64,000 nt of DNA from Ignavibacteriales bacterium. GTDB lineage: Bacteria; Bacteroidota; Ignavibacteria; Ignavibacteriales; Ignavibacteriaceae. Below, piece by piece: positions 1-64,000 of this stretch; position 1 is the first letter of the stretch; each line of letters opens with the position of its first letter. The translations under genes were made by a program, and so were the position numbers. The notes under the pieces were generated by a model, which was given only the letters and a program-made list of their open reading frames with translations, did no database searches and was not told the DNA's origin. Location of the stretch: NCBI GenBank assembly GCA_015709675.1, contig CP054182.1:434001-498000 (forward strand), in the 5' to 3' direction.

Positions 1-134
1 GGCTCCCCACGCCGAACATCTTCGCGGGTGAACACAGTTTCCACTCCAAGACCGAATGGGTCGCCATTCAGGATATGGAAATGGCGGTGCGTGTTATCGT
101 GAAGATCGCGGAGATATGGGAGCAGAAGTCGTAA
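1..134 (+). CDS. pepT: Peptidase T (tripeptidase), 3' end only
   Basis: Reading from base 3 gives the last 43 codons of an open frame that enters from the left and stops at 132-134. The tail reads PNIFAGEHSFHSKTEW and then a helix ending KIAEIWEQKS. This matches the C-terminus of M20 tripeptidase PepT, where the G-E/G-H-x-F-H block carries a late metal-binding histidine of the dinuclear zinc site. PepT is a cytoplasmic enzyme that removes the N-terminal residue of tripeptides. Only the end is visible, so the other metal ligands cannot be checked. No clear terminator follows. Confidence 0.8.
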   Translation, partial: LPTPNIFAGEHSFHSKTEWVAIQDMEMAVRVIVKIAEIWEQKS

Positions 135-312
135 GACGAAATCCCCCATAGTTGTTCTTTAATACAGCAGACCCTGTTCAGATGAGCGGGGTTTGTTGTA
201 TATATATGTTTGAATGAGGGAAGAGGCTGATTATCATCAGTCTGTACTGATGACTTTTTTCTTCTCTGCGGACTTTGCGTTAACTTTAAATACTTTGCGT
301 TAAGAACTTGTG

Positions 313-388
313 TCGGGGAGTTGAACACGATTTAAGGATTGGCAGGATAAACAGGATTTCGCCCCGCATAATTGTACATTGATTTCCG
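313..388. repeat. Direct repeat copy 1 (AGGATAAACAGGATT family)
   Basis: The stretch runs from TCGGGGAGTTGAACACGATT through AGGATAAACAGGATTTCGCC to TGTACATTGATTTC. It recurs with few changes at 435-522. The AGGAT-AACAGGAT phrase is a recurrent intergenic motif in many environmental genomes. No coding potential is visible. Confidence 0.75.
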
Positions 389-401
389 ATCCGTTTTAAT
401 C

Positions 402-440
402 CGCGCTGCTTGCATCCGTAAAATCGGCGGCCCATCGGGG
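402..440. repeat. Dispersed GCTGC-GCATCCGT element, copy 1
   Basis: CGCTGCTTGCATCCGTAAAA followed by TCGGCGGCCCATCGGGG. Related copies lie at 13728-13775 and 54707-54755. All three are intergenic and share CGCTGC, GCATCCGT, AAAATC and a G-rich end. Confidence 0.55.
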
Positions 441-522
441 AGTCGAACACGATTTAAGGATTGTGAGGATAAACAGGATTTCGCCCCGCATAGGTGTACA
501 TTGTTCATTGTACATTGATTTC
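435..522. repeat. Direct repeat copy 2 (AGGATAAACAGGATT family)
   Basis: Second copy of the 313-388 repeat, beginning TCGGGGAGTCGAACACGATT. Its right end merges into three heptamers (GTACATT, GTTCATT, GTACATT; 496-516) that cover the stop codon of the minus-strand DUF433 gene. Confidence 0.7.
496..516 (-). repeat. Heptanucleotide repeat over the DUF433 stop codon
   Basis: Three in-phase heptamers read GTACATT-GTTCATT-GTACATT on the plus strand, i.e. AATGTAC-AATGAAC-AATGTAC in the sense of the minus-strand gene. The stop codon (complement of 505-507) lies inside the middle unit. This is one of about ten loci with heptamers at or near a gene 3' end. Confidence 0.55.
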
Positions 523-738
523 TGAGGCAAATTTTAAAACGGCCTTTATATCCTCAGGCTCAAGTTCATCAAATTCCCGAAGAATTTTTTGTTCGTCATA
601 TCCTTCGGCGAGCATTGATAAAATTGTTGATACCGGCATCCGTAAATTCCTGATGCAGGGCACCCCATTCATAATCTGGGGGTTTTTAGTAATGCGCTCC
701 CATAATTCCAGAACTGATACTTTTTCTTTGAAAATTAA
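505..738 (-). pseudogene. DUF433 antitoxin-like protein, start codon missing
   Basis: The minus strand from 738 down to the stop at 505-507 encodes ERITKNPQIMNGVPCIRNLR, then MPVSTILSMLAEGYDEQKIL and REFDELEPEDIKAVLKFASE. This is a clear DUF433 domain with the G-x-P-C-I-R-x-x-R-x-P-V core, the LAEG turn and the EDI-AAL-like end. DUF433 proteins are usually antitoxins of PIN-like toxins. The in-frame stretch upstream hits TGA at 739-741 with no ATG, GTG or TTG before the domain begins, so the gene is either broken or uses a rare start such as CTG. No toxin partner is adjacent. A longer frame on the opposite strand (494-916) has no recognisable domain and I treat it as a shadow. Confidence 0.6.
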
Positions 739-960
739 TCAGTCACAAAATACGAAGAAAAATAAAGTTTATCCCGGATATCCCTGCTCCTTCTTTCCCG
801 GCCGGGGCAGGCGGTCACATACGTATTTTCTTGTCAGATTACCGTTTTTTCATTATTATTTTTCCTTAAATGCAGTTTTCTTTGTCCCTTGCCTCTCCTG
901 CATTAACAGATTCTGAAATTCGTGTCGTTCATCAAAAATCATATAATAAGGAATCTCCCC

Positions 961-3060
961 ATGACAAAACGGCTTCTATTTCTTTTCGCATTCCTGTTTC
1001 CGGTATTGGCGACCGCACAGGATAACTCAGTTGAGCTGAGGGATGCTGCCGATGCTTTGGTCAGCAGCCACAACTCACTGCAGGCGGCTTATAATGCCAT
1101 TCCCTCCCCCATGACCCAGGGATACCGGATTGTTATTCAGCAGACCTACACAGGTGCTAATGAAACCTATCCTATCTCCTTCACACAGAAGGATGGCGCA
1201 AGCGCATCACAGAAGATTCAGGTGTATCCAGCCGCCGGAGTTACCATGGTAACCGTTGGCGGAACACCAACCAACGCCCCATCCTGGCAGCTTGACGGTG
1301 CGGATTATGTGGTTATTAACGGAAACGCAGGCAACGGCCCGGCCGGTTCAGCTATCAATATGACCATACAGAACCTTGCCACAACAGGCGCAAACTCCTC
1401 AGCACTCCGTTACCTTAACGGCGCAACCAATAACCATGTAATGAACTGCAAATTTGCCGGATACACTCAGCTGAGCGCGGGACCAAGAACCGTTGAGTTT
1501 CAGCTCTCGGCAAACAATCCGGAAGGCAACTCGGATAATCTGTTTGAATATAATGAAGTGTTCGGCGGACGTTCAGGCATCGGTATTGCAGGAACCGCTG
1601 CTAACCCGAATAAAAATATTGTCATCCGCAACAACAAGATTTATGATTTTGGCTTTGCTGGCATTTGGGTTCTTTCAGGCACAAACAGCTTTGAATTTAC
1701 CAGAAACGAAATCTACCAGACCCAGTTCTACAATGCCGCTCATTCCGGTATGAATATTGCCATTATTCTCGGAACCAATAAAGTTGCATATAATAAAATC
1801 TATAATCTTGCGAACACTTCTACCTCCACTCTACGCGGTATTACCGTTTCTTCCACATCAAACGGAGGAACGCTTCAGATATATAACAATATGATATCTC
1901 TCGCGCTGGATAACGGCACAAAAACTTCAGTTTATGGAGTGCAGCTCGGAGGCGCAGGTGATTATACAGCGGAATTATTTTATAACACCATTTATATAGG
2001 CGGTGCGCATACCGGAGGCACAGCAGGCAATATTATTTCGGCAGGATTTGTTAAAAGCAATACCGGTGACACTTCCTCCTTTTACGCAAAAAACAATCTG
2101 ATCATTAACCGCAGAACCGGCGGCACTGCAGGCGCACTCCATACCGGATCCTTTATCAGCACGCTTGTCACGGCCGGAACTCTTGATATAGATTATAATA
2201 TATATTACGGCGCTGACAGCGCGGCATTGCACGCGGGATGGGGCGGTTTTGTTTATAACAGCATTACCCAATACCGTGATTCAGCGGCTCCTCATGAGCA
2301 GAATTCAAACTTTGTGAATGCTTCATTTGTTGATTCAGTTGATCTGCATCTGGCAGGCGCTTCTCTCGGTGATCTCAGACTGGCAGGAACTCCGGTTGCA
2401 TGGATTACCGATGATATAGACGGCAATACCCGCGATGCATCAAAACCATACGTCGGCGCTGATGAAGGTCTGGTTCCCCTCCCGGTTGAACTGGCTTCAT
2501 TTTCAGCAAACGTTAACGAGAATAACGTAATCCTTACCTGGACTACCGTTACCGAGCTGAACAGCAAATCATTTGTCGTTGAAAGAATGATTTCAGGCGG
2601 TTCATGGACTGCCGCCGGTGAAATTGCAGCAGCAGGATACAGCACTGAAATCAGAACCTACAGCTTCACCGACCGGAATGTGGCTGCCGGCTCCTACAGC
2701 TACCGTCTGAAGACCGTAGACTTTGACGGCTCCTATGAATACAGCCCGGTGGTTGAAGTTTCTCTCGGGGTTCCCTCTGAGTTCGCAGTATCGCAGAACT
2801 ACCCCAATCCGTTTAACCCTGCCACCACGGTTGATTTCCAGCTTCCGGCTGACGCCCGCGTTACCCTGGAGCTCTATTCAGTTACCGGCGAAAAGGTGGC
2901 TTCACTGCTTAACGGAAGTCTTTCTGCAGGATACCACAAACACCTGATTGACGCCGCTTCGCTCCGGCTGACCTCAGGTATATATATATACCGCTTCACG
3001 GCAGTTTCCGCTGACGGAAAGGAATTCCGCCAGGTTAGAAAAATGACTCTGCTTAAGTAA
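961..3060 (+). CDS. Secreted right-handed beta-helix protein with T9SS type-A sorting tail
   Basis: The 699-residue product starts MTKRLLFLFAFLFPVLATAQ, a textbook signal peptide. I chose ATG 961 because AAGGAA lies at 948-953 and an upstream in-frame ATG (922) would put 13 residues before the signal. The body has many N-N-x-I/V-Y-N repeats typical of parallel beta-helix (pectate-lyase-like, NosD-like) folds. A fibronectin-like segment (PLPVELASFSANVNENNVIL) precedes the tail NYPNPFNPATTVDFQLPADA. The tail ends in IYIYRF and the basic MTLLK, as expected for T9SS export and surface attachment. The ligand is unknown. A strong terminator follows. Confidence 0.85.
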   Translation: MTKRLLFLFAFLFPVLATAQDNSVELRDAADALVSSHNSLQAAYNAIPSPMTQGYRIVIQQTYTGANETYPISFTQKDGASASQKIQVYPAAGVTMVTVGGTPTNAPSWQLDGADYVVINGNAGNGPAGSAINMTIQNLATTGANSSALRYLNGATNNHVMNCKFAGYTQLSAGPRTVEFQLSANNPEGNSDNLFEYNEVFGGRSGIGIAGTAANPNKNIVIRNNKIYDFGFAGIWVLSGTNSFEFTRNEIYQTQFYNAAHSGMNIAIILGTNKVAYNKIYNLANTSTSTLRGITVSSTSNGGTLQIYNNMISLALDNGTKTSVYGVQLGGAGDYTAELFYNTIYIGGAHTGGTAGNIISAGFVKSNTGDTSSFYAKNNLIINRRTGGTAGALHTGSFISTLVTAGTLDIDYNIYYGADSAALHAGWGGFVYNSITQYRDSAAPHEQNSNFVNASFVDSVDLHLAGASLGDLRLAGTPVAWITDDIDGNTRDASKPYVGADEGLVPLPVELASFSANVNENNVILTWTTVTELNSKSFVVERMISGGSWTAAGEIAAAGYSTEIRTYSFTDRNVAAGSYSYRLKTVDFDGSYEYSPVVEVSLGVPSEFAVSQNYPNPFNPATTVDFQLPADARVTLELYSVTGEKVASLLNGSLSAGYHKHLIDAASLRLTSGIYIYRFTAVSADGKEFRQVRKMTLLK

Positions 3061-3083
3061 TCCGTCCCTGTATTTTGAGTGCA

Positions 3084-3118
3084 CCCCGGCCGGTTTTCGT
3101 AACTTGCCGGGGTTTTTT
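3084..3118 (+). terminator. Rho-independent terminator
   Basis: CCCCGGC (3084-3090) pairs with GCCGGGG (3106-3112) and is followed by six T. It lies 23 bases after the stop of the beta-helix gene. Confidence 0.85.
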
Positions 3119-3183
3119 ATTCCCTCATCACATCTCTGTTTCTTTTGAATTCGGTAACTTGCCCTTTGTAAATCATTACTTTT

Positions 3184-4737
3184 ATGGATACACCAGAAAA
3201 TCAGACACCACGGCTCCGGGAGTTTTTCTCAGCTACCCTGCTGGGGAGAACCCTTCTCTACCTTTTTTCGGTTATAACAGCCGGATTTACCCTGCTCGGG
3301 TTTCTTCATATTTATTATCCCGCCCATCACAAATATGAAACGGCCTGGTCCTCTGTTATTATCCTGACTATTTCCGTAACAGCAGGTTTTCTGATTTCCC
3401 TTTTTCTTGCCATGCTGTTTTATAAAAAACTTATCATCAGAGTCAGAAAGCTCAGTGACATTCTGCAGTATCTCCGCGAGCATGAGGACGCGGAGGTAAG
3501 CTTCACGCTGCCCGGCAAGGATGAGATAAACACCCTGGCGCAGGATATACGCAAGCTCCTGAATGTGAAAAGAATAACCGAAAAAGCGCTGCGTGAAAGC
3601 GAACATCTCTATAAATCCGTGTTTGATTCCTCCGCTGACGCTCTGCTCCTTACCGACGGCTCATACCGGGTCATCAGTTATAACAGTGCCTTTACCGCTC
3701 TCACGCGCAGGGATGATGATTATATTATCCGCAGCCGTTTTCCGCATGATTATATATCTCCTGAGGATTCAGGCTTTTACCGTCAGTTTGATGAAAAAGA
3801 GATTCTTTCCTCCGGCGCGGAGGCAGAAATAACTGTAAGCGGGGGAAATCCGGTTGCCTGTATGGTTATCTCCTCACCGGTATATATAAAGGGGGAGCTC
3901 TGCTCGCTGGTGCGCCTGACCGATATTACGGAAGCAAAAAATCTTGAACGGGAAAAGCGTGAGCGGCAGATGCAGCTTCAGCAGTCGGATAAACTTGCCT
4001 CGCTCGGTATGCTGGTTGCCGGTGTTGCTCATGAAATTAACAATCCGAACTCATTTATTCTGTTTAATATTCCTTTTATAGAAAAAAGCTTCCGCGAAAT
4101 TTTTTCAATCATCGAAAGCAATGTACCCGATACCTCCTCACTGAGGGTCGGCTCCCTTCCGTATCAGAAGTTTAAGTCGGAAATGGGTGACGTGATGGCT
4201 GATATGCACGAGGGGGCGCAGCGCATTACCAAAATCATCATGGATCTGAAAAATATCGCCCGCGCGGAGCCGGAGGGGGAAAATGAAACCTTCAGTCTGA
4301 AAGAAACCGCAGAAGGGGTAATGCGTTTACTCACTCCGCAGACCAACAAGCGGCAGGTTACTCCGCTTCTTGCCATACCCGATTCTTTTTTTCTGAGAGG
4401 CAGCCGCGCAAAACTTTCTCAGGTACTTATTAACCTGATTACAAATTCACTCGAGGCGGCGGGACCTCAGGGAGGATATCTTTATATATCAGTGGTTTCA
4501 AGGCAGGGGGGCGCTTCGCTTGAGATTCGCGATACCGGTTCAGGCATCCTGCCCGAACATATGCAGAAGATCTTTGAACCGTTTTTCACCACAAAATCCA
4601 GTGCAGGGGGCACGGGGCTGGGGCTGTCACTCTCACGTACCATCCTTCAGTCGCTCGGATGGGGCATCCGCATCAGCAGTGTTCCGGGAAGCGGCACCAC
4701 GGTAATGATAGATTTCCCCCCTGAATCGGTTGTCTGA
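3184..4737 (+). CDS. Membrane PAS-domain sensor histidine kinase
   Basis: The 517-residue protein has two transmembrane segments (about 23-42 and 57-79) enclosing a very short periplasmic loop. A HAMP-like linker (80-135), a PAS domain (about 140-255) and a HisKA domain follow, with phospho-acceptor H283 in GVAHEINNPNSF. A HATPase domain comes next, with the N box LINLITNSLEA, the G1 box DTGSG and the G2 box GGTGLGLSLS. The small periplasmic loop suggests that PAS or the membrane is the sensor rather than an external ligand domain. It should autophosphorylate and pass phosphate to a receiver, but no response regulator is adjacent, so it is an orphan in this window. Confidence 0.9.
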   Translation: MDTPENQTPRLREFFSATLLGRTLLYLFSVITAGFTLLGFLHIYYPAHHKYETAWSSVIILTISVTAGFLISLFLAMLFYKKLIIRVRKLSDILQYLREHEDAEVSFTLPGKDEINTLAQDIRKLLNVKRITEKALRESEHLYKSVFDSSADALLLTDGSYRVISYNSAFTALTRRDDDYIIRSRFPHDYISPEDSGFYRQFDEKEILSSGAEAEITVSGGNPVACMVISSPVYIKGELCSLVRLTDITEAKNLEREKRERQMQLQQSDKLASLGMLVAGVAHEINNPNSFILFNIPFIEKSFREIFSIIESNVPDTSSLRVGSLPYQKFKSEMGDVMADMHEGAQRITKIIMDLKNIARAEPEGENETFSLKETAEGVMRLLTPQTNKRQVTPLLAIPDSFFLRGSRAKLSQVLINLITNSLEAAGPQGGYLYISVVSRQGGASLEIRDTGSGILPEHMQKIFEPFFTTKSSAGGTGLGLSLSRTILQSLGWGIRISSVPGSGTTVMIDFPPESVV

Positions 4738-4821
4738 TTCCCCGTTTATCCTCACCTCCGTCCGTTTATATACACCCCCTGCCGGTTAATGCAGTTTAGG
4801 CAGAGTTCCTCTGCTTTTTCG

Positions 4822-4829
4822 TAATTTTA
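4822..4829 (+). promoter_or_regulatory. Possible -7 promoter element
   Basis: TAATTTTA lies about 31 bases upstream of ATG 4861 and resembles the Bacteroidetes-type -7 element TAnnTTTG. The last base differs and no clear -33 TTG is visible. Confidence 0.25.
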
Positions 4830-4860
4830 CCGTACATTTTTTAACGAATTCCGAAAGACT

Positions 4861-5580
4861 ATGAAAAAAATATATGTAATTACCCTTGCTCTTATACTCT
4901 CAGGAGTAATTTCAGAAAACACACTCGCCCAGACCGCGGGAGTGAATCTGACCCTTGCTTTTCCCCGCGGAAATTTTTACGCCAATAATAAAACCACCGG
5001 CATCGGCGGAAGTCTTGAAGGGATGTTCCTGACCGCAAAAGCAGGAGCGGTAAGCTACGGACTCGGCGGCAACGTAAGCTTTTTTACCTTTGGCAGCGAG
5101 GGAAGAGAAGCAGCATTCAGCAATACCATTCCTGATGTAACCGTGGATGTTGACCGCAGTTATAACCTGATGAATTTTCACGCAATGCTCCGTCTTTCAA
5201 CAAATAACACGCTGGTACGCCCCTATGCTGACGTACTCCTCGGAGCTTCATACTTATATACCAGCACCACCGTGCGAAATCAGCTTTCCGGTGAAGAGGT
5301 TACATCTTCCACCAATTTTGATGACTTTGCCTGGAGCTACGGCGCCGGAGCGGGTGTGATGATTAAGGTATATTCACCGAAAAATGAAGGGGATATTCCG
5401 GTATGGCTGGATATTAAAATGCGTTATCTGGTCGGAACCGAAGCTGACTACATTAAAAAAGGTGGCGTAAAGGTTGACGCAGCCAACGGCAAAGTATCAT
5501 ACGATATAACAACCTCCGAAACTGATATCCTGACCTTTAATATCGGCGTGAGCATACCGTTCAGCATGACAAATCTGTGA
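4861..5580 (+). CDS. Outer-membrane beta-barrel protein (porin-family/OmpA-barrel-like)
   Basis: The 239-residue product has a signal peptide (MKKIYVITLALILSGVISEN, cleavage after TLAQ). The rest alternates polar and aromatic or small residues in short strands, e.g. VSYGLGGNVSFFTFG, PYADVLLGASYLYTS and SYGAGAGVMIKVYS. Its last strand ends TFNIGVSIPFSM. This fits an 8-10-strand barrel of the general outer-membrane beta-barrel family. No OmpA peptidoglycan-binding domain is present, so it is a barrel only. The substrate is unknown. Ten perfect heptamers begin at the base after its stop codon. Confidence 0.75.
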   Translation: MKKIYVITLALILSGVISENTLAQTAGVNLTLAFPRGNFYANNKTTGIGGSLEGMFLTAKAGAVSYGLGGNVSFFTFGSEGREAAFSNTIPDVTVDVDRSYNLMNFHAMLRLSTNNTLVRPYADVLLGASYLYTSTTVRNQLSGEEVTSSTNFDDFAWSYGAGAGVMIKVYSPKNEGDIPVWLDIKMRYLVGTEADYIKKGGVKVDAANGKVSYDITTSETDILTFNIGVSIPFSMTNL

Positions 5581-5650
5581 TATGAATTATGAAATATGAA
5601 GTATGAATTATGAAATATGAAGTATGAATTATGAATTATGAATTATGAAT
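5581..5650 (+). repeat. Ten tandem TATGAAN heptamers directly after a stop codon
   Basis: The stretch divides exactly into ten units of seven: TATGAAT, TATGAAA, TATGAAG, TATGAAT, TATGAAA, TATGAAG and then TATGAAT four times. Unit 1 starts at the first base after the TGA of the barrel gene. Confidence 0.95.
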
Positions 5651-5700
5651 TGATGGGAGATTATCGGATATATTGATTCATACATTACAAAACACTGTAG

Positions 5701-5720
5701 AGCCACGCCGCGGCGTGGCT
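5701..5720. repeat. Perfect 20-bp palindrome (CACGCCGCGGCGTG core)
   Basis: AGCCACGCCGCGGCGTGGCT equals its own reverse complement and is flanked by TAG and TTAC. A sister palindrome with the same CACGCCGCGGCGTG core lies at 27407-27426. Each sits downstream of a minus-strand gene's stop (5799 and 27448). Confidence 0.8.
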
Positions 5721-5798
5721 TTACGGTTTTAAATATATTGTTGATTTCATATGCCCCAATAGAGAGATTGCATGCATCGTCTCTACAGATTGTAATTA

Positions 5799-7823
5799 TT
5801 ATTTTATCAGCATATGCACAAATTCACTGACGGTTTTTGCAAACGGAATTTCCGTCTGTCCGTATGGTTTTTCGGCTTCCAGCAATACCGGCTCAACATT
5901 TTTATGCCAGTTCTTTGCCGGCTTTTTCTTTGAGAGATATATATCCACCGCCTCGATGCCCAGCTGTGACAGCTTTGCTATATTCTCCGATATCGGCTCC
6001 ATCTCGCGCAGCACGGGAGACTGCAGGAAAAGCTCTTTCATGGCCGCGTGATTGTCTTTCATTCCCTTCAGGATTGATTTTAACTCAGCAGCGTTCTTCG
6101 TGTTCCCCTCCATCAGTTCCTTAAAGAGCAGTCTTACCCGGCGGGAGATCATGCTTTCCGGACGAGCCGCGTCAACCACTCGTGTATAGGGGGAGTAGCT
6201 TGTGTATTTCACTCCCTGGCGGTGACGGGTATATATCTTAACCGGCTCAACAATATCGGCAAGTTTTTTCAGCGGGGTGATATCGCGGTAACCTGTCAGG
6301 CGGCGCAGCATCATTTCATAATTCTTTATATGCAGCACTCCGGTTTCCTCAAGCTGATAACTTATCTGCTCCATCCGGCTGTACATGGACTCCACATCAC
6401 GCAGGGTTCCCGGTGACCAGAATCGCTCGGCAATGGCAATCGTCCGCGGCCAGATGCGGCTATCCACCGTCTCCGGAGTAACCAGTTCAGCCCACATGGT
6501 TGCCTCTCCGCCGAGTATGCGTGCGCGTTCTTCGGCTGTCAGCACTGAGTCAACCGGCGCAGGGTCGTTCAGATAATGGAATTCGGCTGACTGTATAAGG
6601 TCTATATAATAGCCGTTAGAAAGTATCCCCATATATCCCTTCCGGGCTGATTCAAAAAGATATTTCACCCCGCGCCATGAGTGGATTACAATATCCTTCG
6701 GCAGCTCCGGCTGAAAGATCTCATCCCACCCGATCATCTTCTTTCCGTTGCGGGTAAGTATCTGAAGAATTCTTTTGTTAAACATCGCCTGCAGTTCATG
6801 ATTATCCTTAATCCCCTTTTCTTTCATGAACTTCTGTATATCCTCATTTGCATTCCACTGTTTGCCGTTATTTTCATCACCGCCGATGTGGAAATACTCA
6901 TCCGGAAAGAGAGCTGCCATTTCAGTAAAAAGTGTATCAAGGACTTCATACGTGCGCTCAATAGTCGGGTTCATCGTCGGGTCAAACACTCCCCAGTTGC
7001 GTTCAATTTTATAAGGTCCGGGCGCTGATGCCAGTTCAGGAAAAGCGAGGAACCATGCGGTGGTGTGTCCCGGTACATCAAATTCTGGATAAACACGAAT
7101 GCCGCGGGCTCCGGCATAACGGATAATATCTTTAATCTCTTCCTGGGTAAAATAGTCGCCGTCTGAGCCAAGCAGATGAAGCTGCGGATATTTTTTGCTT
7201 TCAATGCGGAAGCCCTGATCTTCACTCAGATGCAGATGAAGCACGTTTAATTTGACAGCGGCCATTGCGTCTATATTGCGCTTAACCACATCCATCGGCA
7301 TCCAGTGGCGGCAGACATCAAGCATCAGCCCGCGCCAGGTAAAACGCGGTTCATCATTAATGCGCGCACCGGTCAGGTAATAGCCTGCAGCATCAGAGGC
7401 AAGCATCTGCAGCAGGGTTTCCAGTCCGCGCATAACCCCGAAGGTCGTCTGTGCCTTAAGCATAACCGAGGAAGAAGAGATACTCAGGTAATAGGATTCA
7501 TCTTCGTTAATCTGCAGCTTTCCCGGGCGCTCAACATAAATTTTCAGATCGGAAGAGTCATACCGTGAAGCGGAGGTTACATAATCCTGCGGAAAGAAGA
7601 GGCCGGTTCTGCCTGAAAGCCGGCGAAGCACGCGCGTTGCGTACATCTGAAGATCTGCATCCTCACTGCCGAATATGGATATATCAAAATCCTTTGTAAG
7701 CCGGAAGTGATCGCCGGTAAGAGCAATCTCTTTCGGATAGGGCATCAGGTTAAGCTGCGGTGTCTGTGAGGCCATAATGCCTGTCAGCAAAAACAAAAGG
7801 AAAAAAGTTCTGAGTATATACAT
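5799..7823 (-). CDS. Secreted beta-N-acetylhexosaminidase, GH20
   Basis: The 674-residue product begins with a signal peptide (MYILRTFFLLFLLTGIMASQ). An N-terminal GH20b domain (about 22-155) precedes the TIM barrel (FTWRGLMLDVCRHWMP, LHLHLSEDQGFRIESKKYPQ). The catalytic pair D316-E317 is in YFHIGGDENNG, where the aspartate supports the substrate acetamido group and the glutamate is the acid/base. W-to-D substrate contacts such as IGWDEI are present. It should remove terminal GlcNAc or GalNAc from chitin oligomers, glycans or peptidoglycan fragments in the periplasm or outside. About 130 C-terminal residues after the barrel form a helical extension. No sugar transporter or chitinase lies nearby. 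Confidence 0.92.
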   Translation of the reverse strand: MYILRTFFLLFLLTGIMASQTPQLNLMPYPKEIALTGDHFRLTKDFDISIFGSEDADLQMYATRVLRRLSGRTGLFFPQDYVTSASRYDSSDLKIYVERPGKLQINEDESYYLSISSSSVMLKAQTTFGVMRGLETLLQMLASDAAGYYLTGARINDEPRFTWRGLMLDVCRHWMPMDVVKRNIDAMAAVKLNVLHLHLSEDQGFRIESKKYPQLHLLGSDGDYFTQEEIKDIIRYAGARGIRVYPEFDVPGHTTAWFLAFPELASAPGPYKIERNWGVFDPTMNPTIERTYEVLDTLFTEMAALFPDEYFHIGGDENNGKQWNANEDIQKFMKEKGIKDNHELQAMFNKRILQILTRNGKKMIGWDEIFQPELPKDIVIHSWRGVKYLFESARKGYMGILSNGYYIDLIQSAEFHYLNDPAPVDSVLTAEERARILGGEATMWAELVTPETVDSRIWPRTIAIAERFWSPGTLRDVESMYSRMEQISYQLEETGVLHIKNYEMMLRRLTGYRDITPLKKLADIVEPVKIYTRHRQGVKYTSYSPYTRVVDAARPESMISRRVRLLFKELMEGNTKNAAELKSILKGMKDNHAAMKELFLQSPVLREMEPISENIAKLSQLGIEAVDIYLSKKKPAKNWHKNVEPVLLEAEKPYGQTEIPFAKTVSEFVHMLIK

Positions 7824-7950
7824 GACTGGGGTAACTCCGGGAATGTTTGAAGGTCGGGACTGCGGGAATTCCTCCGCTCTGGAGGAGTAAAATCATTCTG
7901 CTGCATGCGGTTTCAGGAAGCGCTCAGCTTCCTCCGTTCATCAGCAGTCA

Positions 7951-8184
7951 TCATTCAAGATTCAGTTTCTTGAGAAGATTCTTGCAAACGTCATCCGATG
8001 CGGTGAAATTATAGTTTTTATAAAAGTCTATGGTCATCTCAACTGACTCAAAATACTGCTGGCAGCAGGTACATTTTGAAAGGTGCTCGCGTATATCCTT
8101 GCAGCGCTGAGCAGCCAGTTCCTCTCCAAGACTTTCGCAGATGTGATTCATCACATCACCGCAGGTAACTTTTTTTTCGCTCAT
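7951..8184 (-). CDS. Soluble zinc-binding anti-sigma factor (ZAS/zf-HC2 type)
   Basis: This 77-residue protein has C8-x25-H34-x3-C38-x2-C41, exactly the ZAS zinc-binding pattern of RsrA/ChrR-type anti-sigma factors. There is no hydrophobic segment, so it is a cytoplasmic anti-sigma without a membrane sensor half. Its start overlaps the stop of the upstream ECF sigma gene (ATGA), so the two should be translationally coupled. By family it would hold the sigma factor inactive and release it when the thiol/zinc centre is oxidised or another signal arrives. The redox reading is inference; zf-HC2 proteins also use other cues. Confidence 0.75.
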   Translation of the reverse strand: MSEKKVTCGDVMNHICESLGEELAAQRCKDIREHLSKCTCCQQYFESVEMTIDFYKNYNFTASDDVCKNLLKKLNLE

Positions 8185-8741
8185 TTCTGAAATGCTTTCG
8201 TTATTTCTTTTCGTAAAAACGCACGCGCGCGGTGCAGACGGCTTTTGACCGCTGCTATAGTAAGACCGGTTATGTCGGCCGTTTCCTCCGTAGAATTTCC
8301 TTCAACATCGCGCAGCATAAACACCACCCTGTATTCCGGCGCAAGTCTGGAGATTGCATCATCCAGTACCTGGCGGAGTTCTTCATTTTCCACATTCTTA
8401 ACCGGAAGAGAGCTCCAGTCAGTAAAGTAGCGGTCGTCAAACAGCCCCTCATCCGTTTCGGGATCGTTAAACAGATGAGACTTATCCGCCCGGGCAAGCA
8501 TAAAACAATGGTTTACCACTATCCTGTATAGCCAGGTAGAGAGCTTGCTGTTTCCGTCAAACTGATGTATTGCTTTTACCATGCTGAGAAACGTTTCCGA
8601 CATGGTGTTTTCCGCCTTTTCCTTATCACGGCAGATTTTGTACGCAAAGTTGTAAATGGTCTGGGTGTATTTTTTTACCAGATCTCCCAGAGCTTTGCGG
8701 TCACCGGCTTTAGCCAGTTCTATCAGTTTTTGTTCGTCCAT
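8181..8741 (-). CDS. ECF-family RNA polymerase sigma factor
   Basis: The 186-residue protein has sigma region 2 (about 10-80; YTQTIYNFAYKICRDKEKAE, then STWLYRIVVNHC) and sigma region 4 (about 125-182; RLAPEYRVVFMLRDVEGNST, then AAVKSRLHRARAFLRKEI). There is no sigma region 3, as is standard for ECF factors. It ends in an ATGA overlap with the anti-sigma gene. The pair probably autoregulates from the 285-bp intergenic region shared with the divergent DUF3298 gene at 9027. The target regulon cannot be read from the window. Confidence 0.9.
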   Translation of the reverse strand: MDEQKLIELAKAGDRKALGDLVKKYTQTIYNFAYKICRDKEKAENTMSETFLSMVKAIHQFDGNSKLSTWLYRIVVNHCFMLARADKSHLFNDPETDEGLFDDRYFTDWSSLPVKNVENEELRQVLDDAISRLAPEYRVVFMLRDVEGNSTEETADITGLTIAAVKSRLHRARAFLRKEITKAFQK

Positions 8742-9026
8742 TAATTTGATGAGATTTCAGAAAACAAGATTCCGAAACTTACGCACCGGCGGGCATAAAT
8801 GCTAAAAAAACGGGTCGTAATATTGCCAGGCGGCGTTATTTCTCCCCTTTTAGTGCAGGATTTTTCTCCGTGAGGTAATGAACTTTACCCCGGCACCTCA
8901 TTCAGCTTTTCATCCTGATCCGGCAGTGGCCTTAAGGAGCAGCCGCAGTAATTTTCCGCGCTCATCTCATATTGCTATTCGCTATTTTACCTTACTGAAT
9001 TCTCATAATTTGTAAGGACCAGCAGC

Positions 9027-9860
9027 ATGAACACCCCACGGGGCGTATACCTTCTTATCTTATTCTTACTCCTCTCTATTCCCGCGGCGGCACAGAACGA
9101 TTCAATCCTCTACCGGATAAAAAAAGCAGTGAGTGCTTCTCCCGACTGTCCCGAATACGGACGTGATACAGCCGCCGGATGCATTGAAGGATATATGACC
9201 TGGCCGGAGATTACCGGAAGCACCAATAACAGCATCGCGGCCATTGTGCTGGATAAACTCCGGGCGGAAATCAGTCTTGAAAACCACCGGCATTTTCTGA
9301 AAGAAGGCTTCGGAAAAAATCCGGATGATGTAACCAGAACGTTCATAAAAGAACTTGCTGCTGAACGGAACGAGTGGGGGGAAGGATTTCTCTCAGCCCC
9401 GATGAATTATCTGCGGGAGATTTCAGTCTATTTTAACCGGGCAGGTGTTTTTTCTGTCGGAGTTTTTGAGGGGGGATATACCGGCGGCGCGCATCCGAAC
9501 TTTTTTACCTCTGTATATAACTACTCTCTTGCGACCGGCCATATTTTTACTCCGGCAGATATTTTTTATAAAGATGAAATGGATAAAGTCCTGCAGATTG
9601 CTGAAAAGGAATTCCGCACCATCATGGAGATTCCCTCCTCGGGAGATATTAATGACCACGGCTTCTGGTTCAGTTCAGGCAGATTCCATCTCAGCCAGGT
9701 CTTCTTCCCGACCGAAGAGGGTATCACCTTCATCTATAATCCTTATGAAGTTGCACCCTATGTAATGGGAGAGATTCGCATAACACTTCCTTACTCAGCA
9801 GTTAGAAAACATATATCCTCCTGGGGCCCGTTAAACAGCTTTGCTGAAAAAGAACAATAA
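9027..9860 (+). CDS. Secreted DUF3298 (RsiV-like C-terminal) domain protein
   Basis: The 277-residue product has a signal peptide (MNTPRGVYLLILFLLLSIPA, cleavage near AAAQ). It shows the DUF4163/DUF3298 pattern: NYLREISVYFNRAGVFSVGV, then GGAHPNFFTSVYNYSLATGH and DIFYKDEMDKVL. EEGITFIYNPYEVAPYVMGE and a final ITLPYSAVRKHI complete it. In RsiV this domain binds lysozyme, but family members are mostly uncharacterised envelope proteins. It is transcribed divergently from the ECF sigma operon and lies 11 bp upstream of the acyl-CoA ligase, so it may be co-transcribed with the latter. Confidence 0.75.
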   Translation: MNTPRGVYLLILFLLLSIPAAAQNDSILYRIKKAVSASPDCPEYGRDTAAGCIEGYMTWPEITGSTNNSIAAIVLDKLRAEISLENHRHFLKEGFGKNPDDVTRTFIKELAAERNEWGEGFLSAPMNYLREISVYFNRAGVFSVGVFEGGYTGGAHPNFFTSVYNYSLATGHIFTPADIFYKDEMDKVLQIAEKEFRTIMEIPSSGDINDHGFWFSSGRFHLSQVFFPTEEGITFIYNPYEVAPYVMGEIRITLPYSAVRKHISSWGPLNSFAEKEQ

Positions 9861-9871
9861 TTTTTTGAAAG

Positions 9872-11566
9872 ATGATCCTCATGCAACCCAGAACGCTACA
9901 CACACTTCTCGCGCATTCCTTAAAAACCTATCCCGCAAATCCGGCGATCGGATGGGTAGGTAAAAAGCCGGTCACTTATACTGAATTCGGCGATCAGATT
10001 TTCCGGCTCCAGAATACCCTCAAAGCCGCAGGGGTGAGAAAAGGAGACCGTGTTGCGCTCCTTGCTGAAAATATGCCCAACTGGCCGGTCTGTTATTTTG
10101 CCGTCACCACCATGGGAGCAGTTGCTGTTCCTGTAATGTATGACTTCAGCGCCGTTGAAATTGATTATATACTCCGTCACGCGAAAGTAAAAGTGCTTTT
10201 TGTCTCTTCAAAATATTTATCCAAGGTTGAAAATGATGATTATCCTTCGCTGACAAAAATATTCAACATGGATGAACTGACAGAGCTCTCCGTAAAAAAA
10301 GAAAACGGCTTTCTTGAGACTCTCGCCGAAGAAGGCAAAAAAAGTCTTGAAAAAATCCGCGATGCGGTCTTCGGTTCACAGGAGCAGGAAAGTGATTATA
10401 TTCCTTCCGAAGATGATATCTCCTCGCTGATATATACATCCGGCACCACGGGACACTCAAAGGGGGTTGTCCTCACCCATAAAAATATCGTCGCCAATGT
10501 ACTGGCCACGGTTGAGATGTCGGGCATTAAGCAGACCGATACGCTCCTTTCCATACTACCCCTTTCCCATACGTTTGAATGCACACTCGGAATGATAACT
10601 CCCGTCTATTCAGGCGCATGTATTTATTATCTGAACGGTATGCCGGTCCCCGCTGTTCTTCTCCCTGCTCTGCAGGAGGTAAAACCAACAATTATGATGT
10701 CTGTTCCTCTGATTATGGAGAAGATTTACCGCAATAAAATACTCCCTGCGTTTAAGAAGAGCGCAATCCTGCGTACACTTCACAAAGCGCCATTCATGAG
10801 GAAAGTGCTTCACAAAAAAGCGGGGCAGAAGCTCATGGAAACCTTTGGCGGAAGAATGCGGCTTTTCTGTATCGGCGGAGCTCCGCTGGCCGAAGACGCG
10901 GAGCAGTTTCTGCATGAAGGAAAGTTCCCTTATTCAGTCGGCTACGGCTTAACCGAAACTTCACCGCTGGTAACAGGCAATCCGTCAGAGACCTATAAAC
11001 CCCGCACGGTGGGAAGACCAATTCCCGGTGTGCAGGTAAGCATTCTTGATAAAGATCCTTCAACCCACATCGGCGAAATAGCCGTTAAGGGAGATAATGT
11101 GATGCCAGGTTATTATGAAGATGAGGCCAAAACCAGTGCGGTTTTCACTTCTGACGGCTGGTTCAGAACCGGAGATCTCGGCTTTATTGACAGCGAAGGA
11201 TATATACACATTAAGGGAAGAAGCAAGAATATGATTCTGGGTGCCAACGGAAAAAATATATACCCCGAAGAGATTGAAGCGCTTATCAATGAGCAGGAGT
11301 ATGTGCTGGAGTCACTGGTCTATGAGCAGGAAGGCAAGATCATGGCGCGGGTGCACTTCGACTATAAGGCTCTGGATGAACTTTTCACACCGCTTAAGCT
11401 GAGCGTTGTAGAAGCCGCGGCAGAAATCAAAAAGAAGCTTGAAGCAATAAAATCTGAAATCAATAGTAAAATACCATCATACGCGCAGCTTTCAGCATTC
11501 ATAGAACAAACCGACCCGTTCGAAAAAACTCCGACATTAAAGATCAAAAGATATCTATATCAATAG
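9872..11566 (+). CDS. Long-chain fatty-acid--CoA ligase / AMP-binding enzyme
   Basis: This 564-residue adenylate-forming enzyme has the P-loop-like motif YTSGTTGHSKG at 188-198. The motif YGLTETSP, the GWFRTGDLG motif and the IKGRSKNMILGANGKNIYPE lid region follow. It has the order and length of soluble long-chain acyl-CoA synthetases, which activate fatty acids with ATP and CoA through an acyl-adenylate. Starts at 9872 or 9881 (MQPRTLHTLL) are both possible; neither has a strong ribosome site. The last segment (KLKRYLYQ-like end with K in TLKIKRYLYQ) carries the expected late catalytic lysine region. Heptamers begin three bases after the stop. Confidence 0.88.
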   Translation: MILMQPRTLHTLLAHSLKTYPANPAIGWVGKKPVTYTEFGDQIFRLQNTLKAAGVRKGDRVALLAENMPNWPVCYFAVTTMGAVAVPVMYDFSAVEIDYILRHAKVKVLFVSSKYLSKVENDDYPSLTKIFNMDELTELSVKKENGFLETLAEEGKKSLEKIRDAVFGSQEQESDYIPSEDDISSLIYTSGTTGHSKGVVLTHKNIVANVLATVEMSGIKQTDTLLSILPLSHTFECTLGMITPVYSGACIYYLNGMPVPAVLLPALQEVKPTIMMSVPLIMEKIYRNKILPAFKKSAILRTLHKAPFMRKVLHKKAGQKLMETFGGRMRLFCIGGAPLAEDAEQFLHEGKFPYSVGYGLTETSPLVTGNPSETYKPRTVGRPIPGVQVSILDKDPSTHIGEIAVKGDNVMPGYYEDEAKTSAVFTSDGWFRTGDLGFIDSEGYIHIKGRSKNMILGANGKNIYPEEIEALINEQEYVLESLVYEQEGKIMARVHFDYKALDELFTPLKLSVVEAAAEIKKKLEAIKSEINSKIPSYAQLSAFIEQTDPFEKTPTLKIKRYLYQ

Positions 11567-11569
11567 AAT

Positions 11570-11597
11570 TATGAATGATGAAGTATGAATTATGATT
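11570..11597 (+). repeat. Heptamer repeats just after a stop codon
   Basis: TATGAAT, GATGAAG, TATGAAT and TATGATT follow the TAG at 11564-11566 after three bases. Same core and same sense orientation as 5581-5650. Confidence 0.8.
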
Positions 11598-11711
11598 TTG
11601 CTTACCGGGATAAATAGCAGCGCATTCCTTCAGGATGTCCTCTGATATTTATGGTAAAACCCCACCCGATATGCACTTGGACACCTCGTGACCTTTCCTG
11701 ATAAACAGAAT

Positions 11712-11750
11712 AAAAAAACCCTTCTCCGCATACACAGAGAAGGGTCTTTT
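11712..11750. terminator. Bidirectional terminator
   Basis: ACCCTTCTC (11718-11726) pairs with GAGAAGGGT (11737-11745). A run of A precedes it and CTTTTT follows, so it can serve both the acyl-CoA ligase (plus) and the FG-GAP gene (minus). Confidence 0.8.
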
Positions 11751-11792
11751 TCGGGCAGCGTTCCGCAGGAAATTTTACTCCTCACCGCCCTT

Positions 11793-13544
11793 TTATTGTA
11801 TATACATCATCTTGCCCGTGCGCCTGAATCCGTTATAGACCAGATGATAATAATAAACTCCGGAGCTCAGCCCCCGTGCGTTAAACCGGATCTGCTGTTC
11901 TCCCTCTGAAAGCGTTCCCTTAACCAATCTGGTAACCAGTTCTCCGCTTTGATTAAATACCGTGAGGTCAACAAATCCCGCCGCGGGCAGTGAGAACCGT
12001 ATGGTGGTTTCCGGATTAAAAGGATTGGGATAACTATTATAGATAACAAAGCCCTCAGGCAAACGTGCCTCACCTATATCGGTATATAAAGTACTGTCCT
12101 CCGTAATACTAAGGGTCTGGTTTGCAGCGATCTGTGTGAGTACCTGCTTCACACCGGAAGGAAATTCCACCAGAATGGAGTCTGTCACCTGCGCATCAGC
12201 AAGTCCAAAATGGAGCTGAAGTGTTTGTCCGCAGTAGCCGGAACTCCCTGCAACTCTTCTGCTCTGCCAGAGAGGTATCCCGTTCTTCATTGTTTTAACT
12301 CTTACAATTGCGCCAATTGCACTGCTGTTGGATACGGTTCCTTCAAGATTAATCTTAATCCATGAATTGGCTCCGCCGTTATTCCTGAAAAGAGAGTTGT
12401 TTTCAGAGTTGTCAAAACATTTAGCCACAAACAAATCAAGCCAGCCGTCATTATTATAGTCCCCCATTGCTGAGCCGTAACTCCATCCGGTCTCAACCGC
12501 GCTGATATCAGCGGTATCGCGTGTGAATTTTCCGGTACCGTCGTTGATATAGAGAAAGTTTTTCACCCGCCCTGCGGAACTGAAGGCGTTGGTAATGTAA
12601 ATGTCAACATCTCCGTCGTTATCTATATCACCCATCACGCTTCCGAATGAGTCTCCGTCGTCGGAAACCAGACTTCCCTGTACTGATTCTGTAAAGGTTC
12701 CGTTGCCGTTATTCAAAAAGAGCTTATTGTTCTGATCGTTATAATTTACGATGAGCAGGTCAAAGTCGCCGTCATTATCAACATCCTCCCAGCTGCTGCT
12801 GGTAGTATTTCCTGCTGAAGTTGTCAGCGGTGCCAGTACTGCTTTATTGAATGTCCCGTCACCGTTGCCATAATAAACATTCTCATGCTGATTACCTTCA
12901 TTGGTTACAAAGAGGTCAGGTTTACCGTCATTATTAATATCAATCCAGTCAGCATTTCGTGAAAAATACGTTTCCGTAACTGCAGCCCCGGTCGTTATTC
13001 TGGTGAAAGAACCATCCCCGTTATTGCGGTAAAGATTGTTCCGTCGGTCTCCGTCGCTGTTGCAGACGTAGAGATCCAAATCGCCATCGTTATCCATATC
13101 ACCCCAGGATGCCGCTTCACTGAAGGTATTATTTGTGCTTACTGCAGAACCGGTAATCTGCGTAAAGGTACCGTTGCCGTTATTGATATATAACAGATTC
13201 GGCTGACCGTACCAGTTGGTAACATAAAGATCTTCATCACCGTCATTATCATAATCCCCCCAGGTGCTTCCGTCAGAAGAGCGGTTATCAAGGGTCACGG
13301 GGGAGTCAGTGATTTTAGTAAAAACCTCATTGCCATCATTTCTATAGAGGAAGTTATTCTGGCCTCCCTGCGGACCATTTGTTACAAACAGGTCAAGATC
13401 ACCATCATTGTCATAATCAATCCAGTTAACAGCCCTGGAACTGCCTCCGTCAGTTACGTGACTGCCGCTGGTTACTTTTGAAAAATATTGCGCCTGCACG
13501 CTCTGCAGAAGAAGCAGCGTTACACTCAGTAAAAACAATTTCAT
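11793..13544 (-). CDS. Secreted FG-GAP/VCBS repeat protein with ASPIC/UnbV-like domain and T9SS tail
   Basis: The 583-residue product starts MKLFLLSVTLLLLQSVQAQ at 13544, with GAGG just upstream. A longer frame to 13676 lacks any signal or ribosome site. About eight repeats of the type WGDMDNDGDLDLYVCN with D-x-D-N-D-G-D-x-D calcium-binding loops build a beta-propeller (about 25-400). A UnbV/ASPIC-like segment follows (SRRVAGSSGYCGQTLQLHFG). The T9SS tail begins SYPNPFNPETTIRFSLPAAG and ends TGKMMYIQ. Likely a surface-anchored adhesin or ligand-binding propeller; the ligand is unknown. Confidence 0.88.
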   Translation of the reverse strand: MKLFLLSVTLLLLQSVQAQYFSKVTSGSHVTDGGSSRAVNWIDYDNDGDLDLFVTNGPQGGQNNFLYRNDGNEVFTKITDSPVTLDNRSSDGSTWGDYDNDGDEDLYVTNWYGQPNLLYINNGNGTFTQITGSAVSTNNTFSEAASWGDMDNDGDLDLYVCNSDGDRRNNLYRNNGDGSFTRITTGAAVTETYFSRNADWIDINNDGKPDLFVTNEGNQHENVYYGNGDGTFNKAVLAPLTTSAGNTTSSSWEDVDNDGDFDLLIVNYNDQNNKLFLNNGNGTFTESVQGSLVSDDGDSFGSVMGDIDNDGDVDIYITNAFSSAGRVKNFLYINDGTGKFTRDTADISAVETGWSYGSAMGDYNNDGWLDLFVAKCFDNSENNSLFRNNGGANSWIKINLEGTVSNSSAIGAIVRVKTMKNGIPLWQSRRVAGSSGYCGQTLQLHFGLADAQVTDSILVEFPSGVKQVLTQIAANQTLSITEDSTLYTDIGEARLPEGFVIYNSYPNPFNPETTIRFSLPAAGFVDLTVFNQSGELVTRLVKGTLSEGEQQIRFNARGLSSGVYYYHLVYNGFRRTGKMMYIQ

Positions 13545-13727
13545 GAAATACCTCTTTTTTGTTACGAAACAAAGATACTCCGGCAGAGATATCAGCACCC
13601 ATATCTTATGATGAGTGTGCAAAAACAGGGATGAACAGTAAACAGGAATTTTTCGGAGAGAAAAGAGGGTGTGCACAGCCCATTGAGAACCTTGGCCGGG
13701 GCTGCGGGAAGCTGATGAATTATACTC

Positions 13728-13775
13728 GCCGCTGCTTTAGCATCCGTTTAAAATCCGCGGGCCATTTGCGGGTAC
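13728..13775. repeat. Dispersed GCTGC-GCATCCGT element, copy 2
   Basis: CGCCGCTGCTTTAGCATCCG, then TTTAAAATCCGCGGGCCATT and TGCGGGT. Compare 402-440 and 54707-54755. Confidence 0.55.
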
Positions 13776-13833
13776 AAGGATATTAACGACTTTAAGGACA
13801 GCATGGACTTTATGTCAGAAGATTTTTTTCATC

Positions 13834-13882
13834 CTTCATTTTTCATTCTTCATTCTTCATTTTTCATTACGCATTATTCATT
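13834..13882 (-). repeat. Seven tandem heptamers (AATGAAN in minus sense)
   Basis: Plus-strand units are CTTCATT, TTTCATT, CTTCATT, CTTCATT, TTTCATT, ACGCATT, ATTCATT. In the sense of the minus-strand hybrid kinase they read AATGAAN and lie just past its terminator. Confidence 0.85.
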
Positions 13883-13885
13883 AAA

Positions 13886-13917
13886 TAAAAAGCCCCGCGC
13901 CGGGTTAAAGCGCGGGG
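13886..13917 (-). terminator. Terminator of the hybrid kinase
   Basis: GCGCGGGG (13910-13917 strand-wise) pairs with CCCCGCGC (13893-13900). On the minus strand the stem is followed by CTTTTTATTT. Confidence 0.85.
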
Positions 13918-14008
13918 TGGTTCTTTTCTTCACAGAGGTTAGGGCTAACATGTGAGTTTTATTATCAGCGGTGCTTATCAGCAATCAATCATTTCATCAC
14001 TTAATCAT

Positions 14009-17000
14009 TCACGCACCGCCGGTAAATATCTCTTCAAGTAACTGAAGAAGTTCGATCTGCCGGAAAGGCTTTGCCATATAATGAGTACAGCCGCCGTTCA
14101 GAAAATAACTGCGGTCATGCTGCATTGCATAAGCGGTCATCGCGATTACGGGAGTAGTATTGTTAAGACTGCCGCTCCTGATTCCCCTGGCCGCGGCAAG
14201 TCCGTCAACTCCTTTACCCAGATTTATATCCATCAGAACCGCCTCATACTGCTGCTCTCTGCTTTTCTCAATGGCAGATTCTCCGTCCCATACATGATCG
14301 GTTATATATTTTCCGTATAAAAACTTCTGAATGATTGTAGCATTCAGTTCATCATTTTCAACCAGCAGAATTCTTTTTCTTGCCGCTGTATGTATTTTTT
14401 CTTCATCAGCCAGTACAATATGTGCGTCTTCATTTTTCAGCTCATCGGTAACATCAGCGGGGAGGAAAACATGAAATACGGAGCCCCGCCCCTGTTCACT
14501 TTTCAGACTGATTGCGCCGCCAAGTTTTTCAACAAACTTCCTGGTAATTGACAGCCCGAGTCCGGTACCCTCATATCCGCGGTCGGTACCTTCTGACACC
14601 TGACGGAATTCATCAAAGATCATTTCATGATTTTCAGGTGCTATTCCTATTCCGGTATCTTCCACGCTTATTCTGATCATCTTTTTACCCGGCTCTGTTT
14701 CTTCAATGGCAGAAATTCGCACCGTGACTCCGCCGGTATGAGTATATTTCACCGCGTTATTAATAAGATTATTCACGATGCTGTTCAGCAGTCTTTCATC
14801 CGAGATGATTTTAAGATAATGGTATTCCGGTTCAAAATTGATATATAAACCGTTCCGCTCGGCTATTCCGGCAAAATTTTCCACGGCTTCGGATGTGATT
14901 TTAACCAGATCAACAGTTTCTTTTTTAATATCAAGCTTCCCTGCTTCAAGACGCGACATATCCAGAATCAGATTGAGTGTATCAAGAAGCCTCTTGCCGC
15001 TTTTATGAATCAGTTTTCCATATTCGGTAACCTCTTCATTGAAGCCGCCGTCATAGATAATTTCAGAATATCCCAGTACGCCAATCATGGGAGTCCGCAA
15101 TTCATGACTCATGTTGGCAAGAAAACTTGATTTCAGCCGGTTCATCTCTTCTGCCCGGTCTTTTGCTTCCGTCAGTTCTTTTTCCGTCCTCTTTATTGCC
15201 GTTATATCCTCATTGACGATAATGGCACCGGTCAATTCATTCTGTGCGTTAATGATGGGCACCGATGAATTGTAAATAATCTTTTTTGTTCCGTCAAAGC
15301 AGTCAATCTCAATCTCCTCGTTTATCGAAGTTTCCCTGTTTCTTATGGCCCGGGCAGCAGCCCACTCATCCGGCTGAATTTCTTTTCCGGTTTTGTACCA
15401 TCTTCCTTTATATTCGGCGAATTTATCTATCCCAACGTAACGCGCACCACCCCAGATCTTCATAGCGGCTTCATTGCCGCTGACTATCGTACCCTTCTCA
15501 TCCATAATCCATACACCAACAGGAAGTAGTTCCAGAACGTTGATGAACAATCGCACCTGGTTCTCAATAGTCTTCTGGTACTCCCGCATCTGTGTTATGT
15601 CATCTTTGATCGCAAGGTAGTTAACCGTCTGCCCTCGACTATTTCGGACAGGAGATATTGTTGCTGTTTCGTAGTATATATCACCGCATTTTCTTCTGTT
15701 TACAAATTCCCCTCTCCAGGAGTCTCCATTAATTAAATGTTGAAACAACTGAGTATATGTTTCACGCGGTGTAAGTCCGGACTGCAGAATTCGCGGATTC
15801 CGCCCCAATACCTCTTCTGCTTTGTAACCAGTCATGCTCTCGAAAGCTGGATTCACATATTCAATAGAGCCGTCAAGCGCCGTTATTAAAATGCTTGAAG
15901 AAGTCTGACTCACCGCTGCAAATAGCCGGTTTATCTCCGTCTGCTTCGCGGCAATCTCCGTTTCATCAATAAGCACACCAGCGTGTCCTATTATCTCTCC
16001 CCCTGAATAGATCGGTGAAGTTTTGCACCGCCAGAATATTTCTGTCCCATCCTGTCTGATAAGACTTCCTTCCGCGGCGAAGGATTTTTCCTCATGTATT
16101 GCTTCTGTCCATTTCATGAGCATTTGCCGCTTATCCTTCTGTTGAAGTATTCCCATCCAGGAATAATTTTCCAGTGAGTCCTCCTGTACGCCGGTAATCT
16201 GATGCATCAGTTTATTGCTGTAAGTCATTCTGCCTGCCGGATCAAGTATAAAAATGCCAGCGGGTGACTCCTCAACAACTGCCCTCAGTCGTGCATCGGT
16301 CATGCGGAACGATTCTTCCATATCAAAGAATTTCAGACCGAACGAAAGATCTTCGGCCATTTCATCAAGAAGATAGCGGTCATCCTCACCAAAGAAATCC
16401 TTTTTTTCCGAGATCAGAAGAACATAGAGCGGGGTTCCCCGTTTTACGCTGAGCTGCATAGCCGCGAAGGAGCCAATGTGCATTTTTGCTGACTCTTCAG
16501 GCGAAAGAAAATCCGCGCCGGTTATATCATTACAGTAAAAAACACTTCCGTCTGAAAATCCCGCGTTAAACTTTTCACTTTGCTTAAGCAGAAGTATTTC
16601 TGTTAATGATGCGCAGCCGTTGCTGAAGCCCACTTCTTTAATAGTTTCTGTAGTCTGATTGCCTGCTGTTCTTCCGATCCATACTCCCTTAAATTTTCCA
16701 ATCTGCACGGCAACCCGGATGATTTCTGAAAAAAGATCATCCGCGTTTGATTTTCTAACAATTGCTTTATTCGAAGCGCTGAGCATTGAGTAAAGACGAT
16801 TCAGACGCCTTATTTTCTTCTCGTGTTCTTTCCGCTCAGATATATCACGAACAATACTCTGATAAAAATAAGCTCCGTCAATTTGAAGCAGTTTCGCGCT
16901 TACTTCAACCGGAAATACTTCACCATCCTTCTTTTTGTGAAGAGTTTCAAAAGTTATTTCACCGGTTTTATGCAGCAAAGCAATCACCTCCTGCACGGAA

Positions 17001-18199
17001 ACACCCTCATCATTACCACGGATAATTTCAGCTGGTTTGCCTGCTAATTCCTCGAGGGTATATCCGTACTCTTTAAGAGCTTTCTGATTAGCTTCAGTAA
17101 TTTTTCCCGATTCATCCACAAGGAAAATTATGTCTCCCGAATTCTGCAGAATGTAATCATATTGTCTGAGCAATGCGTTTCGTCTGAGTTCTTCTTCATA
17201 AAGATGCAGATACATCTTCTTTTTCTCTTTTCTGTAGAACACGTCAAACCCAAATATAATGACACCGAAAAAGAGTAAGGCATATCCCGATATAAAGAAG
17301 ACACTATAAATTACCGGACGCATAAGCTCTGCTTTATCTGTTTTTACGGTAAGCGCCCAGTCGGTGTCCGGAATTCTTTTCAGGTAACTTATTACCTTTT
17401 CCCCCCGGTAATCCAATCCTTCTACAATCCTGTCCGCTTGAGCAAAAGCTTTAACGGCCACATAACTGCTGTCATGCGTGGATATCTTTAGTGAGAGTGC
17501 TGAATTCTTCCGGTGCCGCAGCTCATTAAGGTACACAATAGAATCCCTTTCCACCAGAGAGAGCGTGCTCTCTGACGTAAGACTTTCGTATGGCCAAGAG
17601 TCCAGCACAGGATAGAGTTCTTTATCCGGATTGATGCGGCCGAAGAAAAACAGATATGGTGTTTTTTGTTTTCCGGAATATTTGAAGAATGGAACAACCA
17701 GCGTGAGATGTATATGCCCGTTTTCATCTTTATGAAAATCAGATATGAAAGGCGCTAAAACTGAGTCCCCTTCTTTACAAATAGCATTTATCAAATCATC
17801 TGGTTTTGAATCCGTTCCGTAGGAAGGGAGTATTTCTTTACCTCCCCTGGAGCAGATGTGAATCCCTGAAAAACTGTATCTGCTGCTAATGACTGCCAGA
17901 TATTCTCTGAACATAGCAAGTTCCTGCTCGTCTGATTTTCCTTTACCAGTATAGTTTTCAGCAAACTGACGGACTTTGTCATCATAAAAAATTTCATCCG
18001 CCGCACGATAATAATTGTTCCGCCAGTTAATAATTTCATTCGCTTTATAATCAGCTATTACTTTAAGCTCCCGTTTCTGGGTGTTTTGTATCTGTTCTTT
18101 CTGATAAAAAAACAGCGCTGCCGCTACTATGCCAAGCAGAGTTGCGGCTACAGCTATTAATCTGAATAAGTTTTTTGTTTCAATTCTATTCGTGCTCAT
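14009..18199 (-). CDS. Multi-PAS hybrid sensor histidine kinase with C-terminal receiver
   Basis: The 1396-residue membrane protein begins with a transmembrane helix (about 11-31), an extracytoplasmic Cache-like sensor (about 32-295) with the phrase YLNELRHRKNSALSLKI, and a second helix (about 297-320). PAS (about 345-470), GAF (about 480-640) and three more PAS domains follow. HisKA has H1032 in NMSHELRTPM; HATPase ends with GTGLGLSITR. A receiver (about 1275-1396) has E1281/D1283, phospho-acceptor D1324, T1355 and K1377. The upstream gene 18236-18604 encodes a degenerate receiver 36 bp away. The intramolecular receiver suggests a phosphorelay, but no HPt protein is visible. The sensor region is paralogous to that of the kinase at 20017-23751. 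Confidence 0.9.
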   Translation of the reverse strand: MSTNRIETKNLFRLIAVAATLLGIVAAALFFYQKEQIQNTQKRELKVIADYKANEIINWRNNYYRAADEIFYDDKVRQFAENYTGKGKSDEQELAMFREYLAVISSRYSFSGIHICSRGGKEILPSYGTDSKPDDLINAICKEGDSVLAPFISDFHKDENGHIHLTLVVPFFKYSGKQKTPYLFFFGRINPDKELYPVLDSWPYESLTSESTLSLVERDSIVYLNELRHRKNSALSLKISTHDSSYVAVKAFAQADRIVEGLDYRGEKVISYLKRIPDTDWALTVKTDKAELMRPVIYSVFFISGYALLFFGVIIFGFDVFYRKEKKKMYLHLYEEELRRNALLRQYDYILQNSGDIIFLVDESGKITEANQKALKEYGYTLEELAGKPAEIIRGNDEGVSVQEVIALLHKTGEITFETLHKKKDGEVFPVEVSAKLLQIDGAYFYQSIVRDISERKEHEKKIRRLNRLYSMLSASNKAIVRKSNADDLFSEIIRVAVQIGKFKGVWIGRTAGNQTTETIKEVGFSNGCASLTEILLLKQSEKFNAGFSDGSVFYCNDITGADFLSPEESAKMHIGSFAAMQLSVKRGTPLYVLLISEKKDFFGEDDRYLLDEMAEDLSFGLKFFDMEESFRMTDARLRAVVEESPAGIFILDPAGRMTYSNKLMHQITGVQEDSLENYSWMGILQQKDKRQMLMKWTEAIHEEKSFAAEGSLIRQDGTEIFWRCKTSPIYSGGEIIGHAGVLIDETEIAAKQTEINRLFAAVSQTSSSILITALDGSIEYVNPAFESMTGYKAEEVLGRNPRILQSGLTPRETYTQLFQHLINGDSWRGEFVNRRKCGDIYYETATISPVRNSRGQTVNYLAIKDDITQMREYQKTIENQVRLFINVLELLPVGVWIMDEKGTIVSGNEAAMKIWGGARYVGIDKFAEYKGRWYKTGKEIQPDEWAAARAIRNRETSINEEIEIDCFDGTKKIIYNSSVPIINAQNELTGAIIVNEDITAIKRTEKELTEAKDRAEEMNRLKSSFLANMSHELRTPMIGVLGYSEIIYDGGFNEEVTEYGKLIHKSGKRLLDTLNLILDMSRLEAGKLDIKKETVDLVKITSEAVENFAGIAERNGLYINFEPEYHYLKIISDERLLNSIVNNLINNAVKYTHTGGVTVRISAIEETEPGKKMIRISVEDTGIGIAPENHEMIFDEFRQVSEGTDRGYEGTGLGLSITRKFVEKLGGAISLKSEQGRGSVFHVFLPADVTDELKNEDAHIVLADEEKIHTAARKRILLVENDELNATIIQKFLYGKYITDHVWDGESAIEKSREQQYEAVLMDINLGKGVDGLAAARGIRSGSLNNTTPVIAMTAYAMQHDRSYFLNGGCTHYMAKPFRQIELLQLLEEIFTGGA

Positions 18200-18235
18200 C
18201 AGAGCTCCGTTCTTCTTTAAATGTGTTCACCGCTG

Positions 18236-18604
18236 TTAATTATCCAGCACTTCCCCTTCAGCAACCTTTTCCACCAGAGTTTTAAGTTCGTACTTTTTAT
18301 GAAAAACCATAAATCTGAGTATGCTGAAGTTTAAGGTCATCATGGGAGAAACCTCCGAACTGAGAAAAAACATCCGTGCCTTTCCGGAGATGTGCCTTAA
18401 TATATACGGACGCATTTTAAAGAGCGACCCCAGTTCATCAAAATCTATGATCGCTGCATCAATCCTTCCGGAGGTAAGCACCGATATAAGCTCCTCAGTA
18501 GTATTTGCTCCCGTGATACGGAATACACTGCCGCTTTCAGTAAGCTGCGTTCTGATTCTGCTGTTTAGTTCGGTGTTGTTCTCAAAAAGAAGTATATTTT
18601 GCAT
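18236..18604 (-). CDS. Degenerate receiver-like domain protein
   Basis: The 122-residue protein has the length and alternating beta/alpha pattern of a single receiver domain. The first strand MQNILLFENN ends in E8-N9 where active receivers have two acidic residues. D54 is in AAIIDFDELG at the phosphorylation position, S82 replaces the conserved T/S, and K103 follows FMVFH. The loss of one metal-binding acid suggests weak or phosphate-independent signalling. It sits 36 bp upstream of the hybrid kinase, in the same direction, and may be a partner or decoy. Assignment rests on pattern only; family searching would be decisive. Confidence 0.55.
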   Translation of the reverse strand: MQNILLFENNTELNSRIRTQLTESGSVFRITGANTTEELISVLTSGRIDAAIIDFDELGSLFKMRPYILRHISGKARMFFLSSEVSPMMTLNFSILRFMVFHKKYELKTLVEKVAEGEVLDN

Positions 18605-18719
18605 TGCCGTGTTATTAAAATTTTACACAGCAAAATTATCTTAGACTGCAATGACCTGGCAGAGGGGAATTTATGATATGCGTATCGTATTTTTGTAACA
18701 GGAACGTGTAGCGTAAATG

Positions 18720-19097
18720 CTACCTGGTATGACCTGAGGTGTGTTTTTCGAGAATGGAAAGAAGCCCTGTTACATCATCGGATTTATCAAAGACGTAGTC
18801 CGCACCCAGCAGGAGAGACTTTTCACGGATCATTTCAGAATAGTAATTGGTGAAAACAATGAGTGTGGTATCCTGTTTTTTCCCCTCATACCACTCCAGT
18901 AAATCAAAACCGCTTCCGTCCGGCAGTCCTATATCCAGAATTATACATCCTGCGCTGTTTAGGCTCAGCCATTCTTTAGCTGATTTCACGTCACCGGCAA
19001 CTCCGGCCACGGAAAACTGCTCCCGTTCAAGCAGCCGTATTAACTGGCCTATAATCTCCGGGGAATCGTCAACGATAAAAACAGCTTTTGTATTCAT
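18720..19097 (-). CDS. Stand-alone response regulator receiver
   Basis: The 125-residue single-domain receiver has the acid pair D10-D11 (FIVDDSPE), phospho-acceptor D55 (CIILDIGLPDGSG), T83 (LIVFTNYY) and K105 (YVFDKSDD). All catalytic residues are present and there is no output domain, as in CheY/Spo0F-type relays. It lies between a LuxR-type regulator and the degenerate receiver in a run of minus-strand signalling genes. It could shuttle phosphate between the two large kinases, which is inference from position. Confidence 0.88.
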   Translation of the reverse strand: MNTKAVFIVDDSPEIIGQLIRLLEREQFSVAGVAGDVKSAKEWLSLNSAGCIILDIGLPDGSGFDLLEWYEGKKQDTTLIVFTNYYSEMIREKSLLLGADYVFDKSDDVTGLLSILEKHTSGHTR

Positions 19098-19207
19098 AAT
19101 ATTTTATATTCAGACTGTAATTTGGCGGGAGCGGAATCCTTAATATGTCGCACCTGATGTTATTTTGTTGTAGTATTTAAACGACAAGTAATGTAATCAG
19201 GGTTGAA

Positions 19208-19369
19208 TTGTTAGAAATCAGGAGAAAATTGTGGTTAAAATTATGCACTCGGCCTGCGGTGGATTATGTTAGTTCTGTTCTGACCAGCGTTGAGAATCTT
19301 CTTTACAAGCGGCTGAAAGTGAAAATTCTAATAAGACAATACGATATCAGGGATCTTATTGACAGCTGA
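19208..19369 (+). CDS. Possible small unknown ORF (53 codons)
   Basis: A TTG-initiated frame encodes LLEIRRKLWLKLCTRPAVDY and then VSSVLTSVENLLYKRLKVKI, ending DIRDLIDS. CAGGG lies about six bases upstream of the TTG. The composition is protein-like (charged, leucine-rich, helical), but no family is recognised, and it runs opposite to both flanking genes in a 284-bp gap. It may be a remnant or chance frame. Confidence 0.2.
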   Translation: MLEIRRKLWLKLCTRPAVDYVSSVLTSVENLLYKRLKVKILIRQYDIRDLIDS

Positions 19370-19381
19370 AGTGCAGGTATA

Positions 19382-20014
19382 CTATTCGATCAGTTTGTTT
19401 TTAACCGCGTACTGAACCAGTTCGGCATTTGACTTAAATCCCATTTTTTCAAGAATTCTGGCACGGTAGGTATTCACCGTGCTCGGGCTCAGGTTCAGAT
19501 CAGACGCTATTTCATTCTGCGGTTTACCCTTAGCCATGAGTATCATTACTTCAAACTCCCGGTCAGAGAGCATCTGATGGCTTACTTTGCCAAGCGTAAG
19601 ATCAAGATCAAAGGCAAGTTTTTCGGCCAGGGGCTGACTTATATATTTCCCCCCCGCCCCGGCTTTTCTGATGGCAGCAAGCAGTTCCTCCGGATCGCTT
19701 TCCTTGGTCAGGTAACCGGAAGCTCCGGCTTTAAGCGCGCGGACTGCATAATGCTCTTCCGGATGCATGGAAAGTATAAGAACTGCAACTTCGGGATGTA
19801 TGCTCTTAATATCCTTTAGTATTTCCAGACCGCTCCTCGAAGGGAAGTTAAGGTCGAGTACAACCACATCGGTATCGTGACTGTCCAGAAAAGGAAGAAT
19901 TTCGTCAGGATTTCCGGTATCTCCGGCCACACTGATCCCGCTCTCACCTTTTAATACCTTCTTTAAACCTTCACGTATCAGCTGATGATCGTCTGCTATA
20001 TATACTTGTATCAT
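19382..20014 (-). CDS. NarL/FixJ-type response regulator with LuxR HTH
   Basis: The 210-residue regulator has receiver residues D8-D9 (YIADDHQL), phospho-acceptor D54 (VVLDLNFPSRSG), a serine in LILSMHPE and lysine in YLTKESDPEE. The LuxR-type HTH (about 145-208) has LSDREFEVMILMAKGKPQNE, then IASDLNLSPSTVNTYRARIL. It begins two bases after the stop of the HisKA_3 kinase gene, so the pair is co-transcribed and should be cognate. NarL-family members bind DNA as dimers after phosphorylation. Target promoters are unknown. Confidence 0.93.
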   Translation of the reverse strand: MIQVYIADDHQLIREGLKKVLKGESGISVAGDTGNPDEILPFLDSHDTDVVVLDLNFPSRSGLEILKDIKSIHPEVAVLILSMHPEEHYAVRALKAGASGYLTKESDPEELLAAIRKAGAGGKYISQPLAEKLAFDLDLTLGKVSHQMLSDREFEVMILMAKGKPQNEIASDLNLSPSTVNTYRARILEKMGFKSNAELVQYAVKNKLIE

Positions 20015-20016
20015 GG

Positions 20017-23000
20017 TTATTCCCGGTAATTGCTGCCTGCTGTTCTGTTATCTGAATCCGTCTTTTCCGGAAAACGTACCAGGACTGCGGTTCCCCGGCC
20101 TGGTCCGCTTTGCACGGTAACTTCACCCCCGAATATATACATCCGTTCTTCTATCCCCATAAGCCCGAACTGCATTCCCGCATTTCTTCCCTGCGGGGTG
20201 AATCCTTTGCCATCATCGATTATCTTCAGTTCAAACCATTCCTGCCGGCGTGTAAAGGTTATGCTTACGCTGTTAGCCTCTGCATGTTTAATCACGTTGG
20301 TAAGGCATTCCTGCACTATCCTGAACAGCGCAAGCGATACATCTTTACTGAGTTCAGGACTTTCTGTGCTGTTTATAAACACAGCAGGTTTTCCGGTTTT
20401 TTGCCTGAAGTCATCAGCCAGCCACTCTAAAGCCGCATAGAGCCCAAGATTATCAAGAATCTCCGGTCTCAGCTGTGTAATAAGCCGGCGCACTCCTTTT
20501 ACGCTCCTGTCAACCGTTGAAGAGATGACTTCAAGTTCAGTTGCCACTTCATCCTGCACTTCGCCATACTTTCCTTTTTTAAACTCTCTTGTCAGATACG
20601 CAATGTTCATTTTAATGGCGGTAAGAAGCTGCCCAAGTTCATCGTGCATTTCCCGCGCTATGCCAATACGTTCATTTTCGCGGGTGCTCTGCAGATGCAC
20701 TGCAAGTTTATGAAGTTCATCCTGTTTCTCAAGCAGTTGACGTTCATAACGCATCCGGTCTGATATATTAAATGATATGAAAGAAAAGGTATCATACTCC
20801 CCGGGATATTCAATCTGGCTGATTGATGCATGAAGATAAAAATCCTTTCCCGCTTTAAAAAATGGAGCATCAAGACTAACCGGCTGACTGGTCTTTCTGC
20901 ATTGTTCAAATAGATCTATCCACCCATTGTATTCTTCTTCACTGTCAGTCAGAAGGCGTGTTGACTGACCATTAAGAGAGCCCGGTTCAAATCCTGCAAG
21001 ACGCGTGAACGCATCATTAAGCATAAGAACAAATGCTTCCCGACCTCGCAGTTCAACTATTCCCATATAAAACCTTCCCGTGTTAAACAAGGCCTGTAAT
21101 TGTTGGGTTCTTTGCCATATCAGCTGCTCGTTTTTTCTGCGTTCGGTTATATCCCGCATCACTATCTGTATTTCACCTGAAGATGTGAGCTGTGCCGAAA
21201 ATTCCGCATAAAACTCCTCCCCGTTTAATTTCTTAAAACGTTCCTCACCTTTAACGGGAGTTCCGCTTAACACTTTTCCGCGAATAACTTCCTGCTCCTG
21301 TTCATTGCTGCCGGTGATGAGTGAAGCCAGCGAAATTGTCCAGTAGTTTTCTTCCGTCATTACGAAAAGTTCAAGCGCAGCAGGGCTTGCATAGGTGATA
21401 ATGCCTTCTCCGTTAATCTGCATCACGGCATCAGGCATCTGGTTAATCAGGTTTCTGTGCTTTTCTTCACTTGCCCTGACCGCTTCTTCCTTACGCTTCG
21501 ATTCTGTTATGTCGGTTATCAGCGCAATACCCCCGCGCAGCGAACCGTCTTCATTTTTTAAGGGTATTCCGCTTACCGAATAAATGTATTGCTGAATGCG
21601 AATCTCTTCTTTCAATTCTTCCCCCTGCAGGACTCTGCTGAAGAAACCGGCGGAAAGCCCGTTACCATTAAACGAGAGCAGCCGGTCAATCCGTTTGCCG
21701 GTATATATCTCGCTGCCAAGACCCAGTTTTTTCATCTCCGCTCCGTCAGCCAGCTGTATCACAAGCTCAAGGTCAAAAAGATAAACATCAGTGCCGGGAA
21801 TGTTCGCGGCAACCGACTCATAGTTTTTCTTGCGAATCTGGCTCTCTTTTTCCGCCTTCTCTCTCATCCGGATGCTGTGAATTTTTTCCACGGCAAATGA
21901 TATATTTAAAGCAATCCTCTCAAGAAGCTGCAGCTCTTCGTCATAAAAGAAGTCTTTTTCACGTGCGGAGAAGGAAATAAACGCGGGCTCTTCACGATGA
22001 AGGTCAAGCGGGATAGCCGCGGCCGCTCCTATACCTGCTGCTTCAATCCGCTCTCTCCACTGCATAACCGAAGGATCCTCAGGAAGATTATTTATATACA
22101 CCATTTGCCCCGTGGCTAATGCCCGTATTGCCGGGCTCTGCCCTGCTGAGTTATCATCGGTTTGAAGAGTAAGACCCGCCAGAAACTGCTCCGCTTCCCC
22201 CGCGCTTGCCAGAGGAGTGATGGTGCCCAGTTTTGTTTTAATGCCAATCCAGACCAGAACAAAGCCGCCATGTTTTACGGCCGTTGCACATGTTTTTTTC
22301 AGGAGCTCATCTTCGTTTTCAATCCTGATTATCAGCTCATTAATTTCATTGAGCAGAATATTAAACCGGTTCAGTTTTTCTATCCGTCTGCGGTCAGCTA
22401 ACGTTTGCGTTATATCGCGAATGATGCCAAAAAAGTACTTTTTCCCTCCGCTTTCAATTGTTTTGGAGCTTACATCCCCTGTCCAGACAGTACCATCCTT
22501 ACGGATATAATCAACCAGGGTTCTAACTCCCCCTTCAAGCCCGGCTCTGCGCTGATGATCTTCAACCTGGGATGCATACTGAGCGGTTCTCAACTCACGC
22601 AGGTTTTTTGTAAGCAGTTCCTCATGTGTGTATCCGAACAGTTCCTGCGTTTTAATATTTACTTCCTGAATATCTGCCTTTTCATCGGCAATAAGTATTG
22701 CATCATTTGCGAACCGCGTCAGCGTTTCATAGCGCTGAACCGCCTGAGCCCGCTCCTGTTCTTTTATCAGCAGTTCCCGGTACTGCTTTATGGTGGTGCG
22801 GCTGATAAATGTATATACACTTACACCCGCAATACTGATGAACAGTATGGTAAATCCGAAAATCAGAAAAACACTCTGATCAATGGCGCTGTAAATTTCA
22901 TCAAGATCTACTTTGCTTACCAGATACCAGTTCTTATGTGAAAGTTTAACCACATTAAGCAGCGCATCTATTTTACGGTAGTCCCTTCCTTCGGCAATAC

Positions 23001-23751
23001 CGGTAGCTTGTTCCGAAACCATGTATGCGGCTGTATATTGGTCAGCCCCGGGCAGCTTAAACCGGAGCGCCGTATTTTTCCGGTGCCTGAGCTCATTCAG
23101 ATAGAGAACACTATCCCCTTCGCTTGCGAGAAGCAGGGTTTCAGCTGTTTTACTTGGAGTGGGCCAGGTTTGTATAAGCGGGAAGAGTTCTTTGTGAGGG
23201 TCCACATGGAAATAGAGCTTCAGGCGCCTTGTTTCTCCGTATGCTCTTACTGTAGCAATCAGATCCATGGCTATTGTTTCGCCTGACAAATAGAGATCTG
23301 AGAAATATATCGTATCAGGTTTCGCGATACTCGTAATCCGCTCCGCAAGAAGAGACTGACTCGCACTGTCACCTACCATACAAAGAAGATTATCCCGTTC
23401 ATCCCAGAGACTGATACTGCGGTACGGATGATTTTTGTAAAGAGGATACAGCCACGCTTCTACTACCTGACGCGCTGAGGCCGAGCCGGGATTATTGCCA
23501 AGACGTGCTGCATCCCTGTGAAACGCGGGATTATAGTAAAAAAAGAAGGCATCTGACCACCGTTCACTCAGCCATTTTTCTATCTGCTGTTTTTTTAACG
23601 AGGTGATTGCCGAAATTTCATTATACCGGTCCTGTTTGATGGCCGATTTATTATAATTATAGAACAGAACTTCGGACACAATAATCAGCACAGACAGGCC
23701 AAAAAATACTGTCAGGGGAAACCATTGTATGTTCTGCTTCTTCAGCGGCAC
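20017..23751 (-). CDS. Multi-PAS/GAF NarX-type (HisKA_3) sensor kinase
   Basis: The 1244-residue protein has a transmembrane helix (about 12-30), an extracytoplasmic Cache-like sensor (about 35-285) with YLNELRHRKNTALRFKL, and a second helix (about 288-312). PAS (about 340-460), GAF (about 475-625) and three PAS domains (about 640-1000) follow. HisKA_3 has H1036 in AREMHDELGQLLTAIKMNI; the HATPase has the N box ECLTNVIKHA and G box DDGKGF. It heads an operon with the LuxR-type regulator at 19382-20014. The shared sensor phrase with the hybrid kinase at 14009-18199 suggests both respond to the same or related ligands through different outputs. Confidence 0.92.
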   Translation of the reverse strand: MPLKKQNIQWFPLTVFFGLSVLIIVSEVLFYNYNKSAIKQDRYNEISAITSLKKQQIEKWLSERWSDAFFFYYNPAFHRDAARLGNNPGSASARQVVEAWLYPLYKNHPYRSISLWDERDNLLCMVGDSASQSLLAERITSIAKPDTIYFSDLYLSGETIAMDLIATVRAYGETRRLKLYFHVDPHKELFPLIQTWPTPSKTAETLLLASEGDSVLYLNELRHRKNTALRFKLPGADQYTAAYMVSEQATGIAEGRDYRKIDALLNVVKLSHKNWYLVSKVDLDEIYSAIDQSVFLIFGFTILFISIAGVSVYTFISRTTIKQYRELLIKEQERAQAVQRYETLTRFANDAILIADEKADIQEVNIKTQELFGYTHEELLTKNLRELRTAQYASQVEDHQRRAGLEGGVRTLVDYIRKDGTVWTGDVSSKTIESGGKKYFFGIIRDITQTLADRRRIEKLNRFNILLNEINELIIRIENEDELLKKTCATAVKHGGFVLVWIGIKTKLGTITPLASAGEAEQFLAGLTLQTDDNSAGQSPAIRALATGQMVYINNLPEDPSVMQWRERIEAAGIGAAAAIPLDLHREEPAFISFSAREKDFFYDEELQLLERIALNISFAVEKIHSIRMREKAEKESQIRKKNYESVAANIPGTDVYLFDLELVIQLADGAEMKKLGLGSEIYTGKRIDRLLSFNGNGLSAGFFSRVLQGEELKEEIRIQQYIYSVSGIPLKNEDGSLRGGIALITDITESKRKEEAVRASEEKHRNLINQMPDAVMQINGEGIITYASPAALELFVMTEENYWTISLASLITGSNEQEQEVIRGKVLSGTPVKGEERFKKLNGEEFYAEFSAQLTSSGEIQIVMRDITERRKNEQLIWQRTQQLQALFNTGRFYMGIVELRGREAFVLMLNDAFTRLAGFEPGSLNGQSTRLLTDSEEEYNGWIDLFEQCRKTSQPVSLDAPFFKAGKDFYLHASISQIEYPGEYDTFSFISFNISDRMRYERQLLEKQDELHKLAVHLQSTRENERIGIAREMHDELGQLLTAIKMNIAYLTREFKKGKYGEVQDEVATELEVISSTVDRSVKGVRRLITQLRPEILDNLGLYAALEWLADDFRQKTGKPAVFINSTESPELSKDVSLALFRIVQECLTNVIKHAEANSVSITFTRRQEWFELKIIDDGKGFTPQGRNAGMQFGLMGIEERMYIFGGEVTVQSGPGRGTAVLVRFPEKTDSDNRTAGSNYRE

Positions 23752-24025
23752 AGGCGAGTGATTTTTGTAAATTTTAGATAGGGGAAAATAAGAATTTTTC
23801 TTTAAATACTTTACGTCTTTGGCCAGAGTCGTAAAGACGGGAAACCGCCGGAAATGATTGCAGCTATTTAATCCGCCGGAGAACTTTGCGCTTTTCTTAC
23901 GTTACATTGCACTCATAATCCTCACTCTGCACCTTAGCTTCTATGCGCTAAGTGTTTAGGTGATTTTAAGGTCTTAAAGGGGAGCAGCGACAAAAAAAAT
24001 CAAGGACACTGTTAATTTTCCCCGG

Positions 24026-24060
24026 GTTCATACTTCATACCTCAGAATTCATGCTTCAAA
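24026..24060 (-). repeat. Heptamers spanning the stop codon of the CSD gene
   Basis: In minus sense the units are TTTGAAG, CATGAAT, TCTGAGG, TATGAAG and TATGAAC. The TGA stop (complement of 24042-24044) lies in unit 3, so the last codons of the gene (LKHEF) are made of heptamer sequence. Confidence 0.7.
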
Positions 24061-24581
24061 ACGTCTTCATACCAGAACGGCTTCGGTTCTTTGCCCTCCA
24101 GCGCTTTAATATCCAGAATCTCCAGAAAGCGCTGATATTCATCTCTGGATATATACGGAAGTATGGTAGTGGGGAGATTTTTTACTTTCTGAGAGCTTAA
24201 GACGGCATCAATCTGCTCCCGGCTCAGGTGACTCCCCTTTTTTAGTTCATCAAACGCATAGAGCAGGTCATAAAGATTAATGGTACCCATGCTGAATTCA
24301 CCGATAATCCTCTCTGCAAATCCGGGAATCAGTTCCGCGGGCACATCTGAAAGCAGATACCATATCTTATCAGCCTTCCGTTTTCCGTTGGGCTGAAGTT
24401 TTGAGATAAAGTAGATGATAAAATCCCCCCGCTTCATGTGGTTGAGTTTTTCCCTGAAATCCTCCTTGCGAATCTGGGAAAAATGGAAGAAGATATCGCC
24501 CGGGTAATTAAGACTTTTAAGAAACCCGAACCCCTTTTCGTCAATTTTTTTAACCCGGCAAAAATCCAGCGGTTCGCTCAT
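24042..24581 (-). CDS. Cold-shock-domain protein with C-terminal helical extension
   Basis: The 179-residue protein starts with a cold-shock domain (about 8-70). GFGFLKSLNYPGDIFFHFSQ matches RNP1 (K-G-F-G-F-I) and RNP2 (V-F-V-H-F), the single-strand nucleic-acid binding strips. About 110 residues follow with helical stretches (ELIPGFAERIIGEFSMGTIN, LSREQIDAVLSSQKV) and no recognised family. CspA-type proteins are about 70 residues, so this is a long variant, probably an RNA-binding regulator with a second, unknown activity. Its 3' end is overrun by heptamers. Confidence 0.7.
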   Translation of the reverse strand: MSEPLDFCRVKKIDEKGFGFLKSLNYPGDIFFHFSQIRKEDFREKLNHMKRGDFIIYFISKLQPNGKRKADKIWYLLSDVPAELIPGFAERIIGEFSMGTINLYDLLYAFDELKKGSHLSREQIDAVLSSQKVKNLPTTILPYISRDEYQRFLEILDIKALEGKEPKPFWYEDVLKHEF

Positions 24582-24662
24582 ATTCTGTCTCTGTTCTCTC
24601 TTTAATGATTACATTTACACTTCAAAAATACGCAATTCTGAACCGGAATAAGGAAAAATAGA

Positions 24663-24917
24663 TTGACTGAACTGATAGGATACGCCGCCGCCTTCTGCAC
24701 CACTATTGCATTTCTCCCTCAGGCGGTAAAGGTGTATAAAACAAGACATACAAAAGATATCTCCCTGGGAATGTTTCTGCTGCTTACCACCGGCGTGGTA
24801 CTCTGGCTGACCTACGGGATTATAATAAACTCCTACCCCATCATAGCCGCAAACACGGTTACCCTGTTGTTTGATATATATATACTTTATATGAAGATAA
24901 CGCTGGACAAAGGGTGA
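24663..24917 (+). CDS. SemiSWEET sugar transporter (PQ-loop, MtN3/saliva family)
   Basis: The 84-residue membrane protein has three hydrophobic segments (about 3-20, 35-57, 60-79). The PQ motif (P19-Q20) is in TTIAFLPQAVKVYKTRHTKD and LGMFLLLTTGVVLWLTYGII is helix 2. This is the size and pattern of bacterial SemiSWEETs, which dimerise to form a sugar pore. TTG 24663 is the start: AAGGA lies seven bases upstream and no ATG is available in the frame. Heptamer repeats (GTTCTTG type) begin eight bases after the stop. Confidence 0.85.
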   Translation: MTELIGYAAAFCTTIAFLPQAVKVYKTRHTKDISLGMFLLLTTGVVLWLTYGIIINSYPIIAANTVTLLFDIYILYMKITLDKG

Positions 24918-24924
24918 GTTTGGG

Positions 24925-24994
24925 GTGCTTGGTGCTTGGTGCTTAGTTTTTGGTTCTTGGTTCTTGGTTCTTGGTTCGTAGTTCTTAGTGTTTG
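24925..24994 (+). repeat. Ten tandem GTNCTTG-type heptamers after a stop codon
   Basis: The units are GTGCTTG twice, GTGCTTA, GTTTTTG, GTTCTTG three times, GTTCGTA, GTTCTTA and GTGTTTG. It differs in sequence from the TATGAAN family but has the same period and the same place, just past a gene's stop. Confidence 0.85.
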
Positions 24995-25001
24995 GTGATC
25001 C

Positions 25002-27298
25002 GGTCATACGCTCCGTGCATTCAATGGGGTTGGGGTTTGGATCGTTTTCTATTATCCGGTCATATGTTTCGCATATTTAATGAACCCGCGTAGCGGGTAA
25101 CCCGTTAATAGAAAGGCATCACAAAATGATATCCCAGAACCCGCAGCGCGGGTGACCCATTTATTTTTCGGTCAAACGCTATGCGCATTCATTAAAACCC
25201 GCGGAGCGGGTGTCCCATTAATAGAAACACATCACAAAATAAAATCACACGAACCCGCAGCGCGGGTGACCCATTTGTTTTTCGGTCATACGCTGCGCGC
25301 ATTCATGCAAACCCGCGTAGCGGGTGTCCCATTAATAGAAACATATCACAAAATAAAATCACTAGAACCCGCAGCGCGGGTGACCCATTTGTTTTTCGGT
25401 CATACGCTGCGCGCATTCATGCAAACCCGCGGAGCGGGTGTTCCATTAATAGAAACACATCACAAAATAAAATTACCTGAACCCGCATCGCGGGTGACCC
25501 ATTTGTTTTTCGGTCATACGCTGCGCGCATTCATGCAAACCCGCGGAGCGGGTGTCCTATTAATAGAAACATATCACAAAATAAAATTACCTGAACCCGC
25601 AGCGCGGGTGACCCATTTGTTTTTCGGTCATACGCTGCCGCATTCATTAAAACCCGCATCCTGGATGTCCCGTTTATTAATTTATCATTTGCTATGCGCA
25701 TTCATTAAAACCCGCGGAGCGGGTGTCCCATTAATAGAAACATATCACAAAATAAAATTACCTGAACCCGCAGCGCGGGTGACCCATTTGTTTTTCGGTC
25801 AGCGCTGCGCGCATTCATGCAAACCCGCGGAGCGGGTGTCCCATTAATAGAAATACATCACAAAATAAAATTACCTGAACCCGCAGCGCGGGTGACCCAT
25901 TTGTTTTTCGGTCATACGCTACGCGCATTCAAAGGGGTTGGGGTTTCATCATATCCTATTAATTAGTCATGCGCAACGCGCATTTATGCAAACCCGCATC
26001 TTGGGTGTCCCTTTTATTAATTGGTCATACGCTGCGCACATTCATGCAAACCCGCGGAGCGGGTGTCCCATTAATAGAAACATATCACAAATAAAATTAC
26101 CTGAACCCGCAACGCGGGTGACCCATTTGTTTTTCGGTCATACGCTGCGCGCATTCAAAGGGGTTGGGGTTTCATTATATCCTATTAATTGGTCATACGC
26201 TACGCGCATTCAGTAAAACCTGCGTAGCGGGTAACCCATTAATAGAAACACATTACAAAATAAAATTACCTGAACCGGCAGCGCGGGTGACCCATTTATT
26301 TTTCGGTCATACGCTGCGCGCATTCAATAAAACCCGCGGAGCGGGTGTCCTATTAATAGAAACACATCACAAAATAAAATCACACGAACCCGCAGCGCGG
26401 GTGACCCATTTATTTTCGGTCAAACGCTGCGCGCATTCAAAGCGGTTGGGGTTTCATCACATCCTATTAATTGGTCATACGCTACGCGCATTCATTAAAA
26501 CCCGCGGAGCGGGTGTCCCATTAATAGAAACACATCACAAAATAAAATTACACGAACCCGCAGCGCGGGTGACCTATTTGTTCTTCGGTCATACGCTGCG
26601 CGCATTCAATTAAACCCGCGGAGCGGGTGTCCCATTAATAGATACACATCACAAAATAAAATTACCTGAACCCGCAGCGCGGGTGACCCATTTGTTTTCG
26701 GTCAAACACTACGCGCATTCAATAAAACCCGCATCCTGGATGTCTCGTTTATTAATTGATCATTCGCTATGCGCATTCATTAAAACCCACATCTTGGGTG
26801 TCCCCTTTATTAATCCGTCATACGCTACGTGTATTCAATAAAACCCGCGGAGCGGGTGTCCCATTAATAGAAACACATTACAAAATAAAATTACACGAAC
26901 CCGCAGCGCGGGTGACCCATTTGTTCTTCGGTCAACGCTGCGCGCATTCAAAGGGGTTGGGGTTTCATCATATCCTATTAATTGGTCATGCGCTACTCGC
27001 ATTCATGCAAACCCGTATCCTGGATGTCCCGTTTATTAATTGATCATTCGCTATGCGCATTCATGCAAACCCGCGGAGCGGGTGTCCCATTAATAGAAAC
27101 ACATTACAAAATAAAATTACCTGAACCCGCAGCGCGGGTGACCCATTTTTTTTCGGTCATACGCTGCGCGCATTCATTAAAACCCGCGGAGCGGGTGTCC
27201 TAATAATAGAAACATATCACAAAATTAAATCACACGAACCCGCAGCGCGGGTGACCCATTTGTTTTTCGGCCATACGCTGCCGCATTCATTTAATTTC
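25002..27298. repeat. 2.3-kb tandem array of ~57-bp palindromic modules
   Basis: Roughly 35-40 modules of about 57 bp follow one another. Most begin with a 15-bp hairpin core, ACCCGC-N3-GCGGGT. Type A has loop AGC and continues GTGACCCATTTGTTTTTCGG, TCATACGCTGCGCGCATTCA. Type B has loop GGA (sometimes GTA) and continues GTGTCCCATTAATAGAAACA, CATCACAAAATAAAATTACC. Types A and B usually alternate, giving a 114-bp higher-order unit. Two rarer types replace the core: one with AAAGGGGTTGGGGTTT (near 25030, 25935, 26158, 26440, 26950), one with ACCCGCATCCTGGATGT (near 25652, 26727, 27011). Because 114 is a multiple of three, chance frames with a 38-residue repeat appear, but 1-2 bp length changes break them. 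No cas genes, transposase or ribosome sites are nearby. Confidence 0.95.
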
Positions 27299-27330
27299 CA
27301 TGCAAACAAACCCCGCACAATTTTAACCAA

Positions 27331-27360
27331 ACAAAAAAGCCCCGTAACCGGGGCTTGTTT
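27331..27360 (-). terminator. Terminator of acetyl-CoA synthetase
   Basis: AAGCCCCG (27337-27344) pairs with CGGGGCTT (27349-27356). On the minus strand the stem is followed by TTTTTGT. It lies downstream of the acs stop at 27448 and also bounds the repeat array. Confidence 0.8.
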
Positions 27361-27406
27361 TGCTTTATATATCAATTCTGATCTAGAAATTTTCCAGACT
27401 TCGTAG

Positions 27407-27426
27407 CGACACGCCGCGGCGTGTCG
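27407..27426. repeat. 20-bp palindrome, sister of 5701-5720
   Basis: CGACACGCCGCGGCGTGTCG is self-complementary and shares the 14-bp core CACGCCGCGGCGTG with 5701-5720. It sits between the acs stop and its terminator. Confidence 0.8.
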
Positions 27427-27447
27427 TTACAAATTTAGTATGGTGTA

Positions 27448-29427
27448 TTAATCCTCATCTCTAAGCTTTTCGAGCACGGAAAAATCCTCCAGCGTGGAGG
27501 TATCTCCCACAATGTTTCCGCTGGTAGCTATCTCACGCAGCAGACGCCGCATAATCTTTCCGCTCCGTGTCTTTGGCAGAGCATCAGAGAAACGTATCTC
27601 ATCCGGTTTTGCAATGTGACCAATTTCACTTGCAACATGATTTCGCAGCTCTTCCTTCAGCAGCAGTGAGGGCACCTTGCCTCCTTCAAGAGAAACAAAT
27701 GCCACGATAGCGCTTCCTTTAATTTCATCCGGACGAGCAACCACGGCAGCTTCTGCCACATCATGATGACTCACTAATGCACTCTCAATTTCAGCGGTAC
27801 CAAGACGGTGGCCGGAAACGTTAATCACGTCATCAACACGCCCCATTACCCAGAAGTAGCCGTCTTTATCCCGCCGCGCGCCGTCACCGGTGAAGTAGAA
27901 GCCCTTATACTCAGACCAGTATTGCTTTTTGAACCGCGGTTTATCGCCGTATATAGTCCTGAGCATGGAAGGCCAGGTATCTTTTATGATAAGATAACCG
28001 CCGCTTCCGGGAGGAACGGGTTTGCCGGATTTATCCACCACCTCAGGCATCACTCCCGGCATGGGGAAGGTGCAGCTTCCGGGTTTGGTTTGAGTTGCGC
28101 CGGGCAGCGGTGAAATCATAATGGCGCCGGTTTCGGTCTGCCACCAGGTATCCACAATCGGGCAGTTCTGTTTGCCCACAATCTTATGATACCACATCCA
28201 GGCTTCCGGATTAATCGGCTCACCAACGGTACCAAGCAGGCGCAGCGATGAGAGATCATGCTTAAGCACCCACTGTTCACCCCAGCGGATGAATGCACGG
28301 ATTGCGGTCGGGGCGGTATAAAATATATTAACTCGGTATTTATCAATAATGCGCCAGAAACGGTCCGGTTCAGGATGATTGGGCGCGCCTTCATACATCA
28401 GGGTAGTAGCACCGTTGAGCATCGGGCCGTAAATCACATAGGAGTGTCCTGTTATCCAGCCCACATCAGCCGTGCACCAGTATATATCCTCATCCTTCAG
28501 GTCAAACACCAGACGTGTGGTTAGATAGGTATTCACCATATATCCGCCGGTGGTGTGCATAATTCCTTTCGGCTTGCCGGTAGTGCCTGAGGTATAGAGG
28601 ATAAACAGAGGATGTTCCGAATCAAGCTCTTCAGCGGGGCACTGGTCATTAACAGACTGCATAATTTCATGCCACCAGTGATCGCGTCCGGCGCTCATGG
28701 CTACTGTATGATCAGCAACACGTTTGTATACAATCACATTCTGCACGGTGGGGGTATGCTCCAGCGCTTTATCTACTGCGGGCTTAAGGGGAACAATGGA
28801 ACCGCGGCGTATTGCTGCATCAGAGGTTACAACAAGCTTCGCCTGTGCATCGTTAATCCTGTCTTTAAGCGCCTCGGCAGAGAATCCTCCGAAGACCACC
28901 GTGTGCACCGCACCGAGCCGCGCGCAGGCAAGCACCGCTATGGCCAGCTCCGGAACCATGCCCATATATATGGCCACCCGGTCTCCTTTTTTGATGCCCA
29001 TCTTTTTGAGCACATTGGCAAATTTGGATACTTCCCTGTGCAGCACCTGATAGGTAAGGATGCGGGTTTCCCCCGGCTCACCTTCCCAGATAATGGCTGC
29101 CTTGTTCCGGCGCCAGGAGGTAAGATGCCGGTCAACACAGTTATAAGCGATGTTGGTTTTGGCACCCACAAACCACTTTGCGTCGGGGGCTTTCCACTGC
29201 TTCACCTTGCTCCAGTGCTTAAACCAGTGAAGCTGATCGGCAACCTCGCCCCAGAATTTCTCGGGGTTCAGCAGCGACTCTTTGTACATTTTTTTGTACT
29301 GCTCGATGGATTTTACATGCGCCTGCTTTGAAAACTCCGGCGGGGGAGCAAAAACGCGGTGCTCTTCCATGACCGAATCGATGCTCTCATGGCTCTGATT
29401 TTCCGCTTTTTTGGTGATTTTCTTCAT
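27448..29427 (-). CDS. acs: Acetyl-CoA synthetase (AMP-forming)
   Basis: The 659-residue enzyme begins [17 protein letters not shown] at 29427, with AGAGGA six bases upstream; an in-frame extension to 29622 looks non-coding. It shows WVVGAK-like entry ([20 protein letters not shown]), the AMP-binding motif [11 protein letters not shown], the acetate/CoA region [20 protein letters not shown], and the hinge [20 protein letters not shown]. The C-terminal [11 protein letters not shown] holds the catalytic lysine that is acetylated for control in other bacteria. It converts acetate, ATP and CoA to acetyl-CoA in the cytoplasm. It appears monocistronic. Confidence 0.96.
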
Positions 29428-29744
29428 TAGTATCCTCTGAATTGATCTGATATTTATCCGGGCAAAATAGAAAAACCCCCTGTAACTACAAAAGAGGGAC
29501 GCCAACAAATATCGGAGAATTTTAGCCGTTAGTGCAGCCATGGGACCCCTCCGGATGAGTGGTTTAATTCCCCCCGTTCCCTGGCCCGTTGCGGTCAGGA
29601 ACAGAGAGGTAATGTCTTTCATACCGCCGTATCAATAATTCATCCCCCGGATTTGCCGTTCCTCCCGAAATTCCTGCACGGCGCACGCCCCCTCCGTAAT
29701 TTTGCTCCTGTGATTGTATATTTTACCAGGAAAAAGGACACAGA
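29428..29744. other. Intergenic region between divergent genes
   Basis: This region separates acs (minus) from a T9SS gene (plus). Apart from a possible -7 element at 29697-29704 I see no gene or structured element. Confidence 0.5.
29697..29704 (+). promoter_or_regulatory. Possible Bacteroidetes-type -7 element
   Basis: TAATTTTG matches TAnnTTTG and lies 41 bases before ATG 29745. No clear TTG is placed at the expected -33 position. Confidence 0.35.
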
Positions 29745-30791
29745 ATGAAGAAAAGCTTATATATATTCTTACTGCTCACGGCAGCGGCGTTCGCGCAGGT
29801 AACACTTGACTCACGGAAAATACCGGCGGCAGGTGACCGTGTGTATATCATTGAGGCCGATGAAAGCGGGGTTGACAGCATGGCCGGAGGAGCAAATAAA
29901 CTCTGGGATTTCAGTTCGCTATATATCTCAGATAATTTTGTCACCATGAAATATGTTACCCCGGCTGAAACTCCTTTTAGTGATGAATTCCCCGGAGCAA
30001 ACCTTGCGGCATATACCGAAGAACTCGCCGAGTTAGCCGGATATCTTTACTATTACGGAACCACCTCCAATCTTGACCTTATCGGCATCAGAAGCGTGCT
30101 CTATCCGGAACGCTACGAAGACGCAAGCAGGCTGTTAAACGCACCATTCGGTTACGGCTCATTGCTCTCCGACGAATACGCCACGGAAGCGGAGCTTGAA
30201 GGTGTTACCATTATTAAAAGAGGAACAAGAACTCTCACCGGTGATGCTTACGGCACACTCATCCTCCCCGGTAAGGAGCCTGTTGAAGTGCTCAGAGTAA
30301 AATCAGTTGATGAAGTAAAGACCATGTACTATTACGGTGAACTTGAAGTCGGTTCGGATAATCTGCTTTCAACCAGCTATACCTGGTATGATCAGAGCGG
30401 AAAATTCCCCCTCTTAAACGTTATCGAAACCGTAAGCTGGAATGATGAAGATACCCTTACTTCACGTTATGCTGAAGTATATACAGAAGATACCCCAACC
30501 AATGTAAAGGAGCCGGAATTGTTTCCGATGAAAGCTGAATTACGGCAGAATTATCCAAATCCGTTTAACCCCGCGACCGAGATCAGATTCTCTGTTGACC
30601 GTCCGGGCAATGTATCACTGCAGGTATATGATATACTGGGCAATAAAGTAGCAGATCTGGTGAACGGATACCATGAGGCTGGCAACCACAGCGTGCGCTT
30701 TGACGCAAGCGGCCTCAGCAGCGGAACCTACTTCTATGTTCTGAACGCAAGCGGTACCGTCCTCAGCCGCAAAATGGCGTTATTGAAGTAA
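29745..30791 (+). CDS. Secreted protein of unknown function with T9SS type-A tail
   Basis: The 348-residue product has a signal peptide (MKKSLYIFLLLTAAAFAQ) and GGAAAAAGGAC just upstream of the start as ribosome site. The body (about 20-255) is beta-rich, with WDFSSLYISDNFVTMKYVTP and TMYYYGELEVGSDNLLSTSY, and matches no family I recognise. The tail is NYPNPFNPATEIRFSVDRPG, ending SRKMALLK, for T9SS export and surface attachment. A strong terminator follows, so the gene is probably monocistronic. Confidence 0.8.
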   Translation: MKKSLYIFLLLTAAAFAQVTLDSRKIPAAGDRVYIIEADESGVDSMAGGANKLWDFSSLYISDNFVTMKYVTPAETPFSDEFPGANLAAYTEELAELAGYLYYYGTTSNLDLIGIRSVLYPERYEDASRLLNAPFGYGSLLSDEYATEAELEGVTIIKRGTRTLTGDAYGTLILPGKEPVEVLRVKSVDEVKTMYYYGELEVGSDNLLSTSYTWYDQSGKFPLLNVIETVSWNDEDTLTSRYAEVYTEDTPTNVKEPELFPMKAELRQNYPNPFNPATEIRFSVDRPGNVSLQVYDILGNKVADLVNGYHEAGNHSVRFDASGLSSGTYFYVLNASGTVLSRKMALLK

Positions 30792-30795
30792 GAAT

Positions 30796-30809
30796 TATGA
30801 AGTATGAAC
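30796..30809 (+). repeat. Two TATGAAN heptamers after a stop codon
   Basis: TATGAAG and TATGAAC follow the TAA at 30789-30791 after four bases. Confidence 0.6.
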
Positions 30810-30884
30810 GGGGGAAGTTTAATAAGCTGAGTTTGATTTAGTGGATTGATTGAACCCGAGAACCTCCGGGTTAGTGAATGATCG

Positions 30885-30922
30885 CCTCCGGGAAAGTTAT
30901 CCTTCCCGGAGGTCTTTTGTTT
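30885..30922 (+). terminator. Terminator of the T9SS gene
   Basis: CCTCCGGGAA (30885-30894) pairs with TTCCCGGAGG (30903-30912), followed by TCTTTTGTTTT. Confidence 0.85.
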
Positions 30923-30942
30923 TATAAACCAACGATGAGGAT

Positions 30943-31023
30943 AACCCGCGGATTGTCATATCGTGTACCTTGTTTTCCCCAGCCGCATACATCTGGACGG
31001 GTCACGGCCTGAGCCAAATTGAT
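30943..31023. repeat. Left copy of the ~85-bp direct repeat flanking RloAB
   Basis: The copy begins AACCCGCGGATTGT, contains CCAGCCGCATACATCTGGAC and GGGTCACGGCCTGAGCC, and ends AAATTGAT. It aligns along its length with 33305-33390 with one indel; the first 42 bases match at about 31 positions. The inner palindrome is decayed compared with the right copy. Confidence 0.65.
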
Positions 31024-31192
31024 CAGTGCAATAATCCTACCCAAAACCCAAGTTTTACCCAAAAAATCGTTCGTCAAACTCAATTTTCAAATGCCCAATG
31101 CTAAAATTTACTTGCCTTTTTTGAAAAAAAACATTATTTTTTGCCATGAATGTGAAAAAATCACATTAACAATCGTTAAATAAAGGCCTTTT

Positions 31193-32542
31193 GTGTTAAT
31201 TCGATATACTATTGAGAATTTTTTGAGCTTTGGGGAGAAATGCTCTTTTTCAATGATTCCCGGACTGATTCGTTCGCATCCGTCCCATAAAACCAATTTT
31301 CCGAACAGAAATGAAATAGACATCCTCAAATTGGGGATTATTTATGGAGCGAATGCCTCAGGGAAATCAAATCTTATTAAGTCCTTGCGTTTCCTGCAAC
31401 AACTTGTATTGGAGGGCACCAAACCAGAGCAGAGTATTAATCTGACTCCACATAAATTACATGCTGATTACATCAAAAAGCCCTCTCGTTTTGAGGTGGA
31501 ATTTAGAAAGAACAGTAAAAACTATGCATACGGTGTAATTTTAAACTCAACGGGAATTATTGAAGAATGGTTGTATGAAATCAATAAAACTTCCGATATA
31601 CCCATTTTCGAGAGAATAAAAACTGAAGATGATCTGTTTGAAACACATTTCAAGAGCATCAAATTTAAATCAAATAAAGAAAAGGAGTTTCTTAATTTTA
31701 TAGCCCGGGGAACAAGAAGCAATCAATTGTTTTTAACTGAATGTTTTCAAAGAAATGTAAGCAAAAATGTTCAGGGCATTAAACCGATAACCGATGCAAT
31801 ATCATGGTTTAATAATAGTTTAACAATCATTTTTCCTTCGACAAAGTTTGGAGGACTTCTCTTTGAATTGGAAAGTAACGAAGATTTCAGATCAGCACTT
31901 CAAAAATATCTGAAGAATTTTGACACGGGAATAGATGGCATAGAATTAATGGAAGTGGATTTTTATTCGCTCAAGGATTTTCCTGGTGAATTAAAAAAAG
32001 AAATCGCAACTGAATTAAAACCCGGCTCACGAAGTCTGATTTCGAATCCTGAAAGACAAACCTATTCTTTAACAAAGAACAAGGATGGTACGGTTAATGC
32101 TAACAAGGTTATTATAAAACACAAAATAAGTAATTCAAATGAATCTATTCATTTTGAACTATCTGAAGAGTCAGACGGCACTCAGCGCCTGATTGATTTA
32201 ATTCCCGCTTTAATTGATGTTTCAAAATCTGAAAGGGTATTCATCGTTGATGAGTTAGACAGAAGTCTTCACCCCAATCTATCGAGAAATTTTTTAGGGC
32301 TGTTCCTTGAATTATCAAAAGGGCTCGAGTCTCAGTTAATTGTAACAACACATGATGCCAACCTGCTTGACCTTAAATATTTCAGAAAAGATGAAATCTG
32401 GTTTGTTGAAAAAAGCACAGCCAATCAATCCAAGCTATTTTCATTAAATGACTTTAACATCAGATTTGATAAAAGAATTAGAAATGATTACTTGCTGGGA
32501 AGATTTGGCGCAACCCCTCATATCAAGCATGCAATAAAATAA
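31193..32542 (+). CDS. RloA/AbiLi-like AAA-family ATPase (anti-phage defence)
   Basis: The 449-residue ATPase of the SMC/OLD-like AAA_21 group starts at GTG 31193, with AAAGG about nine bases upstream. The N-terminus MLIRYTIENFLSFGEKCSFS is the ABC-like start. Walker A is G52-ANASGKS, Walker B is VFIVDELDRSLHPN with D353-E354, and the switch histidine is H387 in VTTHDANLLD. It is separated by one base from the TOPRIM-type gene downstream. Together they match the RloA/RloB and AbiLi/AbiLii two-gene abortive-infection arrangement, in which the ATPase is thought to sense and control the nuclease-like partner. Base composition is more A+T-rich than the neighbouring genes. Confidence 0.85.
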   Translation: MLIRYTIENFLSFGEKCSFSMIPGLIRSHPSHKTNFPNRNEIDILKLGIIYGANASGKSNLIKSLRFLQQLVLEGTKPEQSINLTPHKLHADYIKKPSRFEVEFRKNSKNYAYGVILNSTGIIEEWLYEINKTSDIPIFERIKTEDDLFETHFKSIKFKSNKEKEFLNFIARGTRSNQLFLTECFQRNVSKNVQGIKPITDAISWFNNSLTIIFPSTKFGGLLFELESNEDFRSALQKYLKNFDTGIDGIELMEVDFYSLKDFPGELKKEIATELKPGSRSLISNPERQTYSLTKNKDGTVNANKVIIKHKISNSNESIHFELSEESDGTQRLIDLIPALIDVSKSERVFIVDELDRSLHPNLSRNFLGLFLELSKGLESQLIVTTHDANLLDLKYFRKDEIWFVEKSTANQSKLFSLNDFNIRFDKRIRNDYLLGRFGATPHIKHAIK

Positions 32543-32543
32543 T

Positions 32544-33221
32544 ATGGGGAGAGAGCGTGTAGAATACAAACGAACAGGCTTTAAGCGTGAGTATAAAAAG
32601 CTCTTTATTATTGCGACCGAAGGAGAAAAAACTGAAAAGGTTTATTTTTCCAATCTCTTTGATAGTGAACTCGTAAATTCAAATTCGTATTATATCGAAA
32701 TTCTTCCGGCATCTGATGGCAAAAGCAGCCCAAGAAATGTAATAAAGCGTTTAGACAAGTTTAAGGAAGAATACAAATTATATCAGGAGGATGAACTCTG
32801 GATGTTAATTGATCGTGATTCCTGGGATGCAAAACAACTAAATGAAATTGCCAGGGAGTGTAGTCAAAAAAGCTATAATTTGGCAGTAAGCACACCTTGT
32901 TTTGAGTTATGGTTATTGCTTCACAAAAAAGATGTTTCAATGCTTTCCCGGGACGAAAAGCAAAAACTACTCGATAATAAAAAGGTGAATAAGAACAGGA
33001 CTTACATTGAGACACAGATTATTGAGGAATTTGGAACATATAATAAATCAATGCCAAATTGTTCATTGTTCTTACCACATATTAATACTGCGGTTTCTAA
33101 TTCAATCAAACTTATAACAAATCCAAAAGCAAGGTGGTCGGAGGAACTTAGCACCTATGTTTATAAATTGGTAGTTAAGCTCCTGAAAATACCAACTTCG
33201 GAAATTAACAGAACAATCTGA
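32544..33221 (+). CDS. rloB: RloB/AbiLii-like TOPRIM-fold protein
   Basis: The 225-residue RloB-family protein has the TOPRIM-like first motif FIIATEGEKTEKVYF with E26/E28 and the D-x-D motif in LWMLIDRDSWD (D90, D92). The family signature TPCFELWLLLH follows. TOPRIM folds bind metal and cleave or join nucleic acid phosphodiester bonds. Paired with the ATPase directly upstream, it is the likely effector of an AbiL-type defence unit. The PARIS system has a comparable ATPase/TOPRIM plan, but this partner carries RloB and not DUF4435 features, so I favour AbiL/RloAB. Confidence 0.85.
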   Translation: MGRERVEYKRTGFKREYKKLFIIATEGEKTEKVYFSNLFDSELVNSNSYYIEILPASDGKSSPRNVIKRLDKFKEEYKLYQEDELWMLIDRDSWDAKQLNEIARECSQKSYNLAVSTPCFELWLLLHKKDVSMLSRDEKQKLLDNKKVNKNRTYIETQIIEEFGTYNKSMPNCSLFLPHINTAVSNSIKLITNPKARWSEELSTYVYKLVVKLLKIPTSEINRTI

Positions 33222-33562
33222 AATAGTTTCTAAAGTTCTTCCCATTTAAGGTGAATAGTACAGATTACGACATGACCCCATAAAATCATTATCGCTGTTG
33301 GGACAAACCGCGAGTTGTTCTATCCTATAAATTGTTTGCTCCAGCCTGCATTCATCAGGACAGGTCACGACCTGTCCCTACGGATTTGATATTCTTCTTT
33401 GCGTCTTGGCGCGAAATTTTTAGAGACGAATGTGTTTAAAGCTTTACGTTAAAATTCTTTTTCTGCAAGTTTAACCGGAACTCTTCGGCCACTGGGTTCT
33501 ACTTAGAATCTTCCGGATATTATTCGGAAGGAATTAACGTACATTCAATATGTGTAAATGCT
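33222..33562. other. Intergenic region with direct-repeat copy
   Basis: No gene seen. It holds the right copy of the RloAB-flanking repeat (33305-33390), followed by a CTTTGCGTCTTGGCG phrase of a kind common between genes in related genomes. Confidence 0.55.
33305..33390. repeat. Right copy of the ~85-bp direct repeat flanking RloAB
   Basis: The copy begins AAACCGCGAGTTGT, contains CCAGCCTGCATTCATCAGGA, and has the perfect hairpin GGACAGGTC-AC-GACCTGTCC (33358-33377), then CCTACGGATTTGAT. Pairs with 30943-31023. Confidence 0.65.
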
Positions 33563-34837
33563 TTATGTTACCGCATCCTTCTGAAAAGGAATTTGTTCAT
33601 AAAGCCGTTCCGAGATAATCTTTACCAGATTCTCGACTGTTACTACAAGTTCTTCATGCGTATTATAAAGCGGACTGATGCCAAAGCGGATGTTATCAGG
33701 CTCTCTGAAGTCAGGAATAATAACCTCCCCGCCCAGTCCCTGAATAAGCGCTTTGCAGATTCTGTAGCCTTCCGGATGACGAAGCGAAATATGGGAGCCC
33801 CGTTCATTTTCATTTTGCGGAAAACCGGCTGAAAAACCGAGCGGATACAGATACTTTTCACTGAGCGAAACCAGGAAGCCGCAAAGCGCTTTACTCTGTT
33901 TTCGTATCTGATTAATGCCCGCCCTGCTGATCATTTCAAGCGAAATCTCAAGCGGTATCAGAGAGAGCACCGGCGGAGTTCCGGTCATAAATTTGCGGAT
34001 CCCCTGAGCCGGTTTATAAGAAAGCGAGAATGCAAAAGGATCAGCATGTCCGAACCATCCCTGAATGGGGGGCTCAAGTTCCGGCAGCAAATCTTGGCGT
34101 ATATACAGGTACCCCGGCGCGCCGGGTCCTCCGTTCAGATATTTATAGGTGCACCCCACCGCCATGTGGGCGCCGCTCTCATTAAGACGGCATGGTACCG
34201 CGCCCGCGGCATGGCTCAGATCCCAGATAACAAGAGCTCCCTTGCTGCGTGCATACTCATTTACTCTTTTCATATCATACATGAATGCACTCTTAAACGC
34301 GACGAGTGATAAAACAACAAGAGCCGTATCTTCAGTTATCAGTTCAAAAAGATCATCATAGGATACCGAAATTCCGTCCCTGCTCCCGGCTATCCGGAGC
34401 GAATGATGTCCGCCGTGATTTCTCACCAGCCCTTCAAGGATATATATATCCGAAGGAAAGTTAAGGGAATCGGTAACAATAGTGCTTCTCCCTGATTTCA
34501 TCCGCAGCGCGGCATCTGCAAGTTTATAGAGGTTTAATGACACCGTCCCCGTTATCAGTACCTCACCGGCTTCTGCGTCTATAACCGGAGCCAATTGAGC
34601 GGAAAGTTTTTCGGGCATGGTGTACCACCCCTCATTCCAGCCGCGTATAAGCCGTTCCCCCCATTCCCCTTTTACCGCGCGCTCCATTCTGCTGATGGTT
34701 TTAAGGGGAAGGCGTCCAAGCGAGTTGCCGTCCAGATAGATACATTCAGGAGTTCCATGAAAAAATTCTGCTCTGAATTCTTTCAGCGCGGAGTTACCGT
34801 CAAGTTCCCTGGCTTCAGTCTTTTCCGGTAAACTCAT
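33563..34837 (-). CDS. kynU: Kynureninase
   Basis: The 424-residue PLP enzyme has the kynureninase signatures YLDGNSLGRLP (about 34-44), RGWNEGWYTMPEKL (about 65-78) and the PLP-contact segment WDLSHAAG with D206 and H209. Schiff-base lysine K232 is in GCTYKYLNGGPGAPGYLYI. It hydrolyses kynurenine or 3-hydroxykynurenine to anthranilate or 3-hydroxyanthranilate plus alanine. No tryptophan dioxygenase, formamidase or NAD genes are beside it. The start overlaps the stop of the SGNH lipoprotein gene (ATGA), so the two share a transcript although their functions appear unrelated. Confidence 0.94.
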   Translation of the reverse strand: MSLPEKTEARELDGNSALKEFRAEFFHGTPECIYLDGNSLGRLPLKTISRMERAVKGEWGERLIRGWNEGWYTMPEKLSAQLAPVIDAEAGEVLITGTVSLNLYKLADAALRMKSGRSTIVTDSLNFPSDIYILEGLVRNHGGHHSLRIAGSRDGISVSYDDLFELITEDTALVVLSLVAFKSAFMYDMKRVNEYARSKGALVIWDLSHAAGAVPCRLNESGAHMAVGCTYKYLNGGPGAPGYLYIRQDLLPELEPPIQGWFGHADPFAFSLSYKPAQGIRKFMTGTPPVLSLIPLEISLEMISRAGINQIRKQSKALCGFLVSLSEKYLYPLGFSAGFPQNENERGSHISLRHPEGYRICKALIQGLGGEVIIPDFREPDNIRFGISPLYNTHEELVVTVENLVKIISERLYEQIPFQKDAVT

Positions 34838-35535
34838 TGCAGTCTGGCCGCTATCTGCACAACCGCGGGCATCATACGCTCAACCCAGAGTGCATACATT
34901 GCACCCGATGGATGAAGTTTATCCCCCGCGAGCAGTGAGGGAACCTCCGCTGCCGCACGGCTGATATCCGTTATATAAAAATACGGGCAGCCGGCCTTTG
35001 TTGAAAGCTCCGCCTTGATTCTGTTATATATATCAATTTCCGCTGCAATACGCTCCCTGTTTCTTCCCGCGGCAAAGGGAGTAACGCCCCAGTCCGGTAT
35101 TGAAACAATCAGCACACGGTCCGGTGAGCCGGCAAGTATCACCGCTCTTCTGATAAGCATTTCCAGTTCGCTGCGGTAAAGCGTGGTATCATATCCCCGG
35201 TATTGGTTGTTCACCCCGATCAGCAGAGTGACCAGGTCATACCGTTCTTTAAGCTCTGAGCGGTCCATCCCCGCGCTGAGATCGCCGGTAGTCCATCCGG
35301 TTACAGCTATAATCTGAGGCGGCGCCGGCGTGAAACCTCTCGCCCTTAGTGAATCAGCAAGCTGCTCAGGCCACCGTTCGGATGAGGCAACCCCTTCCCC
35401 TATTGTATATGAATCACCAAGCGCGAGAATGCTAATTTCCCTTTTTTCAGTCACGCGTGTTCCTTCCGGTTCTCCCGGTTTTGAACAGCCCTGAAGCCCG
35501 GCTGCTATATATATCATAATCAGTAAAACTTTCAT
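34834..35535 (-). CDS. SGNH/GDSL-family hydrolase lipoprotein
   Basis: The 233-residue lipoprotein has lipobox AAGLQGC with C17. The SGNH blocks are ALGDSYTIGEG (S42 nucleophile), a glycine in TGWTTGDLSAG, LLIGVNNQYRG (N) and D205-x-x-H208 in DKLHPSGAMY. All four catalytic positions are present, so it should be an active esterase or lipase, tethered in the envelope. It resembles TesA-like arylesterases by length. It is translationally coupled to kynU by ATGA. Confidence 0.85.
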   Translation of the reverse strand: MKVLLIMIYIAAGLQGCSKPGEPEGTRVTEKREISILALGDSYTIGEGVASSERWPEQLADSLRARGFTPAPPQIIAVTGWTTGDLSAGMDRSELKERYDLVTLLIGVNNQYRGYDTTLYRSELEMLIRRAVILAGSPDRVLIVSIPDWGVTPFAAGRNRERIAAEIDIYNRIKAELSTKAGCPYFYITDISRAAAEVPSLLAGDKLHPSGAMYALWVERMMPAVVQIAARLQ

Positions 35536-35675
35536 CTGCCTTCTGTTGTTTTTCTGGTAAAACCATCTTTTCTGCCAAACCGTTCACAGAGAACATTTCT
35601 TTCATTTTTCCCAATATAGTCATTTCACCGTTTAAGAGACTTGCCTTGTGAGCAAAAGTTTATCATTTTGAGTTT

Positions 35676-36728
35676 ATGAAAGAAAAAATATTGCAGCACC
35701 GCGCCTGGTATTTTATTCCGGGCATTTTGTTTCTGGTTTCCGGAATTTCAAAACTCTTTCCCATTCACTCTTTTGAACTGCTGATGGTTAATCAGGGACT
35801 TAGCACCTGGGAACTGGTTCCCTGGATGTCGCGCCTGATTATCCTTGCCGAACTTATCCTTGGTGCCGGATTCTTCATCGGCGGATATTACCGGAAATTT
35901 TATCTCCCCGTTTCATTTTTGATGCTGACAGGATTCAATATCCATCTTGTTTACAGCATTGTTACGGCAACCGGCGGAAGCAACTGCGGATGCTTTGGTG
36001 AGCTGATTCCCATGACACCGCTCGAGGCACTGATAAAAAATATCCTGCTGATGGCGCTGCTGGTATATCTCTGGTTCAGAAAGCAGGAGAAGAGCCGGCC
36101 GCTTCACTTTCATATAATTCCCCCGGTTCTGCTGGCCATAATGCTTTTTCTCCTCCTTCCGGTCACCCGGTACCAGAAGCCTGAACTCACAAAAAACATC
36201 GTTACGGAACCGGCGGAAAAGCCCGACCGGCCTCTTGATCCGGTGGTTGAAGCTGAAAAAACTCCTGATAAATACGCCCTTGAAACAGCTCCCCCGGAGG
36301 AAGTCACTCCATCAAAACCGGAACGGGCTGCTGACGATCTTCCGAAGAAGACCTCCGTTTTTGCAAAGTATAAAAACTTTAATGCCCATGGCACCACAGA
36401 CCTTGATTCCGGAGCGAAACTGGTTGCTCTCTTCAGCCTTGACTGCGACCATTGCATGGAAACAGCCAAAACCTATCTGACTCTTAAGAATCAGGGAACA
36501 AAACTTCCGCCGGTTTTTATCCTCTTCTTCGGTGAGGAGTGGCAGGTTGCCCCTTTCTTTGAATATGCAGGAGGTGAGCTCCCCTGGTCAATCATTCCGG
36601 TTGAGGAGTTCTTTCCGATGCTCACAGCAAGCCCGCCCAGAATCGTCTTTATGAAGAACGGAAATATCATTAAAGACTGGGACAGCTCCGTTAACTTCAA
36701 GGATGAGTTCCTTAATCTGAAGTGGTAA
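35676..36728 (+). CDS. MauE/DoxX-like membrane protein fused to a thioredoxin-like CxxC domain
   Basis: The 350-residue protein has four transmembrane helices (about 11-30, 52-70, 76-98, 115-134), a fifth (about 146-163), then a Pro/Glu-rich linker (165-225) and a C-terminal thioredoxin-like segment. The membrane part has the MauE/DoxX signature GGSNCGCFGELIPMTPLEAL with C104 and C106. The C-terminal part has CDHC at 257-260 after VALFSLD, then PPRIVFMKNG with a cis-Pro-like site. MauE-type proteins shuttle disulphides or quinone electrons, so the fusion would be a self-contained thiol oxidoreductase of the envelope. The substrate is unknown. Confidence 0.75.
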   Translation: MKEKILQHRAWYFIPGILFLVSGISKLFPIHSFELLMVNQGLSTWELVPWMSRLIILAELILGAGFFIGGYYRKFYLPVSFLMLTGFNIHLVYSIVTATGGSNCGCFGELIPMTPLEALIKNILLMALLVYLWFRKQEKSRPLHFHIIPPVLLAIMLFLLLPVTRYQKPELTKNIVTEPAEKPDRPLDPVVEAEKTPDKYALETAPPEEVTPSKPERAADDLPKKTSVFAKYKNFNAHGTTDLDSGAKLVALFSLDCDHCMETAKTYLTLKNQGTKLPPVFILFFGEEWQVAPFFEYAGGELPWSIIPVEEFFPMLTASPPRIVFMKNGNIIKDWDSSVNFKDEFLNLKW

Positions 36729-36817
36729 AAGCAATCGGGTAAGGGTTTACTTCCGGTATCCTTCCCCGCGGACCCCGCAATAAATCTTTTGGAAATTAGC
36801 GGGATTTTATCTAAATC

Positions 36818-37549
36818 ATGGTGAATAAAATTCAGATTACTATGGAATTCACCGAGTATTTTACCAACATCATGGCCGCCCTTATTTTCGGATCTCTCAT
36901 CGGGCTTGAACGTCAGTTTCAGTTAAAGGAAGCAGGGCTGCGCACCAATGCGCTTGTTGCTCTTGGTTCCTCCATGTTTATTTCAATGACATTTTTATTT
37001 CCCGGCAATCCTGATGTCACGCGAATAGCGGCACAGATTGTTACCGGTATTGGTTTTCTTGGCGCGGGTATTATGTTTAAGGAAGGCGCAACCGTTAAAG
37101 GCCTTAACACTGCTGCCACCGTCTGGTGCACCGCGGCAATCGGCTCACTTGCAGGTGCGGGATTTATCCGCCATGCAGCAGCAGCAACCGGTCTGATTAT
37201 CATCACGCATATTATTCTTCGCCCCCTTGCAAACAAAATAAAAGGAACACACGGTAAAGAGACCGGCGTGGGGTATCAGTATTTCATCAACACCCATTGC
37301 GTTAAAGCCCAGGAGATGTCCGTGCGCACCTTCCTGCTCCGCGCTGTGGTTGATCAGGATATACTGCTTCAGTCAATCGAAACCAAAAAAACTCCTGATC
37401 CCGGCACCATGGAAGTAAATGCAGTTGTGTATCTGCGTCACCGCAATGATGATGAGATTGAAAAACTGCTCGCAAAAATGATGATTGAGCCGGGTGTGGT
37501 CAGCGTGAAGTGGACTTCAGAGGAGATAGGGCAGAATGATGATATTTAG
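36818..37549 (+). CDS. MgtC/SapB-family membrane protein
   Basis: The 243-residue protein has four or five transmembrane helices and the family core LIFGSLIGLERQ, GLRTNALVALGSS, IVTGIGFLGAGIMFKEG and VKGLNTAATVWCTAAIGSLA. A cytoplasmic domain (about 150-243) has an ACT-like pattern. MgtC-type proteins modulate ATP synthase or magnesium/phosphate adaptation in other bacteria. Starts at 36818 or 36842 (MEFTEYF) are both possible; neither shows a strong ribosome site. The stop overlaps the META-domain gene by 14 bp, suggesting an operon. Confidence 0.88.
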   Translation: MVNKIQITMEFTEYFTNIMAALIFGSLIGLERQFQLKEAGLRTNALVALGSSMFISMTFLFPGNPDVTRIAAQIVTGIGFLGAGIMFKEGATVKGLNTAATVWCTAAIGSLAGAGFIRHAAAATGLIIITHIILRPLANKIKGTHGKETGVGYQYFINTHCVKAQEMSVRTFLLRAVVDQDILLQSIETKKTPDPGTMEVNAVVYLRHRNDDEIEKLLAKMMIEPGVVSVKWTSEEIGQNDDI

Positions 37550-37958
37550 CAAATCCGGCGCGGCATTGCTGCTTCTTGCCGCGGCAGTATATATCACCGG
37601 CTGTATCTCATCCAGGCAAAACGAAACCCCCGTTCCTTTCGGAGGAAAATGGCTCCTGATAGAAATGAAAGAACGGGCGGAAATTCCGCAGGGTACCTTC
37701 CTCTTTGTAAATACAGAAAGCTCCTCATTTCAGCTGTCGGCGGGATGCAACTCCTTTAACGGAGGATATCAGACCGAAGGAGAAAAAATAACCTTTGAAC
37801 CGCCGGCCGGCACAAAAAAATTCTGCGGAGAGCTTACGGAGTTTGAATCATTGTATGTGCGTCTGCTTACCAGCGCGGCCGAAGCCCAGATTAAACGGAA
37901 CGTACTGCAGCTTTATCTGAACGGCGAACTGGTTCTTGCTTTCAGGAAAGATGATTAA
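37536..37958 (+). CDS. META-domain lipoprotein (HslJ-like)
   Basis: The 140-residue protein has a lipobox AAAVYITGC with C23. A META domain follows with GGKWLLIEM near its start, SSFQLSAGCNSFNGGYQTEG with the paired glycines and the C-N-x-F core, and TKKFCGELTEFESLY, then LYLNGELVLAFRK. HslJ-type META proteins are small envelope proteins tied to heat-shock or novobiocin tolerance in E. coli. It starts inside the MgtC-like gene, so translation is likely coupled. Confidence 0.8.
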   Translation: MMIFSKSGAALLLLAAAVYITGCISSRQNETPVPFGGKWLLIEMKERAEIPQGTFLFVNTESSSFQLSAGCNSFNGGYQTEGEKITFEPPAGTKKFCGELTEFESLYVRLLTSAAEAQIKRNVLQLYLNGELVLAFRKDD

Positions 37959-37991
37959 CGGATTAACCCGGCAGGAAAGGAATCAGTCCGC

Positions 37992-38414
37992 GTGACAGAA
38001 GAAAGAAAAAAATGGGAGGATATATACCGGGCCACTGATTACGTCTGCCCCGAAGCGGGCATCACCCTGATTCCGGGAGAGCCCTGCGCAATCCTCGGAC
38101 AGCTCACCTCCGGCTTTGACGAAAAAGGGTATGCTTTTATTACCGCCTGGAATCCGGGTTCGGAGCCCGTTTCATCAGCACAAAACCGGAAGCAAAATTC
38201 TCTTCTTGAAGAAAGAATCACGCAGGGGCGGTATATATACTTTGAGGGAAAAGGCATTCCGCGTGAAGAAGGATGGGAGCCGGAAGACAGCTATCTGATA
38301 CTCGGCATTAAAAAAAATGAAGCTCTGGCACTGGGAAAAGAGTTCGGTCAGAGAGCAATTCTCTGCGGCTATGGCAGCGGAAAAACCGAGCTGCTCTTTA
38401 TCGAAGATTTTTGA
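37992..38414 (+). CDS. DUF3293 domain protein
   Basis: The 140-residue cytoplasmic protein starts at GTG 37992 with AGGAAAGGAA upstream. It shows the DUF3293 signature FITAWNPGSEPVSSAQN, then LLEERI, then GWEPEDSYLILGI and a glycine-rich end. The function of this family is not known. It is 33 bp downstream of the META gene and 9 bp upstream of the LOG-family gene, in a row of small same-strand genes. Confidence 0.75.
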   Translation: MTEERKKWEDIYRATDYVCPEAGITLIPGEPCAILGQLTSGFDEKGYAFITAWNPGSEPVSSAQNRKQNSLLEERITQGRYIYFEGKGIPREEGWEPEDSYLILGIKKNEALALGKEFGQRAILCGYGSGKTELLFIEDF

Positions 38415-38423
38415 GGAAAACAC

Positions 38424-38942
38424 ATGAGGTACATAACACTTTTTGGCAGCTCCCTTCCTTCCGAAGGGGATGAACAGTACACCATCGCTTATGAAACAGG
38501 ACGGAGGATTGCTGAAGCGGGATTTGGAGTCTGTTCCGGCGGCAACAAAGGCATCATGGAAGCAGCCTCCCGCGGGGCTGTTGAGGCTGGAGGTGAAGCA
38601 TTGGGTATAACAGTTTCAGCTTTTCCGAATTCAAACCCATATCTCACATCAAAGATTGAGTGCCCCTCCCTTTTTGAACGCATTACCAGACTTATAGAAT
38701 ATGGCGATGCATATATCATTCTGCAGGGGGGAACCGGCACCCTGCTTGAGCTTTCAGCCGTGTGGGAACTGATTAATAAAGGCCTCCTTCCGAGAAAACC
38801 CGCGGCGGCACATTCCCCTCTCTGGAGCAATATCATCCCCCTGATGGAAGAACAGATAATCCGCGAAGGCAGGTTAACAGGATTGGTCAGAACATTTGAT
38901 GATCACCGCGCAATGACGGAATATATACTCGGTGAATTATGA
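38424..38942 (+). CDS. LOG-family / TIGR00725-like nucleotide-sugar-bond hydrolase homologue
   Basis: The 172-residue Rossmann-like protein has VCSGGNKGIMEAASRGAVEA (matching the GGG-x-G-LM-G region of LOG proteins) and the catalytic motif L-Q-G-G-T-G-T-L-L-E at 100-109. LOG-type phosphoribohydrolases release cytokinin-like bases from nucleoside monophosphates, while TIGR00725 members are of uncertain role. The SGG-N-K variation places it nearer the latter. Heptamers start at its stop codon. Confidence 0.75.
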   Translation: MRYITLFGSSLPSEGDEQYTIAYETGRRIAEAGFGVCSGGNKGIMEAASRGAVEAGGEALGITVSAFPNSNPYLTSKIECPSLFERITRLIEYGDAYIILQGGTGTLLELSAVWELINKGLLPRKPAAAHSPLWSNIIPLMEEQIIREGRLTGLVRTFDDHRAMTEYILGEL

Positions 38943-38965
38943 AGTATGAAGTATGAATTATGAAT
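38938..38965 (+). repeat. Four TATGAAN heptamers containing a stop codon
   Basis: TATGAAG, TATGAAG, TATGAAT and TATGAAT; the gene's TGA (38940-38942) is inside unit 1. Confidence 0.8.
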
Positions 38966-39124
38966 TTCCGGGGTATCGTATTCTGCGATAGCTTCTTCCT
39001 CTGCGTTAATCTGCGAAATCTGCGGGAAAATTCTTCCTCTGCGTTAATCTGCTTTAAACTTCTGCCTCTGCTATACTCTGCAAAACAACCTGCTTACTCT
39101 GCATGTAATATCCCTAAAACAAAA

Positions 39125-39153
39125 AACCCCGGCTCTTTGGGAACCGGGGTTTT
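39125..39153. terminator. Bidirectional terminator
   Basis: ACCCCGG (39126-39132) pairs with CCGGGGT (39144-39150), with A run before and TTTT after. Serves the LOG gene (plus) and the DUF4920 gene (minus). Confidence 0.85.
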
Positions 39154-39171
39154 ATCATAAATAATACGTTC

Positions 39172-39654
39172 TTATTTCAAATCAGCAATTTCAGCGCCGA
39201 TACCTTTTATCTGATAGATAACCATCGGACCGGTAACGGTTGAAGGATCAAAATCTTTTCCTGCATCTTCAGCGAGGTGCTGCATATATTCAATTGCGGA
39301 TTCATGGTCAAGGTCAATCTTATAGACAAGCCCTTCAACCAAAGCTTTTTTTCCTGCTGCTTCCATCGGGAAAACAATTTCACCGTCTTTTACTTTAATT
39401 TTAATTTTGCCGTCTTTGTCGCTTTTTAATTCCATCCAGCATCCGGCAGCTGAGCAGACATCAATTACTTCCCCTTCAACAAGAACTTTTTTTCCGACAA
39501 ATGACTCAGGGTCAGCCAGAATATCAGAAATTTTTGTTTTTTCGGTCATGGTAATCTGTTCGCCGAATTTCTTGCTGTCTCCGGTTAAATTGCACGCGGT
39601 GGTAAAGGTGAAGGTGAGAATAAGAAAAGTAAAAAGAGAAAAAAGTGTTTTCAT
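39172..39654 (-). CDS. DUF4920 lipoprotein (OB-fold-like)
   Basis: The 160-residue protein has a signal ending in lipobox FTTAC with C21. The DUF4920 domain reads VGKKVLVEGEVIDVCSAAGC, then WMELKSDKDGKIKIKVKDGE, IVFPMEAAGKKALVEGLVYK. The paired Cys in VCSAAGCWM is a conserved family feature that may bind metal. The family is found mainly in Bacteroidetes and relatives and its function is unknown. It appears monocistronic. Confidence 0.8.
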   Translation of the reverse strand: MKTLFSLFTFLILTFTFTTACNLTGDSKKFGEQITMTEKTKISDILADPESFVGKKVLVEGEVIDVCSAAGCWMELKSDKDGKIKIKVKDGEIVFPMEAAGKKALVEGLVYKIDLDHESAIEYMQHLAEDAGKDFDPSTVTGPMVIYQIKGIGAEIADLK

Positions 39655-39696
39655 TGGTATTTCCTGAATTTTAGACTGGAAATATACCCAAATCCC

Positions 39697-39894
39697 CTAA
39701 TATGGACAATGCCGGCAGCCGGAATTGCAGCATGCACCCCTCCGCCGGTGAAACAGCTCGGTGAAAACGCTGAATCCGGTTACCGGATCCTTATAGGTAA
39801 TCTCCCCCTGCTCAACCGCCTCCCGGTGCAGCCGTTCTATTTCCTGCTGCCGGGTGTCCTGTTTCTTTTGTTGATCGCTGTTGTTCTTATCCAT
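39697..39894 (-). CDS. DUF5522 small cysteine-rich protein
   Basis: The 65-residue protein ends in the DUF5522 signature: FTELFHRRRGACCNSGCRHC-PY, with C55, C56, C60 and C63. The N-terminal 25 residues are charged and helical. Four close cysteines suggest a metal-binding knuckle. The family is short and widely spread in the FCB group; its role is not known. It is divergent from the CHASE2 regulator at 39931. Confidence 0.8.
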   Translation of the reverse strand: MDKNNSDQQKKQDTRQQEIERLHREAVEQGEITYKDPVTGFSVFTELFHRRRGACCNSGCRHCPY

Positions 39895-39930
39895 ATCCTG
39901 AGGAAAAATAACTGATTTTTATAGTAAATT

Positions 39931-42393
39931 GTGAAAGTAATTTATAAAGAGATTCCGGAATTCTTCAGAGTGACGAATAATTTTTCTTCTGCCGGCAGTA
40001 CTTCACTGCGGATTATTCCTGCTGTTATTATTACACTCTTTGTCCTTCTTTTCAGAACTTCATTTGAGCCGTCCGACCTCACTCTTTCCTCTTCCTTAAC
40101 ACCCGGCTTTATGAAAAATGTTCCCGATACCAATATCGTGGTCATAACCATCACCGGAACGGATATTGACGGACTCGGGGGATTTCCCCTCAAGCGCAGC
40201 TATTATGCACTCCTGACCCGCACCCTCAAGAAATATGAGGTGAAAACCATAGGATTTGAGCTGCTTTTCGCCCGGTCAGCCACAGAGACTGATTACTATG
40301 ACCAGCTTTTTCAGCAGGAGATAACTGCCGCGGGGAATGTTGTTCTATCAGCTTTTGCCCCTGACAGCCGGATAAGCGGCGGAAAGGTTACCGCGGATTC
40401 ACTCATCCTGCCGGCTTTTAAAGCAGCAGCTTCCGGACATCTGAATTACCAACAGGAACCCACCGCCTCCATTCCCGTGAATCTGATTTCAGGCAATATC
40501 CTTATCCCTTCTTTTTCCTCAGCTGTTACCGGAGCTGCGGACAAGGATGATATGCTGCAGGTAAATTTCTTCAATACGTTTTCCTCGTTCCGGCGGCTTT
40601 CATTGCTGGAGTTTTTCCGCCTTGATACCTCAAACCCCGACTCTCTTTCTTTTCTGAAAGACAAGATTATCCTGACCGGTGTTACCGATGAAAAGTTCAC
40701 CGCTAAGATTCACTCCTGGCAGGAAGGGGATGTGCCGGGACTGGCGCTTCACGCATTCGCCGCCGACAATCTGCTGAACAGCAGGGCTCTGAACGGAAGT
40801 ATATATATACCTCTGCTTATTCTCGCGGGCATTCTCTTCCCCGGCATCTGGTTCCTGAGCATGAACAGGAGTCTCCGCGTCCGGCTGGCCGTTCTCTTCG
40901 GTTCTGCCGCCATTCTTGCGGCCCTCTTTGTGATTCTGGCCTCATCCGTATATATTGTTCCCCTCACGGCATTAGTTATATATACCGTTACAGCGGCCGG
41001 AGGAGAACTGATTATCTCCCTGTTCCGCGAGAAGGAATCGGCCCGCGCGTCTTTGGGCGAGCTTGAAAGTCTGCGCCTGCTCCTTGACCGCAAAACCCGC
41101 CAGCTTGAGCAGCTTGAGGCCGGTTCTTCAGAAAAGCAGGATACCGGCAGCCATGAACTTATCGCTTCTCTTAAATCGGAAATCGAAAAACTCCGCTCTT
41201 CGGTCAGGGATGAAGAAATAGCCGAACCCGGCTCCGCGGATCAGCAGTATATATCATTTGAAGGAATGGTCTTCCGCTCCCAGGCGATGAAGCAGACGGT
41301 GAACCTGATTAAGAAATTCGCGCCGTCGGATGAAACGGTGCTGATTATCGGGGAAAGCGGAACGGGAAAAGAACTCACCGCAAAAGCACTGCATACTCTT
41401 TCCGCCCGAAGTTCGAAACCCTTTTTGGCGGTCAACTGCGGCGCGTTATCAGAATCCCTTCTGGAAAGTGAACTCTTCGGCCATGTGAAAGGGGCCTTCA
41501 CCGGAGCCGCGGCTGATAAGCCGGGCAGGTTTGAAACAGCCGACCAGGGTACCATATTTCTTGATGAGATAGGCGAGATATCAGAAAATTTTCAGGTGAA
41601 ACTTCTCCGTGTGCTTCAGGAAGGAACTCTTGAGCGGGTCGGCTCTTCAAAAACAATTAAAGTTGATGTCCGCGTAATAGCCGCCACCAATAAAAATCTT
41701 GAGCGGGCCGTTAAAGAAGGAAAATTCAGACAGGATTTGTATTACCGCCTGAACATCCTCCGGATAAATCTTCCGCCGCTGCGCGAAAGGAAGGAAGATA
41801 TATATCCGCTGGTGCAGAACTTCATAGCGCAGTCAGGGCAGGAACTGAAGATCTCCGTTGCCGCCTCGGAAGCGCTTCAGGCAGGCGAATGGCACGGCAA
41901 TGTGCGGGAGCTGGAATCCGTCATCAAACGCGCGCTGGTATTTGCCCGCGGAGAAAAGAAATCAGTAATTACTCTAGCTGATCTTCCGCCTGAATTAACA
42001 AAAAACTTTTCCCTAAGCTATGAGGAAATTGTTCTGCAGTCTCTGCGTGAAAAAGGATTCGGCCATTCATCATTCACGGAAACAGCAAAAGAACTGGGCA
42101 CCGGCAGAACACTTATCAACGAACATTTCCGCGGAGTGGTCCTCAGAACGCTCTCAGAACAGCAGTATGATATTGGTAAAACAGCTTCTCTTGTTGCTGA
42201 TACCCCGGATCAGGCAGTGATAGAAAAAGTCCGTGATAAAATTGATACTATTCTGGAAAACATCCGGCAGGATGCAGCCCCTCTGAAGGGTATGCACCTC
42301 TCGGAAGTTAAATCTAAGCTCAGCGCTAAATACCGGAATCTCCCGAAAAAATTCCATGAGTATCTGGATGAAACTGTTCAGCGGTATATATAG
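39931..42393 (+). CDS. CHASE2-containing membrane sigma54-dependent regulator
   Basis: The 820-residue protein starts at GTG 39931. It has a helix (about 27-42), a periplasmic CHASE2 domain (about 43-290), three further helices (about 292-366), a coiled coil (about 370-432) and a sigma54 AAA+ domain (about 442-670). Walker A is GESGTGKE (474-481), the sigma54-contact loop is GAFTGA (521-526) and Walker B is FLDEIGE (543-549). R-finger regions RQDLYYRLN and NVREL are present. The C-terminal ~150 residues do not end in a normal Fis helix-turn-helix; FTETAKELGTGRTLINEHF could be a divergent one. A one-component, membrane-tethered activator is unusual. Confidence 0.85.
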   Translation: MKVIYKEIPEFFRVTNNFSSAGSTSLRIIPAVIITLFVLLFRTSFEPSDLTLSSSLTPGFMKNVPDTNIVVITITGTDIDGLGGFPLKRSYYALLTRTLKKYEVKTIGFELLFARSATETDYYDQLFQQEITAAGNVVLSAFAPDSRISGGKVTADSLILPAFKAAASGHLNYQQEPTASIPVNLISGNILIPSFSSAVTGAADKDDMLQVNFFNTFSSFRRLSLLEFFRLDTSNPDSLSFLKDKIILTGVTDEKFTAKIHSWQEGDVPGLALHAFAADNLLNSRALNGSIYIPLLILAGILFPGIWFLSMNRSLRVRLAVLFGSAAILAALFVILASSVYIVPLTALVIYTVTAAGGELIISLFREKESARASLGELESLRLLLDRKTRQLEQLEAGSSEKQDTGSHELIASLKSEIEKLRSSVRDEEIAEPGSADQQYISFEGMVFRSQAMKQTVNLIKKFAPSDETVLIIGESGTGKELTAKALHTLSARSSKPFLAVNCGALSESLLESELFGHVKGAFTGAAADKPGRFETADQGTIFLDEIGEISENFQVKLLRVLQEGTLERVGSSKTIKVDVRVIAATNKNLERAVKEGKFRQDLYYRLNILRINLPPLRERKEDIYPLVQNFIAQSGQELKISVAASEALQAGEWHGNVRELESVIKRALVFARGEKKSVITLADLPPELTKNFSLSYEEIVLQSLREKGFGHSSFTETAKELGTGRTLINEHFRGVVLRTLSEQQYDIGKTASLVADTPDQAVIEKVRDKIDTILENIRQDAAPLKGMHLSEVKSKLSAKYRNLPKKFHEYLDETVQRYI

Positions 42394-44329
42394 CGCCGGG
42401 CTGATACTTCTCCTGCTGCTGAGCCCCACTCTCTCCGCGCAGACACTCTCTGTAGGAGCGGGCGATATTCACTGCTTTAAATTACACCCCTCGCCTCCGG
42501 CCTCTGTGCCGCAGGGTGACCCTAATATTGACGCGGTCTATTACGCTATTAATATGGATATTGATTATCCCGCAAGAAGAATAACCGGTTCAACCAGTAT
42601 CGGCTTTAAGGCGCTTGTTCCGGGACTTCAGGAGATATATATTAATCTGACGAATACTCTGGCGTGTGACTCTGTTATCTGGCAGAATACCTCGCTTCCT
42701 TTTACTCATAGTTCGGATAAAGTCAGTTTCACTCTTCCCTCACCCCTTTCCCTGAACGAACGGACTGATGTTACCATCTACTATGACGGCGTACCTTCTT
42801 CAACCGGATTCGGCAGTTTCACTTTCGGCAGTATGTATAATCATCCCTCAGTCTGGTCACTCAGCGAACCCTACGGCTCATCGGACTGGTGGGCTAATAA
42901 AAATTCCGTGGATGATAAGGCAGACTCGGCAGATATCATAATCATCTGCGATACATCCTTTACCGCGGTTTCAAACGGCCTGCTTATTTCAAAAACCATA
43001 ACCGGCTCAAAAGCACGCTGGCACTGGAGCACACGCTACCCCATCGCTAATTATCTTATCTCTGTGGCTATCTCTAATTACTCTCTCTATCAGAACTGGT
43101 TCAGATATACTGCAAACGATTCACTCCCCATTGTTCACTATCTTGTCCCTGAGATCATTAATGACCTGATACCCCAGCTTGACAAAACCGTTGAGATGAT
43201 GAAACTTTTCACCGGACTGTTTGGCGAGTACCCGTTCATCAGGGAGAAATATGGCCATGCACAGTTCGGCAGGGGCGGAGGCATGGAGCATCAGACCATC
43301 TCATCCATGGCGCGGTTTGATGACGGCATAATCGCCCACGAACTCGCGCATCAGTGGTATGGCGATAAAGTCACCAACCGGACCTGGCAGGATATCTGGC
43401 TGCATGAGGGTTTTGCCACCTACTCGGAAGGTCTCTGGTATGAATATCTAAACAAAGAATGGCTTAAGGAGTATATGTCTCTCAGGGCAGTGCCCGCCCG
43501 TGCGGCAGAAGGGACTATTCTTGTTCAGGATGTGCAGAATGTGTTTTCCATATTCGACTTCAACCGCACCTATGCAAAAGCATCATGGGTAGTTCACATG
43601 CTGCGCACTATCACCGGTGACAGCGCATTCTTTCAGATAATCAGAGAGTTCCACAATGCACCGGGACTGGCATACGGAAACGCATCCACTTCCGATCTTG
43701 AACAAATCGCCACTCGTATATACGGCTCATCACTTGCGTATTTCTTTGATCAATGGATAACCAAACCCGGCTACCCGAAATATCTTGTTACCTATAACAC
43801 TTCCCGTCTGATGACCGGAGGATCTAAAACGAGCATCACCATAGACCAGACAGCCAATACCGCAGGCGTGGTATTCCGCATGCCGCTCGATATAACCCTC
43901 AGCACTGCCTTGGGAGATACAACCCTTACGATTGATAACAACACCGCCATCCAGAGCACAGATATTATAACTCCTGCAGAACCCTTTCTTGTTCAGATAG
44001 ATCCTGAAGAGAAAATCCTGAAAGAAGTAAACATCACACGCCGCTACCCGGATGAACTCTTGCGTGACGGAATTCAGCTTTACAAGCCGTGGCCAAATCC
44101 GGCATCGGATAACATCAGCATCGGGTTTGAACTGATACAGACAAAGAAAATAACCGCGCGGATTTATTCACTGACGGGTGAACTGATCGCTGAATTAGCC
44201 AATGAAGAGCTCCCCGCCGGAGTATATACCTATCCGCTTACAGCCCGTACTATTTCGTCAGGAATATATATTATCCAGCTTTCCGCTGACGATAAGCAGT
44301 ACCGCCAGAAAATAGCAATTATCAGATAA
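42356..44329 (+). CDS. Secreted M1-family aminopeptidase with T9SS tail
   Basis: The 657-residue product begins MSIWMKLFSGIYSAGLILLL at 42356; ATG 42368 is equally possible. Both lie inside the preceding gene (26-38 bp overlap). The gluzincin site is H328-E-L-A-H332 with E351 in WLHEGFATYSE. The exopeptidase motif is GRGGGMEH (about 305-312) in place of GAMEN. An N-terminal M1 saddle (about 55-270) precedes it. The tail WPNPASDNISIGFELIQTKK, ending KIAIIR, is a T9SS type-A signal. It should remove N-terminal residues from peptides at the cell surface. Overlap with the regulator gene suggests co-transcription. Confidence 0.9.
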   Translation: MSIWMKLFSGIYSAGLILLLLLSPTLSAQTLSVGAGDIHCFKLHPSPPASVPQGDPNIDAVYYAINMDIDYPARRITGSTSIGFKALVPGLQEIYINLTNTLACDSVIWQNTSLPFTHSSDKVSFTLPSPLSLNERTDVTIYYDGVPSSTGFGSFTFGSMYNHPSVWSLSEPYGSSDWWANKNSVDDKADSADIIIICDTSFTAVSNGLLISKTITGSKARWHWSTRYPIANYLISVAISNYSLYQNWFRYTANDSLPIVHYLVPEIINDLIPQLDKTVEMMKLFTGLFGEYPFIREKYGHAQFGRGGGMEHQTISSMARFDDGIIAHELAHQWYGDKVTNRTWQDIWLHEGFATYSEGLWYEYLNKEWLKEYMSLRAVPARAAEGTILVQDVQNVFSIFDFNRTYAKASWVVHMLRTITGDSAFFQIIREFHNAPGLAYGNASTSDLEQIATRIYGSSLAYFFDQWITKPGYPKYLVTYNTSRLMTGGSKTSITIDQTANTAGVVFRMPLDITLSTALGDTTLTIDNNTAIQSTDIITPAEPFLVQIDPEEKILKEVNITRRYPDELLRDGIQLYKPWPNPASDNISIGFELIQTKKITARIYSLTGELIAELANEELPAGVYTYPLTARTISSGIYIIQLSADDKQYRQKIAIIR

Positions 44330-44810
44330 TTTTGCCGCACCCGCAGAGACAGGGCTCGGTGAGTCTCGGATATAACCTGGGCAGCCGGTGACCAATCAAG
44401 AGAATATCAGTTCAATCATAATTCATGCAAACCCGCGCAGAGGGTGACCATTTAATTGGGAAATCCTTAACCTGAAACTCGGCAGCGGGTGCGCTGGAAG
44501 ACTCTCCTACTATGCAGAGCATTATGGCAGTCGCGAACATATCCCATTTGATTCCCCCCCCCGACTATATTTATTAAACGAACCATCATCACAGCCGTAA
44601 TAGCTGCTATCTTTTGCCGAAAAATCGGAATTTTTACTTATTTTTCATTACGGGTTTGAAGCCGGTTCTCAGAGTTCCTGCTTGGTTTGGCTGGGTGTTC
44701 CCCTGGTTAACCCTCAAAAAATAGTGGAACTTATCGCTGTTTGGACTCCCAATTGAACAGGTCTTCTTTACCAGATTTTCAGAAAAATCAACTTTTAAAA
44801 ACAGTTTAGA
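44330..44810. other. Intergenic region upstream of the defence island
   Basis: No gene is supported. It contains a decayed module related to the 25-27 kb array (44418-44460) and a second, weaker fragment (about 44475-44500, GGCAGCGGGTGCGC). A C-run lies near 44557. It marks the left edge of the A+T-richer defence island. Confidence 0.5.
44418..44460. repeat. Solo, decayed module of the 57-bp array family
   Basis: ATAATTCATGCAAACCCGCG followed by CAGAGGGTGACCATTTAATTGG matches the ATTCATGCAAACCCGC and GGGTGACCCATTT parts of array type A, with a damaged palindrome. Confidence 0.55.
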
Positions 44811-45632
44811 ATGTCCGATCTTACATTTATAGAAAAAAAGCATCTTGAAGATTTGCTCGTAATGCATTCAGGATATGTACTGGATTTCTCTGACCGGACA
44901 TTTCGCGAATTCATTATTGATACTATTGGTTTGGATGTTTATGACGATAAATATTTGGGTGTCTCAGGGTCAAAGGCAAATCGGTTAAGACAATTAATTA
45001 AAATTGAACCGAATAATATTGTGGGAAAGTTACTCTCGGAATTATTAGACTACTGGTTGATACTAGCACAAAAGAATGTCTATGATTATGCTTCTAATGA
45101 GGCAACCTATAAGGAGTGTAAAAAAATTGCAGCTCGGCTAAAACAGGATAGTATAGTCGAGAATATTGACGCCATCCAACCCATAAATGATGACGGGGAT
45201 TTTGACCTTCTTGCCAAATCCATCCGTGAAAGTATTGAAAACAATCAGCCCGAAGCAGCGCTTGACCGCCTGCACACGTACAATGTTAAATTTTTTCGCG
45301 GACTATGCGAAAAACACTCTATTTCTTACGAAAAGTCTGATTCCCTTAACGCTTTATATGGTAAATACATAAAGTTTATTAATAGCACTGGATTTATTGA
45401 ATCTGAAATGGCTGAAAAAATCCTTAAATATTCTATTAATATAATGGACGCGTTCAATGACATCAGAAACTATAGGAGTTTTGCCCATGATAATCGGCTG
45501 CTTAATTATGAAGAAAGTCTTTTAATATGCAACAACGTTACAAGCACAATCAGATTTGTAAATTTTATTGAATCCTCTATTGAAAAGCAAAAACCAAAAG
45601 AAGAATTTAACATCAATGATTTACCTTTTTAA
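44811..45632 (+). CDS. Abortive-infection (Abi_C/AbiJ-like) HEPN-type protein
   Basis: The 273-residue protein has an N-terminal region GYVLDFSDRTFREFIIDTIG, then GSKANRLRQL, which is the common start of the AbiJ-like abortive-infection family. The C-terminal helical domain has R219-x6-H226 in DIRNYRSFAHDNRLL, an R-x(4-6)-H arrangement typical of HEPN ribonucleases. It lies 60 bp upstream of hsdM in the same direction. By family it would act as a suicidal RNase effector when phage is sensed. Whether it depends on the restriction system is inference. Confidence 0.7.
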   Translation: MSDLTFIEKKHLEDLLVMHSGYVLDFSDRTFREFIIDTIGLDVYDDKYLGVSGSKANRLRQLIKIEPNNIVGKLLSELLDYWLILAQKNVYDYASNEATYKECKKIAARLKQDSIVENIDAIQPINDDGDFDLLAKSIRESIENNQPEAALDRLHTYNVKFFRGLCEKHSISYEKSDSLNALYGKYIKFINSTGFIESEMAEKILKYSINIMDAFNDIRNYRSFAHDNRLLNYEESLLICNNVTSTIRFVNFIESSIEKQKPKEEFNINDLPF

Positions 45633-45692
45633 CAAAGCTCTTAATATTAAATTTACATAAAGGAAAGAATTTTTTAACTCTTTACAAACTCT

Positions 45693-47270
45693 ATGGCAAA
45701 ACAAAACGGAAACGGTGAAAAAATAAAATCCATGGAAGCATGGATCTGGGATGCGGCATGCAGTATTCACGGCGTGGTTGATGCACCTAAATACAAAGAT
45801 TATATCCTCCCCCTCATATTTGTAAAGCGGCTCTGCGATGTTTTTGATGATGAAGTTGACCGGATTGCTGAGAAAGTAAAGACAAGAACCAAAGCATTAC
45901 AACTGGTTGAGAAAGATAAGTCTCTTGTCCGTTTTTATCTGCCATTACGGCCAGATGACCCGGAAAAGGAAACGACCTGGGATGTAATAAGAAAACTCAG
46001 CGATAAAATTGGCCAGCAGCTTACTGATATTATGCGGGCTGTTTCAAAAGAGAACAACAGCTTAAAAGGGATTATTGACCGGATTGATTTTAATGCTACC
46101 ACCCATGGTCACCGGGATATTGATGATGATCGCCTGAGCAAACTGATTGAAAAAATCGCCGAAAAACGCCTCGGACTTAAAGATGTAGAGCCGGATATTA
46201 TTGGAAGAAGTTATGAGTATCTTATCCGTAAGTTTGCCGAAGGAAGCGGTCAGAGCGCGGGTGAGTTTTACACTCCCGCTGAGGTTGGTATTATCATGGC
46301 GAAAGTTATGGATGCCGAGCCGGGTATGGAAATTTACGACCCCTGCTGCGGTAGCGGAGGGTTGCTCATAAAGTGTGAGCTGGTTATGGAAGAGAAAATG
46401 CGCTTAAAGAGTAAAAGCAAATATGCCCCGCTCAAACTCTTTGGACAGGAGGCAACCCCGACAACCTGGGCGATGAGCAAAATGAATATGGTTATCCATG
46501 ATATGGAGGGGGAAATTGAAATTGGCGATACATTAAAAACTCCGAAATTCAGATCAAAGAACAATAAAAAGCTCCGCACCTTTGACCGCGTAGTGGCAAA
46601 TCCGATGTGGAATCAGGGGCGCGACAGTCTCAACTACATTAATGATGATTTTTTTATTAATGATGAAATGGAGCGGTTCCCCGCCGGTAGCTGCGGAGGC
46701 AAAATTGACTGGGGCTGGATGCAGCATATATACAGCAGCTTAAAAGATGGCGGAAAAGCTGCAGTCATTTTAGATACCGGAGCCGCAAGCCGGGGAAGCG
46801 GCAATCAGGGAAACAACAAAGAAAAAGCATGCCGGAAATGGTTTGTTGATAACGACCTGATAGAAGGTGTTATTTACCTGCCAGAAAACCTCTTTTACAA
46901 CACTACAGCCCCCGGAATTGTTATCTTTCTGAATAAAGTCAAAACTCATAAGGATAAAATTTTCCTGCTCCATGCAGGCAAAGAGTTTGAAAAAGGAGAC
47001 CCGAAAAACTTTATTACCGAAAAAGGTATTGAACGCATTGCCGGTACATATAAAGCTTTTAAGGACACAGGAAAATTTTCCCGGTTAGTGGGCAGGGAGG
47101 AAATCATAAAGAATGATTACAACATAAGCCCCAGCCGTTACATTCAGGTTACCGAGGCGGAGACCTACCGCCCAATAAGCGAACTGGTGGATGAACTGAA
47201 AGAATTAGAAGCAGAATCAGTAAAAATTGATAAAGAGTTAAAAAATATTTTTAAGAAGCTGGGGATATGA
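45693..47270 (+). CDS. hsdM: Type I restriction-modification DNA methyltransferase subunit
   Basis: The 525-residue HsdM has an N-terminal helical domain (about 15-150) and a Rossmann methylase domain. The SAM-binding motif is DPCCGSGG (216-223) and the catalytic motif is NPMW (303-306), a variant of NPPF/Y that still carries N-P. It methylates adenine together with HsdS. Its stop overlaps the ORF6N gene by ATGA, so hsdM, the ORF6N gene and hsdS form one coupled operon. Confidence 0.95.
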   Translation: MAKQNGNGEKIKSMEAWIWDAACSIHGVVDAPKYKDYILPLIFVKRLCDVFDDEVDRIAEKVKTRTKALQLVEKDKSLVRFYLPLRPDDPEKETTWDVIRKLSDKIGQQLTDIMRAVSKENNSLKGIIDRIDFNATTHGHRDIDDDRLSKLIEKIAEKRLGLKDVEPDIIGRSYEYLIRKFAEGSGQSAGEFYTPAEVGIIMAKVMDAEPGMEIYDPCCGSGGLLIKCELVMEEKMRLKSKSKYAPLKLFGQEATPTTWAMSKMNMVIHDMEGEIEIGDTLKTPKFRSKNNKKLRTFDRVVANPMWNQGRDSLNYINDDFFINDEMERFPAGSCGGKIDWGWMQHIYSSLKDGGKAAVILDTGAASRGSGNQGNNKEKACRKWFVDNDLIEGVIYLPENLFYNTTAPGIVIFLNKVKTHKDKIFLLHAGKEFEKGDPKNFITEKGIERIAGTYKAFKDTGKFSRLVGREEIIKNDYNISPSRYIQVTEAETYRPISELVDELKELEAESVKIDKELKNIFKKLGI

Positions 47271-48190
47271 ACGAAAAATCAATTCAAAAATATCAGCAGC
47301 ATATTATAAACCTGATTTTTACAATTCGGGGCCAGCAGGTGATGATAGATGAACATCTGGCAGAATTGTATGGCATTGAAACTAAATACCTGAACCGTGC
47401 TGTAAAGCGAAACCCCGACAGATTTCCGGAATCATTTATGTTTCAGCTTACAAAAGAAGAGTCCGAAGATTTAAGGTTCCAAAATGGCACCATAGACCCG
47501 GATGACTCTTTAAGGTTCCAAAATGGCACCTTACATACCGGAAGGGGAAAACACAGAAAATACCTCCCCTATGCCTTCACCGAACAAGGTGTGGCCATGC
47601 TTTCTGCAGTGCTTAATTCTGAAACGGCTGTGAAGGCAAGCGTGATGATTATGGATGCTTTTGTGCAGATGCGGCACGTTTTAATGGAAAATGCCGGTTT
47701 ATTGAAACGAATTCAGATTGTTGAGTTTAAGCAGTTTGAAACAGACAGCAAGGTGAAACTGCTGTTTGATGCCATGGAAAAAAAGAATCTTAAACCACAG
47801 CAGGGTATTTTCTTCAACGGACAGGTGTTTGACGCCTGGTTATTTATCAGTGATTTGGTAAAAAAAGCAAGTAACAGTCTAATACTCATTGACAATTATG
47901 TGGACGAAACTGTGTTGTCTCTTTTTGTCAAAAAGAAAAAAGGCGTAAGCGTAAGCATATTTACAACAAACATAAGCCGGGCTTTAGAGGAAGATGCCAA
48001 AAAGTTCAATGCCCAACATGGTGGGCTTAGTTTGCATAATTTTAACGCATCACATGATAGGTTTTTGCTGATTGATAAAACAGAAGTATATCATATTGGC
48101 GCTTCGCTGAAAGATCTGGGCAAAAAATGGTTTGCCTTTTCAAAAATGGATAAGCATTCATTAGCAATTTTTGAGAGGTTGGGGATATGA
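47267..48190 (+). CDS. ORF6N-domain protein with C-terminal PLD-like domain
   Basis: The 307-residue protein has an ORF6N DNA-binding domain (about 10-120; LIFTIRGQQVMIDEHLAELY, YLPYAFTEQGVAMLSAVLNS). A PLD-like C-terminal region follows (FDAWLFISDLVKKASNSLIL, then H263-D-R265 in HDRFLLIDKTEVYHIGASLK). Only one HxK/R-like half-site is visible, so a dimer would be needed for catalysis. It overlaps both hsdM and hsdS by ATGA, in the place where RhuM-like proteins sit in other type I loci. It contains a 39-bp tandem duplication (47471-47491 and 47510-47530) giving two LRFQNGT blocks. Confidence 0.85.
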   Translation: MNEKSIQKYQQHIINLIFTIRGQQVMIDEHLAELYGIETKYLNRAVKRNPDRFPESFMFQLTKEESEDLRFQNGTIDPDDSLRFQNGTLHTGRGKHRKYLPYAFTEQGVAMLSAVLNSETAVKASVMIMDAFVQMRHVLMENAGLLKRIQIVEFKQFETDSKVKLLFDAMEKKNLKPQQGIFFNGQVFDAWLFISDLVKKASNSLILIDNYVDETVLSLFVKKKKGVSVSIFTTNISRALEEDAKKFNAQHGGLSLHNFNASHDRFLLIDKTEVYHIGASLKDLGKKWFAFSKMDKHSLAIFERLGI

Positions 48191-49455
48191 ATAATACGTG
48201 GAGAGATTTTGTACTACTACAAAATCTAAAATATTTTGAATTCGCAAATGGATTGTGGACTGGTAAAAAACCTCCATTCCAGGTTGTTACAGTAGTTCGC
48301 AACACCAATTTTACTAATAGCGGCAAAATAGACTATTCAAATGTTGCAATCTTAGCGGTAGAGGAAAAACAGTTCAGTCAGCGCCAACTAATCTTTGGTG
48401 ATATAATCATTGAACGGTCAGGAGGAGGACCAAAACAACCTGTTGGCCGTGTGGTATATTTCGATAAAAAGGATGGCAATTTTAGTTTCTCTAATTTTAC
48501 ATCCAGAATCAGGGTGGTAAACGATAGCTTTGACACAAAATTCGTTTTCTATTTCTTAATGCATTTTTATGAAGGTGGAAATACTACTGAGATGCAATCT
48601 CAGACAACAGGAATCCGAAACCTCGATTTTGCTAAATATAAAAGCAGTGTCCATGTCCCCCTACTACCTCTCCAAGAGCAGCGTAAAATTGCTTATCTGT
48701 TAAGTACGGTGCAAAAAGCCATTGAGCAGCAGGAAAAACTCATACGCCACACAACCGATCTGAAAAAAGCCCTTATGCAAAAACTGTTTACAGAGGGCAC
48801 CCTCGGAGAAAAGCAAAAGAAAACCGAGATTGGCATGGTTCCGGAGAGTTGGGAGGTTGTTGAGATAAAAAGTTTGTTTGAAATACTGCAGGGCAAACAG
48901 GTCTCTAAAACAAATCGAATAGGGAAAAATCAAAAACCGTTCTTAAGAACTGCAAATGTATTTTGGGGTAATATTGACTTTTCAGAACTGGATAAAATGA
49001 ACTTCACAAAAGAAGAAGAAAAAAAATTCAGACTAATAAAAGATGATTTACTTGTCTGCGAGGGGGGTGATATTGGAAGAACTGCAATCTGGGAATATGA
49101 TCATGAAGAAATTTATTATCAAAATCATTTGCACCGAATGAGAAGAAAGACTGAAAGCATAATCCCAAAATACTTCATGTATTGGATGAGCTTAATTGTA
49201 CAGGAGACTAGTTACGTAAAGGATGCTGGTAATAGAACAACAATTCCAAATTTATCAAAATCAAGACTTGGCGGTCTCTATTTTCCACTGCCTGGTCTTA
49301 GTTATCAAGAAAAGGTTGTTACCACACTTGAAGGGTTAGATAAAAAAATCAATTTCCATGAAAAGAAAAGGAACAGCCTTACAAGTGTCTTTAAAGTTTT
49401 ACTACATGAATTAATGACAGGCAAAAGAAGAGTTGACAAAATTAAATTTAACTAA
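48187..49455 (+). CDS. hsdS: Type I restriction-modification specificity subunit
   Basis: The 422-residue HsdS has two target-recognition domains (about 1-150 and 215-365). They are separated and followed by the conserved helical spacers, including LPLLPLQEQRKIAYLLSTVQ and LMQKLFTEG in the middle and EKVVTTLEGLDKKINFHEKK near the end. Each TRD reads one half of a bipartite target, which cannot be deduced from sequence. Starts in ATGA overlap with the ORF6N gene. Confidence 0.93.
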   Translation: MNNTWRDFVLLQNLKYFEFANGLWTGKKPPFQVVTVVRNTNFTNSGKIDYSNVAILAVEEKQFSQRQLIFGDIIIERSGGGPKQPVGRVVYFDKKDGNFSFSNFTSRIRVVNDSFDTKFVFYFLMHFYEGGNTTEMQSQTTGIRNLDFAKYKSSVHVPLLPLQEQRKIAYLLSTVQKAIEQQEKLIRHTTDLKKALMQKLFTEGTLGEKQKKTEIGMVPESWEVVEIKSLFEILQGKQVSKTNRIGKNQKPFLRTANVFWGNIDFSELDKMNFTKEEEKKFRLIKDDLLVCEGGDIGRTAIWEYDHEEIYYQNHLHRMRRKTESIIPKYFMYWMSLIVQETSYVKDAGNRTTIPNLSKSRLGGLYFPLPGLSYQEKVVTTLEGLDKKINFHEKKRNSLTSVFKVLLHELMTGKRRVDKIKFN

Positions 49456-49469
49456 CCCAGGAGTAATAA

Positions 49470-49925
49470 ATGATTAAAGAACGCGCAAAGAATACTGGAC
49501 CTAAATCTGAAGTTGGGCAGGCAAGAAAAGAATTATATGCAAATGCTCATTTTAGAATAAAAGAATCCATCGAAAAAGGTTTTTACCTTGAGGCAATCGC
49601 TCTTTGTGAGAGTATAATATGTGACCGGTTGGAAGCAAGGATTGCATGGATATCGCCCCAGAAAAAAACAATTTTTAATAACATAGGTAATAACTTGGAT
49701 TTTCTTGAGCCACGTGAACCGGATACACTACTGAATGATACGTATTTAGAGATTCGTAAATGGGCTAAAGATAGAAATAAAACTCTGCACGAAATGGTGA
49801 AACTGGAGTTAATTAATTACGAAGATTGGAATAAAAAGTATGACGAAGCAAAAAAGACTGCTATTCAAGGTTTGCGGATTGCAAAGAAAATCAGCAATCA
49901 TGTAAAACGAGTCAATAAAATATAA
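49470..49925 (+). CDS. Small HEPN-like protein embedded in the type I RM operon
   Basis: The 151-residue, all-helical, soluble protein lies 14 bp after hsdS and overlaps hsdR by one base (TAATG). It contains R102-N-K-T-L-H107, an R-x4-H motif inside a long helix (EIRKWAKDRNKTLHEMVKLE), as in HEPN RNases and nucleotidyltransferase-linked HEPN toxins. ARKELYANAHFRIKESIEKG at the N-terminus is typical of HEPN helix 1. I do not recognise a named family. Position suggests a regulator or effector of the RM complex. Confidence 0.55.
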   Translation: MIKERAKNTGPKSEVGQARKELYANAHFRIKESIEKGFYLEAIALCESIICDRLEARIAWISPQKKTIFNNIGNNLDFLEPREPDTLLNDTYLEIRKWAKDRNKTLHEMVKLELINYEDWNKKYDEAKKTAIQGLRIAKKISNHVKRVNKI

Positions 49926-52849
49926 TGAGCAAGCCTTCTGAACATAAAAGTGTTCAGGCCCGTATTATTCGGTACGCTGAAGAAATCGGTTGGTCATTTG
50001 TTCCGCAGAATGAAGCAGAACAGCGGCGGGAGTTTGATTCTTCTGCCTACTCCCACAGGGAAAAAGCAGCCGGAGCCAGCCGCTTTTTTACTGAAACTTT
50101 GATTACTCAGGTAAAGAAGTTTAACCCCCGGTTTAAGGAAAGCAAAAAGGAATTACTCCGCAAACTGGAACTGCCCCTCCCTACTATTCATGGCAACAGA
50201 GAGTTTCTCTCCTACCTGAAAGGGGAAAAAACATTTTTCTGCAAAGAAGAAAACCGCGAACTGAATCTTATTCTTATAGATTATGAGAATCCCGCAAATA
50301 ACATCTTTGAAGTAACTGAAGAATATTATTTTTTTAATGGTCATTATGCAATCCGTGAGGATGTTGTCTTTTTAATAAATGGCATCCCCGTTCTTGTTAT
50401 TGAATGTAAAAACGCAACCAAGGATGAAGCCATTGCTATTGGCATTGACCAGCTACGCAGATACCACAGGGAAACCCCTGAGGTAATGGTGCCCCAGCAA
50501 ATCTTTACCGCCACTGAAAGCATCGGGTTTTCATACGGCGTAACATGGAACACCATCCGCAGGAATATCTTTAACTGGAAAGATGAAGAAATTGGGAATC
50601 TTGAAGCAAAAGTAAAATCTTTTTGCGGCAGTCAGCACATACTTGATCTGATTCAGCGATTTATCCTTTTCACAGAACAAAACGAAGAGCTCAATAAAAT
50701 TATCCTCCGGCAGCATCAGAAGAACGCAGTTGATCAGGTGGTTGCACGGGCACTGGATCCTGTTAAGACCAGAGGACTTATCTGGCACACCCAGGGGAGC
50801 GGTAAGACCTATACCATGATTAAAGCTGCCGAACTGCTCTTTAAGGCACCCCGTGCTGAAAAGCCCACCATTCTTCTGCTCATTGACCGGAACGAGCTCG
50901 AAGATCAGATGCTCAGAAATATGTTTTCACTCGGTATCACAAATGTTGAACCGGCGGATAGTATAAGAGATTTGCAGAAATTGTTAAAAAAAGAATTCAG
51001 GGGAATTATTGTGAGCATGGTCCATAAATTCAGAGATATGCCCGCTAATATAAGTGTAAGAAAAAACATCTATGTGCTTATTGATGAGGCACACCGGACC
51101 ACAGGCGGTGATCTTGGCAACTATCTGATGGCTGCACTGCCAAATGCTACCTTTATCGGATTCTCCGGAACACCTGTTGATAAAACCGTCTATGGCAAAG
51201 GAACTTTTAAAACTTTCGGTACTGATGATGATCAGGGCTATTTGCATAAATACTCGATTGCTGACAGCATCCAGGATGGAACCACTCTCCCCCTCTTTTA
51301 CGGGATGGCACCCAATGATCTGCTTGTTCCTAAAGAAATCCTTGAAGCAGAGTTCCTGCAGTTAGCCGAAGCATATGGCGTTAACGATATTGAAGAATTA
51401 AACAAAATACTTGAACGGGCAGTAAACACAAAAAATTTTCTGAAAAGCGCTTCGCGGGTTGAAAAGGTTGCTAAGTTCGTTGCGGAACACTATAAACAAA
51501 ATGTTGAACCTCTTGGCTATAAAGCATTCTTAGTTGCTGTTGACCGCCCCGGCTGCGCGCTGTACAAAAAAGCATTAGATAAATATCTCCCGGCAGAATA
51601 TTCAGAAGTAGTTTACACAGGCAACAACAACGATACTGAGGATCTGAAGGCCTTTCACATTGATCCCCGCCGGGAAAAAGAAATCAGGCGTAAATTTACC
51701 CGGATTAACGAACAGCCGAAAATCCTGATTGTCACAGAAAAACTTCTTACCGGTTTTGATGCCCCGGTTCTCTATGCCATGTATCTTGATAAACCGATGC
51801 GTGATCACACTCTGCTGCAGGCAATTGCGCGGGTGAATCGTCCTTATGAGAATGAAGAGCTCGAAATGGTAAAACCGCATGGCTTTATTCTGGATTTTGT
51901 TGGCATATTCGAAAATCTTGAAAAAGCGCTTGCCTTTGACAGTGATGAAATCCAGGCCGTTATTAAAGATATCGAGTTACTGAAACAGCTTTTTAAGTCG
52001 AAATTTGATAAAGATATCCCCGGTTATCTGAAGCTGATCAAACATAACTTCAACGATAAGGATACTGATAATCTCATTGAGCATTTCCGTGACAAATCAA
52101 AGCGACAAGAGTTTTTTAAGCTCTTCAAAGAAGTTGAGATGTTGTATGAAATCATTTCCCCGGACAAATTTCTTTCTCCTTATATTGATAATTATCATAC
52201 GCTCACATCAATTTATAACATTGTCCGGAATGCTTACACGAGACGTATTCAGGTTGACAGAGAGTTTCAGCGCAAGACAAATGAATTAGTTCAGAGCAGA
52301 ATAGACGGCACACAGCCGCAATATAGCGAAGAATATTTTGAGATAAATGAAGAAGCCATAGAGTATATTAAGCAAAAGAATAAGAACGACAACAATAAAG
52401 TTATCAATCTTATAAAGAGCATTGAGAGAATAGCTGACGAAAATTCAGATTATCCCTTTTTAATAGGTATAAAAGAGAGGGCAGAAGCTGTTCAGGAACT
52501 ATACGAAGACAGACAGGTAAGCACACAGGAGGCGCTGGAGGAACTCCGGAAACTCTATGAAGGTGATATTCAGCGCAAGAAGGAACAGGAAGAAAAGGGC
52601 TTCGATGGTTTGACATTCTTCATCTACCGAATGCTTGTTGAAAAAGAAATAAACAATCCCGAAGCGATTACCGGACAAATAAAGGAACAGTTTATTAACC
52701 ATCCGAACTGGAAAACCAGTGAGAAGGAATTGAGAGAACTGAGACGTTCAGTCTATTTCGCATTGCTTGCCGAGGAGGATGATTTTGATAAAGCCACCAA
52801 TCTTGTTGAAGAATTTTTTAATCTTCTGTTTAAAATGTTTAATATGTAA
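49925..52849 (+). CDS. hsdR: Type I restriction enzyme, helicase/nuclease subunit
   Basis: The 974-residue HsdR has an N-terminal PD-(D/E)xK nuclease (D146, E160-C-K162 in VLVIECKNA). The SF2 translocase has Walker A THTQGSGKTYTM-like HTQGSGKTY (about 288-296), the DEAH box DEAHRT, motif III FSGTP and motif VI ARVNRPY. The C-terminal helical domain is assembly-related. It cleaves DNA after ATP-driven translocation when the HsdS target is unmethylated. All core motifs are intact, so the enzyme should be active. Confidence 0.95.
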   Translation: MSKPSEHKSVQARIIRYAEEIGWSFVPQNEAEQRREFDSSAYSHREKAAGASRFFTETLITQVKKFNPRFKESKKELLRKLELPLPTIHGNREFLSYLKGEKTFFCKEENRELNLILIDYENPANNIFEVTEEYYFFNGHYAIREDVVFLINGIPVLVIECKNATKDEAIAIGIDQLRRYHRETPEVMVPQQIFTATESIGFSYGVTWNTIRRNIFNWKDEEIGNLEAKVKSFCGSQHILDLIQRFILFTEQNEELNKIILRQHQKNAVDQVVARALDPVKTRGLIWHTQGSGKTYTMIKAAELLFKAPRAEKPTILLLIDRNELEDQMLRNMFSLGITNVEPADSIRDLQKLLKKEFRGIIVSMVHKFRDMPANISVRKNIYVLIDEAHRTTGGDLGNYLMAALPNATFIGFSGTPVDKTVYGKGTFKTFGTDDDQGYLHKYSIADSIQDGTTLPLFYGMAPNDLLVPKEILEAEFLQLAEAYGVNDIEELNKILERAVNTKNFLKSASRVEKVAKFVAEHYKQNVEPLGYKAFLVAVDRPGCALYKKALDKYLPAEYSEVVYTGNNNDTEDLKAFHIDPRREKEIRRKFTRINEQPKILIVTEKLLTGFDAPVLYAMYLDKPMRDHTLLQAIARVNRPYENEELEMVKPHGFILDFVGIFENLEKALAFDSDEIQAVIKDIELLKQLFKSKFDKDIPGYLKLIKHNFNDKDTDNLIEHFRDKSKRQEFFKLFKEVEMLYEIISPDKFLSPYIDNYHTLTSIYNIVRNAYTRRIQVDREFQRKTNELVQSRIDGTQPQYSEEYFEINEEAIEYIKQKNKNDNNKVINLIKSIERIADENSDYPFLIGIKERAEAVQELYEDRQVSTQEALEELRKLYEGDIQRKKEQEEKGFDGLTFFIYRMLVEKEINNPEAITGQIKEQFINHPNWKTSEKELRELRRSVYFALLAEEDDFDKATNLVEEFFNLLFKMFNM

Positions 52850-52851
52850 CC

Positions 52852-53217
52852 ATGGCAAAATGGAAAGATAAAGCTGATTTCAAAGAATCGGTTTACAACT
52901 ACGCAGTAAAGATGGAAATTAAAGTAAAATCTCTGGCTCTCCGACCCATGGCAAACAAATGGGCCTCTTGTTCAACGGACGGAAACCTGAACTTTAACAA
53001 AGAACTGCTTGACATTGATAAAAAACTGGGTGAATATGTAATTGTACATGAACTGCTTCACTTTAAGGTACCCAATCATGGAAAACTTTGGAAAAGTCTT
53101 ATGAGGGCATATCTTGGTGAGTATGAAAAAATGGAAATAAAACTGAAGCAAATCGTTTCCAGACAACAGAGTTTAAACCAAAAACAGAAAACAAAAGCGC
53201 CCCATCAGAATAAATAA
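52852..53217 (+). CDS. YgjP-like (DUF45) metallopeptidase
   Basis: The 121-residue protein has the zinc motif H66-E67-L-L-H70 with a third histidine at H76 in HELLHFKVPNHGKLWKSLMR, the DUF45/YgjP (WLM-related) pattern. Its start is two bases after the hsdR stop. DUF45 proteins are often found beside type I RM genes. Role may be processing a partner protein; this is inference. About 20 Lys/Gln-rich residues end the protein. Confidence 0.8.
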   Translation: MAKWKDKADFKESVYNYAVKMEIKVKSLALRPMANKWASCSTDGNLNFNKELLDIDKKLGEYVIVHELLHFKVPNHGKLWKSLMRAYLGEYEKMEIKLKQIVSRQQSLNQKQKTKAPHQNK

Positions 53218-53240
53218 AAATCAAATTATGGGAAAAAGAC

Positions 53241-54451
53241 ATGATAAGGACTCTAAAATACTCTGACCTTGCTGAGAAAATACTGCATGCTAATAAACGG
53301 GTAATTTATTCATCAATAAATATTCAGACTGAGGTTGCAATCCCCCTTCTTGAGGCAAAAAAAAGGGTCTGCCGGTTGTTGTGATAATCAATCCTTCTGA
53401 AGATAGCTTCAGGAATGGTTATGGTGACATAAAATCCCTAAACGAACTTTTGGCTGCACGTATTGAAGTGCTCGAAATGAAGGGGTATAAAATCAGCTTC
53501 CTAATCACTGATGATTCCGGCTGGTTCCTCTTTCCCGAAAGCCATATTTTTCAGTCAGATACCACAGGCCCCAATGCTTTTGAAATGACGAGGGAGAGTA
53601 TTAATTATATCGTTCAGCAATACTTAAATCCCGAGATTATTATTGAAACACCTCATCCAAAAAAGATCAATACCGAGGAAGTTAAAATTGTAGAGCGTAA
53701 GTTACAGGCAAATCCACCTGTCGCCCCCGATATGCGCAGAATTCTGAACATTTATAATGCAAAAATTCAGTTCGTAGAATTCAAATTTGAGGGAGCAAAG
53801 CTCTCTGAAAAAACCATAAAAATTCCGCAACAGGCATTACCCATTCATGACAAAAACCTGCAAAAGAGAATAGATTCAACCATTAAGCTGTTCCGTGAGG
53901 GTTTTGACAACGAAGTAATAAAGAGAATTTCGGATTTAAGTAACTTTGTTGATTATCTGCGTGCCGGTAAAGGGGATGGCTATCAATCAGGGTATCTGAT
54001 ACCAATCAAGTGCCGCGAAAAAAGCATAATTTTTAAGGATAAAAGAGAAGAGTTTGATAAACATGTAAGAGATATCAGAGAAGAAATAGATAAACTACGA
54101 AAAGATAATTCAACCTTATTGCAGGTTGAAGTCCTGAATACCAGGAAGAATTTCAGACAAGAACTCACAAACTATTACAATGAGAACAAAGAAAAATATT
54201 TACCAAATGGCGGAAGTGGCATCGAATTATTAATAGAAAAGAAAGTCGATGATATAATCGCTCAGATCCGGTTCCCCGATGACAAAAAGCTTCTATCTAA
54301 ACTTTCCCTGACCTGTACCTATTACGATCTTACCTACGAAGATTTTAGTGATGAGGAACTTCTGAATGAATTCCTTGAAAAATCAGTAATTACCCAGGCA
54401 GATCATACGCAGATAGTTACCTTTATAAAAGGTGTAGAATTGTTTAAATAA
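53241..54451 (+). pseudogene. PLD-like nuclease-fold protein, split by a -1 frameshift in an A8 tract
   Basis: ATG 53241 opens a frame MIRTLKYSDLAEKILHANKR, VIYSSINIQTEVAIPLLEAK that reaches a stop at 53382-53384. The rest of the protein, beginning VVVIINPSEDSFRNGYGDIK, continues in another frame to 54451 (356 codons from GTG 53381). Inserting one A into the A8 run (53357-53364) joins them, so the tract is one base short. The N-terminal half looks PLD-like, the C-terminal half has coiled coil (REEIDKLRKDNSTLLQVEVL) and no known domain. It is the last gene of the RM operon. Confidence 0.7.
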
Positions 54452-54821
54452 CATTTAATTTCGGAAAAAACTTTTGATCATATACTCCTAAACCCTCCCG
54501 GATTAACCACCGGCAGAATAGCATGATGCAGGCGGGTTCCCTTAAATGTCGCAAACATTATTCCGCGGGTTGTTGATAATACAAAAGAATTTCAATCATA
54601 CAGCTTGTTTCTAGAAATCCCTCCTTCTTTGTGTTTTTGCACGAATTTGTTCTTTTAGAGTTTTCCGGAAAATGAAATTAAGACTTTATTATTCTGGTCC
54701 GTTCTCATCCGCTGCCCTGGCATCCGTAAAATCCGCGTACAAATTGGGTGGCGGGTCTGGATTCTTTTTTCCCCGCTTTTGTGTAAATTAAACAACTGAT
54801 TCCACTAATTGCTTATACAGA
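54452..54821. other. Intergenic region, right edge of the defence island
   Basis: No gene seen. A third copy of the GCATCCGT element lies at 54707-54755. Some GCGGGTT fragments (near 54531 and 54566) recall the 57-bp array cores. Confidence 0.5.
54707..54755. repeat. Dispersed GCTGC-GCATCCGT element, copy 3
   Basis: CATCCGCTGCCCTGGCATCC, then GTAAAATCCGCGTACAAATTG and GGTGGCGGGTC. Aligns with 402-440 and 13728-13775. Confidence 0.55.
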
Positions 54822-56873
54822 ATGTTCTCATGTTCAGCCGGATTTTTCCGGATTCTTTTCTTTTTTCTGCTCTTTTCCTCTGTTCAAAACAGAGCACAGG
54901 GCTATATTTGCGCAATCGGCGGAGGTTCGGAGAATTATAATTCCTGGAGTGATGCCCCTTACCGCTGGATAGTGGAAAAATCTGACAGCGGTAAAATTCT
55001 GGTGCTCTCCGTTAATGATGAGAGTAACTGGATTCCCGATTATTTCGTGTCTCTCGGCGCTTCACAGGCGCAAAACCTTAAAATCAATTCCCGCACGCTT
55101 GCCGACCAGCAGTCCGTCTATGATCAGCTTATTTCCGCAAAAGCAGTATTCATCAAAGGAGGCGATCAGTGGAATTACATAAACTACTGGAAGGGCACCA
55201 AAACCGAAGCCGGCATCCGATATATATTTGATAACGGCGGAGTGGTTGCCGGTACCAGCGCGGGACTCGCCATTCTCGGCGATGTTGATTTTACCGGCCG
55301 GTACGGCTCTGCTGTTTCACGCAGCAGTCTCATGAATCCTTTTATCTCCGCTATCAATCTGGAAGATAACTTCCTGAACCTGGTTCCTGATGTTTTGTTC
55401 GATTCCCATTTTATTGAACGGGGCAGATTCGGCCGGCTAATTGCCATGCTTTTTAATTACTATCATGCTTCCGGAAGAAACATACTGGGAGTCGGGGTTG
55501 ATGACAGAACCGCTGTCTGCATTGATCAGAACGGCATCGGAACCGTGATGGGAAGCGGGGCAGCCGCGATATTCAGGAAAGATGACCGCACTGAGTATAT
55601 TCGCTCTGGAAACAGTTATACGATCAATAATCTGCTTTGCGATCAGCTTACTCACGGCTGGCAGTATGATTTTGTTAACAGAAGAGTAAACTCGGTGCCT
55701 CCGACGGCAAAGCAGGTTGATACCTCCCGTGTGGCTGAATTCCCCCTCAGCGGTATTTGGCTCAGCGGAAGCAATAACATTCAGAGTCATACCGGCACAG
55801 CACTGGCTGATTTCCTTTCAGAAATACAGCCTTCAAAAATCGGTGTTATCTATAATCAGGGATATCAGTCATCCATAGCCCCGTTAACCACTGCTCTTGA
55901 GGCGGGAGGTTATGCTTACTACATATTTCCGCTCAACAGCGCGTCGGTCAGTCTTCAGGCCTATGCGGATTCAATCAATGGCAGTTCTGCTTTTATCATT
56001 CTGGGAGATTCCCTCACGGTTATCAGCCGCATTGCTGACACTTCAGTGACTGCCGGTCGGGCGTTTATGAATAAAACCCGCGCAGGTAATACACCCGTAT
56101 ATATGATCGGCAACAGCGGTAAAACCGCGGGAAGTTTTTTTATTGACCGAACCGAGGTAAACGCTTATATGTCCTACCGCGGTTTAATGACCAGCAATAC
56201 CGGGCTCGGTCTTTTCCCTGACCTGATATTCCAGCCCCTTATCTTTGATAACGCTGATTATTATGAAAACCGCACTTCGGCTCTGCTATGGGGTATGATG
56301 CTACACAGGATACGGACAGGCATCTATCTTGATAACAGTGATTATATACGGATCAATCCAAACGGAAGCACCATTACCTCAAACGGACCAATGCCGGTTA
56401 TGATTGTTGACGCTCGGAATACCACTTTGGTTGATTCTTCTGTATTCGTTGCCGGAGCGGGTTATAAAACCAGGCAGGTTGTGGCTATGAATAATCTCCG
56501 TTATTTTGTCTCCACTCTGAATAAAACCTATTCGCTTGCCTCAAACAACATACTTCTCCATTCGCAGGAGAAACCCGATAACCCTTCAGCACAATGGAGT
56601 TTCGCCATTGAAAATAATTACCCGAATCCCTTTAATGCAATGACACGCATACGATTTACTGCCATGCGGGAGTCTTTCATTGAAATTTCTGTGTTTAATG
56701 CTGTCGGGGCGAAAGTTAAAAACCTCTCGCGGGATATTTTCCCCGCCGGCCAGTATACGCTTCATTGGGATGGTACTGATGCAGAGGGAATGGTCATGCC
56801 CACAGGAGTGTATTTCTGCAGAATATCTTCACCCGGTCAGTCACAAACCATAAAGCTTCTGATGCTTAAATAA
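54822..56873 (+). CDS. Secreted cyanophycinase-like S51 peptidase with T9SS tail
   Basis: The 683-residue product has a signal peptide (FFRILFFFLLFSSVQNRAQG). An S51/cyanophycinase domain (about 27-270) follows with the nucleophile S146 in VVAGTSAGLAILG and the partner region DVLFDSHFIERGRFGRLIAM. A second region (about 300-560) has alternating repeats with GVIYNQGYQSS, like a truncated duplicate Rossmann-type domain. The tail is NYPNPFNAMTRIRFTAMRES and an FlgD-like end, for T9SS export. It would cleave poly-Asp-Arg or alpha-aspartyl peptides outside the cell. Confidence 0.87.
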   Translation: MFSCSAGFFRILFFFLLFSSVQNRAQGYICAIGGGSENYNSWSDAPYRWIVEKSDSGKILVLSVNDESNWIPDYFVSLGASQAQNLKINSRTLADQQSVYDQLISAKAVFIKGGDQWNYINYWKGTKTEAGIRYIFDNGGVVAGTSAGLAILGDVDFTGRYGSAVSRSSLMNPFISAINLEDNFLNLVPDVLFDSHFIERGRFGRLIAMLFNYYHASGRNILGVGVDDRTAVCIDQNGIGTVMGSGAAAIFRKDDRTEYIRSGNSYTINNLLCDQLTHGWQYDFVNRRVNSVPPTAKQVDTSRVAEFPLSGIWLSGSNNIQSHTGTALADFLSEIQPSKIGVIYNQGYQSSIAPLTTALEAGGYAYYIFPLNSASVSLQAYADSINGSSAFIILGDSLTVISRIADTSVTAGRAFMNKTRAGNTPVYMIGNSGKTAGSFFIDRTEVNAYMSYRGLMTSNTGLGLFPDLIFQPLIFDNADYYENRTSALLWGMMLHRIRTGIYLDNSDYIRINPNGSTITSNGPMPVMIVDARNTTLVDSSVFVAGAGYKTRQVVAMNNLRYFVSTLNKTYSLASNNILLHSQEKPDNPSAQWSFAIENNYPNPFNAMTRIRFTAMRESFIEISVFNAVGAKVKNLSRDIFPAGQYTLHWDGTDAEGMVMPTGVYFCRISSPGQSQTIKLLMLK

Positions 56874-56928
56874 CCGGAGACCTGATTCCCCTTTTTCTTA
56901 AAATGATGATTGGCCTTGGAAAGACCTG

Positions 56929-58935
56929 CTATTCATAACTCAGCCGGACTCCCAGCCGCGCATTCCTGCCCCTTGCGGGAAAGTTGTTTACGCTGAAACG
57001 GGTGACGTAATAAGCATCTGTCAGATTTTCGGCTGTTATATATATCATCAGCAGGTCAGACATGGTGTATGCGGCTTCCGCGCTTAAGATAAGATGTCCC
57101 GGCAGTTCTTTTTCATGGGAAAGTACCGAAGAAACTCTTTTCTGTCTGAGTGTTCCCGCTGACTGCAGTTTTACATACCATTTTTCTTCTGAGTAGCGGA
57201 GCGCCATTTCCGCGGTAACAGGTGCCATAAAAGGAAGATTGTCCTTAAAATATTCCGAATACCCCTCCTGCCATGTTACGGAAACAGCCCCGTCCAATGT
57301 ATGATAATCAAATTCAGCAGAAGCAGTTATGCCGTTTGTGTAAGCGCTTCCTGCATTGATGTATTGCTTGAACGGAATGATTCCGACATTAAACTCTTTG
57401 TCCGGCAGAAGTTCACCCGCTATATAATCAAAAAATCTCAGATGAAATGCTTTTATTGATAGATCAAGATGTTCAAATGAACGGACGGTTTCTAATCCTA
57501 TTCTTAAACTCTGTTCTTTCCTGAGGCGTGAGTTGCCGGCATAAAAAGCATTATCCAGCGGACTGAAAAGGAAGTAACCATAGCTCTCGGTAAAAAGAGG
57601 CGCGCGGGTGTTATAGGAAAGCTGCATCCCGGCAGTCAAGTCTGAGGAATAGATGTATTTCAGATCTGCCGAGGCCGAGGGAAGAAAATACTCCGCTTCC
57701 GGAGTAAAACCGGGTTCATAAATAGTGTTCAGGTCTGCCGCATCTTTGCGGGCCAGTTTCCTGAAAGTCTTTTCCGCGCTTCCGGAAAGAGTAATATATA
57801 TATCCTCAAAGAACTCCCTGTTATAGGAAGCTGAAAGCAGGGCGCTCTGCTCGCGGGCATCCCCCAGATTCAGCAGATACATCTCCGGAATCCATGGTCC
57901 GGTGCTTATCATCTTCATATCCGCAAATGAAAACTGGCTGGCGAGCCCCAGATTAACCGAAAGCACCGACTGCGCATCCGTTATCACGGTTCCGTAAAGA
58001 AGTCCGGCTGTCTCAAACCGCCCGGTCATTGGCATATACATTCCGGGCATAACTATTCTGCTGTTGATTTCTGACAGAGGCCGGCTGAAGTCATCCATCA
58101 CATGATTGACCGAATTGAAGTAGAGCCGGAATGAGTTCTTTCCCGGAAACGGAGACCAGCTTTCCCCGCTCAGGTCAATACTTACAAGCGATGCCTTTGC
58201 GGAACGGGCATCCATAATCAGGGCAGGGTAGCCAACATCACGGGCATCATCAGCCAGGTAACTGAGAGTAAGAATATCATCTTCCGAAATCCTGTACGCG
58301 GCATCCGCCTTGTAGTTCAGTTTGGTAAAAGATGAGTTACGTATATATATATTCTTCCCCGCGGAGTAGTCGGATGCCTGCCGCCAGGTAAAAGATGAGC
58401 GGAGCGCAAAATCTCCTTCAGAGAAATTCAGCACGGTACCGGTTTTGCTCCCATCTCCGTTTGATTCATAATAATTATCGCTGATAACTGAAAACGGTGT
58501 TGCGAAATCCGGCTTCAGCGTCACAAAGTTAATAGCGCCTGCTGTTCCTGATGCCGTCCCTGCCTGAGAGCCTGAAGTAACTGCTGCGATTTTTCCGAGA
58601 TTTTCCGGCTCAATATACGATGAGACCGGATCCATTTTATCCACACATGCGCCGTGCATCTTCATGCCGTCAACCGTGACCGTTACGGGACCATCCCCGA
58701 AACCGTTAATCAAAGGTTCAAGCCCCAGAGGCCCCCTGGAAATCAGGTTAATCCCTGTCAGCTTTTCAAGTGCTGATTCAGGGCTGTGGTACGGTATTTT
58801 ATCCTTCCGAGTATCACTTTTGCCGTAGATGATCACCTCATCCGTTTTATACTCAGGGACGTACGCCGTATCAGGATTGACAGACTGAGCCTGTATATAT
58901 ACCACGGCCAGGAAAAATATGGTCAGAATCTTCAT
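56929..58935 (-). CDS. TonB-dependent receptor, OprC/NosA-like (candidate copper uptake)
   Basis: The 668-residue protein has a signal peptide (MKILTIFFLAVVYIQAQS). A TonB box (D-E-V-I-I-Y-G, about 32-38), a plug (about 45-165) and a 22-strand barrel ending in an aromatic NARLGVRLSYE follow. The plug carries VDGMKMHGACVDKMDPVSSY with M91, M93, H94, C97 and M101, a C-x3-M plus H-x-M-like cluster. This matches the copper site of Pseudomonas OprC and NosA. It lies 48 bp downstream of a Met/His-rich lipoprotein, suggesting a two-gene copper import unit. Confidence 0.85.
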   Translation of the reverse strand: MKILTIFFLAVVYIQAQSVNPDTAYVPEYKTDEVIIYGKSDTRKDKIPYHSPESALEKLTGINLISRGPLGLEPLINGFGDGPVTVTVDGMKMHGACVDKMDPVSSYIEPENLGKIAAVTSGSQAGTASGTAGAINFVTLKPDFATPFSVISDNYYESNGDGSKTGTVLNFSEGDFALRSSFTWRQASDYSAGKNIYIRNSSFTKLNYKADAAYRISEDDILTLSYLADDARDVGYPALIMDARSAKASLVSIDLSGESWSPFPGKNSFRLYFNSVNHVMDDFSRPLSEINSRIVMPGMYMPMTGRFETAGLLYGTVITDAQSVLSVNLGLASQFSFADMKMISTGPWIPEMYLLNLGDAREQSALLSASYNREFFEDIYITLSGSAEKTFRKLARKDAADLNTIYEPGFTPEAEYFLPSASADLKYIYSSDLTAGMQLSYNTRAPLFTESYGYFLFSPLDNAFYAGNSRLRKEQSLRIGLETVRSFEHLDLSIKAFHLRFFDYIAGELLPDKEFNVGIIPFKQYINAGSAYTNGITASAEFDYHTLDGAVSVTWQEGYSEYFKDNLPFMAPVTAEMALRYSEEKWYVKLQSAGTLRQKRVSSVLSHEKELPGHLILSAEAAYTMSDLLMIYITAENLTDAYYVTRFSVNNFPARGRNARLGVRLSYE

Positions 58936-58983
58936 ATCCGGTCAGTTAGGAGCGGCCCATGGAAAGAGCCGCTCCAATATAAA

Positions 58984-59784
58984 TCAGAAATTAATGTTAA
59001 AAGAAGATGTAAAGAGGGAGTCACTGCCGGAATTCACCTGACAGGTTATCCGCCACTCCCCGGTCATGGTGAAGTTGACTTTTCCTTTATATTCACCATT
59101 CTGTGCATGAACCGGATTCACGTTATTCGGAGAACCGTGCCCCATGGATGGCATATCCGGTGTCATAATAATCTGGGCATTGGTAACTGCAGGCCACTCC
59201 ATCATCGTCTCACGTTTATGCAGGTAAAAAGATATATCATTTATTCCCACCTTCGGTGTTTTGATTGGCACATAGGTAAGCACATACGATGTTCCGTCAC
59301 TTCCGGTTACCACCTTAACATTTGATGTATTAAGAACGGTAACAGGCATAGAACCTATTTCCGTGCGGTTAAGAGCGCGGTTAGTAAGCGTAAACCGCAG
59401 AGACCACTCTCCCATATCTCCTGACGGCATCTGGAAAACCCCGCCAAAGGGGGAGAGTCCGCACGTACAGATTTCCGGCTGAATTATTGGTGAGCTGTGC
59501 GTGTGCGTCATCATATGCATTACCGGGGTTACCTGAAGTTCCACATCACTTAGTATTGAGCCGCGGGCAGAATCAGCGATTTTTAGATATAATTTGTTAT
59601 AGCCGGCCCGCAGAGAGTCATCTGCATATAATGTCAGCTTTGCACCCGCCAGAAACATTTCACCTGCCTTGAATGCCGGCAGCTGTTCTTCAATTACCGG
59701 CGGTACCGGGTTGGAGTCATCCTTGCATCCGGCTGCTGTCAGAATCAACAGCAGTATCAGCGTTGATGTAATAATTTTTTTCAT
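58984..59784 (-). CDS. Met/His-rich YtkA-like lipoprotein (candidate copper-binding)
   Basis: The 266-residue lipoprotein starts MKKIITSTLILLLILTAAGC at 59784, with GGAAGAACAG upstream; C20 is the lipid site. It has two YtkA/FixH-like beta domains (about 35-165 and 175-266). The first carries VMHMMTHTHSSPI with M89, H90, M91, M92, H94 and H96, and ICTCG with C106 and C108. The second has TPDMPSMGHGSPNNVNPVHA. These are soft-metal ligands. A longer in-frame extension to 59862 has no signal. It probably passes copper to or from the TonB receptor encoded just downstream. Confidence 0.75.
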   Translation of the reverse strand: MKKIITSTLILLLILTAAGCKDDSNPVPPVIEEQLPAFKAGEMFLAGAKLTLYADDSLRAGYNKLYLKIADSARGSILSDVELQVTPVMHMMTHTHSSPIIQPEICTCGLSPFGGVFQMPSGDMGEWSLRFTLTNRALNRTEIGSMPVTVLNTSNVKVVTGSDGTSYVLTYVPIKTPKVGINDISFYLHKRETMMEWPAVTNAQIIMTPDMPSMGHGSPNNVNPVHAQNGEYKGKVNFTMTGEWRITCQVNSGSDSLFTSSFNINF

Positions 59785-60392
59785 GACTGTTCTTCCTTTC
59801 TGATTAAAGAAGCATAACAAAGGAATAATGTTTTTCAAAAACGGTGATATATATGATACCATTCCCTCCTGCAGGGTTCAGGTACTTTGTAAACCACAGT
59901 GAATGGTATCCTGGTGTTCCGGTATTCATACGGTGAGTGATCAGATTACAGGGGTAAGCAGACAGCAATAGCGATAAATTGCTTTGAATTATGATACATG
60001 TGAAATGCTTTTTCTGATGAACATGCGGGGGGATACAGAATTTATACATGACCGGTAGTGTACATATTCCACCTTCATCTGCTCGCTGAGCCGAAACTGG
60101 ACGTGTGCTGAAATCTGAGGAAACAATCAGCACGCTGTAAACCGGGAAACCTGACCGTGGCAAATTTTTTCCTTTTTGCTTATACTAACTTACCCCTTTC
60201 CGCAGACGGAATCAATAAAAACAGCTTTAACAACCATAAAATGACTCTTTTGTCACAGTTTCCGCCTTTAAAAAGCCGTTTTACTACCTTTTCGAAGGTG
60301 TAATTCTTAATCTCATCGGGCTGAATAAGGAGCACCGCCAAATGGATGTTTAGCCGTAAACTGCCGGTTAAAAGAATTGGAATCAGGATAAA
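59785..60392. other. Long leader/intergenic region upstream of the copper-related pair
   Basis: No gene is supported over about 600 bp. It holds a 10-bp inverted repeat (59855-59864/59901-59910). A 40-codon minus frame ending beside the lipoprotein start has no ribosome site. Confidence 0.5.
59855..59910 (-). promoter_or_regulatory. 10-bp inverted repeat in the copper-operon leader
   Basis: GATACCATTC (59855-59864) and GAATGGTATC (59901-59910) are perfectly complementary across 36 bases. On the minus strand this stem would lie 70-125 bases upstream of the lipoprotein start. It may be an RNA structure or a factor site. Confidence 0.35.
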
Positions 60393-60422
60393 TAAAAAAG
60401 GGACACCTGTTAAGATGTCCCT
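60393..60422 (-). terminator. Terminator of the yidC operon
   Basis: AGGGACA (60399-60405) pairs with TGTCCCT (60416-60422). On the minus strand the stem is followed by TTTTTATTTAT. Confidence 0.8.
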
Positions 60423-60463
60423 TAGAAAAAATGATGAATTTTATTTTACCGAAGTATTACCCA

Positions 60464-60491
60464 ATTCATACTTCACAATTTATCATTCATA
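60464..60491 (-). repeat. Heptamers just after the yidC stop
   Basis: In minus sense the units are TATGAAT, GATAAAT, TGTGAAG and TATGAAT, about ten bases after the yidC stop codon. Confidence 0.6.
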
Positions 60492-60501
60492 ATTATTTAA
60501 G

Positions 60502-62376
60502 CTATTTCCTTTTTTTTGCTGCTGCCTGCTGCTGCTTGGCCTTTTGCTCTGCTGCGGTCATCAGTTTCTGGAAGAAACCTCCTTTTGCTTTCGGCGGTAC
60601 AGGCACCAGTTCAACCGGCTTGCCGTATTTGGTAACATACCACTGCTGGCCGATTGAGAAAAGGTTAAAGAGGAAATAATAGAGGTTAAGTCCTGACGGA
60701 AAACTCATAAAAAGAATGGTGAGCATCACCGGCATGATATATAACAATGGCGCCTGTGAAGGGTCCTTTGCAGCGCCGGACATCTTCTGCTGCAGATAGG
60801 TGGTAATACCCATCAGTATTGCAAGACCGCTGATTTCCTGCACACCAAAAAGCGGTATCTTAAAACCAAGATCAAAAATCACATCCGGACGGGAAAGGTC
60901 AGTAATCCACCATACAAACGGCTGCTGACGAAGTTCAACCGCGGTCTGGAAGGTACCCCAGAGCGCAATAAAGATCGGCATCTGAAGCAGCAGCGGCAGA
61001 CATCCTCCGAGAGGATTGATGCCGTAGGTACTGTAAAGTTTCATGGTTTCAGACTGCTGTTTCTGTGGATCGTCCTTGAACTTCTCCTTCATCTCATCAA
61101 TTTTCGGCTTCAGCGCCTGCATTTTTTTCATTGAGTCCATGGTCTGCTTGGTGAGCGGATTCAGGAGCACCTTGATAATCAGGGAGAAGATGATAATAAC
61201 CAGACCGTAATTCTTTATCAGATCATACAGAAAGTTAAAGAGAGGAAGCAGTATATATTCCGCGATGGGGCGGACAATCATCTTCAGGCCGAAAAAGCTT
61301 CCGAAATCAACAATGGTGGTCAGTCCGCGGTTATAGCTGTCCAGGATTTCATACTTCACCGGTCCGATATATACCATAAAGCTGCTGGTTTCTGCCTTGC
61401 CCCCCTTAAAAGGCATTTTCAGATGTGCTGAATAAAACTCCCTCACGCCCCCCTGCTCGTATCCGCCCGCCTTGCCTGATATATACGCGCCGTCAACCCC
61501 TTTTGGATTATCCGGCACCATAACGGCGGCGAAATATTTATTGCGGACGGTGATCCAGTCCACTCGTCCGTTAAAATCCTGCTCAACGGTTTCACCCGGG
61601 CTGGCAGCGTCCACGATTACCTGTTCGTCACCGTAATAAACGCTGGCGTTGGCCGCGGTTGCTTCATCCACGGAATTTTCCTCTACAAACCGGATACCGC
61701 CGCCCCATACGATATCATAAGCCCGATTTGAAATAACATCGTCTAGGTTGTTAAGCTCAAGCGTAAAGCGGCTGTCATAACGGTTGCCGTAAATAACAAA
61801 ATTCTTTATAATGCTTCCTTTCCCGTCGGCGGTAGGAAGAGTATAACTCAGGACAAGAGAATCATTCCCCTTCAGCGTATAATTGCCCGGGGCAAGCGAT
61901 GAAGCAAATCGTATATCGCCGGTGGAAATTTTTCTGCCGTCGGTGGTTATAAAGCTCAGGTCAAAACTGCTGCCGCGGTTGGTGTTAAGAAGCTGAATGT
62001 TTTTCTGATAATAGGGGGCATTCTCCGGAAGATCGTCTATATACCAGTTGTTAAACTCTTTCAGGAAGTACTTATAAAACTTTCCTCCCTTTTCGCTCAT
62101 TTCGATATATAAAAGATCCGTCTCAATGCGGATAAGACCAGGGGTGCCGGAGTTGTTGGCGAAGTGCTTTCCGAAAGGCATTGAATCATTTTCAGCGGGA
62201 ACCTGAGCCGTAACCGGTTTTTCCTTTTCTGCTGCTTTGGTGCCGTTGAGCGAATCAACCGTCTGTTCTTTTGACTGATCCTGAGGAGGCGGCTGCGGGG
62301 GAGGGGTCTGTATATAGAGCCACACCATCAGGATAAGTCCTATAAGCAGGAACGCTAAGGTGGTTTGTCTGTCCAT
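60502..62376 (-). CDS. yidC: Membrane protein insertase YidC
   Basis: The 624-residue protein has an N-terminal helix (about 5-25), a large periplasmic beta-supersandwich domain (about 50-345) and the five-helix insertase core (about 355-600). The core includes YGLVIIIFSLIIKVLLNPLT, then MKKMQALKPKIDEMKEKFKD, and GINPLGGCLPLLLQMPIFIA with the family-conserved G-C-L-P. It ends in a Lys/Gln-rich tail. It inserts and folds inner-membrane proteins alone or with Sec. Order yidC-yidD-rnpA-rpmH is the ancestral one. Confidence 0.97.
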   Translation of the reverse strand: MDRQTTLAFLLIGLILMVWLYIQTPPPQPPPQDQSKEQTVDSLNGTKAAEKEKPVTAQVPAENDSMPFGKHFANNSGTPGLIRIETDLLYIEMSEKGGKFYKYFLKEFNNWYIDDLPENAPYYQKNIQLLNTNRGSSFDLSFITTDGRKISTGDIRFASSLAPGNYTLKGNDSLVLSYTLPTADGKGSIIKNFVIYGNRYDSRFTLELNNLDDVISNRAYDIVWGGGIRFVEENSVDEATAANASVYYGDEQVIVDAASPGETVEQDFNGRVDWITVRNKYFAAVMVPDNPKGVDGAYISGKAGGYEQGGVREFYSAHLKMPFKGGKAETSSFMVYIGPVKYEILDSYNRGLTTIVDFGSFFGLKMIVRPIAEYILLPLFNFLYDLIKNYGLVIIIFSLIIKVLLNPLTKQTMDSMKKMQALKPKIDEMKEKFKDDPQKQQSETMKLYSTYGINPLGGCLPLLLQMPIFIALWGTFQTAVELRQQPFVWWITDLSRPDVIFDLGFKIPLFGVQEISGLAILMGITTYLQQKMSGAAKDPSQAPLLYIMPVMLTILFMSFPSGLNLYYFLFNLFSIGQQWYVTKYGKPVELVPVPPKAKGGFFQKLMTAAEQKAKQQQAAAKKRK

Positions 62377-62418
62377 AAGGGGTATTTCCGGAATTAAATC
62401 TTTTTTGGTAAAACTTGG

Positions 62419-62631
62419 TTATTTAACGGGATCATAGTAGTCACCCTTATAAAATGGATGACACCGAAGTATCCGCCTGACAGCAAGATAACTGCCCTTA
62501 AGAAATCCGTATTTAGTGAGTGCATCAACTGCATACTGCGAACAGGTAGGATAAAAGCGGCATGACGGGGGCAGCAGAGGTGATATCAGTTTACGGTATA
62601 TCTGTATGATAAAGATTGCTATGGACTTCAT
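62419..62631 (-). CDS. yidD: Membrane protein insertion efficiency factor YidD
   Basis: The 70-residue protein has the YidD signature [57 protein letters not shown], with three conserved cysteines. Its start overlaps the rnpA stop (ATGA). It assists YidC-dependent insertion at the inner membrane. Confidence 0.95.
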
Positions 62632-63032
62632 GCAGCAGCCATTTGACTGAGTTTTTCCAGCACTGAGCGCACGGCGGGTTCTATCATCGCCAGCGTTACC
62701 TCTCTGTGCGTGCGGCTGTTATATGCATAAAGTGAAAATACCACGAGCAGCGGCCGCTCATTCTGCGATAATGCTTCCGTATATATATGCTTGTTGAGCC
62801 GGTATGCTTCCCTGATCAGCCGTTTTACCCTGTTTCGCCAGACAGCATTGCCTGATTTTTTAGAAACCGCGGCGGCAATCCGGACGTGCTCCCCTTCTCC
62901 GGCTTCTCCTGATATATAATACGCTTTTAATACCCTGTCCTGGGAAAACAGCGTTTTCCCTTCTTTAAATATTTTTTCAAATGTGGTTTTTCCCCTGAGC
63001 CTTTCATCTTTTGAAAGGGTAAACCTTGCCAC
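62628..63032 (-). CDS. rnpA: Ribonuclease P protein component
   Basis: The 134-residue basic protein has the RnpA core [23 protein letters not shown] (R-N-R-x-K-R motif). The start is GTG 63032, which overlaps no in-frame ATG. It supports the RNase P RNA in cleaving 5' leaders from tRNA precursors. It begins two bases after the rpmH stop. Confidence 0.93.
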
Positions 63033-63034
63033 AT

Positions 63035-63184
63035 TTAGCGTCTTTCGTCGCTCACGGTTAACTTTTTTCTGCCTTTAGCTCTTCTTCTGGCAAGCACTTT
63101 TCTGCCGTTGGCGGTAGCCATTCTCTCACGGAAGCCGTGCTTATTCCTTCTTTTTCTTTTGCTCGGCTGATACGTTCTTTTCAT
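63035..63184 (-). CDS. rpmH: 50S ribosomal protein L34
   Basis: The 49-residue protein reads [49 protein letters not shown], an unmistakable L34. Its stop is the complement of 63035-63037. It is too short for most gene callers. It heads the rpmH-rnpA-yidD-yidC operon; dnaA is not visible upstream, where a UDP-glucose dehydrogenase lies instead. Confidence 0.97.
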
Positions 63185-63523
63185 CTTACTTCCTATTATT
63201 TAAAACAGACCCCAAAAATAACATTATACCGCCAAATTTCCAACGGGAAAACCAATTCCGGGGGGCTGACATGCTGATGGCAGCCCCCTTATGATAAAAG
63301 AGCAAAAATTGCCATTATTTGATAAAATAAGGTTTTTTTTTGCTGTTTTTTGCCATTTTTAGGCAAAAAATGCTAAAAAAGGCGTGGTTTTACCCCTTTT
63401 CCAGAAATCTGGGCTGGGCTGCTGTTCCCGCCATGGACATCAAAAACAAAAGGGACAATTAGGCCACTTTTGCAGGGAGAGCTTTACTTGCGTCCTTGAA
63501 CGCTAGTAAAACCCCGGCAGCAG
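63185..63523. other. A+T-rich region upstream of rpmH with hairpins
   Basis: Two perfect inverted repeats are visible: GGGGGCTG/CAGCCCCC (63261-63268/63281-63288) and TTTTTTGCC/GGCAAAAAA (63346-63354/63362-63370). Several TTTGCC/GGCAAA words repeat. No DnaA box (TTATCCACA) was found. No gene seen. Confidence 0.55.
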
Positions 63524-63544
63524 CCAATTGTTCATTGTAATTTG
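63524..63544 (-). repeat. Heptamers directly after the ugd stop
   Basis: In minus sense the bases after the TAA read CAAATTA, CAATGAA, CAATTGG. This is a degenerate member of the 3'-end heptamer family. Confidence 0.4.
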
Positions 63545-64000
63545 TTAATTAACCTTTGGTCTTCCGATGCTGTAATAGGTAAACCCGAGCTCCCTCATCT
63601 TGGAGGGCTCGTAAACATTCCTTCCGTCAAAGATCAGCTTGTTTTTCAGCCCGTCGTAAAGCTTTTTATAATCAGGGTTGCGGAACTCATTCCACTCCGT
63701 CAGTATCAGCAGGGCATCAGCATCCTTAAGCGCGTCATACTCATTCTCTGTATATATAACTGAGTCACCAAGGAAAAATTTCGCCTGCTCCATAGCAGCG
63801 GGATCGTATGCTTTAATCACCGCGCCCTCAGAGAGCAGTTTCTGAATAATCGGAATTGACGGAGCCTCGCGCATGTCATCGGTATTTGGTTTGAATGCCA
63901 GTCCCCATACAGCCAGCGTCTTACCCTGCAGAATACCGCCGAAGTGATCAAGCACTTTCTTTGGAAGAACCAGTTTCTGGGCATGGTTTACTTCATCCAC
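63545..64000 (-). CDS. UDP-glucose 6-dehydrogenase, C-terminal part
   Basis: The frame enters from the right edge and gives 152 codons including the stop. It has KTLAVWGLAFKPNTDDMREA, PSIPIIQKLL and the end KNKLIFDGRNVYEPSKMREL-GF, the C-terminal UDP-binding domain of the UDPGDH family. The full enzyme oxidises UDP-glucose to UDP-glucuronate with two NAD+. The N-terminal NAD domain and catalytic cysteine are outside the window. Related UDP-ManNAc dehydrogenases share this domain, but the NTDDMREAPS phrase favours UDP-glucose. Confidence 0.9.
   Translation of the reverse strand: MDEVNHAQKLVLPKKVLDHFGGILQGKTLAVWGLAFKPNTDDMREAPSIPIIQKLLSEGAVIKAYDPAAMEQAKFFLGDSVIYTENEYDALKDADALLILTEWNEFRNPDYKKLYDGLKNKLIFDGRNVYEPSKMRELGFTYYSIGRPKVN

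What the first reader, a model, noticed from the sequence alone, without database searches (positions are those of the whole stretch)
5581..5650. ATGAA-core heptanucleotide repeats grow from gene stop codons in sense orientation
Seven-base tandem units sit on or within about 12 bases of the stop codon at nine loci: 496-516, 5581-5650, 11570-11597, 24026-24060, 24925-24994, 30796-30809, 38938-38965, 60464-60491 and 63524-63544. A tenth (13834-13882) lies just past a terminator. Both plus- and minus-strand genes show the ATGAA core in their own sense direction, except 24925-24994, which has another sequence (GTTCTTG). At 496, 24026 and 38938 the stop codon is inside a unit. At 24026 the last codons are heptamer-derived, so the repeat changes the protein end. 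Heptameric STRR repeats are known from filamentous cyanobacteria; a stop-codon-linked, strand-specific set like this I do not know.
Basis: partly seen in the sequence, partly recalled or inferred. Interest (0 to 1): 0.8.

Follow-up and report, generated by a model that had tools for sequence, protein, structure and literature searches.

The report
Inward-facing seven-base repeats edging gene gaps
In this bacterial genome, runs of seven-base repeats sit at the edges of the gaps between genes and mostly read away from the nearest gene; a similar rule was reported before for G-rich repeats, but the main repeats here are too poor in G to form the four-stranded structure proposed then.

Summary
In an evenly spaced 47% sample, period-7 arrays number 154, against 0-14 for other periods (93 at period 14). 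Arrays adjoin gene stops 80 times versus 16 expected, and starts 6 times versus 17.5. At stops the ATGAA core is sense 28 times, antisense once.

The stop codon is not the anchor. Arrays face inward from both edges of intergenic gaps in every gene arrangement (118 of 129). Beside starts, 31 of 37 lie 44-247 bp upstream, and most point away from the gene. The rule needs no motif: the G-richer strand reads away from the nearest gene (110 versus 20). It also holds in stretches from several phyla, mostly Bacteroidota (113 versus 28).

Rehm et al. 2015 reported a very similar placement for G-rich heptamers in Xanthomonas and Nostoc and raised G-quadruplexes. The main units here carry one G, so quadruplexes cannot be the general cause.

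Best explanation (confidence 0.4): DNA copying that extends outward from the edges of functional blocks, pruned by selection. This genome has no RVT_1 reverse transcriptase match, which argues against RNA-templated addition. A selected RNA-level role remains open. Verdict: new variant of a known kind.

The parts
495..517 (-). TGTACAA/TGAACAA array containing the TGA of a minus-strand DUF433 gene
5581..5651 (+). Ten-unit TTATGAA/GTATGAA array starting at the base after the TGA of gene 4861-5580 (weak OMP beta-barrel hit, below Pfam's cut-off); genus-mate G001 has three units at the same place
11566..11598 (+). TTATGAA-type array at the TAG of gene 9881-11566 (AMP-binding enzyme)
13828..13883 (-). 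AATGAAG/AATGAAA-type array about 126 bp past the stop of minus-strand gene 14009-18199; a terminator-like hairpin lies between them (by eye)
24027..24058 (-). Degenerate TATGAA-type array holding the stop and last codons of minus-strand gene 24042-24581 (cold-shock domain)
24924..24997 (+). GTTCTTG/GGTGCTT array in the gap upstream of the 24042-24581 gene, not at a supported stop; G-richer strand on + (by eye) reads away from that gene
30784..30809 (+). Short TTATGAA/GTATGAA array at the TAA of gene 29745-30791 (T9SS sorting domain PF18962)
38933..38966 (+). TTATGAA/GTATGAA array with the TGA of gene 38424-38942 inside a unit
60464..60491 (-). Degenerate TATGAA/TGTGAA array about 11 bp past the TAG of the YidC-like minus-strand gene 60502-62376
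63524..63544 (-). Weak TTACAA/TGAACAA array directly past the TAA of the minus-strand gene 63545-64000

Best explanation
The arrays mark the edges of functional blocks (a gene with its promoter) and read 5' to 3' away from the block on the G-richer strand. I propose that a directional DNA-level copying process lays them down and lengthens them. During fork or break repair inside an intergenic gap, the 3' end of a flank anneals by a few bases of microhomology to heptamer sequence, copies whole units by slippage or template switching, and is rejoined. Selection removes outcomes that enter coding or promoter DNA, so surviving arrays begin at the stop codon or upstream of the promoter. Two treated flanks give a facing pair. 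Sense orientation at stops is then a by-product of which side of the gene the gap lies on. Shown: placement, orientation, motif independence, whole-unit length change between genus-mates, arrays kept at the same edge in the gaps compared, and no RVT_1 match in this genome. Inferred: the priming step, its enzymes, the position of promoters and the role of selection.
For: Inward rule in all four gap types: +- 41/45, ++ 33/36, -- 38/42, -+ 6/6. Pre-specified ATGAA core alone: 64 of 70 inward, 24 of 25 where the nearest gene end is a start. Orientation learned on half the stretches predicts the other half: 67 of 72 (1 more undecided) and 50 of 60. Motif-free rule: G-richer strand outward 110 v 20, 3 ties; start side 33 v 4; arrays without the core 48 v 13, 2 ties; 548 control stops without arrays 244 v 244, 60 ties. 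Genus-mate G001: 23 v 5, 1 tie. Stretches from several phyla: 113 v 28, 6 ties. The first unit is in register with the stop in 32 of 77 (11 expected by chance). The window array has 10 units in G000 and 3 in G001. In 10 of 10 aligned gaps both species keep an array at the same edge, while inner spacer sequence is often unalignable. At one edge the units are TTGTGAA-type in G000 and TTATGAA-type in G001, so position can outlast unit identity. Terminator-like hairpins are as frequent with arrays as without (19/88 v 127/581) but farther from the stop (median 76 v 22 nt), so arrays lie between stop and terminator.
Against: No copying event was seen and no enzyme identified. Register with the stop is partly automatic when the stop lies inside the array. 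Long retention at one edge also fits selected function. An identical stretch of at least 31 bp recurs at five loci with four different flanks, which points to block dispersal rather than local growth. 11 of 129 arrays break the orientation rule and 20 of 133 have the C-richer strand outward. Six of 37 start-side arrays lie within 10 bp of the called start, not beyond a promoter. In G001 the start side alone is only 5 v 3. In the Bacteroidota loci the ATGAA strand at close stops is only 21 inward v 12 outward, and Lentisphaerae are 1 of 8 inward. Three mid-gap arrays of one G000 gap are absent from G001, and one G001 array has only a degenerate counterpart in G000 (L268).
Confidence: 0.4

Rival explanations
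1. Selected RNA-level element: each array is read as RNA leaving a transcription unit (the mRNA 3' UTR, and divergent transcripts upstream of promoters) and bounds it by binding a protein, stabilising the end or limiting spurious expression.
For: Sense orientation at stops and position before the terminator; an array kept at the same edge in both species in 10 of 10 gaps compared; most repeats in Xanthomonas axonopodis pv. citri were found transcribed (PMC4692102, abstract and discussion read).
Against: Unit sequence differs between genes and can change at one edge, which is hard for a sequence-specific binder. Terminator-like hairpins are equally frequent with and without arrays. Many start-side arrays begin only 44-75 bp from the called start, leaving little room for a divergent transcript (inference; no transcript data).
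Confidence: 0.27
2. Ordinary replication slippage of seven-base units with selection against intrusion into genes and promoters; nothing directional.
For: Heptamers were the most abundant long simple repeats in most repeat-rich genomes (Mrazek et al. 2007 as cited in PMC4679880, introduction read); whole-unit length change.
Against: Slippage alone predicts no strand bias; the bias is 118 of 129 and 110 v 20.
Confidence: 0.13
3. Stop-codon element: arrays grow from stop codons, perhaps supplying back-up stops in every frame.
For: Most sense-strand unit types hold TGA, TAA or TAG (by sequence); the first unit is often in register with the stop.
Against: 37 of 133 placeable arrays have a start, not a stop, as the nearest gene end. 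TGTACAA units hold no stop codon, yet are sense at 4 of 5 stops (sequence).
Confidence: 0.08
4. Dispersed repeat moved by a transposase, for example a REP-type Y1 transposase.
For: Identical stretch of at least 31 bp at five loci; four Y1_Tnp matches in G000.
Against: Y1_Tnp matches occur in 19 of 21 genomes searched, while the ATGAA pattern was found in 3 of 59. Target duplications were not systematically sought.
Confidence: 0.08
5. RNA-templated, telomerase-like addition by a reverse transcriptase.
For: Orientation resembles telomeres (recalled: G-strand 3' end outward) and facing pairs resemble end fusions. Array-bearing G001 has two RVT_1 matches.
Against: The single-contig G000 genome (98.4% complete) has no RVT_1 match.
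Confidence: 0.04

Closest known systems
G-rich heptamer repeats GGGAATC (Xanthomonas) and GGGGA(C/T)T (Nostoc sp. PCC 7120), Rehm et al. 2015, PMC4692102
   Same: Seven-base units; mostly intergenic; within 50 bp of stops on the sense strand and upstream of ORFs on the antisense strand; nearer to the 5' neighbour whatever its direction; 70 (Xcc) and 75 (Xac) convergent pairs; conserved locations.
   Different: There the units are G-rich and form G-quadruplexes in vitro. Here the outward strand is 41% A, 35% T, 19% G and 5% C, the main units have one G, and several unit families coexist. Facing pairs are few in Nostoc by their account. The motif-free G-strand test and the gap-type breakdown are done here.
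TAACTGA direct repeats of marine Beggiatoaceae, Cyanobacteria and some Bacteroidetes, MacGregor 2015, PMC4679880
   Same: Heptamer tandem repeats, intergenic, scattered taxonomic distribution, sometimes mixed with other heptamers; of 24 sets mapped in Microcystis, eight lie between stop codons.
   Different: In the BOGUAY genome most lie just upstream of start codons in forward orientation; here starts are avoided (6 v 17.5 expected).
STRR repeats of filamentous cyanobacteria (Mazel et al. 1990; recalled, not read)
   Same: Heptanucleotide tandem repeats between genes.
   Different: I know no orientation rule for STRR beyond the Nostoc data of Rehm et al.
Telomere repeats (recalled)
   Same: G-richer strand runs 5' to 3' outward; facing pairs look like fused ends.
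   Different: Internal to a bacterial chromosome held as one contig; no RVT_1 match in the genome.

Membership tests
Heptameric simple sequence repeats (LSSR/STRR class) | Tandem 7-bp units in excess of other periods | tested here: met
   154 period-7 segments v 0-14 for the other periods 2-15 bar 14
Heptameric simple sequence repeats (LSSR/STRR class) | Mainly intergenic; change length by whole units | tested here: met
   whole-unit change seen at the window locus
Rehm-type G-rich heptamers | Sense within 50 bp of the stop, antisense upstream of ORFs | tested here: met
   but start-side arrays lie mostly at 44-151 bp rather than 0-50 bp
Rehm-type G-rich heptamers | Runs of three or four G per unit, G-quadruplex forming | tested here: not met
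   Main units TTATGAA and TTAGTAA hold one G each; outward strand 18.7% G. Some minor units (TGGTGAA, TTAGGAA) hold GG; no folding test was made
TAACTGA repeats (MacGregor) | Unit TAACTGA just upstream of start codons | tested here: not met
   Arrays avoid starts; no TAACTGA-class array assigned in the G000 sample
Telomerase-type repeats | Templating reverse transcriptase | tested here: not met
   0 RVT_1 matches in G000
REP/BIME elements | Palindromic unit with a cognate Y1 transposase | tested here: inconclusive
   Y1_Tnp matches present; array units are not palindromic; a REP-like palindrome lies near the window array

The most novel reading that the evidence does not exclude
A general, unrecognised directional process in many bacterial phyla writes heptamer tracts outward from the edges of gene blocks, with the G-richer strand leading, whatever the unit sequence and without a reverse transcriptase. 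Sequence-specific explanations such as G-quadruplexes or protein sites would then be secondary.
Probability: 0.3. Interest if true: 0.85.

Novelty: new variant of a known kind. Interest (0 to 1): 0.6.

Why it matters
If the rule is general, it separates period and strand from sequence. A published observation discussed in terms of G-quadruplexes would become a special case of a wider directional process that shapes intergenic DNA in distant phyla. It also gives a simple computable test (which strand, which edge) for any genome, and a way to study how bacterial spacers grow and turn over.

Tried and rejected
Replichore orientation: at first seemed to show one strand per chromosome half; one search listed both strands in the same half, so I dropped it.

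Reverse-transcriptase templating: no RVT_1 match in G000.

Y1 transposase as distinguishing agent: too widespread.

Arrays as terminators: terminator-like hairpins are equally frequent with and without arrays.

Artefact check: an ORF running into a stop-rich array must end there. Against this being the whole story: TTAGTAA arrays also hold TAA on the antisense strand, yet are sense at 17 of 17 stops; many arrays start after the stop, several behind recurrent gene endings that look to me like T9SS sorting-domain ends (only one such window gene was checked by Pfam); and the start-side rule needs no stop.

Circularity check: my orientation words were learned from stop-side arrays, so I repeated the test with the pre-specified core, with split halves, and with G minus C only.

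Rows dropped: 21 of 154 arrays at stretch ends, and 4 unoriented; 45 edge, 18 central and 9 in-ORF arrays of 219; 38 edge arrays of 155; 4 edge arrays of 33.

Gene calls are my own and miss short genes such as the DUF433 gene; and one search use crude longest ORFs.

Full report
WHAT IS THERE. The window is bases 434001-498000 of a 4,212,902-base single-contig genome. One of eight window proteins scanned has a type IX secretion sorting domain. Of ten genomes behind named loci searched with its 16S gene, seven gave a match, four of them full-length; the best full-length match was an Ignavibacteria MAG at 80% identity. I place it only loosely, in or near Bacteroidota. Eight of the nine stop-linked loci are at supported gene ends; the 24925 array is not.

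GENOME-WIDE TEST. I took 100 evenly spaced 20-kb stretches, trained a simple gene caller on them (1427 genes, 85% coding) and searched for tandem periods. Period 7 gives 154 segments; the other periods between 2 and 15 give 0-14, except 93 at period 14. Arrays adjoin stops 80 times, against 16.0 expected for random intergenic placement, and starts 6 times, against 17.5. Of 669 stops with at least 60 bp of non-coding DNA after them, 104 carry a lag-7 run of score 8 or more, while lags 4-6 and 8-11 give 0-4; for 707 starts the figures are 16 and 0-5. Several unit families share the behaviour at stops: TTATGAA/GTATGAA, TTGTGAA/TGGTGAA, TTAGTAA/TTAGCAG/TTAGGAA, TGTACAA/TGAACAA, TTGATAA/TGGATAA and AATGAAG.

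THE RULE IS ABOUT GAP EDGES. When every oriented array with two known neighbours is placed in its gap, plus arrays lie nearer the left edge and minus arrays nearer the right edge in convergent, codirectional and divergent gaps alike: 118 of 129. For 37 arrays the nearest gene end is a start: 6 lie within 10 bp, none at 11-43 bp, and 31 at 44-247 bp, 28 of these at 44-151 bp. The larger group is about where a promoter would end; this is inference, since promoters were not mapped. Of 22 gaps with several arrays, 18 face inward; in one convergent gap two opposed arrays meet and fill it (L151, 96286). The rule survives three checks against circularity: the pre-specified ATGAA core (64 of 70), split-half training (67 of 72 and 50 of 60), and a motif-free test in which the G-richer strand reads away from the nearest gene 110 to 20 with 3 ties, against 244 to 244 with 60 ties at stops without arrays.

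COMPARISON WITH RELATIVES. A four-unit ATGAA pattern was found in 3 of 59 genomes searched: G000, G001 and G022. The reversed control pattern hit eight of the 59, which suggests other heptamers there. In genus-mate G001 the rule holds overall (23 v 5, 1 tie, from 33 arrays in 566,777 bases), though its start side alone is 5 v 3; part of that DNA was chosen because it held arrays. Of 159 arrays queried (154 of the sample and 5 of the window, partly the same), 14 had collinear flanks in the G001 DNA held. They fall in 10 distinct gaps, and in 10 of 10 both species have an array at the same edge. The window array has ten units in G000 and three in G001, both beginning at the stop, with closely similar sequence following. 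At L191 1789309 the units are TTGTGAA-type in G000 and TTATGAA-type in G001, while three mid-gap arrays of that G000 gap are missing in G001. In the other direction, the G001 array at L268 has only a degenerate counterpart in G000.

SEVERAL PHYLA. With crude ORFs the ATGAA strand is inward in 82 and outward in 35 of 117 placeable arrays (155 in all); at close stops in Bacteroidota it is 21 v 12. The G-strand rule gives 113 v 28 with 6 ties, and 28 v 8 with 6 ties for arrays without the core, where Cyanobacteria alone are 5 v 4. Lentisphaerae are odd: 1 of 8 by ATGAA strand. Reading ten of their arrays shows composite elements with opposed heptamer families. Period 7 dominates in these stretches too, with unit sequences that often differ from those of G000.

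CHROMOSOME POSITION. Array density falls, not evenly, from 0.89 per kb of intergenic DNA near the GC-skew minimum to 0.00 near the maximum (Spearman -0.57, p 5e-10, n = 100 stretches). If the minimum is the replication origin, arrays avoid the terminus. dnaA lies at 1.199 Mb, not at the minimum, and tRNA strands are mixed, so this assignment is tentative.

HOW IT MAY WORK. Stop-codon function cannot explain start-side arrays. Quadruplexes cannot explain units with one G. Terminator-like hairpins are as frequent with arrays (19 of 88) as without (127 of 581) but lie farther from the stop (median 76 v 22 nt), so arrays sit inside the likely 3' UTR and do not replace terminators. No RVT_1 match is present in G000, though G001 has two. 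I therefore favour a DNA-level copying process that extends outward from block edges, with selection removing intrusions, at confidence 0.4. A selected RNA-level role is the main rival.

LITERATURE. Rehm et al. 2015 (PMC4692102; abstract, passages and sections 10, 13 and 16 read) reported very similar placement for G-rich heptamers in three genomes and could not assign a role. MacGregor 2015 (PMC4679880; abstract and sections 3, 10 and 24 read) described TAACTGA heptamers, mostly before start codons in Beggiatoaceae. In a 2025 survey of short tandem repeats (PMC12699852; one term search of the main text) the words heptanucleotide and stop codon do not occur. In the listings, judged by title and start of abstract, I saw no paper reporting the rule for AT-rich heptamers; the listings are capped (one search showed 20 of 6,394) and the library holds only open-licence papers.

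Noticed in passing
window 25083-27291: A 2.2-kb tandem array of about 114-bp units built on the palindromes AACCCGCGGAGCGGGT and AACCCGCAGCGCGGGT (28 matches, none expected). Related palindromes lie in the gap at L241 3887344 and its G001 counterpart.
   Followed up: partly
L149-L248 (sampled genome): Heptamer array density falls, unevenly, from the GC-skew minimum (0.64 Mb) to zero around the maximum (2.71 Mb), Spearman -0.57; dnaA is at neither point.
   Followed up: partly
window 39000-39071; gaps shown: Gaps also hold other degenerate short-word repeats of about 10 bases (TCTGCG, TTTGCG, GCAGATTAACGCAGA words), possibly oriented too.
   Followed up: no
L163 604625 and 607967, L161 513168, L162 554899, L171 942163: An identical TTAGTAA-type stretch of at least 31 bp directly at the stop at five loci; 604625 and 607967 share one gene ending, the other flanks differ.
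   Followed up: partly
stop-side arrays: Within arrays, ATGAA-type units tend to be gene-proximal and GTGAA-type units distal (11 a-to-g against 4 g-to-a transitions); TTAGTAA blocks often precede TGTACAA blocks.
   Followed up: partly
L031, L032, L036, L056, L061, L062, L148: Two Lentisphaerae MAGs carry dispersed composite elements in which opposed heptamer families lie side by side.
   Followed up: no
window 5700-5790 and L278: REP-like palindrome GTAGAGCCACGCCGCGGCGTGGCTTTAC downstream of the 5581 array, once in G000 and again, with one near-copy, in G001.
   Followed up: no
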